64,000 nt of DNA, taken from Acidisoma sp. PAMC 29798 (GTDB taxonomy: Bacteria > Pseudomonadota > Alphaproteobacteria > Acetobacterales > Acetobacteraceae). The translations under genes and the position numbers were made by a program. The notes under the pieces were generated by a model. It was not told the origin of the DNA and searched no databases. It saw only the letters and a program-made list of their open reading frames with translations. The DNA is taken from positions 1,550,001 through 1,614,000 of the forward strand of contig NZ_CP126994.1 in assembly GCF_030252425.1 (NCBI RefSeq), written 5' to 3'. Shown here in pieces: positions 1-64,000 of the stretch. Within the stretch, counting starts at the first letter, position 1, and the number at the start of each line of letters is the position of its first letter.

Positions 1-13
1 AATAGGAAGACAA

Positions 14-223
14 ATGAAGACGACGGACATAGACACAGGCGCGGCGTTGACGGGCAGTATCGAGGAGATCAACGCATTCAACGGCGACTTGGGAAACCTT
101 TTCAACGAAATTTTTGGCAGGTCTCTGAGCAAAATAAAAACAACAGTCGAGATAACACTCGACGAAGGTCGAGAAATTACACTGATTTGCAAACACAAGC
201 GTGGTTTTTACAACGAAAGATGA
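14..223 (+). CDS. Small hypothetical protein, mobile-element cargo
   Basis: A 69-residue acidic protein of unknown function. An AGGAAG ribosome binding site sits five bases before the ATG. The sequence has no signal peptide, no membrane segment and no motif I recognise. It lies in the left part of a degraded integrated element whose codon use is less GC-biased than the core genes further right. It could be a cargo or regulatory protein of that element. The ribosome binding site is the main reason to accept it. Confidence 0.5.
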   Translation: MKTTDIDTGAALTGSIEEINAFNGDLGNLFNEIFGRSLSKIKTTVEITLDEGREITLICKHKRGFYNER

Positions 224-354
224 CCGAACGGCTTCCGTTTCGGTTGTGGATTCTGATATTGTTGGGGAGAGCCAGCAGAGCCTGCGAAGCAGGCGATATG
301 CTCGCCTTATACATCCGCTTCGCGGAAGTATAGCTCGCAGAAGGAGGACAGCAC

Positions 355-507
355 ATGCAAGAGATAGCCGAACACACGCCGAACTTCACAATGACAGACG
401 CCGACTTCGCCTCATATATCGCAGCGATTGCGACGGCTGAGCCCTGGCTTCTCGTTTCTGATAAATGGGAAATCGATGATGAGCCAGACGACATCGAACT
501 CGACTAG
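355..507 (+). CDS. Small acidic hypothetical protein (50 aa)
   Basis: A short reading frame preceded by a near-perfect AAGGAGG ribosome binding site (positions 340-346). It encodes a 50-residue protein rich in Asp and Glu that ends in DDIELD. No family is recognised. The next gene overlaps it or follows within 4 bases, so both may be read from one mRNA with the relaxase gene behind. The strong translation signal makes it more credible than its length suggests. Confidence 0.55.
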   Translation: MQEIAEHTPNFTMTDADFASYIAAIATAEPWLLVSDKWEIDDEPDDIELD

Positions 508-988
508 CGTCATGAGCGATATAGATTTTGCGGCGGCATGGGCCGAGAGATGGGGCAAGTGGAAAAGATGGACGACGCGACTGCAAGGCGGCGGGCGGCC
601 TATCTATCGCACACCGGACGGCAGAGAGACAGCTCATCAGGACTTCAGCAAACGGCCCGAAGGCGTCTTAATCGGCCTCCAATTTTCGCCGCCGATGCCG
701 TGGCTTCCTGAAGTCCTGATGACAGTCCCTGGCTGCGATGCTTACGATGCCGTCGCGCCCTGGGGGGGAGCGTGTGAACGAGCCTGGATCTCCGGATGTG
801 AGCATCCCGAGCTGCCGTGTGCGGCGCTGGTTCCTGCACGCGATGCGCCTGTGACACGACAGCGCGACGCGTGGGACAACGGACGAATAGTCGGACGGTC
901 GAAATCCGGAGCGGCATATCGCGCATATCTCGCAGAATGCCGTGCCGTCCTCAAAAAATCCGGATGGCATGAAGACGAGATACCGTGA
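476..988 (+). CDS. Hypothetical protein upstream of relaxase
   Basis: A protein of 158-170 residues with no family I recognise. It is Trp- and Pro-rich in the first half, with basic and aromatic residues around WGKWKRW. The start is uncertain. ATG 476/479 has a GGGA just upstream but overlaps the preceding small gene, while ATG 512 (MSDIDF) follows that gene by 4 bases with no clear ribosome site. Its stop overlaps the relaxase start (GTGA at 985), so the two are probably translationally coupled. That pairing suggests a role in mobilisation of the element, but this is inference. Confidence 0.5.
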   Translation: MMSQTTSNSTSVMSDIDFAAAWAERWGKWKRWTTRLQGGGRPIYRTPDGRETAHQDFSKRPEGVLIGLQFSPPMPWLPEVLMTVPGCDAYDAVAPWGGACERAWISGCEHPELPCAALVPARDAPVTRQRDAWDNGRIVGRSKSGAAYRAYLAECRAVLKKSGWHEDEIP

Positions 989-1653
989 GTCCTGCTCAGC
1001 TAGCTTTCTCGCGCATAAATTTCGCCATGGTTTCGCGTTCCGTGCGAGACGGCAACGCCGTAAAAATTGCGGCTTACAACGCCGGAACACGGCTTCAGCA
1101 CGCTAGAAAGAGATTCGACTTCCGTCACAAAAAGGAGCGCATAGACGGCTGCGTTCTGCTTCCGGAAGGTGCCCCCGACTCTCTGAGAGACCCCGGAATT
1201 TTGTGGCGCGCCGTGGAAGAATCCGAGCGCCGTCATGACGCCCAGCTCGCGCGCCAAGTGCTTATCTCAATCCCGAGACAATGCCCGCCCGACCTTCGCC
1301 TTGAGCTTCTGAAGGCGGTGGCAAGTCCCTGGGTGTCGATGGGAATGGCATGCCAGATAGATCTCCACTGCCCCACGGCATCGGACGGGGACGAGCAGCC
1401 CCACGGACACCTGTTGCTGACCATGCGCGAGGTCGGCCCGGATGGTCTCTTGCGTGTCAAGAATCGAGCTTGGAACGCCATGTTTCGCGAAGAGAACGGC
1501 CGGAAAATGCGTTCGGAAATCGACGCGAGAATGAACGCATACCTCACGGCGGCGGGTCTTGATATCCACGTGGACAATCGGTCTCGCGAGGCACAAGGCC
1601 TGCCGCGGGAGCTGCCTCCGGAGCCGATAGCCCCGACTGCACACTGGCTGTAA
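985..1653 (+). pseudogene. MobA/MobL-family relaxase, truncated by IS21 insertion
   Basis: The N-terminal relaxase domain of a MobA/MobL (MobQ-type) mobilisation protein, which would nick the origin of transfer of a plasmid or integrative element. Visible are the likely catalytic Tyr31 (IAAYNAG) and the metal-binding histidines His128, His140 and His142 (DLHCP and PHGHLLLT). The WRAVEESERRHDAQLAR helix and the DNRSREAQGLPRE segment are typical of the family. The reading frame is cut at 1648 by the left end of an IS21-family element, and its stop codon lies inside the IS. The helicase or C-terminal part is missing, so the protein is probably not a functional mobiliser. It starts at GTG, overlapping the previous stop. 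Confidence 0.85.
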
Positions 1654-1761
1654 AACAGCGTGCAAAAGTTCCCAGATTCCAGGGGTAAACAGCGTCCAAT
1701 AGTTTCCACCCTGGTCGTGCGATCATCCGGCATTTTTGCTGGGGAATCTGGGGTGCTGCTC

Positions 1762-3261
1762 ATGGACTTGATTGCCGAGATCCGGCGCCGCCATCTGGTC
1801 CGCCACGAGAGCATCAGCTCGATCGCGCGGGACCTTAAGCTGTGCCGGCAGACCGTCCGCCGGCATTGCCGGACCGAAGCCCAGCCGTCCTACCAGCGCA
1901 GCCGGCAGCCAACGCCGATGCTGGGAGCGGTCCAGCAGACGCTGGAGACGTGGCTGCGGACCGAAGGGCTTCTCCCGAAAGCCCAGCGCCGCACGGCCCA
2001 GCGGCTATTCGAAGGTTTGCAGGCGGAGGGCTACCGCGGCGCCTACGACAGCGTGCAACGTTTCGTGCGGCGCTGGAAGGCGGACAAGTCGGGCCCGGCG
2101 CTGGCGCACGCCTTTATCCCGCTGGCCTTCGCACCCGGCGAGGTGTGCCAGTTCGACTGGAGCCATGAGCATGTCGAACTCGGCGGCGTCATGCAGACCA
2201 TCAAGGTTGCGCATTTCCGGCTGACCTTCAGCCGGCAGATGTTCGTGGTGGCCTACCCACGCGAGACCCAGGAGATGGTCTTCGACGCGCATAACCGCGC
2301 TTTCGCCTTCTTCGGCGGGGTGCCCCAGCGCATGGTCTACGACAACCTCAAGTCCGTTGTGGAGACGATATTTACCGGCAAGGAGCGGCAGTTCAATCGG
2401 CGCTTCATGGTGCTGGCCAACCACTATCTGTTTGAGCCCGTCGCCTGTACCCCCGCCTCTGGATGGGAGAAGGGGCAGGTCGAGAACCAGGTTGGCAACA
2501 TCCGCGAATGGCTATTCACGCCGCTGGCCCGTTTTATCAGCTTCGATGCGCTGAACGTCTGGCTGGCCACGCGCTGCCGGGAGCTGGCGCAGCGCAAACA
2601 CCCGGTAACGCCGGAGCGCTCGATTGCCGCGTGCTTTGCCGAGGAGCAGCCGTCGCTGCGGCAGATCACCGCGACATTCGACGGCTATGTCGAACATATG
2701 CTGCGCGTGTCGAGCACCTGCCTGGTGGCGGTGGATCGCAACCGATACAGCGTGCCAGCCGCCTTCGCCGGCCGCGCTGTCTCGGTGCGCACCTCAGCCG
2801 CCGGCGTGCGCATCGTGGCCGACGGCGCAATCGTCGCCGACCATGCCCGGCGGTATGGGCGTGATCAACTGATCTGCGATCCGTGGCATTATCTGCCGAT
2901 CCTGGAACGCAAACCTGGCGCATTGCGCAACGGTGTGCCGTTCCAGCAATGGGATTTGCCCACGCCCATCCGGCTGGTGCGCGACCGCATTCTCAAGCAG
3001 CCGAAAGGCGATCGTGCTTTTGTCGAGTTGCTGATGATGGCACGCGAGTTCGGCCTGGAGCCGCTGCAGGTCGCCTGCGAATTGGTATTGGACGGCAATG
3101 TCATCACTGCCGCCGTGGTGCTGAACGAGATGCGCCGGCTTGTCGCACCCAGCACGCCCGCCATGCTGAACGTGCCCGACATGCTGAAGCTCCAAACCGA
3201 GCCGCGCGCCGATTGCGGCCGCTACGACCACCTGCGCGAGGTGAGCCATGTCATCCACTGA
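1762..3261 (+). CDS. istA: IS21 family transposase IstA
   Basis: Transposase of the IS21 element (499 aa from ATG 1762; an earlier GTG would add residues that do not look like the family). An N-terminal helix-turn-helix ([17 protein letters not shown]) is followed by an rve-type catalytic core. The DDE triad reads as the Asp in QFDWSHE (about residue 131), the Asp in VYDNLKS (about 192) and the Glu in GQVENQV (about 239). A Mu-transposase-like C-terminal part follows. It overlaps istB by 14 bases, the usual arrangement for coupled translation. The frame looks intact, so the element may still be active. Confidence 0.95.
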
Positions 3262-4036
3262 TCTTGCTGTTAAGCCTCTTGCCTTGGTTGCTTCCGGCGT
3301 AGACCGCCTCGGCCAACTCAGTGCGCTACATCTCTACGGCATGGCTACCGCCTGGAGCGAGTTGCTGGCGGAAGGCCCACGTCGGCCGATGCAGCCCGAG
3401 GCATGGCTGGACCGGTTAATCGAAGCCGAGCTTGCCGATCGCCAGGTCCGCAGCCTGCGCTACCAGCTCAAGGCCGCGCGCTTCCCTGTTCATCGCGACC
3501 TGACCGGTATCGAATGGGCCGAAACCCCATTGCCGCAGGCGCAAATCGAACAACTGGCGACCGCCGCCTTCATGGCAACCGCGCACAATCTGATCCTGGT
3601 CGGCGGCACCGGCACCGGAAAGACCCACATCGCGACGGCGCTGGGTGTCGCTGCCATCCACCAGGGCAAACGCGTGCGCTTCTACAACGCCGTCGACCTG
3701 GTCAACCAGCTGGAGCGGGAGAAACAGCAGGGACGCGCCGGCAATCTCGCCCGTCAGCTGGTGCAGACCGACGCCGTGATCATCGACGAACTCGGCTATC
3801 TGCCGTTCCCAGCCTCGGGCGGCGCTCTGCTGTTCCACCTGATCAGCCAGCTCTACGAAAAGACCTCGCTGATCTTCACAACCAACCTCTCTTTTGCCGA
3901 ATGGGTGGGTGTCTTCGGTGACCCAAAGATGACAACCGCACTGCTGGACCGGGTCACCCACCACTGCGACATCCTGGAGACCGGCAACGACTCGTTCCGC
4001 TTCAAGCAGCGAAAGAAACAGCCGAAAAACAGCTGA
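3248..4036 (+). CDS. istB: IS21 family helper ATPase IstB
   Basis: AAA+ ATPase (262 aa) that assists IstA in target choice and strand transfer. It has a Walker A motif GGTGTGKTH (about residue 118) and a Walker B VIIDELGY (about residue 177). The N-terminal region matches the usual IstB helical part, and the length is as expected for the family. Its ATG lies inside the end of istA. Both genes appear undamaged. Confidence 0.95.
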
Positions 4037-4075
4037 GAAAGTGGAAACTTTTGGACGCTGTTGCCTGGTAACTAT

Positions 4076-4633
4076 TCAACGCTGATTGACAGACATCGCC
4101 GGAGAAGCGGGTGGAGTCGTGCGTTGCTGAGCTTTCCCGGCCGATGCTTCAACCGCTTCAAGTCTCACAGAAATATCATCGACGACTTTTAGTCGTTCTT
4201 GAAGTCTATTGACGATATCGAAGATATCTTCACTCCCGAAAGAGCGCGGTTTCACACGAGTATCAACATACAGCTCTGGACCTATAGTCTCAGTGTAGCG
4301 CTGAAGACGCCCCGTGACCGACGCGAGGGCCTTGGCCTTCGAAAGCACATCACGGAGTTCCCGCGCAACGTCCCTGACCTGAGAACTTGGATGGCTTCCC
4401 AGGCTTAGGTTGTCTCGCGCGGACATGATCACCCCATCAATCTCGGCATTAAACCGAGCCACCCGCGATTCGGCTACACGAACGTAAGGGGTCTTGAGGG
4501 AAAGCCAAATTTCGCGTGCGCCGAGAATCGAACGGAGGCGGGGAGGGACAACCCTCCTGTAGTGGTAGATTCCTGACCGACGCACGAGCACATCCGACTC
4601 CCGATGGAGCAGAAGATGGGGCGTTTGCCCCAT
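4076..4633 (-). pseudogene. Tyrosine recombinase/integrase, N-terminal fragment
   Basis: The first ~180 residues of a phage-type integrase read leftward. The start (GIYHYRRVVPPRLRSILG, then REIWLSLKT) matches the DUF6538/Arm-type N-terminal domain found in alphaproteobacterial tyrosine recombinases. A helical core-binding region follows. The catalytic domain with the RHRY residues is absent because the frame runs into the right end of the IS21 element at 4091, and the last residues are IS-encoded. The gene begins 42 bp from the 3' end of tRNA-Gln and points away from it, the classic geometry of an element integrated at a tRNA 3' end. Confidence 0.75.
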
Positions 4634-4675
4634 TTCCTGGTGATGCTCGGATAAAAGATAATGATTTCAACGTGT

Positions 4676-4749
4676 TGGCTGGGGGACCTGGATTCGAACC
4701 AAGGCTGCCCGGGTCAGAGCCAGGAGTTCTACCGCTAAACTATCCCCCA
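4676..4749 (-). tRNA. tRNA-Gln (CUG anticodon)
   Basis: A 74-nt tRNA with all four arms. The acceptor TGGGGGA pairs with TCCCCCA, and the discriminator is G. The 3' CCA is encoded (4676-4678). The D arm contains AGCGGTAG, the anticodon stem CCTGG pairs with CCGGG, and the loop CTCTGAC gives anticodon CUG. The T loop is TTCGAAT. The gene served as the likely attachment site of the degraded element to its left. Confidence 0.95.
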
Positions 4750-4860
4750 ACAGGACAGTGCGGGCCGAATATCACGCTCCGCGCAGCCGATCAACAGTTC
4801 CCTGGGACACCCTCCCCATCGGGGCTACCCGGCCGGGCCTATTGACGCTATTTCAGAGAG

Positions 4861-6354
4861 ATGACGGAAACCCGCGTCCCTCGCACCTGGCAGGACGGTG
4901 CTGCGGCAGACCTCGCCGAGGCCGCCCGGCAACTCGGCCGTGGCTCCGTGCTCGTGGTAGGCGATGCCATGCTCGACCGCTATTTCTATGGCGAGGCCCG
5001 GCGCATGAGCCCGGAAGCGCCGGTGCCGGTCCTGTCCCTGCAACGCGAACTTTCCATGCCCGGTGGCGCCGCCAATGTCGTGCGCAATATCACCGCCGTG
5101 GGGGCCGCCGCCGCCTTCGTGTCCGTGGTGGGGGACGACCCGGCAGGCTCGGACCTCACCGCCCTCATCGGCCGGCAGAGCGGCGTCGAGCCCTGGCTGC
5201 TGGTCCAGGGCAGCCGCGTCACCACGGTCAAAACGCGGTTCCTCGCGCATGGGCAGCATCTGCTCCGCGCGGATACCGAGGATCCGGCGCCGCTTGACCC
5301 CAGGATCGCCGAGCGGCTGCTGCGCATCGCGACGGACGTGATGTCGGCCACGACCGTCACCATCCTGTCCGATTACAGCAAGGGCGTCCTGGCCGGAGAC
5401 ATACCGGCCCGGCTGATCGAAGCGGCGCATAAGGCCAACCGCCCGATCATCGTCGATCCGCGTGGCTACGACTATCGGCCCTATGCCGGGGCGGATGTCA
5501 TCATGCCCAATCGGCGGGAATTGCAGGCCGTGACCGGCCTTCCGGCGGAAACGGATGAGGAGATCGTGGTCGCCGCCCGCGACCTGCTCAGCCGATTCGG
5601 CATCGGCGCGGCCCTCGTCACCCGCTCCGAACATGGCATGAGCCTCATCACCCTCGCCGAGGCCTGGCATTTTCCGGCCGAGGCGTTGGATGTGCATGAT
5701 GTCGCCGGGGCTGGGGATACAGTGGCGGCCGTCCTCGCCGCCGGCATGGCGGCCAAGCTGCCGCTTGCCGCCGCCGCGCGCCTCGCCAATGTCGCGGCCG
5801 GTATTGTCGTCGGCAAGGTCGGCACAGCCGCCGCCCGGCAGGATGACATCCTCGCCCGCCTGGAACCGGTGAGTGGCAATCGCGCCAAGATCGTCAGCCG
5901 GGATGTTGCGGTCGAGCAGGCGGAGCGGTGGCGCCGGCGCGGCTGGCGGGTCGGCTTCACCAATGGCCGCTTCGACCGGCTGCACCAGGGCCATGTGCAT
6001 CTTTTGGAGCAGGCGCGGAGTGGCTGCGACCGGCTGATCGTGGCCGTGAACAGCGATGCCAGCGCCCGGCGCCTCAAGAACGGCGGCCGCCATATCCGGC
6101 CCGAGGCCGACCGGGCGGCCGATCTGGCGAGCCTCTCCTCCGTCGATCTGGTCTGTGTCTTCGATGAGGATACGCCGCTGACCACCATCGCGGCCCTGCA
6201 CCCGGATCTGCTGGTCAAGGGCTCGGACCATGCGGTGGCCGACATCGTCGGCGCCGACATGGTCGAGGGTTGGGGCGGCACGGTGATGCGCGCGGAGCTG
6301 TTGCCCGCTTCCTCGCGCGGGAACGGCCGGTTACCCTCGTCCCACGCATCCTAA
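4861..6354 (+). CDS. hldE: Bifunctional heptose-7-phosphate kinase / heptose-1-phosphate adenylyltransferase HldE
   Basis: Makes ADP-heptose for the inner core of lipopolysaccharide. It phosphorylates D-glycero-D-manno-heptose 7-phosphate at C1 and later adenylylates the 1-phosphate. The N-terminal half is a PfkB-type sugar kinase ([11 protein letters not shown] near residue 65, GAGDTVAA near 283). The C-terminal half is a nucleotidyltransferase ([13 protein letters not shown] near 365, with an HxGH-type site). The domain order and length (497 aa) are as in other HldE proteins. It is the first core gene right of the integrated element, 111 bases from tRNA-Gln on the opposite strand. It starts at ATG with a CAGAGAG site. 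Confidence 0.95.
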
Positions 6355-6371
6355 GAAGAAGAGGCCAGGTT

Positions 6372-8516
6372 ATGGAACGGATCGAAGCGGGTGGCCTTCA
6401 GGTCGCCAAGGCGCTGCATGAGTTTGTGGAGACGCAGGCGCTGCCTGGCACGGGCATCGCCCCCGAGGCCTTCTGGGCCGGGTTAGGGGCTATGGTCGCC
6501 GATCTCGCACCCCGCAACCGGGATCTTCTGGGCAAGCGCGATGATCTCCAGGCCGCGCTGGATGCCTGGCATAGGAAGACGCCCGGCCGCCCCGACCCCG
6601 CCGCCTATCGCGCGTTCCTGGAGGCGATCGGCTATCTGGTGCCGGAGCCCGCACCTTTCGCGGTGACCACATCGGGCGTGGACGCCGAAATCTCCAGCAT
6701 TGCCGGGCCGCAGCTCGTGGTGCCCATCACCAATGCCCGCTACGCCTTGAACGCCGCCAATGCGCGCTGGGGCAGTCTGTATGACGCGCTGTATGGCACC
6801 GACGCGATCGCGGAAACCGAGGACAGCAAGCGCGGCCGTGGCCTGAACGCCGCGCGCGCGGCGCTGGTGGTGACCAAGGCCAAGGCGATCCTGGATGAGG
6901 TGGCGCCGCTCACAGATGGGTCGCATGCCACAGCACCCGGCTATACCGTGGTCGCCGACGCGCTGCATGCCGGCACCGCGACCTTGCAGGACCCGAAAGC
7001 CTTCGTGGGCTATCGCGGACCGGCCGAGGCGCCGACCGCCATCCTGCTGCGCCACAACGGCTTGCACCTGGAACTCGTGATCGACCGCGCCCATCCGATT
7101 GGGCGCGACGATCCGGCCGGTGTCGCGGATCTCCTGCTCGAATCGGCGCTGACCACGATCATGGATTTCGAGGATAGCGTCGCCGTCGTCGATGCCGAGG
7201 ACAAGATCGCGGTCTACACCAACTGGCTCGGCCTCATGCAAGGCACGCTGACGGCAAGCTTCGACAAGGGCGGCCGCTCGGTCACGCGCAAGCTGGACGC
7301 GGACCGGGATTACATCGCGCCGGATGGTGGCACCGTCACCGTGCCGGGCCGCAGCCTGATGCTGGTGCGCAATGTCGGCTTGCACATGGTCACCGATGCG
7401 GTGCTCGACGCCGAGGGCCAGGAGATTCCCGAGAACCTATTGGACGGCGCGGTGAGCGCGCTGATCGCGCTGCATGACCTGAACGCCACGGCCGCCATTC
7501 GCAACAGCCGCGCGGGGTCGATCTATATCGTCAAGCCCAAGATGCATGGCCCGGAAGAGGTTGCTTTCGCGAATGAGGTTTTCGACCGTATCGAAGATCT
7601 GCTGTCCCTGCCACGCAATACCCTGAAGATGGGGATCATGGATGAGGAGCGGCGCACCAGCGCCAACCTCGCCGCCTGTATCTATGAAGCGCGCAACCGG
7701 GTGTTCTTCATCAATACCGGCTTCCTCGATCGCACGGGGGACGAGATCCATACATCGATCGAAGCTGGCGCCATGGTGCGCAAGAACGCCATCAAGGGCA
7801 CCGCCTGGATCAGGGCCTATGAGGATCGCAACGTCGATATCGGCCTCGCCTGCGGTCTGCGCGGCCATGCCCAGATCGGCAAGGGCATGTGGGCGGCGCC
7901 GGACCAGATGGCCGAGATGCTGGTGCAGAAGATCGGTCATCCCAAGGCCGGCGCCAATACCGCCTGGGTGCCGTCCCCCACCGCCGCGACGCTGCATGCC
8001 TTGCATTATCATCAAGTCGATGTCGGAGCGCGGCAGACGGAGATTGCCACCCGCGCGCCATCGTCACTCGACACGCTGCTGACGAGTCCCTTGTCGGAGG
8101 GCGTCAATTGGTCGGCCGAGGATGTGCGGCAGGAACTCGACAATAATTGCCAGAGCATCCTGGGCTATGTGGTGCGCTGGATCGACCAGGGCGTGGGATG
8201 TTCGAAGGTGCCGGACATTCACGACGTCGGGCTGATGGAGGATCGCGCGACCTTGCGCATTTCCAGCCAGCATATCGCCAATTGGCTGCTGCATGGTGTG
8301 GTGTCCGCCGATCAGGTGAGTGAGACGCTGCGTCGCATGGCGCTGGTGGTGGACACGCAGAATGCCGGCGATCCGCTGTATAGCCCGATGGCGCCGGATT
8401 TCGACGGGGCGGCTTTTCAGGCGGCGTCGGAGCTGATTTTCAAAGGGCGTGCCCAGCCCAATGGCTATACCGAATTCGTGCTGCACGCCTGGCGCCGCCG
8501 TGCCAAGGCGGGATGA
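6372..8516 (+). CDS. glcB: Malate synthase G
   Basis: Condenses glyoxylate with acetyl-CoA to malate in the glyoxylate pathway or glycolate use. The 714-aa length is near the usual 720 of the monomeric G form. Typical segments are [16 protein letters not shown] (around residue 262), [16 protein letters not shown] and [17 protein letters not shown] 6372 is chosen because the upstream in-frame extension overlaps hldE. No isocitrate lyase gene is nearby, so glyoxylate would come from elsewhere. It may be cotranscribed with hldE, 17 bases upstream. Confidence 0.95.
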
Positions 8517-8548
8517 GCAGAGGGTGAGTGATCCTTGATTTTACTTAT

Positions 8549-8579
8549 CGTCATTCGCGGATCCAGTCCGCGAATGACG
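8549..8579. repeat. Intergenic palindrome
   Basis: A perfect 13-bp inverted repeat around a 5-bp loop (CGTCATTCGCGGA, TCCAG, then its complement). It sits in the gap between malate synthase and the peptide-binding protein gene. No T-run follows on either side, so it does not read as a standard terminator. It resembles the CGTCAT-ended dispersed repeat at 36691-36778. Confidence 0.7.
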
Positions 8580-8677
8580 GTGCAAGCTGGTGCGCGACGC
8601 CTGTCACTCGTACCCGATTGGCATTCGGGCGCGACAGTGGTCTTGTAGCGGGACATGAGCGCGCAAAGAGGAATGGC

Positions 8678-10162
8678 ATGACCCGATCATCGACCCTGCT
8701 GGCCGCGACGTTTCTCGCGGCCTTGCCGATCCTCTCCGCCCAGGCCGGCGCGCCGGATACGCTGAGCGTCGGCATTCCGCTGGAGCCGCCCGGCCTCGAT
8801 CCCACGGCGGGTGCGGCTTCGGCCATTCGCGAAGTCACGCTCGCCAATATCTACCAGGGTCTGACGCGTATCGATGCCGCCGGCACGGTCATCCCTGACC
8901 TCGCCAAGTCCTGGACCGTCTCACCGGATGGGCTGACCTATAACTTCGCCCTCCAGTCCGGAGTGACCTTCCACGACGGCACCGTCTTCGACTGTTCCAT
9001 CGTCAAGTTCAGCTATGGCCGCGCGGCCGCGCCCGATAGCATCAATGCCCAGAAGGAACTCTTCGAGCCGATCGCCAAGGTCGATTGCCCGTCGCCGCTC
9101 GCCGCCGTCATCACCCTCAAGCGCCCCACCTCGACCTTCCTCTATGGCATGGCCTGGGGCGACGCGGTGATGGTCGCGCCGAACAGTGCCGGCGGCAACA
9201 AGGCACATCCCATTGGCACCGGGCCTTTCACCTTTAGCCGTTGGGTGCCGGGTGACCGGATCGAGCTGGTGCGCAATCCGCATTATTGGGGACCGGCGCC
9301 GAAACTCTCTGGCGTGACCTTCCGGGTCATCGCCGATCCCGCCGCCGCGACGGCGGCTTTGCTGTCCGGCGCGCTCGATGCCTATCCGGATTTCCCGGCC
9401 CCCGAGACGGTGGACAAGTTCCGCCACGATTCCCGCTTCACCGTTGATATCGGCACGACGGAGGGCAAGGTGATCCTCGCCCTCAACAACGCGCGCAAAC
9501 CCTTCAACGATGTGCGCGTCCGCCGGGCGCTGGCCTATGCCATCGACCGCAAGGCCCTGATCGATGCGACTTATTCCGGCCTCGGCACGCCGATCGGCTC
9601 GCATTACACGCCGCAGGACCCGAGCTATATCGATCTCTCCAAGACCTATCCCTATGATCCCGCCAAGGCGAAGCAATTGCTGAGCGAGGCCGGCGTCGGC
9701 CCTGGCCTGACGATGACGATCATCCTGCCGCCGCCGAGCTACGCCCAGCGCGGCGGGGAGCTGATCGCCGCCTACCTCCAGCAGGTCGGTATCAATGCCA
9801 AGTTGGAATCGGTGGAATGGCCGAAATGGCTGAGCCAGGTCTTCACGCAATCCGCCTTCGACGCGACGGTGATCGAGCATGACGAGGCGCATGACCTCGA
9901 TATCTATGCGCGGCCGAAATACTATTTCAACTATGACAGCCCCGCCTATAAAGCGTTCTACGCGCAATATATCGCCGCGACCGATGCCGCGACGCAGGCC
10001 GATCTTTTGCAGAAGATGCAGCGCCAGCTTGCGACGGATGAGCCGAACGTGTTCCTGTTCGCGTTTCCCAAGATCGGCATCTGGAATGCGCATCTGCGCG
10101 GCCTTTGGTCCAATGCTCCAATGCCGATGAATGACGTGACCGGCGTGTCCTGGGCCCCGTGA
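8678..10162 (+). CDS. Peptide/nickel-type ABC transporter substrate-binding protein
   Basis: Periplasmic solute-binding protein (494 aa, SBP_bac_5 / cluster C family) that delivers oligopeptides or related ligands to the two permeases downstream. An N-terminal signal peptide (residues 1 to about 24, ending SAQAGA) precedes the mature start PDTLSVG. Family motifs include DLAKSWTVSPDGLTYNF and VTFHDGTVF near the front and NNARKPFNDVRVRRALAYAIDR in the middle. ATG 8678 is chosen for the GAGGA site and because the signal peptide begins there. It is followed after 16 bases by the first permease. The ligand cannot be told from the sequence. Confidence 0.92.
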   Translation: MTRSSTLLAATFLAALPILSAQAGAPDTLSVGIPLEPPGLDPTAGAASAIREVTLANIYQGLTRIDAAGTVIPDLAKSWTVSPDGLTYNFALQSGVTFHDGTVFDCSIVKFSYGRAAAPDSINAQKELFEPIAKVDCPSPLAAVITLKRPTSTFLYGMAWGDAVMVAPNSAGGNKAHPIGTGPFTFSRWVPGDRIELVRNPHYWGPAPKLSGVTFRVIADPAAATAALLSGALDAYPDFPAPETVDKFRHDSRFTVDIGTTEGKVILALNNARKPFNDVRVRRALAYAIDRKALIDATYSGLGTPIGSHYTPQDPSYIDLSKTYPYDPAKAKQLLSEAGVGPGLTMTIILPPPSYAQRGGELIAAYLQQVGINAKLESVEWPKWLSQVFTQSAFDATVIEHDEAHDLDIYARPKYYFNYDSPAYKAFYAQYIAATDAATQADLLQKMQRQLATDEPNVFLFAFPKIGIWNAHLRGLWSNAPMPMNDVTGVSWAP

Positions 10163-10178
10163 GCCGATTGCGCCTGTC

Positions 10179-11126
10179 TTGACAGGGTTTCTGCTCGGTC
10201 GCCTGATGGCCTTGGTGGTGGCGCTCATCGTCGCCTCCATCGTCGTCTTCATCGTGCTCCAGATCCTGCCTGGCGATCCGGCTTTGGTCATTCTGGGGCC
10301 GGATGCGCAGCCGGATACGCTGGCGGCGTTGCGCCATCAACTCGGCCTCGATCTGCCGGTCTGGCTGCGCTATTTGCGCTGGGGTGGCCACTTGCTGACC
10401 GGTGACTTCGGCCGCAGCACTGCCTATGGCACGTCCGTATCCTCACTGATCTTGCAGCGTATGGCTGTGACTTTGCCCTTGGCGGTGATGGCGATGATAC
10501 TTGCGTCCGTCCTCGCCGTGCCTTTGGGTGTCTGGGCGGCGTCGCGGCGCGGCGTGGTCGATGGCGGCATCATGAGCGTCACGCAGATCGGTGTCGCGGT
10601 GCCGGATTTCTGGTTGGCACTGCTGCTGATCCTGTTGTTTGCCGTGCATCTCGCCTGGTTTCCGGCGGGCGGCTTTCCGGGCTGGTGGCATGGCGCCGGC
10701 GCGTCTTTCCGGGCGCTCATTCTGCCGACGCTCGCACTCGCCTTGCCGCAAGCGGCCATCCTTGCGCGTGTCACGCGCGGTGCGATGCGCGATGTCGGTG
10801 AGCGGGATTTTCTGCGCACCGCGCGCGCCAAGGGCATGCGCCCGAGCCGCGTGCTGTGGCTGCATGCGGTGCCGAACGCCATGGTGCCCGTGGTCACGCT
10901 CATGGGCTTGCAGTTTTCGTTTCTGCTCGCTGGCACCATCATCATTGAATATGTCTTCGCCCTACCGGGTCTCGGCTCACTGCTATTCCAGGCAATCGGC
11001 CAGCGTGATCTCGTCGTGGTGCAGGACCTTATTCTGCTGTTCGCGGCTGTGGTGATCGTCATCAACGTCCTCGTCGATATCGTCACCGCGACGATCGACC
11101 CCCGCCGCGCGCGAGGTGAAGGGTGA
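10179..11126 (+). CDS. ABC transporter permease (DppB/OppB type)
   Basis: Inner-membrane permease, 315 aa, about six membrane segments. The N-terminal FLLGRLMALVVALIVAS, the long periplasmic loop with LPGDPALVILGPDA and the C-terminal EYVFALPGLGSLL segment are typical of the DppB group. The EAA loop, which contacts the ATPase, is near RTARAKGMRPSRVLW. It starts at TTG 10179; the next ATG would remove the conserved N-terminal residues. Its stop overlaps the next permease start (GTGA). Confidence 0.92.
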   Translation: MTGFLLGRLMALVVALIVASIVVFIVLQILPGDPALVILGPDAQPDTLAALRHQLGLDLPVWLRYLRWGGHLLTGDFGRSTAYGTSVSSLILQRMAVTLPLAVMAMILASVLAVPLGVWAASRRGVVDGGIMSVTQIGVAVPDFWLALLLILLFAVHLAWFPAGGFPGWWHGAGASFRALILPTLALALPQAAILARVTRGAMRDVGERDFLRTARAKGMRPSRVLWLHAVPNAMVPVVTLMGLQFSFLLAGTIIIEYVFALPGLGSLLFQAIGQRDLVVVQDLILLFAAVVIVINVLVDIVTATIDPRRARGEG

Positions 11127-11935
11127 GCCTGTTTCGCGTCGTCCTTGGTGGCGGGTTGACTCTGCTGGTGCTGCTGCTCGCCGTGGTGTCGTTAGTCTGG
11201 ACGCCCTATGCGCCGACCGGCATCGACGTCATTCATCGTCTGGCCGTGCCTTCGCCTGCGCATCTGTTTGGCACCGATCCGTTCGGTCGGGACGTCTTTT
11301 CCATGATCATGGTGGGGGCTCAAAATTCGGTGGCTGTGGCGATGGTCGCCGTGGCGCTCGGTGCCCTCATCGGCGTGCCCGCCGGGTTGATCGCGGCGGC
11401 GCGCGGCGGCTGGACGGAGGAGGTGATCATGCGCGGCGCCGACCTCGCCTTCGCCTTTCCCGCGCTGCTGACGGCGGTGATGTTGACCGCGCTGCGCGGG
11501 CCGGGTGCGTCCACGGCGATGGTCGCTATCGGCGTCTTCACCGCACCCGTCTTGGCGCGGGTGACGCGCGCCTCGGCGTCGGTGATCTGGGCGCAGGATT
11601 ATGCGCGTGCCAGCCGGGCGCTGGGTCGCGGCAAACTCGCCGTCACCCGCGCGCATATCCTGCCCAATATCACCGGCGTGCTGATCGTGCAGATCACCAT
11701 CCAGCTCTCGCTCGCGGTTCTGGCCGAGGCTGCTTTGTCCTTTGTCGGGCTGGGCGCGCAGCCGCCCGCCCCGAGCTGGGGCCGCATGCTGAACGATGCG
11801 CAGACCTACATCTACTCCGCGCCCCTGCTGACGGTCTTCCCCGGTTTCGCCATCGCCTTTGCGGTGCTTGGCCTGAATATGCTGGGGGACGGGCTGCGTG
11901 ACCTTTTGGACCATCAACGACGGAGACGCCTGTAA
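11123..11935 (+). CDS. ABC transporter permease (DppC/OppC type)
   Basis: Second inner-membrane permease (270 aa) of the same importer. It has the N-terminal HLFGTDPFGRDVFS motif typical of DppC and an EAA loop at ASRALGRGKLAVTRAHILPN. The GTG start overlaps the preceding stop by 4 bases, and its own stop TAA shares a base with the amidase ATG. No gene for either ATPase subunit follows, so the importer must use ATPases encoded elsewhere or be incomplete. Confidence 0.92.
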   Translation: MSLFRVVLGGGLTLLVLLLAVVSLVWTPYAPTGIDVIHRLAVPSPAHLFGTDPFGRDVFSMIMVGAQNSVAVAMVAVALGALIGVPAGLIAAARGGWTEEVIMRGADLAFAFPALLTAVMLTALRGPGASTAMVAIGVFTAPVLARVTRASASVIWAQDYARASRALGRGKLAVTRAHILPNITGVLIVQITIQLSLAVLAEAALSFVGLGAQPPAPSWGRMLNDAQTYIYSAPLLTVFPGFAIAFAVLGLNMLGDGLRDLLDHQRRRRL

Positions 11936-13419
11936 TGACCAAGATCTGGACGGTCGGCGCCATTCAGGCCGCCTTGGCACGCGGTGACACCACGGCCGTG
12001 GCCCTGGCCGAGCAATCCCTGGCGGCGATCGCGGCGCAGGACGGGCGCTTCAACGCCATGCTCTATCTCAATCCGGATCTGATGGAGGATGCGCGCGCCA
12101 TCGATCGCCGGCGTGCGTCAGGGGAGGCGGTCGGGCCGCTCGCCGGCGTGCCCGTTCTGGTCAAGGACACGATGGATATGGCGGGTCTGCCGAGCACCGG
12201 CGGCTGGGCGCCGCTGAGTGCCAAGGCCGGCGGCACGGATCTGATCCCGACGCGCGATTCGGCTGTGGTGGCGCGGATGCGCGCAGCCGGCGCCTTACTG
12301 ATCGGCAAGACCAATGTGCCCATCATGAGCGCCAGCGGCACCAATGCGAACAATAGTTGGGCCGGACCCACGCTGAACGCCTTCGCGCCCGATCTGGCGC
12401 CGGGCGGCAGCAGCGCCGGCAGTGCCACCGGTGTCGCGGCGGACTATGCCGTCATCGGCCTGGCGGAAGAAACCGGCGGTTCAATCCAGAACCCGGCCGC
12501 CGCCCAGAATCTCGTCGGCATCAAACCGACCTTCGGGCTTGTCCCCAATAGCGGCGTCATTCCCTTGGCGGTCAGCACGCGTGATGTCGTGGGGCCTGTC
12601 GCGCGCACGGTCAGGGACGCCGCGATCGCGCTCGATGTGCTCGCGGGCTATACCTCGGCGGACCCAAAGACGATTGCAGGCGTCGGGCGCCGACCGCTCA
12701 CGGGCTATGCGGGCAGCCTCATGCCGGGCGCGTTGCGCGGCAAGCGACTGGGTCTGTATGGCCCAGGATGGCGGCGCGATGCGCCGCTTTCGGCCGGTGC
12801 TGAGGCGCTGTATTCGGAGTCGATGGAAACGCTGCGAAGCCTCGGCGCCGAGTTGGTGGCCGATCCCTTTGCGGGATCGGGTTTTGCCGATCTGGCGCTG
12901 ATCGGTCCGACGGGCTTTGACGAGCGCGGCTGCGAAAGCGTCGTCTATGACCTGGAACGCTATCTCACGGCCTTCGGACCGGGCAGCGCCATCCGCTCGA
13001 TCGACAGCCTCAAGCGCGTCACGGGGGCTGATCCCTTCGACCGCGCGGGCGTGCTCGGCTTCATGTGGGATTTGCCGGAATTCGCACATCTCGTCGCGCA
13101 TTGCGCCGAGCCCCCCGATCTCTCAGCCTTCATGGCGCTGCGGGAGGCGTATTTGCACCTCTTCAACGGCGTGATGGAGGCGGCCGACCTCGATGCGATG
13201 GTGATGCCGCAGGCGCAGGAGGAAACGCCACCGCTCTTCTCCACGGTCCCGATCCGGGAGACGGCGGTGTCGGAGATCAACATCGCGGGCCTGCCGGGCG
13301 TCACGGTGCCGGCCGGGGCCTATCCGTCGGGTTCGGCCTTTGGTTTGCTCTTCGTCGGCCGCATGTGGAGCGAGGGCAGCTTGCTGGCCTTCGCGGCCGA
13401 TTACGAGGCGGCTAGGTGA
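11935..13419 (+). CDS. Amidase-signature family hydrolase
   Basis: Hydrolyses an amide bond with a Ser-cisSer-Lys triad. Visible residues are Lys77 in VLVKDTMD, the cis-Ser in PGGSSAGS (about 160) and the nucleophile Ser183 in EETGGSIQNP. The length, 494 aa, fits the amidase signature family. The start overlaps the stop of the upstream permease, so the enzyme is translationally coupled to the importer and probably acts on an imported amide or peptide-like compound. It is too divergent in context to be GatA. The substrate is unknown. Confidence 0.9.
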   Translation: MTKIWTVGAIQAALARGDTTAVALAEQSLAAIAAQDGRFNAMLYLNPDLMEDARAIDRRRASGEAVGPLAGVPVLVKDTMDMAGLPSTGGWAPLSAKAGGTDLIPTRDSAVVARMRAAGALLIGKTNVPIMSASGTNANNSWAGPTLNAFAPDLAPGGSSAGSATGVAADYAVIGLAEETGGSIQNPAAAQNLVGIKPTFGLVPNSGVIPLAVSTRDVVGPVARTVRDAAIALDVLAGYTSADPKTIAGVGRRPLTGYAGSLMPGALRGKRLGLYGPGWRRDAPLSAGAEALYSESMETLRSLGAELVADPFAGSGFADLALIGPTGFDERGCESVVYDLERYLTAFGPGSAIRSIDSLKRVTGADPFDRAGVLGFMWDLPEFAHLVAHCAEPPDLSAFMALREAYLHLFNGVMEAADLDAMVMPQAQEETPPLFSTVPIRETAVSEINIAGLPGVTVPAGAYPSGSAFGLLFVGRMWSEGSLLAFAADYEAAR

Positions 13420-14413
13420 ATCGCGCCTTCCAATCTGCCTGCGCGTCGGGATAGGGCAGGGCCGCCGCTTCATAGACGCCGCGCGCAATGGCGCGCGCCG
13501 TGACGATGGTGGCCTCATGGCACAGCTGCGACAGGATATCGGCGCCCACAGCCGGCCCTTCGCCGGTGCTGGCGGCGAACATCGTGTCCCCGTCGAAGGG
13601 CAAATGCACCGCCAGCACGGCGCGGGCGAGCCCGTCTTGCGCCGCGATCGCCAAGCGTTTGGCCTGAGGTTTCGTCAGTGGCGCATCCGTCACGACCACG
13701 CCGATGGTGGTGCCGGTCTCGGGCGTCGCGCTGCGCTGGCCTTTGAGGCGCGGCGCGTAAGCGTCCGGCGATAGCGGGAAGGGCGGATAGCCTCGATCGC
13801 CGAATTCGCCGTTCAGCTCGAACGGCGCTGACCAGAAATGCGGTCCATCGCCAATCAAGGGATTGCCAACCGCGTTAACCACGACGAGGGCGGCGACACG
13901 ATATCCTTCAGGCGTCACCATGCTCGCCGAGCCGAGGCCGCCTTTGACGGTGGCCGTGGTGGCGCCGGTTCCGGCGCCGACGGTGCCGAGGGCGAAGTCT
14001 CCCGAGGAGGCCGCTTCGGCGGCCGCCCAACCCATCTCGCGGTAGGGCGAAAACCGCCCCCACTCCTTATTGCCGCCATTCAGCAGGTCGAAAATGATCG
14101 CCTGCGGCACGATCGGGATCAGCGCCGTACCGATGAGCGTGCCGCGTCCGATGTCACGGAACCAGGCTTGCAGGCCGCCCGCCGCGTCCAACCCGAAGGC
14201 CGAGCCGCCGGACAAGGCGATGCCATCGACACGCTCGACCGTCATTTCCGGTTCCATCAACGTCGTGTCCCGTCCGCCGGGTGCGCCCCCCAAGACGCTG
14301 GCGGAGGCGATGGCGGGCCGGTCGAACAGCACGGCCGTGACGCCGGAGCCCAAGGCGAGGTCGGTGACATGGCCGACGGAGACGCCGGCGATGTCGGTCA
14401 GCAGGTTGCGCAT
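13412..14413 (-). CDS. P1-family N-terminal-nucleophile aminopeptidase (DmpA/NylC-like)
   Basis: A 333-residue self-processing hydrolase of the DmpA/BapA/NylC group, which releases N-terminal D-, beta- or ordinary amino acids or cleaves amide oligomers. The opening GVSVGHVTD and the glycine-rich GIALSGGSAFGLDAAGG are diagnostic. The segment ETGTTIGVVVTDAPL holds the expected autocleavage point, with a Thr as the new N-terminal nucleophile. The start is taken at the Met that shares a base with the stop of the upstream arginase-like gene. It converges on the amidase gene with an 8-base overlap. Confidence 0.88.
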   Translation of the reverse strand: MRNLLTDIAGVSVGHVTDLALGSGVTAVLFDRPAIASASVLGGAPGGRDTTLMEPEMTVERVDGIALSGGSAFGLDAAGGLQAWFRDIGRGTLIGTALIPIVPQAIIFDLLNGGNKEWGRFSPYREMGWAAAEAASSGDFALGTVGAGTGATTATVKGGLGSASMVTPEGYRVAALVVVNAVGNPLIGDGPHFWSAPFELNGEFGDRGYPPFPLSPDAYAPRLKGQRSATPETGTTIGVVVTDAPLTKPQAKRLAIAAQDGLARAVLAVHLPFDGDTMFAASTGEGPAVGADILSQLCHEATIVTARAIARGVYEAAALPYPDAQADWKARFT

Positions 14414-15315
14414 CACGCGCCCGCGCGGCCGAGCAGCGCCAGATAGTCCCAAACCACGGTCGCCGCCGCGAGGGCGGTGATCTCGCTCACGTCATGGGCG
14501 GGCAGAACCTCCACCACATCCATGCCGACGAAGGGAATGCCGCCGAGGCGGCGTAGAATGGCCTGGGTCTGCCAACTGGCGAGGCCGCCCACTTCGGGCG
14601 TGCCGGTGCCGGGCGCAAAGGCGGGGTCCAGGCAATCGACGTCATAGGTGAGATAGGTCGGCGTCGCCGTCCCGACCACCTCATGGATGCGCGCCACGAC
14701 AGCGGCCACGCCCATGTCATGAACATCCTGGGCGCTCAAGATCGTCACACCCTGGCCGATCGTCCAGTCCCAGATCTCGCGTTGCACCGGGGAGCGGATG
14801 CCGATCTGGATCATCTTGCGGGGATCGACCAGGCCCTCGTTGATGGCGTGGTAAAAGACCGATCCATGGCCATAGACCTGGCCGAAATTATCGTCCCAGG
14901 TATCGACATGGGCGTCGAAGTGAATGAGGGCGACAGGCTGCCCGAGCCGGCTGCGCAGGGCGCGAAGCAGGGGCAGGGTGATGCCGTGTTCGCCGCCCAG
15001 GGCAATGAGATGCGCGAGCGGTGCGGCCTGTTCCTCGATCAGCGCGAGGCTGCGGGGCAGATCGCCCAGGGCGATTTCGAACTCCCCGATATCGGCAATC
15101 GGCATGGCCGCGACATCGGTCCAGAAATGGGGATGCTCGCCATCCACCAACATCCGGCTGGCGACACGGATGGCGCCAGGCCCGGCGCGGGCGCCGGCGC
15201 GGTTGGTGACGCCGATGTCGAGAGGGATGCCGGCGACCGTGTAGGTCGAGCCGCTGTCTGAAAACGGGCGCCCGAGGAAGCCCGGCGCCGTCGCGAAGGT
15301 CGGTACGCCCGCCAT
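14413..15315 (-). CDS. Agmatinase/arginase-family ureohydrolase
   Basis: A manganese-dependent ureohydrolase (300 aa) that would release urea from agmatine, guanidinobutyrate or a related guanidino compound. The metal motifs are present: GGEHGIT, HFDAHVDTW and DVDCLDPAFAPGTGTPE. It is cotranslated with the P1 aminopeptidase downstream (stop and start share a base). Together with the amidase and peptide importer it suggests a local pathway for breaking down amide- and guanidine-containing compounds. Which guanidino substrate is used cannot be decided from the sequence. Confidence 0.9.
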   Translation of the reverse strand: MAGVPTFATAPGFLGRPFSDSGSTYTVAGIPLDIGVTNRAGARAGPGAIRVASRMLVDGEHPHFWTDVAAMPIADIGEFEIALGDLPRSLALIEEQAAPLAHLIALGGEHGITLPLLRALRSRLGQPVALIHFDAHVDTWDDNFGQVYGHGSVFYHAINEGLVDPRKMIQIGIRSPVQREIWDWTIGQGVTILSAQDVHDMGVAAVVARIHEVVGTATPTYLTYDVDCLDPAFAPGTGTPEVGGLASWQTQAILRRLGGIPFVGMDVVEVLPAHDVSEITALAAATVVWDYLALLGRAGA

Positions 15316-15361
15316 GAGACACCCATCATCCGGTTGATGCGTGCTCCTCTACCGTGGTCGG

Positions 15362-16516
15362 TCAGTTTCCGACAGACACCTCGTGGTCCAAACCACTCGG
15401 CTTGCCGATGCGCGGTCGCCGCGCCCGACGATTGACCGAGGTGGACGCGGCGTCGATGACCGAGGCCCAAGGCGGCACAAGCGGGTCGCGTTCCAGCATG
15501 TTTTGCAGCTTGGCGGCCTGCTGCTCCAGCCAAGCCAGGAGCAAGGCGATTTCGGTCGGACCACCCTGGGCGGCCAATGCGGTGAGGTCGAGGCCTTCCA
15601 GGGCATGCAGGGGCGCGCTTGCGGGGAGCGCGACCGGGGAGCCCGGGACCGATTGGGAATCGGCGGCGCGCCGTACCGTGATGCTATGGGCACGGGATGG
15701 GTCAAGCGGGCGGGACAGATCGACGTGAAATCCGCCGAAGCCGTCGCCGATGCCGGCGCGCTCCAGATCATCCCGGTAATGGTTGGCGATGGTGACGGCG
15801 ATGATTTCGCCGTGGTCGAGAATTTCCAACACAACCGGCACCACAGGATGGTCGGGCAGCCAGGCCCAGCCAGACAGCGTGCTGTGGTCTGCCCATTCCA
15901 GTTGCCCGATCAAGGGTCCGCCCTGCGGCTTCTCCATGATGTCCGGCGGGATGATCCCGGCACGCAAGGCCAGGCGGTCCCGAATACGATCGAGCATCAC
16001 GCCACGTTGCACCAGCGGCGCGCAGGAGGTCCAGGCCGGCGTCCCGATGGTGGGGTCATAGGGAATAGCGGAGGACGCCCTGAGGAACATGGCGCGATCG
16101 CCCCGCTCCACATAGCTTTCGGCCGGCATATCCTCCGCCAGGAGGATCGCATGGGCGGATAGCTCAAGATGAAAATAGGAAATGGGGTCCATGTCCGGGC
16201 AGCCGAGGATCGAGGCGTGGTTCACCAAGTCGCTCGCGGCCACGAGAACGCCATCGAGATAAATGCGATGGCCGGGCGCGATATAGACGTCCCGCGATGG
16301 CACACCGTCATCCAACGCGCCGGCCTTGATGAGAATCGGAACGCTGCCTGGGTTGAGGCGCGCGAAATGGCGGCGATAGGTGCGCTCACCGATCCAACGG
16401 ATCGGCATGGTGTTGCCGGAAACGGTGATGACCTCGTCGCCCACGCGCAGGTTCTCGATTCGCACGCGACCGCGTGTGGAAAGAATTTTCGTACCGGAAC
16501 AGAAACTCGCGCCCAT
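15362..16516 (-). CDS. Hint-domain protein
   Basis: A 384-residue protein whose first ~145 residues form a Hint (hedgehog/intein) domain of the type found as stand-alone proteins in Acetobacteraceae and Rhodobacteraceae. It has a near-N-terminal Cys (SFCSGTKILS), RVRIENLRVGDEV and a PGHRIYLDGVLVAASDLVN segment. A second region (LSGWAWLPDHPV to FGGFHVDLS) resembles a domain of unknown role seen with such proteins. No signal peptide or clear extein is visible. Autoprocessing is possible but not shown. Confidence 0.8.
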   Translation of the reverse strand: MGASFCSGTKILSTRGRVRIENLRVGDEVITVSGNTMPIRWIGERTYRRHFARLNPGSVPILIKAGALDDGVPSRDVYIAPGHRIYLDGVLVAASDLVNHASILGCPDMDPISYFHLELSAHAILLAEDMPAESYVERGDRAMFLRASSAIPYDPTIGTPAWTSCAPLVQRGVMLDRIRDRLALRAGIIPPDIMEKPQGGPLIGQLEWADHSTLSGWAWLPDHPVVPVVLEILDHGEIIAVTIANHYRDDLERAGIGDGFGGFHVDLSRPLDPSRAHSITVRRAADSQSVPGSPVALPASAPLHALEGLDLTALAAQGGPTEIALLLAWLEQQAAKLQNMLERDPLVPPWASVIDAASTSVNRRARRPRIGKPSGLDHEVSVGN

Positions 16517-16923
16517 CGTGACTTGCCCTCAGGTGTGACCAAACCTCGCGTCGAAGGCAAACTGACCGGACGTCTTCAGATGATGCCTGACGATCCCGTT
16601 ATGACAGCGCGGAGGTTAAAAATTTATTGCGGACATCAGTTTAAAGTCCCAGCCAAGCAAAAATGCAGAGCAGCGGAAAGACTATGGTTACTTCTTTAAT
16701 CTTCAGAAAAAATTTACGCAATCGTTATGATTAGTCATAGTGCCAGGATGAGGCACCATCGTCTTCACGCGAGGCGATATCTCCAAGTCCTCGCCGTTTA
16801 AATGAGTCACCCGCAGCCTTTTTTTATCAGTATTTGTCTTTTGGGCCGACCATTGTCACCCGGCACGCGCGATGACCGGCGCGATCCCATGGTGCGGACC
16901 TGTCTTGCCGGTTAATGTGAGAC
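16517..16923. other. 407-bp gap between Hint gene and mutS
   Basis: No gene is supported here. The part from about 16600 to 16740 is markedly AT-rich compared with its surroundings and may hold promoters for the leftward Hint gene. A run of seven T follows CGCAGCC near 16820, but I see no good stem before it. The last 60 bases before mutS are GC-rich, with short repeats of GCGCGAT. Confidence 0.5.
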
Positions 16924-19602
16924 ATGCAGAATCTCAGTGCCGAAGGAGCGTCGCCATCGATGGCGCAGTGGTTCGCCATGAAGGCGGAGAACCCGCATGC
17001 GCTGCTGTTCTTTCGGATGGGCGATTTCTATGAGCTTTTCTTCGCGGATGCGCAGGCAGCGTCGGCGGCGCTTGATATCGCGCTGACGGCACGCGGCGAA
17101 CATGCCGGCGCGCCAATTCCCATGTGCGGTGTTCCCGTTCATGCGCGGGATGCCTATCTCGCCCGCCTCATCCGCCGCGGGTTTCGCGTCGCCCTCGCCG
17201 AGCAGATGGAGGACCCCAAGCGCCGCACCGGCAAGGCACCCCTGCGGCGCGAAGTGGTGCGGATCATCACCCCCGGTACGCTGACCGAGGATTCCCTGCT
17301 CGAAGCGGCGCAGCCGAACCTGCTGCTCGCCTTGGCAGAGGGCGAGACACCAGCGACGCGCGGCAAAGCCGTTGTGCCCGCACTCATCGGCGCGGCCTGG
17401 CTCGATATTTCGACGGGCCAGTTTGAAACCGCCTGCCTTCCCGCGACCGATCTGCCCGCTTTGCTCGGCCGCTTGGACCCCGCTGAAATCATCGCCACCG
17501 ATGCGCTGGCCCTCGGCGCTTGGTCCGAGCGGCGGGGTGCCGAAACCGCGCCCGCCGCGCCCCGACCCGATGACGCAAGGCGACGTCTGGCCCAGGCCTT
17601 CGAGGTCGCGAGCCTGGATGCCTTCGGCCAGTTCGAGGATGTCGAGGCGGTCGCGGCTGCCATCGCCATCGACTATGTGCGTCGTACCCAGGCCGGCCGT
17701 CAGCCGCATCTGTCCCATCCGCAGCCGCAGGGCCTGCGCGGCACGCTGGCCATGGATGCCGCGACCCGGATCAGCCTCGAAATCAGCGAAACCCGCAGCG
17801 GTGGCCCGAGCCGGCATACGCTGCTCGCGGCCATCCGTCGCACGGTGACGCCGGGGGGCGCCCGGCTGCTCGCGGCCTGGCTGCATGCGCCGCTCGCGGA
17901 CCAGCCGGCGATCCTCGCCCGCCAGGACGGCTGGGACTTCCTGCTGTCCCACAACGCGCTGACCGACCGGCTGCGCCTCAGTCTACGTGCTGCGCCGGAC
18001 CTCGCCCGCGCCCTGGCGCGCCTGGCCTTGGGGCAGGGCGGCCCTCGCGACCTTGCAGGGGTGAGGGACGGTGTGCGGGTGGCGCTTACGATCGCCGACG
18101 ACTTGCCGCCGGATTTGCCGCCGATCCTGGCGGAGATGCGCGCCGCCCTCGCGGCCTTGCCGGATCTCGCCGAGTTTCTGGGCCTGGCGCTGGCCGAACC
18201 GGTACCCGCCCGGCTGGATGATGGCCGTGCCATCGCACCCGGATTCGATCCCGAACTGGACGCGGAGCGCAGCCTGCGGGACGAGCAGAGGCAAATCCTG
18301 GCGAAGGTTCAGCTCGACTATGCCGAGCGCTACGGTGTCGCGAGCCTCAAGATTCGCCATCACGCCCAGCTTGGCTATGTGATCGAAGTGCCCGCCGCCG
18401 CCGCCGAACGGCTGCGGGACCGGCCGGAACTCGTCTATCGCCAAGGGCTCGCCAATGTCGCGCGGCTGACGAGCACCGAACTCAGTGAATTGGACCGCCG
18501 GATCGCGGCAGCGGCGGACCGCGCGGCGGTGCGCGAGCGCGTGGTCTTCGCCCATCTGACCGACACCGCCCTCGCGGATCGCGCCGCCATCTCGGCCTGC
18601 GCGACGGCGCTTGCCCAGATCGACGTTCTGCAGGCCTGCGCGCGGCTAGCGGAGGGCGCCGGCTGGTGCCGCCCAACCATGACCGAGGACGAGGCTTTCA
18701 CGATTGTCGGGGGTCGCCATCCGGTGGTGGAGGCGGCGCTGTCCGGCCAGGCGAGTTTCGTGCCCAATGACTGTGACTTGTCGCCGGGCCAGCGGCTGAT
18801 GCTGCTCACCGGCCCCAATATGGCTGGCAAATCCACCTTCCTGCGGCAGAATGCGCTGATCGTCGTCATGGCGCAGGCAGGCCTGCCCGTGCCCGCCACG
18901 ACCGCGCGGCTCGGCATCGTCGATCGCCTGTTCTCACGCGTCGGCGCGGCCGATGACCTCGCGCGCGGGCGGAGCACCTTCATGGTGGAAATGACCGAGA
19001 CGGCGGCGATCCTGCACCAAGGCGGGCCGCGCAGTCTGGTGGTGGTTGATGAGATCGGCCGCGGAACCGCGACGCTCGACGGTCTCGCCATCGCCTGGGC
19101 GGTGCTGGAGGCCTTGCACAACACGATACGCTGCCGTGCGATCTTCGCCACGCATTTCCATGAATTAGCCCGATTATCCCCCATAATGCCGCAGCTTCAG
19201 CCAACAACAATGCGCATCAAGGATTGGAAGGGCAGCGTGATCTTTCTGCATGAAATCACCAAGGGGGCCGCAGGGCGAAGCTGGGGCGTGCATGTCGCGT
19301 CACTCGCCGGTGTGCCGGCGCCGGTGGTCAAGCGTGCCGCTGCCTTACTCGCCACCTTGGAGAAGGCCGGCCCGCTGACGGCATCGGCGGAGCTGCCCTT
19401 GTTCGCCGCCGCGCAGGCGCTTCATCTGGAGGGCAGCGATATCCAGACCGATGTCACGCCCGACCCTGTGCCTGATCCTTTAGTCGAAGCGCTCCGCGCT
19501 ATGGATCCCGAACAGATGACCCCGCGTCAGGCGCTGGAAAGCTTATACCGTTTAAAGGACATGGTTTCTGGCCCTTTGCCTGAGGAAACGCTAGCATCGT
19601 GA
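16924..19602 (+). CDS. mutS: DNA mismatch repair protein MutS
   Basis: Recognises mismatches and small loops to start DNA repair. The 892-aa protein has the N-terminal mismatch-binding motif FRMGDFYELF (Phe-x-Glu, about residue 32) and the Walker A TGPNMAGKST (about 629). DEIGRGTATLDG (about 712) and FATHFHELARLS follow. Length and order of parts are normal. Its TGA overlaps the glnD start, so the two form an operon, a pairing seen in related alphaproteobacteria. Confidence 0.98.
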   Translation: MQNLSAEGASPSMAQWFAMKAENPHALLFFRMGDFYELFFADAQAASAALDIALTARGEHAGAPIPMCGVPVHARDAYLARLIRRGFRVALAEQMEDPKRRTGKAPLRREVVRIITPGTLTEDSLLEAAQPNLLLALAEGETPATRGKAVVPALIGAAWLDISTGQFETACLPATDLPALLGRLDPAEIIATDALALGAWSERRGAETAPAAPRPDDARRRLAQAFEVASLDAFGQFEDVEAVAAAIAIDYVRRTQAGRQPHLSHPQPQGLRGTLAMDAATRISLEISETRSGGPSRHTLLAAIRRTVTPGGARLLAAWLHAPLADQPAILARQDGWDFLLSHNALTDRLRLSLRAAPDLARALARLALGQGGPRDLAGVRDGVRVALTIADDLPPDLPPILAEMRAALAALPDLAEFLGLALAEPVPARLDDGRAIAPGFDPELDAERSLRDEQRQILAKVQLDYAERYGVASLKIRHHAQLGYVIEVPAAAAERLRDRPELVYRQGLANVARLTSTELSELDRRIAAAADRAAVRERVVFAHLTDTALADRAAISACATALAQIDVLQACARLAEGAGWCRPTMTEDEAFTIVGGRHPVVEAALSGQASFVPNDCDLSPGQRLMLLTGPNMAGKSTFLRQNALIVVMAQAGLPVPATTARLGIVDRLFSRVGAADDLARGRSTFMVEMTETAAILHQGGPRSLVVVDEIGRGTATLDGLAIAWAVLEALHNTIRCRAIFATHFHELARLSPIMPQLQPTTMRIKDWKGSVIFLHEITKGAAGRSWGVHVASLAGVPAPVVKRAAALLATLEKAGPLTASAELPLFAAAQALHLEGSDIQTDVTPDPVPDPLVEALRAMDPEQMTPRQALESLYRLKDMVSGPLPEETLAS

Positions 19603-22418
19603 CGATGTCGAATCCCGCCGCTTTGTCTCTATCCAAGGCTCAGGCCACGTCGCTGACCGACGCTCTTGCCGAGTTGGCGGCCGAGGAGGGCGGTGTTGCG
19701 CGTGACGCCGCTTTGGCGGTGTTCCGCCGCCATCTCGCCCGCATGCAGCATCAGTTGCAGAACGCCTTCGAGCGTGACGAGCTATCGGGCCTTGCGGCCG
19801 CCGAGGCCCTGGCCGGCCATATGGACGGCGTCATCACCGCGCTCATGCTGTATGCCACGACCGACGCCGTGCCGGACGCGCCCGACCGCATCGCCGTCGT
19901 CGCGACCGGCGGCTATGGACGCGGCTACCTTGCCCCGTTCAGCGATATCGACCTGCTGTTCCTGACTGAGGCTGCCCCCTCCGACCGCACGCTGAGCGCG
20001 GTGGAGTTCATGCTGTATTTCCTGTGGGATCTCGGTCTGAAGGTGGGGCATGCGACGCGTTCGGTTGCGGAATGCCTGACCGAGGCGCAGGCGGACGCCA
20101 CCATCCGCACGGCGCTGCTCGACTCGCGATGTCTGGTGGGTGAGCAGGCGCTGTTCACCGATTTTCGGCGGGAATTCCGACAACAATGCGCGGCCTCCAG
20201 CGCCGCCGAATTCATTCGCGTCAAACAGGCCGAGCGGCTCGCCCGCCATCGCCGTTACGGGGATAGCCCTTTCCTCGTCGAGCCGAACGTCAAGGAAGGG
20301 CGCGGCGCTCTCCGTGACCTGCATTTTCTCCATTGGGTCGCGAACTACATCTTCGACATCGATGACGTGCAGGATCTGCTGACCAAGGATGGTCCGTTTG
20401 GGCCGATGCTGACGCTGCGGGAAGCGCGGCACTACAACCGCGCGGCAGATTTCCTCTGGACCGTGCGATTCCATCTTCATTATGTCGCGGGGCGCCCGGA
20501 AGAGCGGCTGACCTTCGATCTGCAACCCATCGTCGGCGCCCGCATGGGCTATACGCGCCACGGCGTGCAGGATGGCGTCGAGCGCTTTATGCGCCACTAC
20601 TTCCTCACCGCGCGCGATGTCGCGCGTCTTTCACACGTTTTGGAACCGGAACTTGTGCGCGTAGCGCAGGGTTCGCCGGCGATCGCCCCGAGCACGGATG
20701 AAGCGCTTGTGCAGGCGGGCTTCGTGCTCGCCGACGGCCAGCTTCTGTTCGCGGACGGGGATGGCGTGGCACAACACCCGATCCTCATGCTGCGCCTGAT
20801 GCAATGCGCACGGGATCGCCATTTGCGCATCCACCCCCTGGCGCTGCGGGCCATGATCCGTAACGAGCGCGTCACGATCAGCCTGCGCCGCGACCCCGAG
20901 GCCATGAAGATCTTCATGGATCTGCTCTGCGGCAAGGATGGCGAAACCGAGCGCTCCGACGGCGCGCGCTGGATGACGCTGATGAACGAGACCGGCATTC
21001 TCAGCCGCTTGGTGCCGGACTGGGCGCGCATCGTGGGGCAGATGCAGTTCGACACCTATCATGTCTTCACGGTGGACGAGCATACGATCGAGGCGCTGCG
21101 CGTCGTCGCGGCGCTGGAACGGGGCGACCTGTCCGAAGCCGCGCCCATCGCCTCCAGCATCGTCGATCACCTGCAATCGCGGCGCGCCCTCTATACCGCC
21201 GTCATGCTGCATGACATTGCCAAGGGACGCGGCGGGGATCATTCGGTGCTCGGCGCCGAAATCGCCCTCGCGGTGGGTCCGGGCCTCGGCCTGTCCGGTG
21301 AAGAGACCGAAATGGTCTCCTGGCTGGTCCTGCATCACCTGCTGCTCAGCCAGACGGCCTTCAAGCGCGATATCGACGACCCCAAGACCATTCTCGACCT
21401 GGTCGATACCATCCAGTCGCCCGAGCGGTTGAAGCTTCTGCTGGTGCTGACGGTCGCGGATATGCGCGCGGTCTCCCCCAAGGTCTGGAACGGCTGGAAG
21501 GCAACGCTGCTGCGCGAGCTGTATACGCGCGTGGCCGAAGTGCTCGCCGGCGGCCTGGCCACGACGGAGCGCGATGTGCGCGTCGCGCGCGCCAAGGAAG
21601 CGGCGGCCGAGCGGCTGCATGATTGGACGGCCGAGGATATCGATGCCTTCCTCGACCTTGGCTATCCCGCCTATTGGCTGAGCTTCGACCCCTCCACGCA
21701 TGAGCGCCATGGGCGGATGATCAGGGAGGCGCGGCACAGCCACGCCCCTTTGAGCGTGCAGACGGAAGTCTTGCATAGCCGCGCTGTGACGGAAGTGACG
21801 GTCTATGCCGCCGACCATGCCGGGCTGTTCAGCCGGATCGCGGGGGCGCTGGCCATTGCCGGCGCTTCGATCGTGGATGCGCGTATTCACACCCTGACCA
21901 ATGGCATGGCGCTGGACACCTTCTGGATTCAGGATGCGGCCGGCGGCATCTTCGCAGCCCCGCAGCGCCTCGCGCGGCTCTCGGTGCTGATCGAACAGGC
22001 CTTGTCGGGTCGCCTGCGACTAGCCAGTGAAATCAGCGGCCTGTCGGATGCGCTGCTGGGCCAGCGCATGCGGGCGATCCATGTGCCGCCGCGCGTCGTC
22101 ATCGACAATCACGCTTCCAATACCCACACGGTCATCGAGGTGAATGGCCGCGACCGTCCGGGTCTGCTGCATGACGTGACGGCGGCAATCACGGATCAGG
22201 GTATGCAGATCGCCTCTGCCCATGTCAGCACCTATGGCGTGCGGGCGATCGACGTCTTTTATGTGAAGGACGTTTTCGGTCTGAAGATCCAGAATGAGCG
22301 CAAGCTGGAAGGGCTACGTCAGGCGATTTTGGCGGCGCTGACCTCAGGCGACGCCACGATGCCGGAGCCGGACAGTGAGGCAGCGGGCCGGGGTCGCCCC
22401 AAGGTAGACGCGGCCTAG
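19599..22418 (+). CDS. glnD: PII uridylyltransferase / uridylyl-removing enzyme GlnD
   Basis: Senses glutamine and uridylylates or de-uridylylates PII proteins to control nitrogen assimilation. The 939-aa protein has the nucleotidyltransferase motif GGYGRGYLAPFSDIDLL (about residue 105), an HD domain with HDIAKGRGGDHS (about 538) and two ACT domains (about 733 and 844). A GTG start overlaps the mutS stop by 4 bases; ATG 19605 two codons later is an alternative. Confidence 0.97.
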   Translation: MTMSNPAALSLSKAQATSLTDALAELAAEEGGVARDAALAVFRRHLARMQHQLQNAFERDELSGLAAAEALAGHMDGVITALMLYATTDAVPDAPDRIAVVATGGYGRGYLAPFSDIDLLFLTEAAPSDRTLSAVEFMLYFLWDLGLKVGHATRSVAECLTEAQADATIRTALLDSRCLVGEQALFTDFRREFRQQCAASSAAEFIRVKQAERLARHRRYGDSPFLVEPNVKEGRGALRDLHFLHWVANYIFDIDDVQDLLTKDGPFGPMLTLREARHYNRAADFLWTVRFHLHYVAGRPEERLTFDLQPIVGARMGYTRHGVQDGVERFMRHYFLTARDVARLSHVLEPELVRVAQGSPAIAPSTDEALVQAGFVLADGQLLFADGDGVAQHPILMLRLMQCARDRHLRIHPLALRAMIRNERVTISLRRDPEAMKIFMDLLCGKDGETERSDGARWMTLMNETGILSRLVPDWARIVGQMQFDTYHVFTVDEHTIEALRVVAALERGDLSEAAPIASSIVDHLQSRRALYTAVMLHDIAKGRGGDHSVLGAEIALAVGPGLGLSGEETEMVSWLVLHHLLLSQTAFKRDIDDPKTILDLVDTIQSPERLKLLLVLTVADMRAVSPKVWNGWKATLLRELYTRVAEVLAGGLATTERDVRVARAKEAAAERLHDWTAEDIDAFLDLGYPAYWLSFDPSTHERHGRMIREARHSHAPLSVQTEVLHSRAVTEVTVYAADHAGLFSRIAGALAIAGASIVDARIHTLTNGMALDTFWIQDAAGGIFAAPQRLARLSVLIEQALSGRLRLASEISGLSDALLGQRMRAIHVPPRVVIDNHASNTHTVIEVNGRDRPGLLHDVTAAITDQGMQIASAHVSTYGVRAIDVFYVKDVFGLKIQNERKLEGLRQAILAALTSGDATMPEPDSEAAGRGRPKVDAA

Positions 22419-22452
22419 CCTTCGCACCATGTAGTCGGCCTGACCCGGAGAG

Positions 22453-23334
22453 ATGACCATGGCCGACGCATCGCCTTCCCTGGTTTGGGACATCCATTGT
22501 GGCACCGGCGAAAGCCCGGTCTGGGATGAGCGCGCTAAGGTTCTCTACTTCTGCGACATCCCGGCGGGGCGCCTGCATCGCTTCGACCCGACGACTCCGG
22601 ACAAGAGCCGCACCTGGCAATTGCCGGAGGTCTTGGGCAGCCTGGGGCTATGCCAGTCGGGCCTGATTCTGGTCTGCCAGAAGCAGAAGATCATGACCTT
22701 CGATACAGAGACGGAGGCATTGGTGCCGCTCGCTTCGATCGACGAGCCGGACACCAATCGCCTCAATGATGGCAAGGTCGGCCCAGACGGTTGCTTCTGG
22801 GTCGGCACCATCAACGAAGGGTCGGATGGGCTCGCCAGCGGCCACCTCTATCGCGTGACGCCAGATGGCCGGGTTGAGACGAAGATCGAGGGTTTGAAGA
22901 ACTCCAACGGCCTGGCCTGGTCCGCCGATGGCCGGACGATGTACCATTCAGACACGCGCGGGCCATGGATCGACTGCTGGGATTTCGACACCGCGAGCGG
23001 GAACATTAGTAACCGTCGCCGTTTCGCCGATGTCAGTGACGCGGAAGGCCGCCCCGACGGCGCGGCGCTGGCCATGGATGGCAGCTATTGGTCCGCCGGG
23101 TCGGGCAGGGGCGTCATCAATCGCTTCGGAACCGACGGAAAGTTGATCGAGGCAATTGCGACGTCCGTTCCCAACCCGACCATGCCCTGTTTCGCGGATG
23201 GTCGGGTTTTCATCACCTCCGGCCTGCCAAAAGATGAGGACATGCGCCGGGAATTCCCCAATGCCGGCGGGCTGTTCGCCATGGCGACGTCGTTGCAAGG
23301 CGTGCCCGTGGCGCGCTTCGCGGATGCCGATTAG
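22453..23334 (+). CDS. SMP-30/gluconolactonase family protein
   Basis: A six-bladed beta-propeller lactonase (293 aa), expected to hydrolyse a sugar lactone with one divalent metal. Metal-site residues are in the usual places: Glu in GESPVWD near the start, Asn in TNRLNDGKVGPDG, and Asn in NSNGLAWSADG followed by HSDT. It has no signal peptide, so it is cytoplasmic. ATG 22453 (or 22459) follows a GGAGAG site. No sugar dehydrogenase is adjacent, so the specific lactone is unknown. Confidence 0.9.
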   Translation: MTMADASPSLVWDIHCGTGESPVWDERAKVLYFCDIPAGRLHRFDPTTPDKSRTWQLPEVLGSLGLCQSGLILVCQKQKIMTFDTETEALVPLASIDEPDTNRLNDGKVGPDGCFWVGTINEGSDGLASGHLYRVTPDGRVETKIEGLKNSNGLAWSADGRTMYHSDTRGPWIDCWDFDTASGNISNRRRFADVSDAEGRPDGAALAMDGSYWSAGSGRGVINRFGTDGKLIEAIATSVPNPTMPCFADGRVFITSGLPKDEDMRREFPNAGGLFAMATSLQGVPVARFADAD

Positions 23335-23487
23335 GGCGAAGTCGAGGCCATTACGGCGCCTTTGTGAAAAGGGCGCCCTATAACGACCCCAATGCCTGCC
23401 TATCTCTCACACTGAGCCTGAAGGCCGCAGCGACGGACACCATCCTGTTACGATTGGCGGCTATCATCGGGTTGAAGGAGTAGAGCA

Positions 23488-23892
23488 ATGACAAGTCTTT
23501 CGCGTTTTCGCTTGTCGCGCACGATTGCCGCTGCCGCTTTGGTGGTTGGCTTCGGCACGGCCATTGTCGCGAGCCCCGCGGCACAGGCCCAGAACTGGAA
23601 CCACGGCGGCTACGGCCGCGGTGGTGGTGATTGGCGCGGTGGCGGTGGTGGCTGGCACGGTGGTGGCGGCGGCTGGCACGGCGGCGGCTGGGGCGGACCC
23701 GGTCCCGCAATCATCGGTGGCCTGTTAGGCGCTGCCGCGGGTGCGGCGATCATCGGGTCGCTGGCGCCGCCGGTCTATTATGCGCCGCCGCCTGTCTATT
23801 ACGCCCCGCCGCCGCCGCCTGTTTACTATGCGCCGGCTCCGCCGCCCGTCTATTACTCGGCGCCGCAGCCTTACTATCAGCCGGGCTATTGA
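23488..23892 (+). CDS. Secreted Gly/Trp/His- and Pro/Tyr-rich protein
   Basis: A 134-residue exported protein with a clear signal peptide ending near AAQAQN (about residue 35). The mature part begins with a glycine-rich block of GGGGWHGGG repeats and then a glycine-zipper segment (GGLLGAAAGAAIIG). It ends with a proline/tyrosine tail of PPVYYAPP repeats. Such composition is seen in cell-envelope or matrix proteins of alphaproteobacteria. A GAAGGAG site precedes the ATG. The function is unknown. Confidence 0.8.
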   Translation: MTSLSRFRLSRTIAAAALVVGFGTAIVASPAAQAQNWNHGGYGRGGGDWRGGGGGWHGGGGGWHGGGWGGPGPAIIGGLLGAAAGAAIIGSLAPPVYYAPPPVYYAPPPPPVYYAPAPPPVYYSAPQPYYQPGY

Positions 23893-23896
23893 TCAC

Positions 23897-23959
23897 GTAG
23901 GGCGGATGACGCTGCGCTTATCCACATACGTAGGGTGGATGAGCGACGCGTTATCCACC
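23897..23959. repeat. Two tandem GTAGGG-type palindromic repeats
   Basis: Two copies of a ~30-bp imperfect palindrome, GTAGGGYGGATGA then GCG/CGC then TATCCAC, at 23897-23925 and 23930-23959. The second supplies the TAA stop of the leftward GNAT gene. Related copies occur at 25385-25453, 39790-39864, 50502-50569 and 60137-60166. Confidence 0.85.
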
Positions 23960-24466
23960 ACTCCGCGAACGCGTGAGCGTCAGATACACGCTATCGACCC
24001 ACACGCCGTCGATCTCAAACGTCGCGCTCGCGTCTCCGGTCTGCTGGAAGCCTAACCGCTCCAGCAGACGCAGTGATGCGGCGTTGCGGGGGTCAACATC
24101 GGCGACGATCGCCTCGACATGGCTTGCGAAGCCCCGCGCGATTACGGCGGCCATGGCTTCCTGCGCATAGCCCTGGCCCCAGGCGCTGCGTGCGAAGATC
24201 ACCCCGACCTCATTTCCCTTCCATAGACCCGCCTTGCCGATCACCGCACCGTCCCGCGTGACCGCGAAATCATCGGACGAGCCGTCTTCCACCGCCGCGA
24301 CTGTCGCCTCGATCCAGGCCACGGTCTCGCTCATCGTCGTGTGCGGCCCCGTGGACCAATACCGCATCGCCTCAGGGTCGCTGAAGGCCGCGTGCAAGGC
24401 CGGCGCGTCCGCGATCGTCATCCGACGCAGCACGAGGCGTGCGGTGATGAGCTGAGCATCGTTCAT
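23951..24466 (-). CDS. GNAT-family N-acetyltransferase (RimJ/RimL type)
   Basis: An acetyltransferase of 171 residues. It starts TARLVLRRMTIADAPALH, typical of the RimJ/RimL ribosomal-protein acetyltransferase group, and has an acetyl-CoA binding stretch SAWGQGYAQEAMAAV with DPRNAASLRLLERLGF after it. GGAGG lies six bases before the ATG. The last codons and stop are encoded by an intergenic palindromic repeat. The substrate is unknown. Confidence 0.88.
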   Translation of the reverse strand: MNDAQLITARLVLRRMTIADAPALHAAFSDPEAMRYWSTGPHTTMSETVAWIEATVAAVEDGSSDDFAVTRDGAVIGKAGLWKGNEVGVIFARSAWGQGYAQEAMAAVIARGFASHVEAIVADVDPRNAASLRLLERLGFQQTGDASATFEIDGVWVDSVYLTLTRSRSGG

Positions 24467-24484
24467 TCACAGCCTCCACATACG

Positions 24485-24512
24485 AAAAGGGCGCCCACGA
24501 GGGCGCCCTTTT
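24485..24512 (-). terminator. Rho-independent terminator of rpsD
   Basis: A stem AAGGGCGCCC with a 4-base loop and its complement, flanked by A and T runs. It lies 23 bases past the rpsD stop on the minus strand. Because of the flanking A/T runs it could also work on the opposite strand. Confidence 0.9.
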
Positions 24513-24535
24513 GCACATCCAGCCAAGAGCCGTGA

Positions 24536-25150
24536 TCAGCGCGAGTAGAACTCGACGACCAGGTTCGGCTCCATCTGCACGGGGTAGGGGACATCGGCGA
24601 GCTTCGGGGCGCGCAGGTAACGGCCCTTCATCGCGCGGTGATCGACTTCCAGATATTCGGGAATGTCGCGTTCGGCGCTCTGCGTGGCGTCGAGCACAAC
24701 GGCGAGCTGCTTGGACTTCTCGCGCACTTCGATCACGTCGTCATTGGCGACGAGATAGGAGGCGATGTTCACGCGCTTGCCGTTCACGAGTAGGTGCCCG
24801 TGGGACACGAACTGGCGGGCGGCGAAGGGGGTCACGGCGAGCTTGAGGCGATAGACGACCGTGTCCAGGCGGCGCTCCAGCAGCTCGATGAGGTTTTCGC
24901 TGGTGTCGCCCTTACGGCGCACGGCTTCCTCATAATACTTGCGGAATACCTTCTCGGAGATATTGCCGTAGTAGCCCTTGAGCTTCTGCTTCGCCATCAG
25001 CTGAACGCCATAGTCGCTCGGCTTCTTGCGGCGCTGGCCATGCTGGCCGGGGCCGTAGTCGCGCTTGCCGATCGGGGACTTGGCGCGACCCCAAAGGTTC
25101 ACGCCGAGGCGGCGGTTAATCTTGTACTTACTCTCGAGGCGCTTGGTCAT
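24536..25150 (-). CDS. rpsD: 30S ribosomal protein S4
   Basis: Binds 16S rRNA early in small-subunit assembly. The 204-aa alphaproteobacterial form begins [16 protein letters not shown] and has the S4 RNA-binding domain ([29 protein letters not shown]). A single-gene transcription unit ending in a strong terminator. An AGGAG site precedes the ATG. Confidence 0.98.
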
Positions 25151-25459
25151 GCGCGGCTCCTTCTCATGTTGCGCCAGTAGTCCATCCCGGCCCTCGTCTG
25201 AGGAGGACAGCGAAAGGGCGGTGGCCCAGCCCCGTGAGGGGTAGGCATCCGCCCGATACGCCTTGGGTGGCAGGCGCGATCCGCGGAAGGCCGCAGTTCG
25301 TCCATATTCCCGGCAATGGAGGGGTCTCTAGGGGCCGACCGGGGCGCTGTCAAACCTCGGCAGCTATGCGGCCTCCCTAGGCTCGGTGGAATACGCTTCG
25401 CTTTTCCACCCTACAAAGGTCCGTAGGGTGGATGAGCGCAGCGTCATCCACCCTCACCC
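25151..25459. other. 309-bp gap between rpsD and pyrE
   Basis: No gene is supported. The right part (25385-25453) consists of two intergenic palindromic repeats; the rest would hold the rpsD promoter. I could not pick out clear -35/-10 boxes in this GC-rich stretch. Confidence 0.6.
25385..25453. repeat. Pair of GTAGGG-type palindromic repeats
   Basis: An inverted copy (GGTGGAATACGCTTCGC with its complement arm, 25385-25414) and a direct copy (GTAGGGTGGATGAGCGCAGC then GTCATCCACC, 25423-25453). They lie head to head 6 bases before the pyrE stop. Confidence 0.85.
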
Positions 25460-26188
25460 TTACTCCTCGGGTGGGCGCTTGTTGGATGTGGCACCGCCAC
25501 GGGCGGCGGACCACTCGGCCGGGGCTTCGAGGAAGCGGTGCACCTCGGCCATGGCAGCGGCGGGAAAATAAGGCCGCTCCCGGCAGGCTTCCAGCACATC
25601 CCACCAGGTCGCGAGATAGAGCAGGGCGATGTCGTTCTCGGCCAAAGTCTCCAGGCTGCCGGCGAAGACGCCATAGAAGAACACCACGAAGGCGTGGTTG
25701 CAGAAGGCGCCGGCATCACGCAGCGACTGGGCGAACTTGATCTTCGACTGGCCGTCTGTGGTCAGATCTTCGACCAGCAGGGTGCGCTTGCCTTCGGGCA
25801 CATCGCCCTCAATCAAGGCATTGCGGCCGAAGCCCTTCGGCTTCTTGCGCACATAGGCCATGGGGCTGCCCATGCGGTCGGCGATCCAGGCGGCATAGGG
25901 AATCCCCGCCGTCTCTCCGCCCGCGACGGCTTCGATCGACTCGTAGCCGATATGGCGCTGGATCTTCTCGACCGCGAGTTCGCAGATCTTTGTGCGTGCC
26001 TGCGGGAAGTAGATGATGCGGCGGCAATCGATATAGACGGGCGATTTCCAGCCGGAGGTGAGCGTATAGGGCTCCTCCGGGCGGAAGTTGATCGCTTTGA
26101 TTTCGAGCAGGATGCGGGCGGTGGTCATGGCCGCGTCACGGTCCCAGTCACTCGCATGCCCGGCGATCTTGCGGGATAAGGCCGTCAT
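25460..26188 (-). CDS. pyrE: Orotate phosphoribosyltransferase
   Basis: Joins orotate to PRPP to make orotidine monophosphate in pyrimidine synthesis. The PRPP-binding motif TLLVEDLTTDGQSK and the catalytic YVRKKPKGFGRN loop are visible. The start at the second of two adjacent ATG codons (26188) is chosen for the GGAG site six bases upstream, giving 242 aa. The ORF extends 54 codons upstream without family resemblance. It ends 6 bases from a palindromic repeat. Confidence 0.93.
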   Translation of the reverse strand: MTALSRKIAGHASDWDRDAAMTTARILLEIKAINFRPEEPYTLTSGWKSPVYIDCRRIIYFPQARTKICELAVEKIQRHIGYESIEAVAGGETAGIPYAAWIADRMGSPMAYVRKKPKGFGRNALIEGDVPEGKRTLLVEDLTTDGQSKIKFAQSLRDAGAFCNHAFVVFFYGVFAGSLETLAENDIALLYLATWWDVLEACRERPYFPAAAMAEVHRFLEAPAEWSAARGGATSNKRPPEE

Positions 26189-26379
26189 CATTCGCTCCAA
26201 TGCGTCGTCCGATCCGGCCGGTTCTAGTGTATTGGTCACGGCTCGCAAGGACCTACGCGTTGGTAACCCAGGCGCGCCTTGAATCATGCGGCCCGGCGGG
26301 CTAGACAACCTCATCACTATCCGCGCGAAGTGATTGCGAATGTTTCGCAATTCGGGCGGATTTCAGGAGCAGTTGCGGA

Positions 26380-26619
26380 ATGGGGCGTGACTTCAGCAAC
26401 ATCGCTCGTCGTTGTGAGCGTGCCGTCGTGACGGCCTATCGCGAGCTATTGACGCATGGCAATGGCGACTTCGAGTCCTTTCGCGCCTGCACGACTCTGT
26501 ATCGCATTCATCACCCCGAAGCTTCGATCGATGAAGCCCGCAGGCTCGTCGCCGAATGGATCGACCATCATGTCGTGCGCGCCGAGGATGGCCCGACACC
26601 GGGTTGCGACTGCGACTGA
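26380..26619 (+). CDS. Small conserved-looking hypothetical protein (79 aa)
   Basis: A 79-residue protein with helices and a His/Asp-rich end (VAEWIDHHVV, then CDCD). An AGGAG lies 11 bases before the ATG. It is divergent from pyrE and upstream of the glycerophosphodiesterase gene by 18 bases, possibly in one mRNA. I do not recognise a family. Confidence 0.55.
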   Translation: MGRDFSNIARRCERAVVTAYRELLTHGNGDFESFRACTTLYRIHHPEASIDEARRLVAEWIDHHVVRAEDGPTPGCDCD

Positions 26620-26637
26620 TCCTGCCGATTTGCCGGC

Positions 26638-27525
26638 ATGAGCCGGCCTTTCGAGCTTCACGGCCATCGCGGTGCCCGCGGGTTATGGCCTGAAAACACC
26701 CTCCCTGCATTTGCCCACGCCATCACGATGGGCGTGACCGCTATCGAGATGGATGTCGCGCTGACGTCGGATGGCGTCGTCCTGCTCAGCCATGATCCGA
26801 TCCTCGATCCCATTCTCACCCGTGGGCCGGAGGGTGACTGGATCGATCCGCCGGGCGCGCTGCTGCGCGACCTGACCTATGCCGAGGCCGCGCGCTTCGA
26901 TGTTGGAAGGATCAAGCCTGGCGCGGCGCAGGCGACCCTGTTTCCGCATCAGCAGGGCATGGACGGCGTCGGGCTGCCTCGGCTCCTGGACGTATTGGCG
27001 ATTGCCGAGGGCGCTCGTCTATCGATCGAGTTGAAGACCTTCCCCGATCATCCGGAGTGGACCGTGTCGCCGGAGGCGATGGCCGATGCGGTGCTGGCGG
27101 TGCTCGACCAAGCGGGTGCCGCTGCGCAGGCGCGGATCATTTCCTTCGACTGGCGCGGGCTGCGGTATTTGCACCGCGTCCGTCCCGGCCTCAGCCTGGG
27201 CTATCTGACGGACGGTGAAACCTGTGCGGCGGCGCGGCTGTGGTGGGACGGGCCGTCACCGGACGATTTTGGTGGCTCGACCGCCCGCACCGTCGCCGCC
27301 GAGGGCGGTCTCGTCTGGGGGCCGGACGCGACCACGTTGACGCGGTCCGAGGTGGAGGAGGCGCGGGGCCTTGGAATTTTGGTAAATCCTTGGACCGTCA
27401 ATGACCCAGCCGACATGGCGCGGTTGATCGATTGGGGCGTGGGTGCCGTGACGACCGATTATCCCGACCGCGCCCGTGCGGTGATGGCGGCAGCGGGGTT
27501 ACCGCTGCCGCCGATGTTGTACTGA
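26638..27525 (+). CDS. ugpQ: Glycerophosphodiester phosphodiesterase
   Basis: Cleaves glycerophosphodiesters to glycerol 3-phosphate and an alcohol. The GDPD signature HGHRGARGLWPENTLPAF starts at residue 8. The metal residues follow in EMDVALTSDGVVLLSHD, with ELKTFP in the middle. No signal peptide is present, so it is the cytoplasmic type (295 aa). A glycerol-3-phosphate-type oxidoreductase cassette lies 5 kb to the right, but not in the same operon. Confidence 0.92.
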   Translation: MSRPFELHGHRGARGLWPENTLPAFAHAITMGVTAIEMDVALTSDGVVLLSHDPILDPILTRGPEGDWIDPPGALLRDLTYAEAARFDVGRIKPGAAQATLFPHQQGMDGVGLPRLLDVLAIAEGARLSIELKTFPDHPEWTVSPEAMADAVLAVLDQAGAAAQARIISFDWRGLRYLHRVRPGLSLGYLTDGETCAAARLWWDGPSPDDFGGSTARTVAAEGGLVWGPDATTLTRSEVEEARGLGILVNPWTVNDPADMARLIDWGVGAVTTDYPDRARAVMAAAGLPLPPMLY

Positions 27526-27536
27526 CGGACGATCTT

Positions 27537-28841
27537 TTAACGCTGCTCGACCGGCACGTAATCGCGGGTCGGGGCGCCGGTGTAGATCTGGCGCGGTCGG
27601 CCGATGCGGTTCGCCGGGTCTTCAACCATCTCTTTCCACTGGCTGATCCAGCCCACGGTGCGCGCAACGGCGAAGAGCACGGTGAACATGCTCGTCGGGA
27701 TGCCCATCGCCTTGAGGATGATGCCCGAATAGAAATCGACGTTCGGGTACAGCTTCCGCTCGATGAAATAAGCATCGGTGGTCGCGATCCGCTCCAGTTC
27801 CAGGGCGAGGTCGAGCAGCGGCTCGTCCCGGATGCCAAGCTCATCCAAGACCTCGTGACAGGTCCGCTCCATGATCTTCGCGCGCGGATCATAGTTGCGA
27901 TAAACGCGGTGGCCGAAGCCCATCAGGCGGATGTGGCTGGTCTTGTCCTTCACCTTGGCGATGAAGTCCGGGATATTGTCCTTGTGGCCGATCTCGGCGA
28001 GCATCTTGAGCACGGCCTCATTAGCGCCGCCATGCGCCGGACCCCACAGCGAGGCGATGCCGGCCGCGATACAGGCGAAGGGATTGGCGCCGGTCGAACC
28101 CGCGAGGCGCACCGTGCTGGTGGAGGCATTCTGCTCATGATCCGCATGCAGGATCAGGATGCGGTCCATGGCGCGGGCGAGGATCGGGTTGACCTTGTAA
28201 TCCTCGGCGGGAACCGCGTTCATCATATACAGAAAGTTCGCCGCATATCCGAGGTCGTTGCGCGGATACATGAAGGGCTGGCCGATCGAATACTTATGCG
28301 CCCAGGCGGCGATCGTCGGCAGTTTGGCGATCAGGCGAAAGGCGCTGATGCGGCGGTGCTCGGGGTTATTGATGTCGAGGCTGTCATGGTAAAACGCGGA
28401 GAGCGCACCGACCACGCCGCAGAGCACGGCCATGGGATGGGCGTCGCGGCGGAAGCCCTGGAAAAAGCTGCGTAGCTGCTCATGCACCATTGTGTGATGC
28501 GTCACGCCGATATGGAACTCTTCCATTTCGACGGCATTCGGAAGCTCGCCATTGAGCAGAAGATAGGCGACTTCGAGGAAATTGGAATTCTCGGCGAGCT
28601 GGTCGATCGGGTAGCCGCGATGCAGCAGAATGCCTTCGTCGCCGTCGATATAGGTGATCTTGCTGTCGCAGGCGGCGGTGCCGCCATAGCCCGGATCGAA
28701 GGTGAAGATACCCAGATCGGCATAGAGTTTTCGGATATCGGCGACCGGCGGCCCCATGGTGCCGTGCAACAACGGCAGGCTTGCAGTCTTGTCCGCGCCG
28801 CTCAACGAAATAGTTACTGCGTCCTTGGCCGTGTCGCTCAT
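27537..28841 (-). CDS. gltA: Citrate synthase
   Basis: Condenses acetyl-CoA and oxaloacetate to citrate in the TCA cycle. The 434-aa type II form has an N-terminal beta domain ([20 protein letters not shown]). The catalytic His lies in [10 protein letters not shown] and GPAHGGANE, and the C-terminal part contains [13 protein letters not shown]. The start Met (MSDTAKD) is 33 codons inside the longest frame; the upstream extension is unlike the family. It converges on the glycerophosphodiesterase gene with an 11-base gap. Confidence 0.97.
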
Positions 28842-29012
28842 TCCGCCGCCCTTTGTTTCATCGCGTGAACCGCATGAGACCGACGCCCGAGGGGCCTGGA
28901 TGAGCCACCAAAGGACCTGATCACAGAAGCCTGTCACATAGGGCCGCCCTGGGATGCTGGCAACGTTCGCGGGTGCAGCACAGGCGCACGCCTGCCGTGG
29001 GGCGAAGGGGTG

Positions 29013-30506
29013 TCAATAAGGCCCTTGCTTCACCAGCTTGCGCCAGGAGGCAATCACCGCCTCCCGGCTGTCGCGGGCATGGCCGACGCCGTGACCGCGA
29101 ATGAGGCCGATGGCCTCCGCCGCCAGTGATTGCTCGGCCGCCTCCGCCGCCGAAGGGCGAAGACTGCGAACGAGATCGGTCGCCACCGTGCCGTCGTTCA
29201 ACAGGCCCATGGTTTCCTGCGCCTCGGCCAGACGCTTGATCAGCCGTCTGCCGCTTTTGCTTGGCAGCACATCGACAAACACTTCAGCCTGATAGCGCAG
29301 CTTTTTACACCTGATCCGGAGGTCGTGAATCTCGCTCGCAGGCAGCGCTGCCAGATCGCGCGCCGGACGCGCGGTCTTCTTCCAGCGGCTTTCGATGCAT
29401 TTGACCGCGAAAGGCCCGATGGTCGTGCCGGCTTCGTCTTCGCTGAGCGTCGGATCGGCATGGCGCCAGCCCTCACCGAGGGCGAGGCCCGCCAGCCGCC
29501 AGGCGAGATCGCGATAGGCGGCGCCGTCCAGAAAGCGCACGAGGGCGACATAGGCGGCATCGCGCCGCGCCGTCGCTGCGCGCCGCAGCCAGTCGGTCAC
29601 CGTATCGGCCTCCTCCAACGTGCCGGCGAGGGGCTCCACCGTTTCCGACAGGAAGACATCCCAGTCGCGCGCTGGGCCGAGCACCGCCTTGAGCGCGGCG
29701 AGTGGCGGCTTGAGGGCGTCTTCCGCGTCGCGCAGGATCGGCCGGAAGGCTAGCATCAGGGCGCGCAGGCGCCGCAGCGCCACCCGCGCCTGATGCACGG
29801 GCTCGGCACCGTTGCCTGGCGCGATCTGGCTCAGCCGCATCAGGAAGGTGGTGATGACGCCGAACAGGAGAACACCGAGCGCTGCCTCGGTCGGCATCTC
29901 TGGCGCCAACTCGGGCGCCGCACGGGCCTTCAGCTTCACCTGCCCCAGCATTTGCGCTTCATAAGGCAGGCTGATCAGGCTCGGCGTGACGGCCACGTCG
30001 GCCGCCAAAGCGCGTGCGAGGGACAGCGCAGCGTCCAGCGGGCCTGTGATCTCAGCGCGCGCAAAGGGGCGGGTTTCGGCGCCGTCGCCATCGGCATCGA
30101 TCGCGGTCAGGGTGCCCGTGGTGATGCGCAGATCCAGCACGGCATCTTCGTGGATAACTTTCAGCCGCTGCAGCCGCCCGGTGAGGCTCGCGATCGGCCG
30201 TAGAGGACCCGGCAGGATCTCCCCAAGCTGGCTTTCCAACTCGGCGGGGTGGGCGGAGGAGGCGATTGCGGTGGCGGGTGTGCCAGGCCGGCGCGGCCAG
30301 CCCAGGCCCAGGCTTTCCATCACCCAGAGCGGCCCGGCTTCCGCGAGGGCCAGGTCCTGCAACGCCAAGGCGCGATCGGGGGTGTCGTGCCACATCTTCT
30401 GGACACTGCGATAGCGCGCCCGGCTGCCCTTCGGCCGGCCGAGAGCCGGGTGTTTCCCCAGGGCGAGGGCGACCGAGGGTCCGCCCGAGAGTTCGAGCGT
30501 GATCAT
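29013..30506 (-). CDS. CHAD-domain protein with partial CYTH region
   Basis: A 497-aa protein with a C-terminal CHAD domain (a helical, histidine-rich fold associated with polyphosphate). VHQARVALRRLRALMLAF is near residue 260, and SEIHDLRIRCKKLRYQAEVF is near 410. The N-terminal 200 residues look like a CYTH-type region, but I do not see the EXEXK signature. The start ATG shares bases with the upstream sixA stop (ATGA), so the pair is translationally coupled. A role in polyphosphate binding is family knowledge, not shown here. Confidence 0.85.
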   Translation of the reverse strand: MITLELSGGPSVALALGKHPALGRPKGSRARYRSVQKMWHDTPDRALALQDLALAEAGPLWVMESLGLGWPRRPGTPATAIASSAHPAELESQLGEILPGPLRPIASLTGRLQRLKVIHEDAVLDLRITTGTLTAIDADGDGAETRPFARAEITGPLDAALSLARALAADVAVTPSLISLPYEAQMLGQVKLKARAAPELAPEMPTEAALGVLLFGVITTFLMRLSQIAPGNGAEPVHQARVALRRLRALMLAFRPILRDAEDALKPPLAALKAVLGPARDWDVFLSETVEPLAGTLEEADTVTDWLRRAATARRDAAYVALVRFLDGAAYRDLAWRLAGLALGEGWRHADPTLSEDEAGTTIGPFAVKCIESRWKKTARPARDLAALPASEIHDLRIRCKKLRYQAEVFVDVLPSKSGRRLIKRLAEAQETMGLLNDGTVATDLVRSLRPSAAEAAEQSLAAEAIGLIRGHGVGHARDSREAVIASWRKLVKQGPY

Positions 30507-31036
30507 TTCGTGGCGGCCTGTCCGATGTCCGAAGGTGTCAGGAAGCGCACCATCCGCGCGCCTTCCGGTAGATCGTGCCATCCGCCCGCGACGGAGAACT
30601 CGGCCAAAGCGGCTGTCGGGAAGCCGCGGGCCAGGCGGCCGGCGCCGCCCACGCCCTGGGCCATCTGATGCGCACCCGCCAGCATCATCGCCAGATCGTG
30701 CAGACCTGGATTATGGGCGATGACGAGCACGGACTGGGTGTCGGCCGGCAGGGCCGCGACCTGGTCGAGGATCTGCCGGGGCGTCGCGAGGTAAAGATCA
30801 GGCGAGCGGATGACGCGCGCCGGTGCGGGCAGAGGCTCCAGCCGCTCCAGCGTTTCCCGCGTGCGGCGGGAGGAGGAGACGAGCACCAGATCCGGTGCCA
30901 ATCCAAGGCTGTGGAACGCGCGGTGCATGGTGGCGGCGCCCGCATGACCCTCCGCGTCCAGAGGGCGGTCGTGATCCGTAAGGGCAGCATCCGCCCAATT
31001 GGATTTGGCGTGCCGGAGCAGGAGAAGCTGACGCAT
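30503..31036 (-). CDS. Histidine phosphatase SixA-like
   Basis: A small (177 aa) histidine phosphatase of the SixA group, which removes phosphate from phosphohistidine or small phosphoesters. The catalytic LLLRHAKSNW starts at residue 5 and the second catalytic His is in VIAHNPGLHDLA. It overlaps the CHAD gene by 4 bases. Co-occurrence of SixA and CHAD genes hints at phosphate or polyphosphate metabolism. Confidence 0.88.
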   Translation of the reverse strand: MRQLLLLRHAKSNWADAALTDHDRPLDAEGHAGAATMHRAFHSLGLAPDLVLVSSSRRTRETLERLEPLPAPARVIRSPDLYLATPRQILDQVAALPADTQSVLVIAHNPGLHDLAMMLAGAHQMAQGVGGAGRLARGFPTAALAEFSVAGGWHDLPEGARMVRFLTPSDIGQAATK

Positions 31037-31160
31037 GGGCTGTTTTTACACGAAATAAGGCCCATGTCGCCGCCCGGAGGCGACCAGTGCATCCGAATTT
31101 CCGGCTCAGGACTAATCTGAGGTAGGTCATGCTCGATTTCGTGGTTAAGGAGATATGCGA

Positions 31161-31211
31161 ATGATGATCGGCCAAGACGACGGCCTGATGCCGCGTGGAG
31201 CTGCCGCATGA
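31161..31211 (+). CDS. Possible 16-aa leader peptide
   Basis: A 16-codon frame with a strong AAGGAG site upstream. Its TGA overlaps the ATG of the next gene (ATGA at 31208-31211). It has no repeated codon or arrest-like motif. It may only serve to couple translation of the exported protein that follows. Evidence is limited to the ribosome site and the overlap. Confidence 0.35.
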   Translation: MMIGQDDGLMPRGAAA

Positions 31212-31876
31212 CGGCGCCGCTCGCACGGCGGTCCGTGCTCGCCGCAGCCGGTGGCGCCGCTTTGTTGATGACGCCTTGGCGCGCCTTGGCGCAGGGCGTG
31301 CCGCCAGGCGGCCAGCTGGTCTTCCGTTTGACGCGGGAGGGCGATGTCATCGGCCATCAAACGATCGCTTTCGAGACATCGGGCAATACCCTGACCATCC
31401 GCATCGCGGCCCAAATCAAGGTCAGGATCGCCATGGTGACGGTCTATGCCTTAACCCATAACGAGACGGAGACTTGGCAGAACGGCCAGATCATGAGTTT
31501 CGCGGCGACCACGAAAAAGAACGGCAACGATTTCTATGCCCAAGGCTGGCGCACCGCCGCAGGCTTCATGGCACGCGGCACCAAGCGACCCGATGCTTAT
31601 CTCGCTCCGGCCAATGCGCTGCCGACATCGCAGTGGAACCACGCCATGCTGGACGGGCCCATGATCAATACCGAGGACGGGAAGCTGATGCACCCGACGG
31701 TGACATCCCTGGGCTATGCCGATTGGCCACTCGCCAACGGCAGCACCGTGAAGGCGCGGCATTACAACGCCTCGGGCGATCTGCATTTCGACACGTATTT
31801 CAGCGATGATTGGGTGTGGCAGGGCTTGTCTTTTAAAGCCGATGACGGTTCGGTGGTCACCTATCAAAGGTTGTGA
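31208..31876 (+). CDS. DUF6134-like exported protein
   Basis: A 222-residue exported protein. RRSVLAAAGGAALL and a cleavage near ALAQG give a Tat- or Sec-type signal peptide (residues 1-29). The mature part is beta-rich with pairs such as GDVIGHQTIAFE, resembling the DUF6134 family of unknown role. Its start is coupled to a short upstream frame. Its stop lies just before the metallo-hydrolase gene, so all may form one unit. Confidence 0.75.
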   Translation: MTAPLARRSVLAAAGGAALLMTPWRALAQGVPPGGQLVFRLTREGDVIGHQTIAFETSGNTLTIRIAAQIKVRIAMVTVYALTHNETETWQNGQIMSFAATTKKNGNDFYAQGWRTAAGFMARGTKRPDAYLAPANALPTSQWNHAMLDGPMINTEDGKLMHPTVTSLGYADWPLANGSTVKARHYNASGDLHFDTYFSDDWVWQGLSFKADDGSVVTYQRL

Positions 31877-31886
31877 GGATGAAGCG

Positions 31887-32552
31887 TTGGATCACCTGAA
31901 GCTCGCTATCGAGCAGGTCACGCCCTTCCGGCAAAACTGCGCCATCATCTGGAGCGAATTCGCCAAGCACGGCGCGATTGTCGATCCGGGCGGCGATGTC
32001 GATCGTCTGCTCGAGATCATCGACGGGCTCGGCATCAAGATCGACCATATTCTGCTGACCCATGGCCATATCGATCACGCTGGCGGTGCCGCGCGGCTGC
32101 GCGATGAACTATCCGCCCGCGCCGTGGAGCCTGTGCCGATCTGGGGCCCCGATATCCGGGACCGTTTCCTGCTCCAGGGTCTGGCCGAGACGGGCAAGGG
32201 CTATGGCATCATGGATGCCCGCGCCTTCGAGCCCGATCGTTGGCTGGTGGAAGGCGACCACATCGTCATCGCCGGGCATACCTTCGAGGTGCTGCATTGC
32301 CCCGGGCATACGCCCGGCCATATCGTTTTCGTGGACCGCACCATGGGCTTCGGCATCTTCGGGGATGTGTTGTTCCGAGGATCCGTCGGGCGCACGGATT
32401 TCCCCTATTGCAGTTCGTCGGACCTGCTTACGTCGATCCGCGACAAGCTGATGACGCTGGATGATTCCTTCGTGTTCCTTTGCGGCCATGGCGCGCGCTC
32501 GACGATCGGGGAGGAGCGGCGCAACAATCCCTTCGTGGGCAAAGGGGCGTGA
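31887..32552 (+). CDS. MBL-fold metallo-hydrolase (glyoxalase II-like)
   Basis: A 221-aa zinc hydrolase with the motif LTHGHIDHAGG (about residue 53). HCPGHTPGHIVF, a DVLFRGSVGRTDFP segment and a final CGHGARSTIGEE supply the remaining metal ligands. This is the short glyoxalase II-like (YcbL) group, which hydrolyses thioesters. The TTG start at 31887 is preferred because AGGA lies 7 bases before it and no in-frame ATG is near. It is 10 bases from the preceding gene. Confidence 0.88.
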   Translation: MDHLKLAIEQVTPFRQNCAIIWSEFAKHGAIVDPGGDVDRLLEIIDGLGIKIDHILLTHGHIDHAGGAARLRDELSARAVEPVPIWGPDIRDRFLLQGLAETGKGYGIMDARAFEPDRWLVEGDHIVIAGHTFEVLHCPGHTPGHIVFVDRTMGFGIFGDVLFRGSVGRTDFPYCSSSDLLTSIRDKLMTLDDSFVFLCGHGARSTIGEERRNNPFVGKGA

Positions 32553-32554
32553 CT

Positions 32555-33019
32555 ATGGACGATACGCCGCGCTGGAAGCATGACGGCGTGCAGGTCATCC
32601 ATAGTGATAAGCTCGATCCCAATACGGCGCAGACAGCGGGGATGGAGCGGGCAGCCGCCATTAACCATGCCCGCGTCGGCGCGCAGAAGATTTGGGCCGG
32701 CACGGTCAAGATCGCGCCCCATGCCAAGACCGGCGCGCATCATCACGGCGAGGTCGAGAGCGTGATCTACGTGCTGCGCGGCCAGGCGCGTATGCGCTGG
32801 GGGGAGCGGCTGGAGTTCATGGCCGAGGCCGGGCCGGGCGATTTCATCTTCATTCCGCCTTATGTGCCGCATCAGGAGATCAATGCCGGTGACAGCGAGC
32901 CGCTGGAATGCGTGCTGATGCGCAGCGGCAGCGAGGCGGTGGTGGTCAATCTCGACATCGCCATGGTCGAGGCGCCTGAAGCCGTTGCCTGGATCGACCC
33001 CATTCACCGTCCTGCTTGA
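32555..33019 (+). CDS. Cupin-domain protein
   Basis: A single-domain cupin of 154 residues. Motif 1 is HAKTGAHHHGEVESVIYVL and motif 2 is PGDFIFIPPYVPHQEIN, with the three histidines and a glutamate for a metal site. Two bases separate it from the metallo-hydrolase stop, and its own stop overlaps the region before the next gene. Its reaction or ligand is unknown. Confidence 0.88.
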   Translation: MDDTPRWKHDGVQVIHSDKLDPNTAQTAGMERAAAINHARVGAQKIWAGTVKIAPHAKTGAHHHGEVESVIYVLRGQARMRWGERLEFMAEAGPGDFIFIPPYVPHQEINAGDSEPLECVLMRSGSEAVVVNLDIAMVEAPEAVAWIDPIHRPA

Positions 33020-33027
33020 GGACGCCG

Positions 33028-34374
33028 ATGGCTGACGTCGCGATCATCGGCGCCGGTGTCGTGGGCTGCGCCATCGCCCGCGCACTCGCGCTTGCGGGCC
33101 TGTCCGTGGTCCTGATCGAGCGTGGCGCGGATATTCTGTCGGGCGCCAGCAAAGCCAATTCCGCGATCCTACATACCGGCTTCGATGCGCCCCCCGGCAG
33201 TATCGAGGTGCAGGCCATGCAGGCCGGCTACCGCGCCTATCTCGCCATCCACGAGAGCCTCAACCTTCCGCTGCTGCGCACTGGCGCGCATGTCATCGCC
33301 TGGACGGCGGAGGAGGCCGCCAAGCTCGACGGTATTCTCGCCAAAGCTCATACCAATGGTGCGGCAGATGCCAGCCTCATCGATGCGGGCGAGCTGGCGC
33401 GGCGTGAGCCCGCGCTCGGGCCGGGCGCGGTGGGTGCCGTGCATATCCCTGGCGAGTTCCTGATCGATCCCTGGTCCGCGCCGCTGGCCTATTTGCTGCA
33501 AGCCATGGAACACGGCGCAGAGGTGTGGCGGCAGGCGGAGGTGACGGCGGCCAATTTCGATGGCGCGTCGTGGCGATTGCAGACCGCGCGTGGCCCGCTG
33601 GAGGCGCGTGTCGTGGTGAATGCCGCCGGGCTGTTCGGCGATCATGTGGAGGCGCTGGCGCGGCCCGCGCCTTTCGCCATTCGACCGCGCCGGGGACAGT
33701 TCCTGGTCTATGACAAGCCAGCCGCCGCGCTGGCGCGATCGATTCTGCTGCCGGTGCCGACCGAGCGCACCAAGGGCATCGTGTTGTGCCAGACCGTCTA
33801 CGGCAATCTGCTGGTCGGCCCGACGGCGGAGGAGGTCGCGCAGCGCGACTTCGCCGTGACAACCGAAGACCAGTTGCACATGTTGAAGGACGTGGCCGAG
33901 ACGCGGCTGCCCGGTCTGCGCGATATCAGCGTGACCGCGACCTATGCCGGTCTGCGCCCGGCGACGGACCGGACCGATTATGTGCTCGAAGCGCTGCCGG
34001 AGCGATGCTGGATCACGGCATGCGGCATCCGCTCGACCGGTCTCACCGCCGCGCTCGGCATCGCGGAGATGGTGCGTGATCTGTATGCGGCGCATTTCGG
34101 CGCCCTCACGCCTGTGGCCGCGCCGCGTCCGGTCTTCGTGCCGAACCTCACCGAAAGCTTGCCGCGCGGGATCGACGGCGCGGCGCCCGGCCCGATCCTG
34201 TGCCATTGCGAGGGCGTGACCCGCGCCGAGGTTCTGGCGGCACTCACCGGGCCTTTGCCGGCCACCGATCTCGGCGGCTTGAAGCGACGCACCCGCGTCA
34301 TGATGGGGCGCTGTCAGGGCTTCTATTGCGCCGCCAATGTCGCCGTCGTGGCGCCTGCGTTCTTCCCGGCATGA
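33028..34374 (+). CDS. GlpA-like FAD oxidoreductase with BFD-type [2Fe-2S] domain
   Basis: A 448-residue flavoprotein of the DAO family, resembling anaerobic glycerol-3-phosphate dehydrogenase A. The N-terminal FAD fold is IIGAGVVGCAIARALA, followed by GASKANSAILHTGFD. The C-terminal part carries a BFD-type iron-sulfur domain: LCHCEGVTRAEV and GRCQGFYC supply four cysteines. ATG 33028 is chosen over TTG 33016 because AGGA precedes it. Its stop overlaps the next flavoprotein start. Neighbouring kinase and flavoprotein suggest oxidation of a phosphorylated polyol, most simply glycerol 3-phosphate. Confidence 0.85.
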   Translation: MADVAIIGAGVVGCAIARALALAGLSVVLIERGADILSGASKANSAILHTGFDAPPGSIEVQAMQAGYRAYLAIHESLNLPLLRTGAHVIAWTAEEAAKLDGILAKAHTNGAADASLIDAGELARREPALGPGAVGAVHIPGEFLIDPWSAPLAYLLQAMEHGAEVWRQAEVTAANFDGASWRLQTARGPLEARVVVNAAGLFGDHVEALARPAPFAIRPRRGQFLVYDKPAAALARSILLPVPTERTKGIVLCQTVYGNLLVGPTAEEVAQRDFAVTTEDQLHMLKDVAETRLPGLRDISVTATYAGLRPATDRTDYVLEALPERCWITACGIRSTGLTAALGIAEMVRDLYAAHFGALTPVAAPRPVFVPNLTESLPRGIDGAAPGPILCHCEGVTRAEVLAALTGPLPATDLGGLKRRTRVMMGRCQGFYCAANVAVVAPAFFPA

Positions 34375-35240
34375 CGGCTGTCGTCATCATCGGCGGCGGC
34401 CCGACGGCGGCCGGCGCCGTGCGGTCCCTGCGGCGCGCGGGCCTGCGCGATATCGTGGTGCTGGAGCGCGAGCCCGAAGCTGGCGGCGCGTCGCGCCATT
34501 GCGGCCATACCGGCTACGGGCTGCGGGAATACGGCCGGCTGATGACCGGCCCGGCTTTCGCGGCACGCCTGCGGGCCGAATTGGCTGAAGTCGACCTACG
34601 CACCGGCCATACGGCGCGCGGCATCGACGCCGATGGCGGGTTGAGGGTGGTCGGTCCCGATGGCGGTTACACCCTCGCGCCGCGTGCGGTGCTGCTCGCC
34701 ATGGGCGCCCGGGAAACGCCGCGCAGTGCCCGGCTGATCGGCGGCATCCGCGCCGCCGGGGTGATGACCACCGGCACCCTCCAACAATGCGTCTATCTCC
34801 AGAACCGCCGCCCGGCGCGGCGCGTCGTGGTGATCGGCACGGAGTTGGTGGCATTCTCGACCATCCTCACTTGCCGCCACGCCGGCATCGAGATCGCCGC
34901 CCTGGTGGGGGAAATTGCAGGGCGACGGCCGGCCGATCTGGTCGCGGCGCATATCTTTGGGGTTCCGGTCCTGCGTGGCTTCCATGTCGAGTCGATCGAG
35001 GGTGGTCCGCAGGTCACGGGCGTGCTGCTGCGCGATACGAACGGTCAGTCGAAGCGCATCGCCTGCGACGGGGTCGTGTTCAGCGGCGCTTTTGTACCGG
35101 AAACCTCGTTGCTCGCGGGGCGTTCGATGCCGTCCGGATTCTTCGCCGCCGGCAACGTTGTGAACCCGGTGAAGACGGCCGGTCGCTGCTTCCGCGAGGG
35201 CCAGGCCGTCGCCACCACGCTCCGGCGCTATCTGGCGTGA
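34371..35240 (+). CDS. HcnB-like FAD/NAD(P)-dependent oxidoreductase
   Basis: A 289-aa pyridine nucleotide-disulfide type flavoprotein. The first dinucleotide fold is VVIIGGGPTAAGAVRSLRRAG, the second is RRVVVIGTELVAFST, and FFAAGNVVNPVKTAGRC is near the end. In the family it partners a GlpA-like dehydrogenase and passes electrons between flavin centres. The segment CGHTGYGLRE replaces the redox-active CxxC seen in other members. Overlaps link it to both neighbours (ATGA at each end). Confidence 0.82.
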   Translation: MTAVVIIGGGPTAAGAVRSLRRAGLRDIVVLEREPEAGGASRHCGHTGYGLREYGRLMTGPAFAARLRAELAEVDLRTGHTARGIDADGGLRVVGPDGGYTLAPRAVLLAMGARETPRSARLIGGIRAAGVMTTGTLQQCVYLQNRRPARRVVVIGTELVAFSTILTCRHAGIEIAALVGEIAGRRPADLVAAHIFGVPVLRGFHVESIEGGPQVTGVLLRDTNGQSKRIACDGVVFSGAFVPETSLLAGRSMPSGFFAAGNVVNPVKTAGRCFREGQAVATTLRRYLA

Positions 35241-36649
35241 TGCCGGCCCTCGGTATCGACCAGGGCACCACGGGCACTAAGGGCGTGCTGCTCTTTCCAG
35301 ATGGCACGCATCAGGTTGTCTTCACGGCGCGCCATGCGCAGAGCCACCCCGCCGCCGGCTGGGTGGAGCATGATGCCGAGGAACTGCTCGCCCATATTTC
35401 GGGCGCGATCGAGGCGGCGGGCGAGGTTGCCGCCATCGGCCTCGCCAACCAGGGCGAGACGGTGGTGGCCTTTGATGCCCAAACCGGGCGGCCGATCCAC
35501 CCCGCCATCGTCTGGATGGATGCGCGCGCCGAGCCGACCATCCAGCGCCTGCGCGCCGAGGGCGCTGAGGCGGTGTCGCTGGCCCGTGCGGGACTTCCGC
35601 TCGACAGCTATTTCTCCGCCGGCAAGCTCGGCTGGATCATGGAGACTGTGCCTGAGGCGCGGGTGCTGCTGGCGCAGGGCCGCCTGCGGCTGGGCACGAG
35701 CGATGCGTTCTTTCTGTTTCGCCTGACGGGGTCGTTCGCCACCGATCTTTCGACGGCGTCGCGCACCGGGCTGTTGAACCTCACGGACGAGACCTGGGAC
35801 GAAACGCTGTGCGGACTCTATGGGGTGCCGCCGGAAACGCTGCCGCGCATCCTGTCGAGCGACGGTGCCTTCGGTCTCGCGACGGGCGTGCCAGTCACCG
35901 CCAGTCTGGTCGATCAGCAAGCGGCCTTGTTCGGCCATGGGTGTCGGGGGGCCGGCGCTCTGAAATTCACCTTTGGCACCGGCGGCTTCGCCCTCGCTGT
36001 GACCGGGGAAGCGCCGGTGCATGACGCGGTCAGCGGGCTTCTCACCACCGTCGCCTGGCGGCGCGGTGCCGTCACCACCTACGCGCTTGATGGCGGGCTC
36101 TATCACGCGGCCTCGGCGCTGGATTGGGCGCGGAGCGTCGGCTTGTTCGCGGATCATGCCGAGATCGACGATTTCGCGGGACCGACGGCGCTGGAGCGTG
36201 GCCTGGTCTTCGTGCCGGCACTCACCGGTCTCGGCTGCCCGCATTGGGACCGTGGTGCCACGGGCCTCTTCATCGGCCTGGGGCTGGGCACGACGCGGCA
36301 GGACATGGCACGGGCCGTGCTGGAAGGCGTGGCGCTCCGCGCGGCCGAGGTGCTGGAGGCGATGGGAACGCTGATCGCCTTGCCGGACGTGATTTCGATC
36401 GACGGCGGCCTGTCCCGCAACCGCTATTTCTGCCGGTTCCTGGCGCGGGTGCTGGGTCGCGCGGTGACGGTGTTTGACGGGGAGGCGGCGGCGCTCGGCG
36501 CGGCGCTGATGGCGATGGAAGGGGCGGGGCTTGCGGCACCCGCCCTCCAATCCGTGGTCGGCGCGCAGTATGAGCCGGAGGCGCCCTTGGCCGCGACCCA
36601 CCGTGACCGCTTCACCGATGCGGTCCGCCGGGCGCGGGGTTGGGGCTGA
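35240..36649 (+). CDS. FGGY-family carbohydrate kinase (glycerol kinase-like)
   Basis: A 469-aa sugar or polyol kinase. N-terminal LGIDQGTTGTKGVLL is the phosphate-binding loop. VWMDARAEPTI, FGTGGFALAVTG and DGGLSRNRYFCRFLA follow in family order. The ATG uses the last base of the previous stop. Adjacent flavoproteins suggest glycerol as substrate, but the protein is shorter than classical GlpK (about 500 aa), so another polyol is possible. Confidence 0.85.
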   Translation: MPALGIDQGTTGTKGVLLFPDGTHQVVFTARHAQSHPAAGWVEHDAEELLAHISGAIEAAGEVAAIGLANQGETVVAFDAQTGRPIHPAIVWMDARAEPTIQRLRAEGAEAVSLARAGLPLDSYFSAGKLGWIMETVPEARVLLAQGRLRLGTSDAFFLFRLTGSFATDLSTASRTGLLNLTDETWDETLCGLYGVPPETLPRILSSDGAFGLATGVPVTASLVDQQAALFGHGCRGAGALKFTFGTGGFALAVTGEAPVHDAVSGLLTTVAWRRGAVTTYALDGGLYHAASALDWARSVGLFADHAEIDDFAGPTALERGLVFVPALTGLGCPHWDRGATGLFIGLGLGTTRQDMARAVLEGVALRAAEVLEAMGTLIALPDVISIDGGLSRNRYFCRFLARVLGRAVTVFDGEAAALGAALMAMEGAGLAAPALQSVVGAQYEPEAPLAATHRDRFTDAVRRARGWG

Positions 36650-36690
36650 AGGCGGACGGTGGTCTTCTGGATATCGTCGTCTAAGTCTCT

Positions 36691-36778
36691 CGTCATGGCA
36701 TGCGAAGGCAGGCCATCCACGCCTTGCCTTCGGCCCGCAAGGAAGGCGTGGATACTCGGCCTTCGCCGAGCATGACGG
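36691..36778. repeat. Nested palindromic intergenic repeat
   Basis: An 88-bp stretch with CGTCATG and CATGACG as outer arms, an inner pair ATCCACGCCTT/AAGGCGTGGAT, and a small hairpin CTCGGCCTTCGCCGAG. It would fold into a branched structure. It lies between convergent genes. The CGTCAT ends match the palindrome at 8549-8579. Confidence 0.7.
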
Positions 36779-36807
36779 GTGCGTGTCGAGAGGTTGAGGC
36801 CGCCCCC

Positions 36808-38352
36808 TTAACGCTCGATCGCGATTTCGGCGGCGGCAATCTCCGCCTGGCGCTGCCGCACGGCGGCCTCACCGATCGGCGGACCCTTGAAGCGACGACG
36901 CTCCAGAAGGAACCAGCCGAGGATCAGCAGCACGACGCAACCGATCGCGTAATTGTCCAAGATGTCGTTCGGCGGCCGCGTGCCGATGAACAACAGGATG
37001 ATCGAGCCGAGCACCGTAATGATGGCGAAGGGCTTGGATAGCGCACCGAGACGGAAGGGCCCGAACTCCGTCCAGGTCTTGCCCTCGGCAAAGAAACCGG
37101 CGGCAACCGGCATGGCGTAGGAGATATACAGGAACACGGCGCAGCCGGCGGCCAGGGCGCTGAAGGCCGGCGAATAGAGCGTCGCCAGAATCGCCAGCAC
37201 AACCACGGTCCAGATCGCATAGGTCGGCGTGCGATAGACGTGGTGAACCTTCTTGAGGCCCGACGACCAGGGCAGACCGCCGTCTCGCGCGAAGGCGAAC
37301 AGCATGCGCGATGTGGAGGTGACGCCCGCCAGAGCGCACAGGTAGTTCGCCAGAACGATGGCGATATAGATCAGGAATTTTAGCCAGGTCGGGATGCCAA
37401 GGCCGCCGAGCAAGTTGAAGAAGACGTTGCCGCCGTCCTTGGCCGCTTTGGTGACATCGGGCATCGCGAGCACGAAGGCGCAGATCATAATGTAGCCGAA
37501 CACCGCCGACCAAACCACGGCGTGGATCATGCCCTTGGGCACGGTGCGCTGGGCATTGACCGTTTCCTCAGAGGTATGGGCCGAGGCGTCGAAGCCGGTG
37601 ATGGTATAAAGCGGTAGGATGAGGCCAAGGGCGATGGCCATCAGCGAACTGCCATAGTGCGGAAAGACCCCGCCGCCGGCGTCACCGGTATTGTTCACGA
37701 ATGTGAACAGGCGGCTGAAGTCGAGTTTCGGCGCGGCATACAGCATGGCGACCGTCAGCACGAGCGCCGTCACTAGGATGAGATAGCCGGAAAAGTCGGT
37801 CAGTTTCGTCGTCAGGCGAATGCCGAAATGATTGAACAGGCCCTGGCTGCCGGTGATGATGACGACGCCGATGGCCTGCTGCCACAGCCCCCATTTGGAG
37901 ACATCCATGTGGAAGATATTGGTCAGAACCAACTGGGTGAACAGGAGATAGACGCCGACATTCACCGAGGCCACGACGAAGATGAGGCCGAGAAGGTTGA
38001 TCCAAGCAGTCGCCCAGCCCCAGCCGCGTCCACCGAGAATCGAGGACCAGTGATAGAGCCCCCCGGCGGTGGGATAGGCCGAGGCGATCTGCGCCATGGA
38101 ACAGGCCACGATCAGCGCGAAGACCGAACCAATCAGCCAGCCGACGCCGATTCCGAAGCCGCCGGCCGAGCTGAAGCCGAGCTGAAACGACGTGATGCCG
38201 CCCGCAAGAATGCAAATGATCGAGAAGGAGATTGCGAAGTTCGAAAAGAGCGGCATGCGGCGGGAAAGCTCCTGCGCATAGCCCATCTTATGAAGATGCT
38301 GGATGTCGGTATCGATCGGCGTGTTGTCAGACACAGGCGGGGGCGGAGACAT
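36808..38352 (-). CDS. APC-superfamily amino acid/GABA permease
   Basis: A 514-residue membrane transporter with about 12 hydrophobic segments. Family features include a helix-1 region ILAGGITSFQLG, SAYPTAGGLYHWSS and GFDASAHTSEET. These match the amino acid/choline transporter (ACT, GABA permease-like) branch. The substrate is probably an amino acid or amine. It is divergent from the MFS gene with a 200-bp gap. No regulator is adjacent. Confidence 0.9.
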   Translation of the reverse strand: MSPPPPVSDNTPIDTDIQHLHKMGYAQELSRRMPLFSNFAISFSIICILAGGITSFQLGFSSAGGFGIGVGWLIGSVFALIVACSMAQIASAYPTAGGLYHWSSILGGRGWGWATAWINLLGLIFVVASVNVGVYLLFTQLVLTNIFHMDVSKWGLWQQAIGVVIITGSQGLFNHFGIRLTTKLTDFSGYLILVTALVLTVAMLYAAPKLDFSRLFTFVNNTGDAGGGVFPHYGSSLMAIALGLILPLYTITGFDASAHTSEETVNAQRTVPKGMIHAVVWSAVFGYIMICAFVLAMPDVTKAAKDGGNVFFNLLGGLGIPTWLKFLIYIAIVLANYLCALAGVTSTSRMLFAFARDGGLPWSSGLKKVHHVYRTPTYAIWTVVVLAILATLYSPAFSALAAGCAVFLYISYAMPVAAGFFAEGKTWTEFGPFRLGALSKPFAIITVLGSIILLFIGTRPPNDILDNYAIGCVVLLILGWFLLERRRFKGPPIGEAAVRQRQAEIAAAEIAIER

Positions 38353-38552
38353 GACGTTCCTTTCAAGCTGCCCAGCAAGGTTACCGTTAGATTACCATTT
38401 TGTTCAACTATCCGTGTTACGGCGCTGAGAGGCTTGGATGCGGTGGCTTTGATCGCCGCTTGGCAAGCCAGCCCCGAGATGACACGATCGGCTAGGTCCT
38501 TGGAGCTATAGGATTCTCCGGGCCGGTAGCGTCAAAAAACACGGGGAGCGAC

Positions 38553-39782
38553 ATGTCCGAAGACATACGGAACGCCAGGAATGTCGTGGTGGCCGCCTAT
38601 CTCGGCTGGACGCTGGATGCCTTCGACTTCTTCATCATGATTTTCGTCTTCGACGACGTCGCCAAGACCTTCGGCGTCGGACTGACCACGGCGAGCTTCG
38701 CCATCACATTGACACTTCTGATGCGCGCCTTTGGGGCCTACTTCTTCGGCCGGCTCGCCGATCGTTACGGCCGACGCCCGGTCATGATGGCGAATATCCT
38801 GTGCTTTTCGGCTCTGGAATTGCTGTCCGGCCTTGCACCGACATTGCTCGCCTTCATGGTCCTGCGGGCGCTGTTCGGCCTCGCCATGGGCGGTGAATGG
38901 GGCGTCGGATCGTCCTTGACGATGGAGACCATTCCCGCTCGTTGGCGCGGCTGGGTCTCGGGCTTGCTCCAGGCGGGCTACCCGAGCGGCTATCTGCTCG
39001 CGACGCTCGCCTATGGCATCCTCGGGCCGCATGTCGGCTGGCGCGGGTTGTTCATGGTCGGCGCCATCCCGGCGCTGCTCGTGGTCTATATCCGCCGTAA
39101 TGTGCCCGAAAGCCCGGATTGGACGCTGCGGCAGCAGCGTCCGCGCACCCCGGTGATGGAGGTGCTGCGCAAGAATATCGGCCTCACGGTCTATGCCGTC
39201 ATCCTGATGATGGCCTTCAACTTCTTCAGCCACGGCACGCAGGATATCTATCCCAAGGCCTTCCTGAAGGTGCAGCACGGCTTCAGCCACGACACCATTA
39301 CCATCATCGCCATTACCTATAATATCGGGGCGATGCTCGGCGGCGTGTCGTTCGGCGCCATCTCCCAAGTCATCGGGCGGCGCAAGGCGATCGTGATCGC
39401 CGCCGTCCTGGCCTTGCCGATCATTCCGCTGTGGGCCTTCTCGTCCTCGCCATGGCTGCTCGGCCTCGGCGCCTTCCTCATGCAGTTCATGGTCCAGGGC
39501 GCCTGGGGCGTCATTCCCGCCCATCTGAATGAGCTGTCGCCGTCCGAAATCCGGGGCACCTTTCCGGGCGTCGTCTACCAGATGGGCAACTTCCTCGCGT
39601 CGTATAATGCGACCCTACAGACAGCTATTGGCGCGCGCTTCCACCACAATTACAGCTACGCCCTCGCTGGTGTGGCGGGCGTTGTGGCGGTGATGATCGC
39701 GCTGCTGGTGGGTTTTGGCATCGAGAACAAGGACGTGAAGCTCGGCGTCGAAGCGGTGCCGGAGCCGCGACGGGTCGCCTAG
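38553..39782 (+). CDS. MFS transporter (SHS/lactate-type)
   Basis: A 409-aa major facilitator with about 12 membrane segments. The helix-1 motif LGWTLDAFDFFIM, the loop RLADRYGRRPVMM between helices 2 and 3 and GGEWGVGSSLTMETIP are typical of the sialate:H+ symporter (SHS) group that includes lactate transporters. A GGGGAG site is near the ATG. The substrate is probably a carboxylate. Confidence 0.88.
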   Translation: MSEDIRNARNVVVAAYLGWTLDAFDFFIMIFVFDDVAKTFGVGLTTASFAITLTLLMRAFGAYFFGRLADRYGRRPVMMANILCFSALELLSGLAPTLLAFMVLRALFGLAMGGEWGVGSSLTMETIPARWRGWVSGLLQAGYPSGYLLATLAYGILGPHVGWRGLFMVGAIPALLVVYIRRNVPESPDWTLRQQRPRTPVMEVLRKNIGLTVYAVILMMAFNFFSHGTQDIYPKAFLKVQHGFSHDTITIIAITYNIGAMLGGVSFGAISQVIGRRKAIVIAAVLALPIIPLWAFSSSPWLLGLGAFLMQFMVQGAWGVIPAHLNELSPSEIRGTFPGVVYQMGNFLASYNATLQTAIGARFHHNYSYALAGVAGVVAVMIALLVGFGIENKDVKLGVEAVPEPRRVA

Positions 39783-39789
39783 CGGCTCT

Positions 39790-39864
39790 TGGTGGAATGC
39801 GCTGCGCTTTTCCACCCTGCGAGAGGCACGGCCCCGTAGGGCGGATGAGCGCAGCGCTATCCGC
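39790..39864. repeat. Pair of GTAGGG-type palindromic repeats
   Basis: An inverted copy (GGTGGAATGCGCTGCGC with its complement arm, 39790-39817) and a direct copy (GTAGGGCGGATGAGCGCAGC then GCTATCCGCC, 39836-39864). The direct copy supplies the TAG stop of the leftward histidine-kinase gene. Confidence 0.85.
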
Positions 39865-40576
39865 CGAAGGCCGGCAGCGTCACCACCATGCAGGTCCGGC
39901 CATCCTCGCGGCGGTCGCGCAGGCTCAGGCTGCCGCCATGCGCCTGCACCAGATCGCGGGCCACGACGAATCCGAGCCCCGTGCTGCCGTAACGGAAGGT
40001 GCCGGAAAACGGCATAAACGCCGCCGCCGCGTCCACATCCCGAAACGGGCGGCCATCATCGGTCAGCACGATGGCGATCATGGCGCCATGATCCTCGACA
40101 TGAACCACCGCCCGCTTCGCCTGGGCCTTCGCCGACACCCGCAATAGATTGCCGAGCGCCCGGCCGACATGAACGCGGTCGGCCTCCAGCATCACATGCG
40201 CCGGCGCCGTATTCTCCACCGCGAAGGTGGTGTGGTGGCGGCACAGCTCCTCGGCGATCTCGGCCACCAGCTCCGCCAAGCCGAATCGCGTCGGCGTCAG
40301 GTTCGGCGGCTTTTCACCGGTGAAATCCACCGTCCGTTCGACCAAGGCATTCGCTTGCTCGAACAGCGTGACGAGGAGCGAGCCGGACCGGCTGACCTTG
40401 GCGTCCTCGGACATCGACAGCCGGTCGGCGATCATCAGCGCCGAGGTCATCATATTGCGCAGGTCGTGATTGATCTTCGCCTGCAGCATGCCGAGTTCGG
40501 CGAGGCGACGCAGGCGCCAGCGGTCCTCATCGAGTTCCGCCCGAAGCCGTACCAGCTCTTCGGATGGGTCGCTCAT
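39857..40576 (-). CDS. Small soluble histidine kinase-like protein
   Basis: A 239-residue protein with a dimerisation/phosphoacceptor segment KINHDLRNMMTSALMIADRL (His about residue 37) and an ATPase domain. The N-box is GRALGNLLRV, the D-box is LTDDGRPF and the G2 box is GSTGLGFVVARDL. There is no sensor domain or membrane segment. Its start overlaps the patatin stop (ATGA), so the two are coupled. Partner response regulator not seen nearby. Stop codon falls inside a palindromic repeat. Confidence 0.8.
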   Translation of the reverse strand: MSDPSEELVRLRAELDEDRWRLRRLAELGMLQAKINHDLRNMMTSALMIADRLSMSEDAKVSRSGSLLVTLFEQANALVERTVDFTGEKPPNLTPTRFGLAELVAEIAEELCRHHTTFAVENTAPAHVMLEADRVHVGRALGNLLRVSAKAQAKRAVVHVEDHGAMIAIVLTDDGRPFRDVDAAAAFMPFSGTFRYGSTGLGFVVARDLVQAHGGSLSLRDRREDGRTCMVVTLPAFGG

Positions 40577-41544
40577 ACGAGGAAGCCTTCCCGCATCGGC
40601 ACCGCCATCGCCTCGTCCGCGGCGATCTGCCCACCAGCGAAGAGTTCCGCCAGAAAGTCCGCGTCCGTATTGAACTTGCTTGAAATCGGCAGGTCGCCCA
40701 GCGCCGGATCGGCATCGAGGGCGCGCAGCAGCAGGCCGGGCGGCAGGGTCAGCAACTCCGTCTCCAGCACCGTATGGCAGGCGATTTCATTGAGGCGGTT
40801 CATGATTTCGGCAGGTGTCCGGGGCACGCCGTGGCGGCGGGCGGGCTGGCCGCGAATGAGGATCAGCTCGCGCGGATGATGGGCGAGGAGGGGGGCGAGC
40901 GGCGGATTGCCGCTATAGCCGCCATCCCAAAAGGCGCGCCCGTCGATTTCGACGGCGGGAAAGATCAGCGGCAGGCAGGTGGAGGCGAGCAGCACATCCA
41001 CGGTGATAGTCTCATTTGTGAAGATGACGGCGCCGCCCGTTTCCACATCCGTGACACCGACATAGAGGCGTGTCGCGGACGGATGGCATAGCAGGTCAGG
41101 CTGCAACATCTCCTCCAGCAGCGGGCGCAGCGGATTGTGGCCGAGGGGGTTGAGCTGGTGCGGGCTGAACAGCCGCATCGTCGTCTCCAACCCCGCCCAG
41201 ACCATGTTATTGCTGAGGTCCCAGCCGTAAAGCCAACGTTCGATGGGGGAATTCTGCACCGGGCTCATGGCGCCCGCCGAGCCGACGCTTTTCCACAAAC
41301 GGCGCATCGCGGCACGCGCACCCGGCGCGCCGTTTTCGACCATGCCCTGTACCATGGCCGTGCCAAGCATCGCGCCGGACGAAACGCCGCAGACGGAGTC
41401 GAAGACGCTTCCGGTCTCCAACAAGCGGTCGAGCGCGCCCCAGGTAAAGGCGCCGTGCGCCGAGCCACCCTGGAGGGCGAGGGCGATTCCCCCCGTGTCT
41501 CCTGGCCCTGAACCGGTCGGTCTTGATGGCATTTTGATGTCCAT
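40573..41544 (-). CDS. Patatin-like phospholipase
   Basis: A serine lipid hydrolase of about 323 aa. The oxyanion motif is GGSAHGAFTWG, the nucleophile Ser is in GVSSGA and the catalytic Asp is in DGGYSG, so the Ser-Asp dyad is complete. No signal peptide is seen. The start is uncertain: the Met at 41544 (MDIKMPSRP) gives the most family-like N-terminus, but no ribosome site is clear and the frame stays open to 41631. It is divergent from the rpmH operon. Confidence 0.85.
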   Translation of the reverse strand: MDIKMPSRPTGSGPGDTGGIALALQGGSAHGAFTWGALDRLLETGSVFDSVCGVSSGAMLGTAMVQGMVENGAPGARAAMRRLWKSVGSAGAMSPVQNSPIERWLYGWDLSNNMVWAGLETTMRLFSPHQLNPLGHNPLRPLLEEMLQPDLLCHPSATRLYVGVTDVETGGAVIFTNETITVDVLLASTCLPLIFPAVEIDGRAFWDGGYSGNPPLAPLLAHHPRELILIRGQPARRHGVPRTPAEIMNRLNEIACHTVLETELLTLPPGLLLRALDADPALGDLPISSKFNTDADFLAELFAGGQIAADEAMAVPMREGFLV

Positions 41545-41592
41545 GGGCGATAGATGAGCGAAAACTCGCATCTGGCAACGGCTGCTTGCGCA

Positions 41593-41622
41593 TTGACGCC
41601 TGTGGGAGGCGAACCTTATACC
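41593..41622 (+). promoter_or_regulatory. Likely sigma-70 promoter of the rpmH operon
   Basis: TTGACG at 41593 and TATACC at 41617 with an 18-base spacer, about 105 bases before the rpmH start. The match and the position upstream of a ribosomal-protein operon make it the best promoter candidate in the window. Confidence 0.55.
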
Positions 41623-41727
41623 CCGCCGCAACGGTGCCTTCGCGGGCGCCGCGTCGGCTGTTGTCGATCGTCGTTACCGGGTCCGGTGGAAAATAGTCCA
41701 CCATGACCAAGAAGTCTGGAGAGAATT

Positions 41728-41862
41728 GTGAAGCGCACCTATCAACCCTCGAAGATCGTCCGCAAGCGGCGGCATGGCTTTCGCGCCCGTATGGAAACTG
41801 TTGGCGGCCGAAAGGTGCTCGCCAATCGTCGTGCCAAGGGCCGCAAGAAGCTTTCCGCCTAG
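41728..41862 (+). CDS. rpmH: 50S ribosomal protein L34
   Basis: A 44-residue very basic ribosomal protein: [17 protein letters not shown] at the start and [10 protein letters not shown] at the end are diagnostic. It starts at GTG with GGAGAG upstream. It heads the conserved rpmH-rnpA-yidD-yidC run found in most bacteria. Confidence 0.97.
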
Positions 41863-41885
41863 TTTCGTACGCTGAAGGTGGCGCC

Positions 41886-42263
41886 GTGGCGACGACTCTC
41901 ATGAGCCAGCCGCCACGCCTCAAGCGACGGGCTGAGTTTCTTCGGGTTGCGAGCAAAGGGGCGAAGGCGCCGATGCCGGGTCTGGTGCTTCAGTTCATGC
42001 CGCGTGAGGATGACGCGCCGTTTCGCGTCGGTTTCACGGTCACAAAAAAGGTCGGCAACGCCGTGGTCCGTAACCGGACCAAGCGGCGGCTGCGAGAAGC
42101 TGTGCGCCTCACCATGGATATCGAGAGCTATCGTGGTTTCGACATGGTGGTGATCGGCCGGGACCGTACGGCGGCGCGGCCGTTCCTCGACCTGATGGCC
42201 GATGTTCGCAATGCGGTCGCCAAGGCGCGCCGCACGGTTTCGACGCAGGCAACCCGTTCATGA
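41886..42263 (+). CDS. rnpA: Ribonuclease P protein component
   Basis: Binds RNase P RNA and helps mature tRNA 5' ends. The RNP motif RNRTKRRLREAVR and the FRVGFTVTKKVGNAVV stretch are clear. The GTG start at 41886 is chosen because AAGGTGG lies about eight bases upstream (125 aa); ATG 41901 is an alternative. It overlaps yidD by 4 bases. Confidence 0.95.
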   Translation: MATTLMSQPPRLKRRAEFLRVASKGAKAPMPGLVLQFMPREDDAPFRVGFTVTKKVGNAVVRNRTKRRLREAVRLTMDIESYRGFDMVVIGRDRTAARPFLDLMADVRNAVAKARRTVSTQATRS

Positions 42264-42574
42264 ACGACATGCTGGCGACGCTGCTGCGCGCCTTGCTGAT
42301 CGGACTGGTGCGTTTCTACCAACTCGTCTTCCGCCCCATTCTCGGCTCCAACTGCCGGTTCACGCCAAGCTGCAGCGACTATGCGATCGCCGCGGTTCGC
42401 GAGCATGGCGCCGTCCGCGGCGGCTATCTCGCGGGCCGCCGCATCCTGCGCTGCCATCCCTGGCATGCCGGCGGGGACGATCCTGTGCCGCCTCGCCACG
42501 ACCACTGTGACCACCCTCATTCTGACTCGACGCCGGGCGCGCCCCGGCAATCAACCTGGGACCCTGTCGGCTGA
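42260..42574 (+). CDS. yidD: Membrane protein insertion efficiency factor YidD
   Basis: A small peripheral membrane protein that aids YidC-dependent insertion. The signature RFYQLVFRPILGSNCRFTPS followed by CSDYAIAAV is present, then RILRCHPWHAGG. The 104-aa length includes a His/Asp-rich tail. Overlaps on both sides (ATGA with rnpA, TGATG with yidC). Confidence 0.95.
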   Translation: MNDMLATLLRALLIGLVRFYQLVFRPILGSNCRFTPSCSDYAIAAVREHGAVRGGYLAGRRILRCHPWHAGGDDPVPPRHDHCDHPHSDSTPGAPRQSTWDPVG

Positions 42575-44349
42575 TGGATCAGAAGCGCCTCATAATCGCG
42601 ATTGCGGTCTCTCTCGCGATCCTACTCGGCTTCGAGTTCCTGGTGCGGCCGCACCTCCCGCAACCGCCACCCGAGCCGGCGGCCATCGCCACCACCACCA
42701 ATCCGTCTGCCGATAACCCAGCGCCTTCGGGCACGGGCGCCCCTGGCGCGCCCGCCACGGCCGCGACCTCGGCGCCGTCCCCGCGGGTCATCATCCAGGC
42801 GCCCCGCGTTGCCGGCAGCCTCAACCTGCGCGGCGCCTCGCTCGATGATCTGGTGCTGACCGATTATCACGAGACGATCGACCCGAAGTCGCCGCTGGTA
42901 CGGTTGCTGGAGCCGACGTCGCAGCCGAAGCCCTATTACATCCAGTTCGGCTGGACGGCCGCGCCCGGTGCGGTGCTGGACGGCACACCGGTCAAGCTGC
43001 CGGATTCTAACACGCTGTGGACCGCCTCAGCCACCACTCTCGATCCCGCGCATCCGCTGACGCTGACCTGGCCGAACGGGCAGGGGCTGACCTTCTCGAT
43101 CCTGCTCACCATCGACGACCATTATATGTTTGCGATCGATCAGAAGGTCGCGAATGCGGCCAAGCAGCCGGTTGCCCTCTATCCGTGGTCGCGCATTCGC
43201 CGCGACTACCAGCCCGAGACGAGCGGCTACTATTTGCTGCATGAAGGCCCGGTCGGCGTCTTCGGCGGCACGCTGCATGAGCTTGGCTATAAGGGCATCA
43301 AGAGCGACGGCGCCCATCATGACGGCGTCGGCTACACCGAGACGAGCAATGGCGGCTGGCTGGGCTTCACCGACAAATATTGGCTGACGGCGCTGATCCC
43401 GGACCAGCAGACGGATGTCACGGCCTCGGCGCGCGCCTTCATGGTGAACGGCACAGACGGCTATCAGACTGACTTCATCTCCAAGGCGCCCGAGACCGTA
43501 GCGCCCGGCGCCACCGTGTCCACCACGAGCCGGTTGTTCGCCGGCGCCAAGGTGGTCAGCCTGCTGGATCGCTATGAGGCCGAGTATCATATCCCGAGCT
43601 TCGACAAGTCGGTCGATTTCGGCATCTTCTACTTCCTGACCAAGCCGATCTTCTTCGCGCTCGATTACCTGAACAAGGTGCTGGGCAATTTCGGCCTGGC
43701 GATCATGGTCTTCACCGTCGCGGTGAAGCTGCTGTTCTTCCCGCTCGCCAACAAATCCTACAAGTCCATGAGCAAGATGAAGCTCCTGGCGCCGAAGATG
43801 CAGGAGGTGCGGGAGCGCTTCAAGGATGACCCGTCCAAGCAGCAGGGCGAGATCATGGCGCTGTATCGCGCCGAGAAGGTCAATCCGGCATCAGGCTGCT
43901 TGCCGATGGTGATCCAGATCCCGGTCTTCTTCTGCCTCTATAAGGTGATCTTCGTGACCATCGAAATGCGGCACGCGCCGTTCTTCGGTTGGATCCATGA
44001 TCTATCGGCGACTGACCCCACGAATATCTTCACGCTCTTCGGCCTGATCCCTTGGGACCCGATGGCGGTCGCGCCCTTCCTGCATCTGGGCATCTGGCCG
44101 CTGATCATGGGCTGCACCATGGTTCTGCAGCAGCGCCTGAACCCGCCGCCGCCGGACCCCACACAGGCCCGCCTGTTCCAGCTCATGCCGATCATCTTCA
44201 CCTTCATGCTGGCGCGCTTCCCGGCCGGACTGGTGATCTACTGGAGCTGGAACAACCTGCTTTCCGTCGCGCAGCAGTGGTTCATCATGCGCCGCACGCG
44301 GCTGGACCGGCCGTCCCGCGCGCTTCGCACCGCCCGCAAGGGCGCCTGA
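42574..44349 (+). CDS. yidC: Membrane protein insertase YidC
   Basis: Inserts and folds inner-membrane proteins, with or without Sec. The 591-aa protein has an N-terminal membrane helix, then a linker rich in Ala, Pro and Thr. The large periplasmic domain follows (about residues 70-350). The insertase core begins near residue 350 (NFGLAIMVFTVAVKLLFFPL, MSKMKLLAPKM) and ends with a basic tail. ATG shares a base with the yidD stop. Confidence 0.97.
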   Translation: MDQKRLIIAIAVSLAILLGFEFLVRPHLPQPPPEPAAIATTTNPSADNPAPSGTGAPGAPATAATSAPSPRVIIQAPRVAGSLNLRGASLDDLVLTDYHETIDPKSPLVRLLEPTSQPKPYYIQFGWTAAPGAVLDGTPVKLPDSNTLWTASATTLDPAHPLTLTWPNGQGLTFSILLTIDDHYMFAIDQKVANAAKQPVALYPWSRIRRDYQPETSGYYLLHEGPVGVFGGTLHELGYKGIKSDGAHHDGVGYTETSNGGWLGFTDKYWLTALIPDQQTDVTASARAFMVNGTDGYQTDFISKAPETVAPGATVSTTSRLFAGAKVVSLLDRYEAEYHIPSFDKSVDFGIFYFLTKPIFFALDYLNKVLGNFGLAIMVFTVAVKLLFFPLANKSYKSMSKMKLLAPKMQEVRERFKDDPSKQQGEIMALYRAEKVNPASGCLPMVIQIPVFFCLYKVIFVTIEMRHAPFFGWIHDLSATDPTNIFTLFGLIPWDPMAVAPFLHLGIWPLIMGCTMVLQQRLNPPPPDPTQARLFQLMPIIFTFMLARFPAGLVIYWSWNNLLSVAQQWFIMRRTRLDRPSRALRTARKGA

Positions 44350-44361
44350 GGCGCTGGGTCT

Positions 44362-45048
44362 ATGGCCGCACGCGACGATGATGACCACGGTGACGCGCCG
44401 GAGGGGTTGAACCTCGCCGTCGAGCCGCCGACGGCGGAAGTGCTGGAAGCGGCGCGGCTCATATTTGCCGCGCCCTGCCGGTTCTTTTTCGCGGCCCAGC
44501 GACTGGATCAGCTGCCGCCGCCCGCCGGCATCGAAATCGCCTTCGCCGGTCGGTCGAATGTCGGCAAGTCGACGCTGATCAATGCGCTGACCGGCCAGAA
44601 TGCGCTGGCCAGAGCCTCCAACACGCCGGGCCGAACGCGGCAGCTCAACTTCTTCGACCTCGGTGGGCGCCTGACGCTCGTCGATATGCCGGGCTACGGC
44701 TATGCCCAGGCCGAGAAGAAGGTGAAGGAAGACTGGCAGGGCCTGATGTTCGAGTATTTGCGCGGCCGCCCAAATCTGCGCCGGGTCGCCCTGCTGATGG
44801 ATGCGCGGGTCGAGGTCAAGGAATCCGACACGGCCGTGATGGAGTTGCTGGACAAAGCCGCCGTCACCTTTCAGATCGTGGTGACCAAGGCCGATGGCAT
44901 CAAACCGCCGGCGCTGGAGCGCAAGCTGGAGGCGCTGGGCGCCTTGGCCCGCAAGCACGCGGCCGGCTTCCCTGAGGTGCTGGTGACCAGTGCGCGGAGC
45001 GGAGACGGCATCCCCGAAGCGCGGGCGGCCTTTGCCTCGCTGATCTGA
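44362..45048 (+). CDS. engB: Ribosome biogenesis GTP-binding protein EngB/YsxC
   Basis: A GTPase needed for large-subunit assembly. G1 [11 protein letters not shown], the G2 region [13 protein letters not shown]3 DMPGYGYA and G4 VTKADG are all present in a 228-aa protein. It follows yidC by 12 bases, the usual place for this gene in alphaproteobacteria, and precedes argB. Confidence 0.95.
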
Positions 45049-45088
45049 CTTTGACGTCCGCCTGGCCACGATGAGGGAGACGCTGACG

Positions 45089-45991
45089 ATGACCAATGCC
45101 GCCGAACGCTACCGGATCGCTGCCGAACAAGCCTCCACCGTCTCACGCGCGCTGCCCTATCTGCGCCGCTATGCCGGCGCCACCATCGTCGTCAAATACG
45201 GCGGCCATGCCATGGGCGACGAAAAGCTCTCCGCCAGCTTTGGGCGCGACATCGCCGCCCTGAAGCAGGTCGGCATCAATCCCGTCGTGGTCCATGGCGG
45301 CGGGCCGCAGATCAACGCCATGCTCAAGCGGCTGGCGATCCAATCCACCTTCGTGGACGGGCTGCGCGTCACGGATGCCGCCATGGTCGAGGTTGTGGAA
45401 ATGGTGCTCGCCGGGTCGGTCAATAAGCATGTGGCGTCGCTCATCACCCAGGCCGGCGCCCTCGCGGTGGGGATCTGCGGCAAGGACGGTGGCCTGATTC
45501 GCGCCCGCAAGCTGACGCGCCTGACCCGCGATCCCGACAGCCATATCGAGCGCGCGCTCGACCTCGGCTTCGTGGGCGAGCCTGCGCATGTCGATATCCG
45601 CGTCATCCACGCCCTGACGGGCGCGGGCCTCATTCCGGTGATTGCGCCTGTCGGCATCGGCGATGACGGGGAGACCTACAATATCAACGCCGATACCGCG
45701 GCCAGCGCCATCGCCGCCGCCCTGTCGGCCCATCGGTTGCTGATGCTGACGGATGTGCCGGGCGTGCTGGATGAGAACAAGGAACTGCTGCCGGAATTGA
45801 CGGTGGAGCAGGTCGAGGCCGGCATCGCGAGCGGCATGATCACCGGCGGCATGATCCCCAAGGTTGAAAACTGTGTGGCGGCAGTCCGTGGCGGCGTGAA
45901 GGGGGCGACCATTCTGGATGGTCGCGTCGAACACGCTTGCTTGCTGGAGCTCTTCACGGAAGGTGGCGTCGGCACCATGATTCTTGGCTGA
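45089..45991 (+). CDS. argB: Acetylglutamate kinase
   Basis: Phosphorylates N-acetylglutamate, the second step of arginine synthesis. KYGGHAMGD and VHGGGPQIN bind nucleotide and substrate, and GMIPKVENC is near the end. The N-terminal helix before KYGGHAM is the kind found in arginine-inhibited hexameric enzymes, so feedback control is likely. ATG 45089 is chosen for the AGGGAG nine bases upstream (300 aa). Confidence 0.95.
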
Positions 45992-46016
45992 ACAACGCAG
46001 TATGGGCGAACGCAGA

Positions 46017-46709
46017 ATGACCAGCATCCGACGTCTCCCTGCGATCGCCGCCTTGGTCGCGGCGTTCGCGCTTGGACCGGTGGGCGCGCGTGCCGAGCAT
46101 TCCGAGGCGAATTTTCCTGGCATTGGCGTGGTTGGGATCAAGACCGTCAAGGCGGTGGGCGCGGTGCCGGCGATCGTTCTCACCAATGCCCAGGGCAGGG
46201 TGCTGTTGAACGCCACGGTGGGCAGCGCCCAGTCCGACACCTTCGCCATCCAGCAGAACGCAGACGGGACGATGAACCCGACCGTGCATTACGCCGTGCT
46301 GCCGGGGCCGGACCCGAGTTCGGTTGCGGTTCTGGCTGTCGCCGCCGCAACGGGCGGATCGGATTGCGCCTATGAGGCAATCGTCTTCGGGTCGGAGCAC
46401 GGCAAGCTCAGCCTCTGGACGCCCCGCGACATCGACACCTTGGCCGAGGGCGGCATCTATGTCGGTGACCTCGGTGGGCGGCGCGGCTACGGCCTGGCGG
46501 TGTGGAACTTCATCTGGGGCAATGAGCCGCATGTCGCTCCGCATCGCTATGCGGTGACGCTGTATCGGCTGAACCGGAAGCGGATGCAGTTCATCAAGAC
46601 GGCGGACATGGCGACGCGCGCCAAATATGCGGATGATGCGGCGGCCCTGCGGGAGTTGAAGCTGACCTTCCCGAACCTGACGCGATCGATTCCGAAGCTC
46701 GCCTGTTAG
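46017..46709 (+). CDS. Exported hypothetical protein
   Basis: A 230-residue protein with a signal peptide (about residues 1-26, ending VGARA). The mature part has beta-rich segments and a C-terminal helical stretch; one Cys is in GGSDCAYEA and another is the last residue. No known family is recognised. The start at 46017 gives the most normal signal peptide; ATG 46002 is also possible. It follows argB by 25 bases and may share its mRNA. Confidence 0.65.
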   Translation: MTSIRRLPAIAALVAAFALGPVGARAEHSEANFPGIGVVGIKTVKAVGAVPAIVLTNAQGRVLLNATVGSAQSDTFAIQQNADGTMNPTVHYAVLPGPDPSSVAVLAVAAATGGSDCAYEAIVFGSEHGKLSLWTPRDIDTLAEGGIYVGDLGGRRGYGLAVWNFIWGNEPHVAPHRYAVTLYRLNRKRMQFIKTADMATRAKYADDAAALRELKLTFPNLTRSIPKLAC

Positions 46710-46717
46710 AGGCGATC

Positions 46718-46813
46718 CTAGACGATCCCCTGGGTGCGGAGTGCGATGAACGCGACCAGGGCCAGGGTGGCGCTGACGGAGATCAGGTAGAACAGTTTCG
46801 TCCGGTTGCTCAT
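46718..46813 (-). CDS. Possible 31-aa single-span membrane protein
   Basis: A short frame encoding one hydrophobic helix (LFYLISVSATLALVAFIAL) with a basic N-terminus and a short polar end. It lies convergent to the exported protein, 8 bases past its stop. A TGAGAG lies before the ATG. It looks like the many small inner-membrane proteins annotated in bacteria, but nothing else supports it. Confidence 0.4.
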   Translation of the reverse strand: MSNRTKLFYLISVSATLALVAFIALRTQGIV

Positions 46814-46993
46814 GACACACTCTCAAAGTCAGGGGCGTCATATAGTCCTGATGGACGGTTTCGTTGCATACGCGAACGCATGGCTGTGTCGGCGGCGCAG
46901 TGTTACAGACCGTCTCGAGAGACCGGCCTCTTCACCGCAGATCGCTGCGAATTATCAACATGCGAAGGGCGAGCAACAAGGAGATCGGCCGAT

Positions 46994-47278
46994 ATGACGC
47001 GTCGGTTTCAACGCAATTCACCGGAGATGGAAGCCGCCATCCGAGCGGGCATAGCGGCCGATCCGGATGCGTCCGCGTGGACGGAGCACGACTTCGCGAC
47101 GGCGAACGCCTGACAGACGTCCCTCATGTCATGCGCGCTTACGTGGGCCGCAGAAGGAACCAACGAAAGAATTGGTGTCGCTGCGGCTCGATCGGGAAGT
47201 GACGGCGGCGCTGCGCGAATAGGGCCGGGTTGGCAAACAAGGGTCGCGGAGATCGTCCGGAAAGCAGTGCTAGGCTAA
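46994..47278 (+). pseudogene. BrnA/CopG-like antitoxin gene, multiply frameshifted
   Basis: The first 39 codons (after an AAGGAG site) encode NSPEMEAAIRAGIAADPDAS, like the start of BrnA-type antitoxins. The match continues in other frames: LTDVPHVMRA (frame of 47104), KELVSLRLDREVTAALRE (frame of 47145) and GPGWQTRVAEIVRKAVLG to a TAA at 47276 (back in the first frame). At least three indels have broken the gene. No BrnT toxin gene is upstream. Confidence 0.65.
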
Positions 47279-47319
47279 CCCGCAGTCTGCCGAGTTGCAG
47301 ACAATCCCGTCGTGAAGTG

Positions 47320-47623
47320 TGTTCGCGACGGGATTCGAACCCACGGCCCCAGGATTCGTACCACTTCGGCTTTCGCCGCCGACGCCGCATGGGGCGCCGT
47401 TCGTGGTCTGGACTGTCCCTTCGCCTTAGGTTGAAAACCCTTAGGCGCCACCCATCCAGTCTCTACACCTTCCCGGGTCTTTCGGCCGGGCTTGGCTCGG
47501 GATCGGCAAGACCCAAGAGGGCCGAAGCTTTCCCCGACTTTGAGCGGTTCCGCCGCGCCGTTTCCGCACGCGACGCCCAATTCAATAGGAATCCTGTGCT
47601 CTATCCTGCTGAGCTACGCGAAC
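47320..47623 (-). tRNA. tRNA-Arg (CCU anticodon), interrupted by a group I intron
   Basis: Exon 1 (47623-47587) gives acceptor GTTCGCG, the D arm, and anticodon stem CAGGA with TTCCT. Exon 2 (47356-47320) gives AA, TCCTG, the T arm with TTCGAAT, and acceptor CGCGAAC plus discriminator A. Joined, the anticodon loop reads TTCCTAA with anticodon CCU. The encoded bases after the discriminator are CAC, so CCA must be added. The 230-nt insertion lies just after the anticodon, the site known for the Agrobacterium tRNA-Arg(CCU) intron. Confidence 0.92.
47357..47586 (-). ncRNA. Group I self-splicing intron in tRNA-Arg(CCU)
   Basis: A 230-nt insertion. The 5' exon ends in U and the intron ends in G, as required. 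CCU of the exon can pair with GGG 9-11 nt into the intron, placing a U-G pair at the 5' splice site (P1). Element R (GTGTAGAGACTGGA) pairs with element S (ACAGTCCA) to form P7, and between them CGCC/GGCG and GGGTT/AACCT form P8. No open reading frame of a homing endonuclease is inside, so it is a minimal ribozyme. Confidence 0.9.
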
Positions 47624-47686
47624 ACACGCGCCGTTCATACCGTCGCCCGGCCACACCGGCAAGGACGCCGGGCACCACTCCGCGCG

Positions 47687-48367
47687 TTATCGGTCATCAG
47701 CGCCGGCCAGAATGCGCGCCGAGAGGCTCTTCATCGCCTCCAAGGCCTCGCGCGGTTCCGTGCGCTCATAAGACACCGGCGAAACATGCGCGAGGTGGAT
47801 GACGCCGCTATTGCAGATCAGAAATTCCGAGGACCGGGGCAGGCGCCAATCGGCGGCATCGTTCTCATCGGGCACGTTATTGCCCATCTGCGTGTAAATG
47901 CGACGCAGAACGGGCGGAATTTCACCGACGATGCCGAAGGCGGCTGCGACCTTGTTGCCGACATCGATCAAAATCGGAAAGCTGACGAGGTTGCTCTCGG
48001 CCACCACCGCCGCTCGGCTCGCTTTCTGCGGCGAGATCGCGAGGATTGAGGCACCGGCTCTGTGGCAATCGCCCGCGATGTCCTCGAACGCACGCAGCGT
48101 CAAGGTGCAAGGCGCGCTCCATCCACCGCGATAGAACAGGACCAAGACAGGACCCTTCGCCAGATAATCCTTCAGCCGGTGTTTCTTGCCATCGGGATCG
48201 CTAAGCGTGAAATCGGGCGCATGGTCGCCCACGGTCAAATGCGCCGCACTTGCCGCTTCGGCGCGTGCCTGCGCCTCGCCTTCCGCCAATTCGCAGAGGA
48301 TCGCCTTATCCGCGCGCTCCAGCATCGAACTCTTGAAGGCACGAAGTTGACCGTTCAACGACTTCAT
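47687..48367 (-). CDS. Peroxiredoxin-like (AhpC/TSA) protein lacking the first Cys
   Basis: A 226-aa thioredoxin-fold protein of the AhpC/TSA peroxiredoxin-like family: GDHAPDFTLSDPDG near residue 50, then LVLFYRGGW. Family members usually read GGWCPYC there, but this one reads GGWSAPC, with Ser84 in place of the first Cys and Cys87 kept. Peroxidase activity is therefore uncertain. It is divergent from a LysR regulator with a palindrome between, so it is probably the regulator's target. Confidence 0.85.
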   Translation of the reverse strand: MKSLNGQLRAFKSSMLERADKAILCELAEGEAQARAEAASAAHLTVGDHAPDFTLSDPDGKKHRLKDYLAKGPVLVLFYRGGWSAPCTLTLRAFEDIAGDCHRAGASILAISPQKASRAAVVAESNLVSFPILIDVGNKVAAAFGIVGEIPPVLRRIYTQMGNNVPDENDAADWRLPRSSEFLICNSGVIHLAHVSPVSYERTEPREALEAMKSLSARILAGADDR

Positions 48368-48394
48368 TGCGATACCTGATTGGCTGTCGACCCT

Positions 48395-48409
48395 CTGCAA
48401 TTATTGCAG
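48395..48409. promoter_or_regulatory. Probable LysR operator
   Basis: A 15-bp palindrome CTGCAAT-T-ATTGCAG that fits the LysR T-N11-A rule. It lies between the divergent peroxiredoxin-like gene and the LysR gene, 28 bases from the former and 104 from the latter. Confidence 0.6.
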
Positions 48410-48512
48410 GGCTGAGATCGAACTGTCCACCACTGCAACGCTAAATGGTTCATACCTGATCCAATTGTAATGGCGCTGGCCGAGATAACATTCATGCGGC
48501 AGGATATGACCC

Positions 48513-49442
48513 ATGGATCTCCTCGCTGCCTTCCGCTGTTTCGTCCGCGTCGCGGAAACAGGGTCGTTTTCCGCTGTTGCGCGGGAGGTCGGGTCCACGC
48601 AGCCGGCCATTTCCCGCCAGATTGCCGCGCTTGAGGCGCATTTTGACGTTCGCCTGATCCAGCGCACCACGCGCAGCCTGACCTTCACCCAGGATGGGCA
48701 GGATCTTCTCGCCCATGCGCGGCGGGTCTTGGAAACTGTGGAGGAGACGGAGGAAATTCTCGGCAAGCGCCGTGCCTCGCCGTCCGGCACGGTGCGGATT
48801 GCCTCCTCGACCGCCATGGCGCGTATGCACATCATCCCGCGTCTGCCACGGCTGTTGCAGCGCTATCCGCAGTTGGAGATCGAGGCCAGTATTTCGGAAC
48901 AGGCCCAGGATTTGGTGGCGGAAAACCTCGATCTCGCCATTCGCGCGGGGGCGATTGCCGATTCCTCCCTCGTCGCGCGCCAGCTGGGCTCCACCGGCCG
49001 CGCCGTGCTCGTCGGCACCGATTATATCGAAAAGCATGGCGAGCCGCAGACCCCGGCGGACCTCGCGAGCCATGAGTGCATCGTCTATACGGGCGGTTTC
49101 GGGCCGCAGCGCGCCTTGTCCAACGTGTGGGAATTCGGCGGGGCGGAGGGCACGACTTCGGTCGAGGTTCATGGCCGCTTCCGGTCTGACAGCATCGAGG
49201 GCATCAGTGACGCCGTGCGCGCCGGACTCGGCATCAGCCGCCTGCCCATCTGGATGTTTACGGACGATATCGCCGCCGGGCGATTGAAGGCGATCCTGAC
49301 CGACTGGCAGCCACCTCGGGTGCCGATCCATGCGGTCTATCCCTCCCGTCGGCATCTGGCGCCGCGCGTCCGTGCGGTGATCGACTTCTTCGTCAATGAG
49401 TTTAGGCTCGACCCCACGGTTTCAGACTATGCGAGTATCTGA
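48513..49442 (+). CDS. LysR-family transcriptional regulator
   Basis: A 309-aa regulator with an N-terminal winged helix-turn-helix (FVRVAETGSFSAVAREVGST, then QPAISRQIAALE) and a C-terminal ligand-binding domain. It probably controls itself and the divergent peroxiredoxin-like gene through the intergenic palindrome. The inducer is unknown. Confidence 0.93.
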   Translation: MDLLAAFRCFVRVAETGSFSAVAREVGSTQPAISRQIAALEAHFDVRLIQRTTRSLTFTQDGQDLLAHARRVLETVEETEEILGKRRASPSGTVRIASSTAMARMHIIPRLPRLLQRYPQLEIEASISEQAQDLVAENLDLAIRAGAIADSSLVARQLGSTGRAVLVGTDYIEKHGEPQTPADLASHECIVYTGGFGPQRALSNVWEFGGAEGTTSVEVHGRFRSDSIEGISDAVRAGLGISRLPIWMFTDDIAAGRLKAILTDWQPPRVPIHAVYPSRRHLAPRVRAVIDFFVNEFRLDPTVSDYASI

Positions 49443-49577
49443 TCCGTGGCGGTCATGAAGCAGAGAGACGCTTCGGGATAGCAACGGCTGGGGCGGAAGG
49501 CGTAAAGGGAAGAGCGATCGGCGCAAGACATCCTCTTGTGCGGTCCAAAAAAAGACTTTGGCGGAAAGATCGCGGCC

Positions 49578-50246
49578 ATGAACATGCTGGCCTTCTCTCG
49601 GGCACCTTTGTCCGTCGAGATTATTTACGACCTTGTTTGTCCGTGGTGTTTCATCGGCACCCGCCGGTTGGTCCGCGCCCTGCGCCGGCGGCCCGAGCTT
49701 GGCATGAACATCCAGTGGCGCCCCTTTCTGCTCAATCCGGATATGCCGCGCGCCGGCATGTCCCGCGCGGATTATGTCGTGCGGAAATTCGGCGCCGAGG
49801 ATCGCGCGCGCAGGCTGTTCACTTCGATCACCGATATCGGACGCGGGGAGGGCATCCTATTCCGGTTCGATCGCATCCGCCGCACGCCGAGCAGCGTCGA
49901 TGCCCATCGGCTGGTGCGCTTCGCGGCGGCGCTGGGCCGCGCTGAAGTTGTGGCGGACGCCCTTTTCACCGCCTATTTCACGGATGGCCTCGATATCGGC
50001 AGCCTGGACGTTCTGGTCTCGGTTGGGCGCCAATGCGGGCTGGAGCCTGTGGCGGTGCGGAACCATCTGCTGACGGATGACGCAATCGAGCAGGTGCATG
50101 GGGATAATCTTCGCTCGCACCGCCTCGGCATCAATGGCGCGCCCTGTTTCATCGTCGGTCGTCGCCACGCCATCGCCGGCGCTCAGGAGCCTGAGGTACT
50201 CGAATGCCTTCTGAACGTCGCGGCGCTCGACATGGCGGACGGGTAG
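49578..50246 (+). CDS. DsbA-family oxidoreductase (FrnE-like)
   Basis: A 222-aa thioredoxin-fold protein with an inserted helical domain. The active site is CPWC (DLVCPWCFIGTRRL), and the cis-Pro region reads NGAPCFIVG near the end. There is no signal peptide, so it is cytoplasmic like FrnE/2-hydroxychromene isomerase relatives. ATG 49578 is chosen over the longer frame for its distance from GGCGGA. Confidence 0.88.
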   Translation: MNMLAFSRAPLSVEIIYDLVCPWCFIGTRRLVRALRRRPELGMNIQWRPFLLNPDMPRAGMSRADYVVRKFGAEDRARRLFTSITDIGRGEGILFRFDRIRRTPSSVDAHRLVRFAAALGRAEVVADALFTAYFTDGLDIGSLDVLVSVGRQCGLEPVAVRNHLLTDDAIEQVHGDNLRSHRLGINGAPCFIVGRRHAIAGAQEPEVLECLLNVAALDMADG

Positions 50247-50456
50247 TTACCCCTTCGCCTTGAGCGGCTTATGGGCGCGGTCCACAAGGCGGCGCAGCAA
50301 ACCGGGCGGCTTCGCAGGTTCGGCCGGTTTCTTCGCTGCGATGGCCTGTACCTTCTCCCGGTCCTTCGAATGCAGCCACTTATCGAGCGTCATGCCCGCC
50401 TTTTCGGCGCGCTTCGTCTCGTAAGCCTTCTGCGAATCGGTCATTTTTCGGGTCAT
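50247..50456 (-). CDS. Small basic hypothetical protein (69 aa)
   Basis: A Lys/Ala-rich 69-residue protein (DSQKAYETKRAEKAGMTLD near the start). CAGGGAG lies six bases before the ATG at 50456. It shares its last base boundary with the DsbA-like gene, which ends at 50246 on the other strand. No family I can name; composition suggests a nucleic-acid or ribosome-associated role, unproven. Confidence 0.65.
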   Translation of the reverse strand: MTRKMTDSQKAYETKRAEKAGMTLDKWLHSKDREKVQAIAAKKPAEPAKPPGLLRRLVDRAHKPLKAKG

Positions 50457-50501
50457 GCCGTACTCCCTGCACGTGTTTGGATCATTGCGATCAGCCCTGT
50501 T

Positions 50502-50569
50502 GGTGGACGACGCTGCGCTCATCCACCCTACGATGGTCCGTAGGGCGGAAAAGCGAAGCGCATTCCGCC
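50502..50569. repeat. Pair of GTAGGG-type palindromic repeats
   Basis: An inverted copy (GGTGGACGACGCTGCGC then TCATCCACC, 50502-50531) and a direct copy (GTAGGGCGGAAAAGCGAAGC then GCATTCCGCC, 50540-50569), arranged head to head between divergent genes. Confidence 0.85.
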
Positions 50570-50607
50570 ATGAGGGCCGGACTCTAGAGGACGAGGATTA
50601 GCCCACG

Positions 50608-50943
50608 ATGGAACCACGCGTGAAGGCCCAGCTTTGGGTGCAGATGGCGCTGCGCCTGGGGGACCGGGACGGGCGGCCCGGCATGGTACTGCGGCGGGGC
50701 GATGCCGATGCCGGCGGCATTCTCGTCGTACTGCGGAACCGGGCAGGGGCTGTCTGCGTGCTGTCGCAGACCCGCACCACCGGCGGCGACCTCGCCTGGA
50801 TGCGCTCGACCGGCGCGGACCCCGTGGAGCAGGACAAGGCGGATGCCTATGTCGCGCGCCAGATCAAGATCGACCCGGACCTCTGGGTTCTCGAATTCGA
50901 GGCGGACGACTTTTTGCCGCCCTTCGAGGGCAAGATTCTTTAG
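50608..50943 (+). CDS. DUF1491 family protein
   Basis: A 111-aa alphaproteobacterial protein matching DUF1491: VKAQLWVQMALRLGD at the start, VLRRGDADAGGILVVL, and a conserved IDPDLWVLEFE near the end. The function is unknown. GAGGA lies about 10-12 bases before the ATG. It converges on hemF with a 4-base gap. Confidence 0.85.
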   Translation: MEPRVKAQLWVQMALRLGDRDGRPGMVLRRGDADAGGILVVLRNRAGAVCVLSQTRTTGGDLAWMRSTGADPVEQDKADAYVARQIKIDPDLWVLEFEADDFLPPFEGKIL

Positions 50944-50947
50944 CCGC

Positions 50948-51844
50948 CTATGCCCAGGTGACTTCCGGCGGCAGGCTCATCAGGATCGCCTCGACATTGC
51001 CGCCGGTCTTGAGGCCGAACAGCGTGCCGCGATCGTAGAGCAGGTTGAACTCTACGTAGCGGCCCCGGCGCATCAATTGATGCGCGCGGTCTTCGCTCGT
51101 CCAGGGCAGATGCATCCGGCGCCGGACGATGGCGGGATAGGCGTTCAGGAAGGCGAGGCCGACATCGCGCGTGAAGCCGAAATCCGCCTCCACATCGCCG
51201 GTATTGTGCTGATCGTAGAAAATTCCGCCCAGGCCGCGCGGTTCGTCGCGGTGGGGGAGATAGAAATACGTGTCGCACCAGGCCTTGAAGCGTTCGTAGA
51301 AATCCGGCCCATGCGCGTCGCAGGCGGCCTGAAGGGCGGCATGAAAGGTCGCTCCGTCTGCCAGCGCGTCAGGCGCGTCGAGTCGCATCGGCGTCAGGTC
51401 GGCGCCGCCCGCGAACCAACCATGGCGCGTGATGAGCATGCGCGTATTCATATGAACGGCGGGCACCAAGGGGCTTTGCGGATGGGCGACGATGCTGATG
51501 CCCGAGGCCCAGAAGCGCGGATCGTCCGCCGCACCGGGAACCTTGTCGCGGAATTCGGGACTGAATTCGCCTGAGACGGTGGAGATATTGACGCCGACCT
51601 TCTCGAACACCCGGCCGCGCATCACGCTGGTGACGCCGCCACCGCCATGAGAGCCGTCCTGCGTCGGACGCTCCCAGCTGTTGCGGGTGAAGCGCCCGGC
51701 CGGCAGATGCGCGAGCGCGCCGGTCGCCTCTGTTTCGATCGTCTCGAAACTGTCGCAGATTTTGTCGCGGAGTTCGCGGAACCACGCCTGTGCGCGTTCG
51801 CGGATCGCGGCATGATCGGGAGCATCGTTAAATGCGTCGAGCAT
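50948..51844 (-). CDS. hemF: Oxygen-dependent coproporphyrinogen III oxidase
   Basis: Converts coproporphyrinogen III to protoporphyrinogen IX with oxygen in haem synthesis. Family segments include [45 protein letters not shown] and [14 protein letters not shown]. It is 298 aa from the ATG at 51844, which has AAGGA eight bases upstream; the longer open frame is not family-like. It is divergent from the petABC haem-protein operon. Confidence 0.95.
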
Positions 51845-51986
51845 CTTGGTATCCTTCGTCTTGCCCCCGCGAACCAAGCCCCGCGAGCGGGTAGAGGCGT
51901 GTTGCCAGGGATCGGCGGCGGCTTCTAGTATGACGGTCAATGACTTGCCATGGGCGCGCCGCTGTTGTTGATGCGGCGCGTCGGTG

Positions 51987-52023
51987 TGGCAAGTGCCAGA
52001 TTGGCAAGTGCCGGTGGCAAGTG
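51987..52023. repeat. Three direct TGGCAAGTG repeats upstream of petA
   Basis: TGGCAAGTG occurs at 51987, 52002 and 52015 (spacings 15 and 13), 57 bases before the petA ATG in the hemF-petA gap. The position fits an operator for either gene. Confidence 0.6.
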
Positions 52024-52079
52024 GTTGAAGCAATAGGTTCGGTTGACTGCCGTGAGGCGGTCCTGTGTCGAGGTGGTTA

Positions 52080-52676
52080 ATGGCTGGACCTGCTGAGTCC
52101 CTTCCGACGGCCCATGTTGCCGGGCAAACTGCAAATGGGCATGACGCCCATGGGCATGAGGGGCCACGGCGCGATTTCCTGATCATGGCGCTGGCCTGCA
52201 CGGCAGCGGCCGGCCTCGCCATGGCCGTCTGGCCTTTCCTCGATGTCATGGATCCGCCGCGCGCCGTGGTTACGGCGTCGGATGTCAGCGTCAATCTGGG
52301 CAGCATTCCAGCCGGCAGCGGCATTACCGTGCTATGGCGCGGCCAGCCGATCCTGATCCGCCATCGCACACCGGCCGAGATCACCGCCGAGGCGAATGTC
52401 GATATCGATCTGCTGCGCGATTCCGAGAGCGACCTCGCCCGCGTCAAGACCGGCCATCCTGAGTTCATCGTGCTCTACGGCGTCTGCGACCGGAACGGCA
52501 TCGTGGCCGTTGGCAACAACCCATCGGACGCACGCGGCAAGTGGGGCGGTTGGACCTGCCCGACGAATGGCAGCGAATATGACACGTCGGGGCGCGTGCG
52601 CTCCGGCCCGGCGCGTAAGAATTTGGCCATCCCGCCCTATGATTTCTCGTCCGCCACCACGATAACCATCGGCTGA
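52080..52676 (+). CDS. petA: Rieske-type iron-sulfur subunit of bc1 complex, cluster ligands degenerate
   Basis: A 198-aa protein with the Tat-type start [16 protein letters not shown] and a membrane anchor typical of ubiquinol-cytochrome c reductase Rieske subunits. The C-terminal domain lines up well ([18 protein letters not shown], then [14 protein letters not shown]). The two cluster boxes, normally CTHLGC and CPCHGS, read CDRNGI (136-141) and CPTNGS (160-165). The ligand cysteines 136 and 160 stay, but both ligand histidines are Arg138 and Asn163. Both disulfide cysteines are Ile141 and Thr162. A normal [2Fe-2S] Rieske cluster is not expected. The start follows a GAGGT site. Confidence 0.93.
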
Positions 52677-52694
52677 GACGGGGAGCGGTAGACG

Positions 52695-53885
52695 ATGGCG
52701 ATCGAGACGAAAGCGGCTCCTCTGGATGGCCCAGCGCGGCCACGCTTCGGCAGCACCCTGGTGCCCCGCAGCCAGGGCCTGTTATGGCATTTCGGCATTC
52801 TCGCCGCCGTGTCCCTGGCTTTGATGATGGTCACCGGCCTGTTTCTGGCCATGAACTACGCCGTCGGGTCTTATCCCTTCGAGACGATCCAGTGGATCAT
52901 GCGCGGCGTCAGCTACGGCTGGCTCATTCGGCTGATGCATATGGCAGGCACCTCGATCTTCTTCATCATCGCCTTCATCAATCTGGGCCGCAGCCTCTAC
53001 TACGGCTCCTACAAGAAGCCGCGCGAGCGGATTTGGATGCTCGGTCTCGTCACGCTGATCCTGATGATGCTGACGGCTTATACCGGCTTCCTTCTGCCCT
53101 GGGGCCAGATGTCCTATTGGTCGACGCTCGCGCTCGCCAATGTGCTCGGCGGCTTCCCCTTCATCGGCCATAACGTGGTGCGCTGGATCCTCGGCGCGGA
53201 CGCTTTGAACGAAACGACGCTGACGCATTTCTACGTCTTCCACATCCTTCTGGCCTTCGCCGTCTGCGGCGCGGTCTTCATTCATGTCCGTGGCATCCGC
53301 TCCAGCAGCGTCCATGCCACGGAGAGTGAGCACCGTGGCCCGATGGTGCCGTACCATCCGTATTACACGGTGCGCGCGGCGCTGGCGGTTCTGGTCTTCC
53401 TCATCGTTTGCTCCATCGTCGTCTTCTTCATTCCCTATACCTTCGAGAATGCCGCGAACGCGTTGCCCGGCAATCCGCTGATCATGCCCACCAATGTGGT
53501 GCCGCAATGGTATTTGCTGCCTTTCTACGCCATGAGCCGCTGCGCCGAGAGCCACTTCATCGGACTGGTTCTGGTCGTCGCAGGCTGGGCTGTGCTGTTC
53601 CTGCTGCCCTGGCTCGATACCTCGCCGGTGCGCAGCGCCCGGTATCGGCCCTTGTTCCGGCCCGCGCTGATCGCCTTCTTCGTGTTGGTGATCCTGCTCG
53701 GCTGGGCGGGTGCGCATCCCACCACGGCAGGCTGGGTCTTCCTCGACCGGCTGTTCACGCTGCTCTATTTCGCCTTCTTCCTGATCGCGCTGCCGCTGCT
53801 GGGCGCGATCGAGACGCCGCGCGAGATGCCGGTGGTGCGATCCTCGGCATTGACGCCCCGATTGCATACGCAGGAGGCACGCTGA
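52695..53885 (+). CDS. petB: Cytochrome b of bc1 complex, one haem ligand and PEWY altered
   Basis: A 396-aa membrane protein with the cytochrome b layout of about eight helices (GSYKKPRERIWMLG, LLPWGQMSYW). In helix B His82 is kept, but the residue 14 further, where the second haem histidine belongs, is Asn96 (FINLGRSLYYGS). In helix D both histidines, 183 and 197, are present. By family numbering the missing one is a haem bH ligand. The Qo motif PEWY reads PQWY (270-273). Frame and membrane segments are intact. GGGGAG precedes the ATG. Confidence 0.95.
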   Translation: MAIETKAAPLDGPARPRFGSTLVPRSQGLLWHFGILAAVSLALMMVTGLFLAMNYAVGSYPFETIQWIMRGVSYGWLIRLMHMAGTSIFFIIAFINLGRSLYYGSYKKPRERIWMLGLVTLILMMLTAYTGFLLPWGQMSYWSTLALANVLGGFPFIGHNVVRWILGADALNETTLTHFYVFHILLAFAVCGAVFIHVRGIRSSSVHATESEHRGPMVPYHPYYTVRAALAVLVFLIVCSIVVFFIPYTFENAANALPGNPLIMPTNVVPQWYLLPFYAMSRCAESHFIGLVLVVAGWAVLFLLPWLDTSPVRSARYRPLFRPALIAFFVLVILLGWAGAHPTTAGWVFLDRLFTLLYFAFFLIALPLLGAIETPREMPVVRSSALTPRLHTQEAR

Positions 53886-54718
53886 TGCGCCGCCTGAGCT
53901 TCACATCCGGCTTCGCCGCGCTCCTCGCGCTCGGTCTGGCCGCTGCCATGACGCCCGTCCGCGCCGACGAAGGTGGCGCGGAAGGCGGCAAGGCCATCAA
54001 CACGTCCTCGACGTCATGGGGCTTTCGCGGTCCGCTCGGAACCTATGACCGCGCCGCCCTTCAGCGCGGCTTTCAGGTGTATGAGCAGGCCTGCGCCGCC
54101 TGCCATTCCATCCGCGATCTTCGTTTCGGTGACCTGGAGGGGATCGGCCTTTCCCCGCATCAAGCGGCGGCCATGGCCTCCACGGCCATGGTGCCGGGCG
54201 GTGTCGATGCCATGGGCCTGCCCGTTCTGCGCCCCGGCGTGCCGGCCGACCGCTTTCCCAACCCGTTCCTGAACCCTCAGGCTGCGCGCGCCGCCAATTA
54301 CGGTGCCTATCCGCCCGATCTGAGCCTGATCGTGCCACAGCGCGCTTTCGTTCCGATGAGCCCCGGCGGCGTCACCTACCTCGACGACCTGCTGACCAGC
54401 TACGGCGATGCCCCGCCGGGTGTGACGCTGTTCCCGAACCGTAGCTTCAACACGGCCTTCCCCGGCAACCAGATCGCCATGGCCAATCCGCTGCATGACG
54501 GGCAGATGACCTTCGCAGACGGCACCAAGGCGACGGTTCCGGAAATGTCGCATGACGTCACGACATTCCTCGCCTGGGCTGCCGATCCTACGGTCGAGGA
54601 GCGGCGCGGGGATGGCGTGCGTGTCGTCCTGTTCCTCTGCTTCCTGGCCTTCCTGACCCTGCTGTTCAAGCGGCGCATCTGGTCGGCGCTCCCCCATGCC
54701 GAACCCGACCATGGATGA
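53885..54718 (+). CDS. petC: Cytochrome c1 of bc1 complex
   Basis: A 277-aa exported haem protein. After a signal peptide (ending VRADE) comes the covalent haem site CAACH (Cys70, Cys73, His74). The axial Met is Met199 in QIAMANPL, and a C-terminal membrane anchor (VVLFLCFLAFLTLLF) is present. Its residues look normal, unlike its two partners. The ATG shares a base with the petB stop and has AGGAGG upstream. Confidence 0.95.
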   Translation: MRRLSFTSGFAALLALGLAAAMTPVRADEGGAEGGKAINTSSTSWGFRGPLGTYDRAALQRGFQVYEQACAACHSIRDLRFGDLEGIGLSPHQAAAMASTAMVPGGVDAMGLPVLRPGVPADRFPNPFLNPQAARAANYGAYPPDLSLIVPQRAFVPMSPGGVTYLDDLLTSYGDAPPGVTLFPNRSFNTAFPGNQIAMANPLHDGQMTFADGTKATVPEMSHDVTTFLAWAADPTVEERRGDGVRVVLFLCFLAFLTLLFKRRIWSALPHAEPDHG

Positions 54719-54722
54719 TCCG

Positions 54723-55610
54723 ATGAGCGAAACCATCGAACCCCTGCTCGGAGTCATCGGCGGCTCCGGCCTGTATGACATCGCGGATCTGGAAGAGCGG
54801 GAGTGGCGCCGGGTCGAGACGCCCTGGGGTCCGCCATCCGATGAGCTGATGTTCGGCCGCCTGCACGGCTTGCGCTGCGTCTTCCTGCCGCGCCATGGCC
54901 GTGGCCATCCGCTGCCGCCCTCCGACCTGAACTACCGCGCCAATATCGACGCGCTGAAGCGGGTCGGGGTGACGGACATCATTTCCCTCTCCGCCGTGGG
55001 CAGTCTTCAGGAAGAGTTGCCGCCGGGCCATTTCGTGGTCATCGACCAGTTCATCGACCGCACCTTCGCCCGCGAAAAGAGCTTTTTCGGCCCCGGCTGC
55101 GTCGCCCATGTCTCCATGGCGCAGCCTGTCTGTTCCCGTTTGGGCGATGCGCTGGAACAGGTGGCGCGTGACCTTGGCCTGCCGGTGTCGCGCGGCGGCA
55201 CCTACCTCACGATGGAGGGGCCGCAGTTCTCGACCTTCGCCGAGAGCACCCTCTATCGCGCCTGGGGCTGTAGCGTCATCGGCATGACGAATATGCCGGA
55301 GGCCAAGCTCGCTCGTGAAGCCGAGATTTGTTACGCGACCGTCGCCATGGTCACGGATTACGATTGCTGGCGTGAAGGCCATGATGCCGTCACGGTCGAT
55401 GAAGTCGTGAAGACGTTGTTCGCCAATGCCGACAACGCCCGCAACCTCGTCCGCGCCGTGCTGCCAGCGGTGGGCGCGCCACGCGGCCTGTGTTCTGCCG
55501 GCTGTGACCGCGCCTTGACCTATAGCCTGATCACCGCGCCGTCGCATCGCGATCCGGCGCTGGTGGCCAAGCTCGATGTCGTTGCCGGGCGGGTTCTGTC
55601 TGCGCGCTAA
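54723..55610 (+). CDS. mtnP: S-methyl-5'-thioadenosine phosphorylase
   Basis: Phosphorolyses methylthioadenosine to adenine and methylthioribose 1-phosphate in methionine salvage. GVIGGSGLYDI at the start, LPRHGRGHPLPPSDLNYRAN and TMEGPQFSTFAES are diagnostic. The start at MSETIEP (54723) follows petC by 4 bases; ATG 54711 inside petC is an alternative. 295 aa. Confidence 0.95.
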   Translation: MSETIEPLLGVIGGSGLYDIADLEEREWRRVETPWGPPSDELMFGRLHGLRCVFLPRHGRGHPLPPSDLNYRANIDALKRVGVTDIISLSAVGSLQEELPPGHFVVIDQFIDRTFAREKSFFGPGCVAHVSMAQPVCSRLGDALEQVARDLGLPVSRGGTYLTMEGPQFSTFAESTLYRAWGCSVIGMTNMPEAKLAREAEICYATVAMVTDYDCWREGHDAVTVDEVVKTLFANADNARNLVRAVLPAVGAPRGLCSAGCDRALTYSLITAPSHRDPALVAKLDVVAGRVLSAR

Positions 55611-55638
55611 GTTCCCGGCGTCATAGGGCAGGGCGCGG

Positions 55639-57303
55639 ATGGAACTCCTCACCACGATCCTGCTGCTTCTCTTCGTCACGGCGCTGACGAACCTCGTCAC
55701 GCGGTTTATCCGGCTGCCGCTCCCGCTGTTGCAGATCGCCGCCGGCGCTGCTTGCGATATGGTGGGTGTGCATCTCTCCATCGACCCCGCGCTGTTCCTG
55801 CTGCTGTTCATCCCGCCGTTGCTCTTCGCGGATGCGTATCGGATTCCCAAACGGGAATTGAGCGAGGTCGGCGTGCCCGTGGTCGTTCTGGCCGTGGGTC
55901 TGGTGCTGTTTACGACCATCGGCGTCGGCTATTTCGTCCATTGGCTGCTGCCATTCCTGCCTCTGGCGGCGGCTTTCGCTCTGGCGGCGGTCCTGTCGCC
56001 CACGGATGCCGTGGCGCTGGGTGGCATCATGAACGGCCAGCGTCTGCCGCGGCGCTTCATGCATGTGCTGCAGGGGGAGGCGTTGCTCAACGACGCCTCC
56101 GGCCTGGTGTCCTTCAACGTCGCCGTCGCAGTCGTGCTGACGGGGTCGTTTTCCTTTACCGAGGCGGCGCTGAGCTTCGTCTGCGTCTCCCTCGGGGGTT
56201 TGCTCATCGGCGCTCTATTTGGCTGGGCTTTTGTCCATCTCGACCGGCGATTGCTGTCGCGCCAGATGGAAGAGACCTCCATCTACATCGTGCTAACCCT
56301 GCTGTTGCCTTTCGCTGCGTATCTGGCGGCGGAGGAAATTCGCTCCTCGGGCATCCTCGCCGCAGTCGCTGCGGGCATTACGATCAATGTGATGGACCCT
56401 TTCGGCGGCGGGGCGGGCGTCGTGCGTCGCCGCACCTACGCCATCTGGGGCGTCATGGAATTCGCCTTCAACGGCCTGATCTTCCTCCTGCTCGGCCTAC
56501 AATTGCCGGCCATCGTCAAAGACGGCCTGTCCATCACCGAGACCGCGCATCGTTCGGGTTGGAAGCTTCTGTCGCTGATCGTTCTGGTCACGCTGTCGCT
56601 GGTCGTGCTGCGCTTCCTCTGGGTCATGCTCACGGTCTTTGTCCGGTACTGGATGGCACGTTTGCGTCGGCAGTCGTTGCAGCAGCCCGGGCTCATCGTG
56701 GCCGCCGTGGCCTCTGTCGCGGGTGTGCGTGGCGCCGTGACGCTCGCAGGTATTCTGTCGCTTCCTCTCGTGCTCAATGACGGATCGCGCTTTAAAGGGC
56801 GTGACTTGCTGATTTGCATCGCGGCCGGCGTCATCATGTCGTCCTTGCTTCTCGCCGTGGTCGCCTTGCCGCCGCTGATCCGGCGCCTGCCGGTGCCGGA
56901 GGTCGATCCCGTTGAGGCTGAGGTCGAGGCGGCGCGCAATGCCATGGCGCAGGGTGTCATTCGTGAGCTTGAGGGTCGGCTTGCCAAGGGTATCGCCAAG
57001 CGAGAAGGCGTCGCGCGTGAGGTTTATGAAGCGGCGGTCGAGCGCGTCATCAGCGATTATCGGCTGAAGCTTCAGGGCCGCGACGGCGACGACGAAAACC
57101 AGATGCGGGCGCTGGAGGATCAGCGCGTGGAACTGGCCATTCGCCTGCGCGGCGTGCGGGTGGAGCGCGCCGAAATGCGTGCCCTTCGCGCCAACCACAC
57201 CATCAATGACGAGGCGGTGCGCGTCCTGATGGAGGAGATCGACCTGGAGGAGGAGGCGCTGATGCGCCTGGCCGATATCCTGCCGCCGCGTGAGCGCATG
57301 TGA
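55639..57303 (+). CDS. Na+/H+ antiporter (CPA1 family)
   Basis: A 554-aa exchanger with about 12 membrane segments. Ion-site motifs are SPTDAVALGGI, then GEALLNDASGLVSFN, and AGVRGAVTLAG later. A long soluble C-terminal tail of charged helices (about residues 430-554) may regulate activity. Its role is sodium and pH homeostasis. Confidence 0.93.
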   Translation: MELLTTILLLLFVTALTNLVTRFIRLPLPLLQIAAGAACDMVGVHLSIDPALFLLLFIPPLLFADAYRIPKRELSEVGVPVVVLAVGLVLFTTIGVGYFVHWLLPFLPLAAAFALAAVLSPTDAVALGGIMNGQRLPRRFMHVLQGEALLNDASGLVSFNVAVAVVLTGSFSFTEAALSFVCVSLGGLLIGALFGWAFVHLDRRLLSRQMEETSIYIVLTLLLPFAAYLAAEEIRSSGILAAVAAGITINVMDPFGGGAGVVRRRTYAIWGVMEFAFNGLIFLLLGLQLPAIVKDGLSITETAHRSGWKLLSLIVLVTLSLVVLRFLWVMLTVFVRYWMARLRRQSLQQPGLIVAAVASVAGVRGAVTLAGILSLPLVLNDGSRFKGRDLLICIAAGVIMSSLLLAVVALPPLIRRLPVPEVDPVEAEVEAARNAMAQGVIRELEGRLAKGIAKREGVAREVYEAAVERVISDYRLKLQGRDGDDENQMRALEDQRVELAIRLRGVRVERAEMRALRANHTINDEAVRVLMEEIDLEEEALMRLADILPPRERM

Positions 57304-57679
57304 TTGCCGCCTGCGGCGGCGCCTCAGGTCTGACATGCATCGCAGGCGACGCAATCCAACTTGCGAGGGTCGCGCGGAGCGGGCAGGTTAGGCTTGTAAT
57401 GACGCATGACACATTCATGAGCGCTCTGGCGCTTCTTGGGCGACTTACCACCGCGGCTCTCTAACGAGGCCGTGTTTGCCCCCGCATGTGGTGCGGGTTT
57501 GTTGTCTGCCCCGACTGCCAGAAGACATTACAATGATCCAATTTCATCACATAACGCCCGTTCTGCCGACAGCCCGGCTGCGACTTCGGTGCGGTCGCGC
57601 CCGCTGACGGCCAGCCCGCGACCGTAGACCGCCGCACGACACTGTCTCATCGAGTCTGCCAGAAAGAACGAGCGCCCCC
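57304..57679. other. 376-bp gap before leuA with possible attenuation elements
   Basis: No full gene is supported. It contains a terminator-like hairpin (57481-57497, CCCGCA/TGCGGG then TTTGTTG). A 24-codon frame with an ATG at 57533 holds three Leu codons and ends at TGA. A strong hairpin CGGTCGCG/CGCGACCG (57592-57624) overlaps the end of that frame. A leader-peptide attenuator for leuA is plausible but unproven. Confidence 0.4.
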
Positions 57680-59362
57680 ATGATGCTGAGCGCCCCCAAA
57701 GCCAAATACCGCCCCTTCCAGGCGGTCGATCTGCCCGACCGACAATGGCCGAGCCGCAATCTGACCCAGCCGCCGCGCTGGTGTTCCGTCGATCTGCGCG
57801 ACGGCAACCAATCCCTCATCGATCCCATGGACGGGGAGCGAAAGAGCCGCTTCTTCGACCTGCTGGTGAAAGCCGGCTTCAAGGAAATCGAAGTCGCCTT
57901 TCCCTCCGCCTCCCAGACCGATTTCGACTTCGTGCGTGGCCTGATCGAGGGCGGCCTCATTCCTGAGGATGTCGCCATCCAGGTGCTGACCCAGTCCCGC
58001 GAGGAGCTGATCCGCCGCACCATCGACAGCATGGACGGCGCGCATCGCGGCATCGTTCATCTCTATAACGCGACGTCTGAGCTGTTCCGCCGCCTCGTCT
58101 TCAATCAGGACAAGGCTGGCACGATCGAACTGGCGGTGTCGGGCACCCGGCTGATCAAGCAACTGACCGACGCGCGGCCGGACACCATCTGGACGTACGA
58201 ATACTCGCCCGAGACCTTCAGCTTTACCGAGACGGCGTTCGCGCTGGAAGTCTGTGAGCGGGTGATGGACATTTGGCAGCCGACACCGGAGCGTCCGATC
58301 ATCCTCAATCTGCCCGCGACGGTCGAGGTCGCGACGCCCAATGTCTATGCCGATCAGATCGAATGGTTCTGCCGCCATATGAGCCGGCGCGACTGCGCCA
58401 TCATTTCGGTGCATCCGCACAACGATCGCGGCACCGGCATCGCGGCGGCCGAACTGGCGCTGATGGCAGGCGCCGATCGCGTCGAGGGCTGCCTGTTCGG
58501 CAATGGCGAGCGCACCGGCAATGTCGATCTCGTCACCATGGCGCTGAATTTCTACACGCAAGGCATCAATCCTGGTCTCGACTTTTCCAATATCCGCCAC
58601 GTCGTCGAGACGGTGGAGCATTGCAATCAGATCCCCGTGCATCCGCGCCACCCCTATGCCGGCGATCTGGTGTTCACGGCCTTTTCGGGTTCGCATCAGG
58701 ATGCCATCAAGAAGGGTTTCGCCGCCCGCGCGACGCAGAATGACGAGACCTGGGAAGTGCCGTATCTGCCGATCGATCCGGCCGATATCGGCTGCTCCTA
58801 TGAGGCGGTGATTCGCGTCAACAGCCAGTCCGGCAAGGGCGGCGTCGCCTGGGTGCTGGAGCAGGACCAGGGCCTGCGCCTGCCGCGCCGGTTGCAGATC
58901 GCCTTCAGCCGCGTCGTGCAGGAGATGGCAGATACGACCGGGCGCGAAATGACCACGGCCAATATCGTGGCCACCTTCCGCCAGGCCTATCGGCTGGACG
59001 GCCCGCAGCGCTTCACGCTGATCGACTACGCCGTGTCGGCGGCGGACAAGGCGAGTGGCATTCGGCATTTCTCCGGCCGTATCGAAGTCGACGGCCAGAC
59101 GCGGACGATCACCGGCCAGGGCAATGGCCCGCTGTCGAGCTTCGTCGATGCCCTCCGCCAGGGGTGCGGCGTGACGCTCGATATCGTCAGTTATGAGGAG
59201 CACGCCATCGGTCAGGGCTCCGGCACCCAGGCCGCCGCCTATATCGAATGCGCGGTGCCGAACGGGCCCAATGTTTTCGGCGTCGGGATCGATGTCGACA
59301 GCGGGGAGGCGTCGATGCGCGCCTTAATGAGTGCGGCCAATAGTGCGGCGGTGGTGTCATGA
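57680..59362 (+). CDS. leuA: 2-isopropylmalate synthase
   Basis: First step of leucine synthesis: acetyl-CoA and 2-oxoisovalerate give 2-isopropylmalate. [15 protein letters not shown] carries the metal Asp, [16 protein letters not shown] carries metal histidines, and [18 protein letters not shown] follows. The C-terminal regulatory domain is present, so leucine inhibition is likely (560 aa, the longer class). Its stop overlaps the methyltransferase start. Confidence 0.96.
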
Positions 59363-60132
59363 GCGGGGCGGATCAGGCCAAAATCGTCGCGGCGCAGTTC
59401 GGGCCGCGTGCCAGTTCCTATCTGACCAGCGCGGTCCATTCCCAGGGACCAGACCTGGAGGCGTTTTCGGCGCTGCTGGCAGGCGGCGGCGCCGGGGCGC
59501 GGCTGCTCGATCTGGGTTGCGGTGGCGGCCATATGAGCTTCGTGGCCGCGCCGCATGTGGCCGAGGTCGTGGCCTATGACCTGTCGGCCGAGATGCTGAC
59601 GGTGGTGGAGGCGGCGGCCGCCAACCGTGGGCTGGCCAATATCTCGGTCGAGCAGGGCAGGGCGGAAGAACTTCCCTTCGCCAATGCCCAGTTCGACTGG
59701 GTGGTGACGCGCTTCAGCGCCCATCACTGGAGTGACTGGACGGCCGGGGTGCGGGAGGCGTTCCGCGTGCTGAAACCCGGCGGCCGCGCGGTGTTCATCG
59801 ACATCGTGTCGCCGGGCGGGCCGGCGCTCGACACCTATCTGCAAACCGTCGAAGTCCTGCGCGATACCTCTCATGTGCGGGATTACACGCGCGGCGAGTG
59901 GGAGGCGACCTTGGCCTCGGCGGGGTTCGTGGCCGGGACCGCACGCGCCTTCCGCTTGCGCATGGAGTTCGCGACCTGGATCGCGCGGATGCGGACGCCG
60001 CCGGAACTCGCCCAAGCGATCCGGATGCTTCAAGGCGCGATGGCCGAGCCCGTGCGCCGGCACTTCGCCATCGAGCCGGATGGCAGCTTCATGATCGACA
60101 GTGCGATGTTCGAGGTGATGAAGCCTTCGTAA
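59359..60132 (+). CDS. Class I SAM-dependent methyltransferase
   Basis: A 257-aa methyltransferase of the Methyltransf_11/UbiE-like type. [15 protein letters not shown] is the SAM-binding motif, [13 protein letters not shown] follows, and [17 protein letters not shown] is the last core motif. It starts by ATGA overlap with leuA. The methyl acceptor is unknown. Confidence 0.88.
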
Positions 60133-60136
60133 CGTC

Positions 60137-60166
60137 GTAGGGCGGATGAGCGGAGCGTTATCCGCC
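60137..60166. repeat. GTAGGG-type palindromic repeat
   Basis: A single copy (GTAGGGCGGATGAGCGGAGC then GTTATCCGCC) 5 bases past the methyltransferase stop. Confidence 0.85.
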
Positions 60167-60225
60167 TGACGACGTCTGGCGGTCGGCTCTAGATTATACT
60201 AAAACTGATATTATGGGGTTGATGG

Positions 60226-60552
60226 TTGAAACCCTTGTCCTTCCTGGCATCGTCACTCGGGGACATTAAAGTGTTTCACGAACAAGCGCGGCGTGAAGTT
60301 GGCTACCAGTTAGACAGAGTTCAGCGCGGTCTGGAGCCTGACGATTGGAAGCCGATGGCCTCCATTGGACCGGGCGTGCGAGAGGTGCGCATTCGGGATC
60401 AGGCGGGTGCATTTCGGATCATTTATGTCGCGACCTTCCCGGAAGCAGTTTACGTCCTTCATGCATTCCAGAAGAAGAGCCAGGCGACGCCGAGACGCGA
60501 CCTGGAGGTGGCAGAGGCGCGATTTCGGGAACTGACGCGGAGCAGGACATGA
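60226..60552 (+). CDS. RelE/HigB-like toxin of a type II TA pair
   Basis: A 108-aa protein of the phage-derived Gp49-like/HigB group: FLASSLGDIKVFHEQARRE at the start, DDWKPM, VREVRIRDQAGAFRIIYVA, and VLHAFQKKSQATPRRD. Such toxins cleave mRNA on the ribosome. The TTG start gives the family's usual beginning (KPLSFL). It overlaps the antitoxin start by 4 bases (ATGA), toxin first, as in higBA. Confidence 0.85.
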   Translation: MKPLSFLASSLGDIKVFHEQARREVGYQLDRVQRGLEPDDWKPMASIGPGVREVRIRDQAGAFRIIYVATFPEAVYVLHAFQKKSQATPRRDLEVAEARFRELTRSRT

Positions 60553-60851
60553 CCCAATCAAAGACCATTACGGGTGAGGTTTTCGCTAGTGTCTGGGATG
60601 CTTTGGAAGATACCCCGGCGGAGGCTGCTCACATGCGGCTCCGCTCGGAGTTGATGACCGCGATCCGCCATGTCGTCTCAACGTGGGGGGTGACCCAGGC
60701 CGCAGCGGCGCGGCGATTGAACGTGACGCAGCCTCGGTTGAACGACCTGCTGCGTGGTCGGATCAACAACTTCGGCTTGGATGCCCTCATCGTTCTTGCC
60801 GCGCGCGCGGGGCTAAACGTTCGGATGCAGATCGAGCGGACGGCGGCATAG
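60549..60851 (+). CDS. XRE-family antitoxin (HigA-like)
   Basis: A 100-aa DNA-binding protein with a helix-turn-helix WGVTQAAAARRLNVTQPRLN followed by LLRGRINNFGLDALI. It is coupled to the upstream toxin and expected to neutralise it and repress the operon. Both genes look intact. Confidence 0.87.
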   Translation: MTQSKTITGEVFASVWDALEDTPAEAAHMRLRSELMTAIRHVVSTWGVTQAAAARRLNVTQPRLNDLLRGRINNFGLDALIVLAARAGLNVRMQIERTAA

Positions 60852-61156
60852 GATCGTCGTCCCGAACCAGATCCGCCCGACGAGGCGACAAATGTCGTTC
60901 GCGCAACAGTTGGAGCTTCTCGACCGTCCCGTCGCAATAACCGGTCGCCAATCGCCTGTTTCAGGCAATGCCGCGTTCCGCCTCAGGCCCTCGGCGATGG
61001 CCATTCAAGCACTTAACCGCTTCGTGGTTAATACCTCATATTGCATTGCAACATCACGGTTTTATCCCGCATCCGCTTGTCGGGAATGCCCTGAGTGGCT
61101 AGGTGTTCGTCGTCTTTCCGGTCATACCGCCACCGATCGACCGCACGGAGAATGGA
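60852..61156. other. 305-bp gap before pdhA
   Basis: No gene is supported; short frames here lack ribosome sites. An AT-rich patch at about 61018-61065 may hold the pdh promoter, but I could not settle on -35/-10 boxes. Confidence 0.4.
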
Positions 61157-62167
61157 ATGGCCCTGGCAACCGACTCCCGCAAACGCCCGAAGACCCGCGA
61201 GGTTTCCATGGGTAAAGAGGACCTGATTCGCGCCTATCACGACATGCTCCTCATCCGACGGTTTGAGGAGAAGGCCGGCCAGCTCTACGGCATGGGCCTG
61301 ATCGGTGGCTTCTGCCATCTCTATATCGGCCAGGAAGCCGTCGTCATCGGCATCCAGGCGGCCCTGAAGCCGGGCGACCAGGTCGTCACCAGCTATCGCG
61401 ATCACGGCCATATGCTCGCCACCGGCATGGAAGCGCGCGGCGTCATGGCCGAACTCACGGGGCGCTCCACGGGCTATTCCCATGGCAAGGGCGGCTCGAT
61501 GCATATGTTCAGCAAGGCCAAGGGCTTCTACGGCGGCCACGGCATCGTCGGCGCGCAGGTCAGTATCGGCGCGGGCCTCGGCTTCGCCAATTGGTATCGC
61601 GGCAATGACCATGTCTCCGTCACCTATTTCGGTGAAGGTGCGTCCAATCAGGGCCAGGTTTTCGAGAGCTTCAACCTCGCGGCGCTGATGAAGCTGCCCG
61701 TGGTCTTCGTGATCGAGAATAACCGCTACGGCATGGGCACCAGCGTCGAGCGCGCCTCTGCCTCCAAGGACCTCTCCAAGAACGGCAGCCCCTGGGGCAT
61801 TCCGGGTCTTCAGGTCGATGGCATGAGCGTGATCGCCGTCAAGGAAGCGGCGGAGCAGGCCATCGCCCATTGCCGCGCCGGCAAGGGCCCCTTCCTGCTG
61901 GAGATGAAGACCTACCGCTATCGCGGCCATTCCATGTCCGATCCCGCCAAATACCGCACGCGGGAAGAGGTGCAGAAGATGCGCAGCGAGCGCGACTGCA
62001 TCGAGGCCGTTCATGCCCTGCTCACCGAGCACGGGGTGGACGAGGCGGAGATCAAGAAGATCGACGACGCCGTAAAGGTCGTGGTGCAGGACGCGGCGGA
62101 TTTCGCCCAGTCCAGCCCCGAGCCTGATGCGTCGGAGCTTTGGACCGATATTCTGGTGGAGGTCTGA
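61157..62167 (+). CDS. pdhA: Pyruvate dehydrogenase E1 component, alpha subunit
   Basis: Decarboxylates pyruvate with thiamine diphosphate as part of the PDH complex. The ThDP/Mg motif starts at [15 protein letters not shown] and ends in [29 protein letters not shown] is the phosphorylation-loop region of the family. ATG 61157 is chosen for GGAG six bases upstream (336 aa). Confidence 0.96.
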
Positions 62168-62171
62168 GCCG

Positions 62172-63536
62172 ATGGCGACCCAAATTCTGATGCCGGCTCT
62201 GTCCCCCACCATGACCGAGGGCAAGCTGTCGCGCTGGCTTAAAAAGGTCGGTGACGACATCCGCGCCGGTGACGTGATCGCCGAAATCGAGACCGACAAG
62301 GCGACCATGGAAGTGGAAGCCGTGGATGAAGGCAAACTGTCCTCCATCCTGGTGGAAGAAGGCGCCGAGGGCGTCGCCGTCAACACGCCGATCGCTGAGA
62401 TCAATGGCGCTGCCGGCACCACGGCCGCCGCACCCGCCAAGGCCGAAAGTGCCGCACCGGTCGCGGAGCCTGCACCTGCCGGCGCGCCTGCCGTGATCAA
62501 GGCGCTCCCGAGCGTGGCGACCGCTGCCGCCGTGCCGGAACCCGACAAGGATTGGGGTCCGACCAAGGCAACCACCGTGCGCGAGGCACTGCGTGACGCC
62601 ATGGCCGCGGAAATGCGCGCCAATGGCGACGTGTTCCTGCTCGGCGAGGAAGTCGCCCAATATCAGGGTGCCTATAAGATCAGCCAGGGCTTGCTCGACG
62701 AATTCGGCCCGCGCCGCGTTATCGATACGCCGATCACCGAGCATGGTTTTACGGGTATGGCCGTTGGCGCCGCGATGAGCGGGCTGAAGCCGATCGTGGA
62801 GTTCATGACCTTCAACTTCGCCATGCAGGCGATCGACCAGATCATCAACTCGGCCTCCAAGACGCTGTATATGTCCGGTGGGCAGATGGGCACGCCGATC
62901 GTGTTCCGTGGCCCCAACGGCGCGGCCTCCCGCGTCGGGGCGCAGCACAGCCAGTGCTACGCGTCCTGGTATGCGCATTGCCCCGGCCTGAAGGTCGTGG
63001 CGCCGTGGTCGGCAGCCGACGCCAAGGGTCTGTTGCGCGCCGCCATTCGCGACCCGAACCCGGTCATCTTCCTCGAAAACGAAATCCTGTACGGCCAGAG
63101 CTTCGAGGTTCCGACCGCCGAGGATTTCGTTCTGCCGATCGGCCGCGCCAAGGTCGAGCGTGAGGGCGAGCATGTCACCATCGTCGCCTTCAGCATCATG
63201 GTGGGTGCGGCTCTGCATGCCGCCGAGGAACTGGCCAAGCAGGGCATCAGTGCCGAAGTCATCAACCTGCGTACCATCCGGCCGCTCGATATCGACACCA
63301 TCGTGAAGAGCGTGAAGAAGACCAGCCGGGTCGTGACGGTGGAGGAGGGCTGGCCCTTCGCGGGCATCGGCGCCGAAATCGCCATGCAGGTGACCGAGCA
63401 CTGCTTCGACTGGCTCGACGCCCCGCCTATGCGCGTGCATGGCCTGGATGTGCCGTTGCCCTATGCCGCCAATCTGGAGAAGCTTGCCTTGCCGCAGGTC
63501 TCCTGGATCGTGGACGCTGTTCGCAAGATCGTTTGA
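62172..63536 (+). CDS. pdhB: Pyruvate dehydrogenase E1 component, beta subunit, with lipoyl domain
   Basis: Partner of PdhA. The first ~80 residues are a lipoyl domain (lysine in [12 protein letters not shown]), joined by an Ala/Pro linker to the E1-beta catalytic part ([31 protein letters not shown]). This fusion is typical of alphaproteobacteria. It begins 4 bases after pdhA. 454 aa. Confidence 0.96.
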
Positions 63537-63548
63537 GGAGCACGCCGA

Positions 63549-64000
63549 ATGGCCATCAACATCCTCATGCCCGCACTCAGCCCGACGATGACGGAGGGCA
63601 CACTCTCCCGCTGGCTCAAGAAACAGGGCGAGACGATCAAGGCGGGTGACGTGCTCGCCGAGATCGAAACCGACAAGGCGACCATGGAAGTGGAAGCGGT
63701 CGATGAAGGGGTGCTGGGCAAAATCCTGGTGCCGGACGGCACGGAGGGCGTGAAGGTCAATGCGCCAATCGCCATCCTGGTGCAGGTGGGTGAGACCGTT
63801 CCCGCCGAAGGCGCGCCGGCTGCTGCCCCCGTAGCGGCGGCGCCCGCCGAGGCACCGAAACAAGCTGCGCCGGCGTCAGCTGCCAATGTGGTCAATGGTC
63901 ATGACAGCGGCGAGCGGATCGTTGCATCGCCCCTCGCCAAGCGCATCGCCAAGGACGCCGGCATCGACCTGAAGGGCGTCAATGGCAGTGGCCCGAACGG
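63549..64000 (+). CDS. pdhC: Dihydrolipoamide acetyltransferase (PDH E2), partial at window end
   Basis: The first ~150 residues of E2: a lipoyl domain (lysine in [12 protein letters not shown]), an Ala/Pro linker and the start of the E1/E3-binding domain ([16 protein letters not shown]). The catalytic domain lies beyond the window. The gene is 12 bases after pdhB in the same operon. Confidence 0.95.

Follow-up and report, generated by a model that had tools for sequence, protein, structure and literature searches.

Within the window, by which we mean the whole 64,000-nucleotide stretch of the Acidisoma sp. PAMC 29798 genome that was analysed, three consecutive plus-strand genes form a petABC operon for the cytochrome bc1 complex: petA for the Rieske iron-sulfur protein (52080..52676), petB for cytochrome b (52695..53885) and petC for cytochrome c1 (53885..54718). 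The operon is flanked by a divergent hemF-like gene on the minus strand (50948..51814, the matched part, its true start not being fixed), which we take to encode coproporphyrinogen III oxidase, and downstream by an mtnP-like gene on the plus strand (54696..55610, from the open reading frame and locus comparison), presumably for 5'-methylthioadenosine phosphorylase.

The petB frame has no internal stop and encodes 396 residues that scored above the cut-offs of PF00033, PF13631 and PF00032 in a profile search and matched solved bc1 cytochrome b chains with a best E-value of 2.7e-74. Residue alignment bore out what the first-pass annotation had read: helix B carries His82 (52938, CAT) and, 14 residues further on, Asn96 (AAT, 52980..52982) where the second histidine should be, helix D has both His183 and His197, and the Qo-site PEWY motif reads PQWY (53502..53513, with Gln271 at 53505, CAA). 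The bL ligands H82 and H183 are kept, and H197 remains from the bH pair. Alignment with PDB 5kkz places these sites, in Rhodobacter sphaeroides numbering, at H97, N for H111, H198, H212 and Q for E295.

The comparison set holds 108 further cytochrome b loci, taken from genome searches (28) and genome contigs (80); since these were the query's best hits, the sample is tilted to ordinary forms. All 108 have His at position 111, and the window and a sister genome, G002, have Asn. The first-pass annotation had suggested aligning Acetobacteraceae in case close relatives with active bc1 shared the residue, and had considered a ligand supplied from nearby; Acetobacteraceae are among the 108 loci, none of which has the Asn, and comparison across loci found no conserved substitute near Asn96 in helix B, which argues against a neighbouring replacement. 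Three of the four histidines that a functional bc1 uses for bL and bH (H97, H198, H212) are thus present in both Acidisoma proteins, and H111 is Asn. PQWY also departs from the motif expected of a functional Qo site, a weak criterion since Glu occupies position 295 in just 85 of the 108 loci (Val in 14, Asn in 7, Leu in 2). The 23 loci lacking this Glu keep the other ligands (the sole exception among the 108 is L104, with Lys at H212), and we rejected PQWY as stand-alone evidence of a broken Qo site. The functional weight that the first-pass annotation gave to both changes therefore stands for the bH ligand and is weak for PQWY.

Additional losses lie at the Qi site, where H217, K251 and D252 are replaced by R, R and A in both species (in the window Arg202 at 53298..53300 and Arg227-Ala228 at 53373..53378, all plus strand). 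Of 87 conserved cytochrome b columns, both species keep 61, a further 12 are kept by one of the two, and 14 have changed in both. Among the columns lost are H111 and the three Qi residues, plus G158, A159, T288 and L305, which we take to lie near Qo. The bL ligands H97 and H198 are kept in both, as are P294, W296, Y297 and Y302.

One comparison protein deserves separate mention. The cytochrome b of Sphingomonas sp. BN140010 (L104:6538-6540) has Lys at the bH ligand position H212, encoded by AAA, two changes from CAC, the only such case among the 108 loci, and it may represent naturally occurring His-Lys coordination of haem bH. The available text of PMC4807273 states that Lys had not been reported as a ligand of any membrane-bound haem in nature, and describes an engineered H212K as functional.

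The adjoining Rieske protein, encoded directly upstream of petB, has a defect of its own that the first-pass annotation had missed. It scores above the cut-off of TIGR01416 and below that of PF00355, and residue alignment shows that cluster-binding loop 1 reads CDRNGI for CTHLGC (52485..52502) and loop 2 CPTNG for CPCHG (52557..52571; CPTNGS for CPCHGS), again on the plus strand. The ligand cysteines C136 and C160 are kept; both ligand histidines (R138 and N163) and both disulfide cysteines (I141 and T162) are gone. All six residues are present wherever else a petA was detected (99 loci), the remaining nine of the 108 having no petA in the stretch examined. In G002 the motifs are CGPDGC and CPCTGS, with both histidines lost and the disulfide cysteines kept, so that the C-x-H and C-x-x-H pattern of a functional bc1 retains its Cys pair and lacks its His pair in both species. 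The His replacements differ between the two (R/P and N/T, window genome/G002), which argues against a new common ligand. Conservation of at least 95% marks 30 Rieske columns; both species keep 21 of them, and seven of the nine changed columns sit in the two cluster loops. Elsewhere in Acetobacteraceae, five loci (L046, L050, L054, L071, L094) have no petA detected near petBC, with hemF adjoining petB, and the available text of PMC10715153 describes a split petA in acetous taxa.

Cytochrome c1 retains its haem ligands. The petC product (PF02167, 3.1e-71) keeps the CxxCH haem motif (C70, C73, H74) and Met199, the residues that a functional c1 has, and of 19 conserved columns the window genome keeps all and G002 keeps 17, the CxxCH and Met among them. 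At three other Acetobacteraceae loci (L035:5920-7899, L039:5920-7899, L041:2074-4230) a single open frame spans petB and petC, apparent cytochrome b-c1 fusions.

We rejected a sequencing error or a lone pseudogene, as G002 has the same state with three open frames. The first-pass annotation had held a normal Q cycle impossible, and it understated the loss, having missed the Rieske histidines and the Qi residues. Judged by its ligands, the complex has almost certainly lost Q-cycle function: the ligand losses are seen directly, and the Rieske cluster, haem bH and a working Qi site should all be absent, so that it would carry out no quinol oxidation by the Q cycle. A second, working bc1 in the window genome was rejected as well, since cytochrome b and c1 are each single-copy and a genome search found no further copy of either; PF00355 has 11 matches there, and its cut-off admits oxygenases and ferredoxins alongside the Rieske proteins of bc1.

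We next consider descent in a genus sample of five Acidisoma genomes, G000 (the window genome) and G001 to G004. Both petB and petC are present in two, G000 and G002, which agree in the Asn and in PQWY; the other three lack them, and their hemF-like and mtnP-like genes adjoin. The hemF-pet-mtnP order also occurs in ordinary Acetobacteraceae loci, and the operon was therefore inherited at its original site. A tree built from the neighbours hemF and mtnP groups G000 with G002 (96/91), then G001, then G003 with G004, and if inheritance was vertical petABC would have been lost at least twice in the genus. In a family scan 349 of 397 genomes had a petA match, and among the 30 petA loci read, all 28 outside the genus have intact motifs.

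To estimate constraint we fitted pairwise GY94 codon models (custom script) to G000 and G002, the dN/dS check for purifying selection that the first-pass annotation had proposed. Omega was 0.120 for petA, 0.060 for petB, 0.058 for petC and 0.064 for mtnP, and omega = 1 was rejected for each (2dlnL 70, 246, 173 and 200, respectively), at dS values that are saturated (2.38, 3.15, 3.70 and 1.39). Three ordinary pairs gave 0.040-0.069 for petA; petB was 0.015 in one of them, and in the other two, where petB and petC form one frame and were scored jointly, omega was 0.047 and 0.052. Constraint on petABC is thus present, if slightly below the ordinary level, and it is lowest on the Rieske protein. 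The same pattern in a sister species together with omega of 0.06-0.12 means that the pet genes are not freely decaying, and selection very probably maintains the operon in this species pair, the one pair on which the purifying selection rests. Rates along the tree differ between subunits: the cytochrome b stem of the genus measures 1.35, compared with a median of 0.12 for end branches, and change later slowed, to 0.39 and 0.18; the c1 stem is far shorter, at 0.29 after a shared 0.32, with a median end branch of 0.25. We dropped nhaP as a selection control for this pair because its fit was at its limit (dS 71).

The two species with petABC also share an oxidase. The window genome has two haem-copper oxidases, one of aa3 and one of bo3 type. 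Its aa3 set comprises a CoxB with a CuA motif (CNQICGTNHDSM, with Gln where Glu is usual, as read by eye), a CtaD above cut-off and a haem O synthase; the best model for the bo3-type enzyme is CyoB, yet it scores below the CyoB cut-off. The ctaD of G002 shows 92.8% identity over residues 193-550 and ends at the contig end, and a PF00115 piece at the end of its contig C83 is presumably the other half. All COX1 matches of G001, G003 and G004 are nearer to CyoB than to CtaD. Both genomes that carry petABC thus have an aa3-type ctaD, and the three that lack petABC have none, a co-occurrence that, with five genomes and two inferred losses, offers too few events for significance. Haem A synthase was found in G000, G001 and G002, and cytochrome c assembly proteins (PF01578) in all five genomes. 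Two PF01578 matches of equal score (121.5 bits) in the window genome (G000:C1:642652-643164 and 903935-904447) are perhaps a duplicated ccmC.

A profile search of the window genome found no NrfD-type alternative complex III, nor was another quinol:cytochrome c route found in it. NrfD occurs within the genus in G002 only, which may therefore have such a route. At L129 (G002:C45) an NrfD-type protein adjoins a small cytochrome of c type and a fusion of a CuA oxidase subunit with a further c-type cytochrome, in what looks like an alternative complex III with a caa3 oxidase.

Published phenotypes bear on the oxidase in both directions. The available text of PMC8537097 scores A. silvae and A. cellulosilytica as oxidase-negative and A. 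tundrae and A. sibiricum as positive, which is consistent with aa3 loss in G003 and probably in G004. It also states a cytochrome c oxidase complex for the genomes of both A. silvae and A. cellulosilytica, which does not fit our scoring of aa3-less genomes unless bo3 subunits were meant.

Parallel and intermediate states appeared in a second genus, g112, from which six genomes were chosen for a weak or absent petA match in the family scan. All six have petB, with both bH histidines lost and both bL histidines kept. Four Rieske proteins lack all four ligands and keep the disulfide pair (4/4), and G115 has no room for petA. In G213 all six Rieske residues are kept, with Ala and Phe at two positions that, according to the available text of PMC10715153, tune the potential. 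Its locus (L192:8658-10488) thus pairs a fully liganded Rieske protein with a cytochrome b from which both bH histidines are missing, and may encode a linear bc1 that runs no Q cycle. The c1 proteins have CxxCH in all six genomes and the Met ligand in four of the five that are readable there (G372 ends at a contig end); the shortened c1 of G278 has no aligned Met, so c1 is not always spared. Omega for petB was 0.28-0.45 in three pairs, below 1 yet relaxed. For petC, the G213-G115 pair was dropped with its fit at the limit (dS 92), and the L194-L195 pair (68 codons at a contig end) gave 0.74, not distinct from 1.

Read on trees of limited resolution, these states suggest that the loss of bH preceded that of the Rieske cluster, and that there were three or more separate inactivations of the Rieske protein: in Acidisoma, in G115, and once or more among the ancestors of the remaining four g112 genomes. 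We did not adopt a common origin of the bH loss for the two genera. They are joined in the c1 tree (100/98) and, weakly and with long branches, in the cytochrome b tree (51/34), and the hemF and mtnP tree gives no decision.

For Acidisoma we favour the following reading. An ordinary Acetobacteraceae petABC operon was inherited in place and disarmed; cytochrome c1 would stay redox-active, held by cytochrome b and a cluster-free Rieske scaffold; and c1 would hand electrons from putative non-quinol periplasmic donors to the aa3 cytochrome c oxidase, perhaps in a III-IV type assembly. That petABC is retained as a platform for c1 serving the aa3 oxidase is an inferred best guess to which we give an even chance. 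It is favoured by the loss of the Rieske histidines, the bH histidine and the Qi residues in both species, the differing Rieske His replacements, the conserved c1, the low omega, the gene order common to ordinary relatives, the co-occurrence with ctaD, the PF01578 proteins in all five genomes and the negative NrfD search in the window genome. Against it count the saturated dS, the non-significance of the aa3 link, the Met-less c1 of G278, the conflict with the available text of PMC8537097 and a differing published explanation built on complex I.

That explanation, put forward by Degli Esposti et al. 2023 in the available text of PMC10715153, holds that the dead complex is kept to stabilise complex I. 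Purifying selection on all three subunits suits any structural role, including this one, but NuoD scores above cut-off in all five Acidisoma genomes, so that complex I genes are kept without petABC in three of them, which weakens the idea, and a structural role leaves the intact c1 haem ligands unexplained; we consider it unlikely. A useless operon on its way out would account for the three relatives in which petABC is missing and its neighbours adjoin, for the fast cytochrome b stem and for the higher petB omega in g112. Three intact frames in two species despite saturated synonymous sites, the omega of 0.06-0.12 and the conservation of bL and c1 haem ligands in both make such decay quite unlikely.

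Haem bL might instead carry out some other redox chemistry on the Qo side, its partner being quinone, superoxide or a different small oxidant, for instance. In favour of this, both species retain H97, H198 and the near-Qo P294, W296, Y297 and Y302. The conserved columns next to Qo that have changed (G158, A159, T288, L305) speak against it, and with the cluster missing we know of no path from bL to c1, which leaves this reading very unlikely. A bc1 still working through substitute ligands or cofactors from elsewhere is scarcely credible. Ligand changes are not always fatal, because Lys can stand in for a bH His in Rhodobacter capsulatus according to the available text of PMC4807273; the residue here, however, is Asn, the same text calls the partner-ligand change H212N a bH knock-out, the Rieske His replacements are not common to both species, and the genome has no second cytochrome b or c1.

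Extending retention of c1 for the aa3 oxidase beyond Acidisoma, bc1 may have been converted repeatedly and stepwise, bH and Qi going first (the G213 state) and then the Rieske cluster, in at least three separate lines, with c1 usually spared and kept by selection; we regard this wider scheme as possible but doubtful. If the points added here hold, a textbook energy-converting complex would be reused for its frame and its c1 and not for its Q cycle, and the persistence of dead bc1 genes would become a testable question, as complex I stabilisation and partnership with aa3 make opposite predictions for Acidisoma strains with and without petABC.

In a literature search we found no paper on H111N with haem bH and none on bc1 as a pseudoenzyme, and for degenerate complex III the matches listed held unrelated titles only. 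Compared with the ordinary alphaproteobacterial bc1 of R. sphaeroides (PDB 5kkz), the window is alike in operon order, length and bL and c1 ligands, and differs in lacking the Rieske histidines, the bH ligand, the Qi residues and the PEWY Glu. The R. capsulatus bH knock-out H212N, as given in the available text of PMC4807273, likewise turns one bH His into Asn, whereas in nature the histidine replaced is the one in helix B (H111), and the Rieske ligands are lost as well.

The kind of system is already known. In its available text PMC10715153 describes a "deranged" bc1 in acidophilic Acetobacteraceae (Acidocella, Acidiphilium and one Acidisoma), the genus of the window genome thus falling within this group: Acidiphilium has no ISP gene and no bH histidines, Acidocella has lost three or four Rieske ligands, and the single Acidisoma keeps petABC with 'intermediate features'. 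There too c1 is intact and a functional-looking cytochrome oxidase is kept, for which iron oxidation is proposed as an electron source alongside the complex I role. The window resembles that description in Rieske and bH-side ligand loss, retained petABC, intact c1 and retained oxidase. It differs in the Rieske disulfide cysteines, lost in the window and kept in G002 and in all four ligand-less g112 proteins. The paper's main text has no selection test and no mention of PEWY, and it calls bH and Rieske losses always associated, to which G213, with intact Rieske ligands and no bH ligands, is an exception. New here are the selection test, the co-occurrence of petABC with aa3 and not with complex I, the lost Qi residues and G213 as an intermediate.
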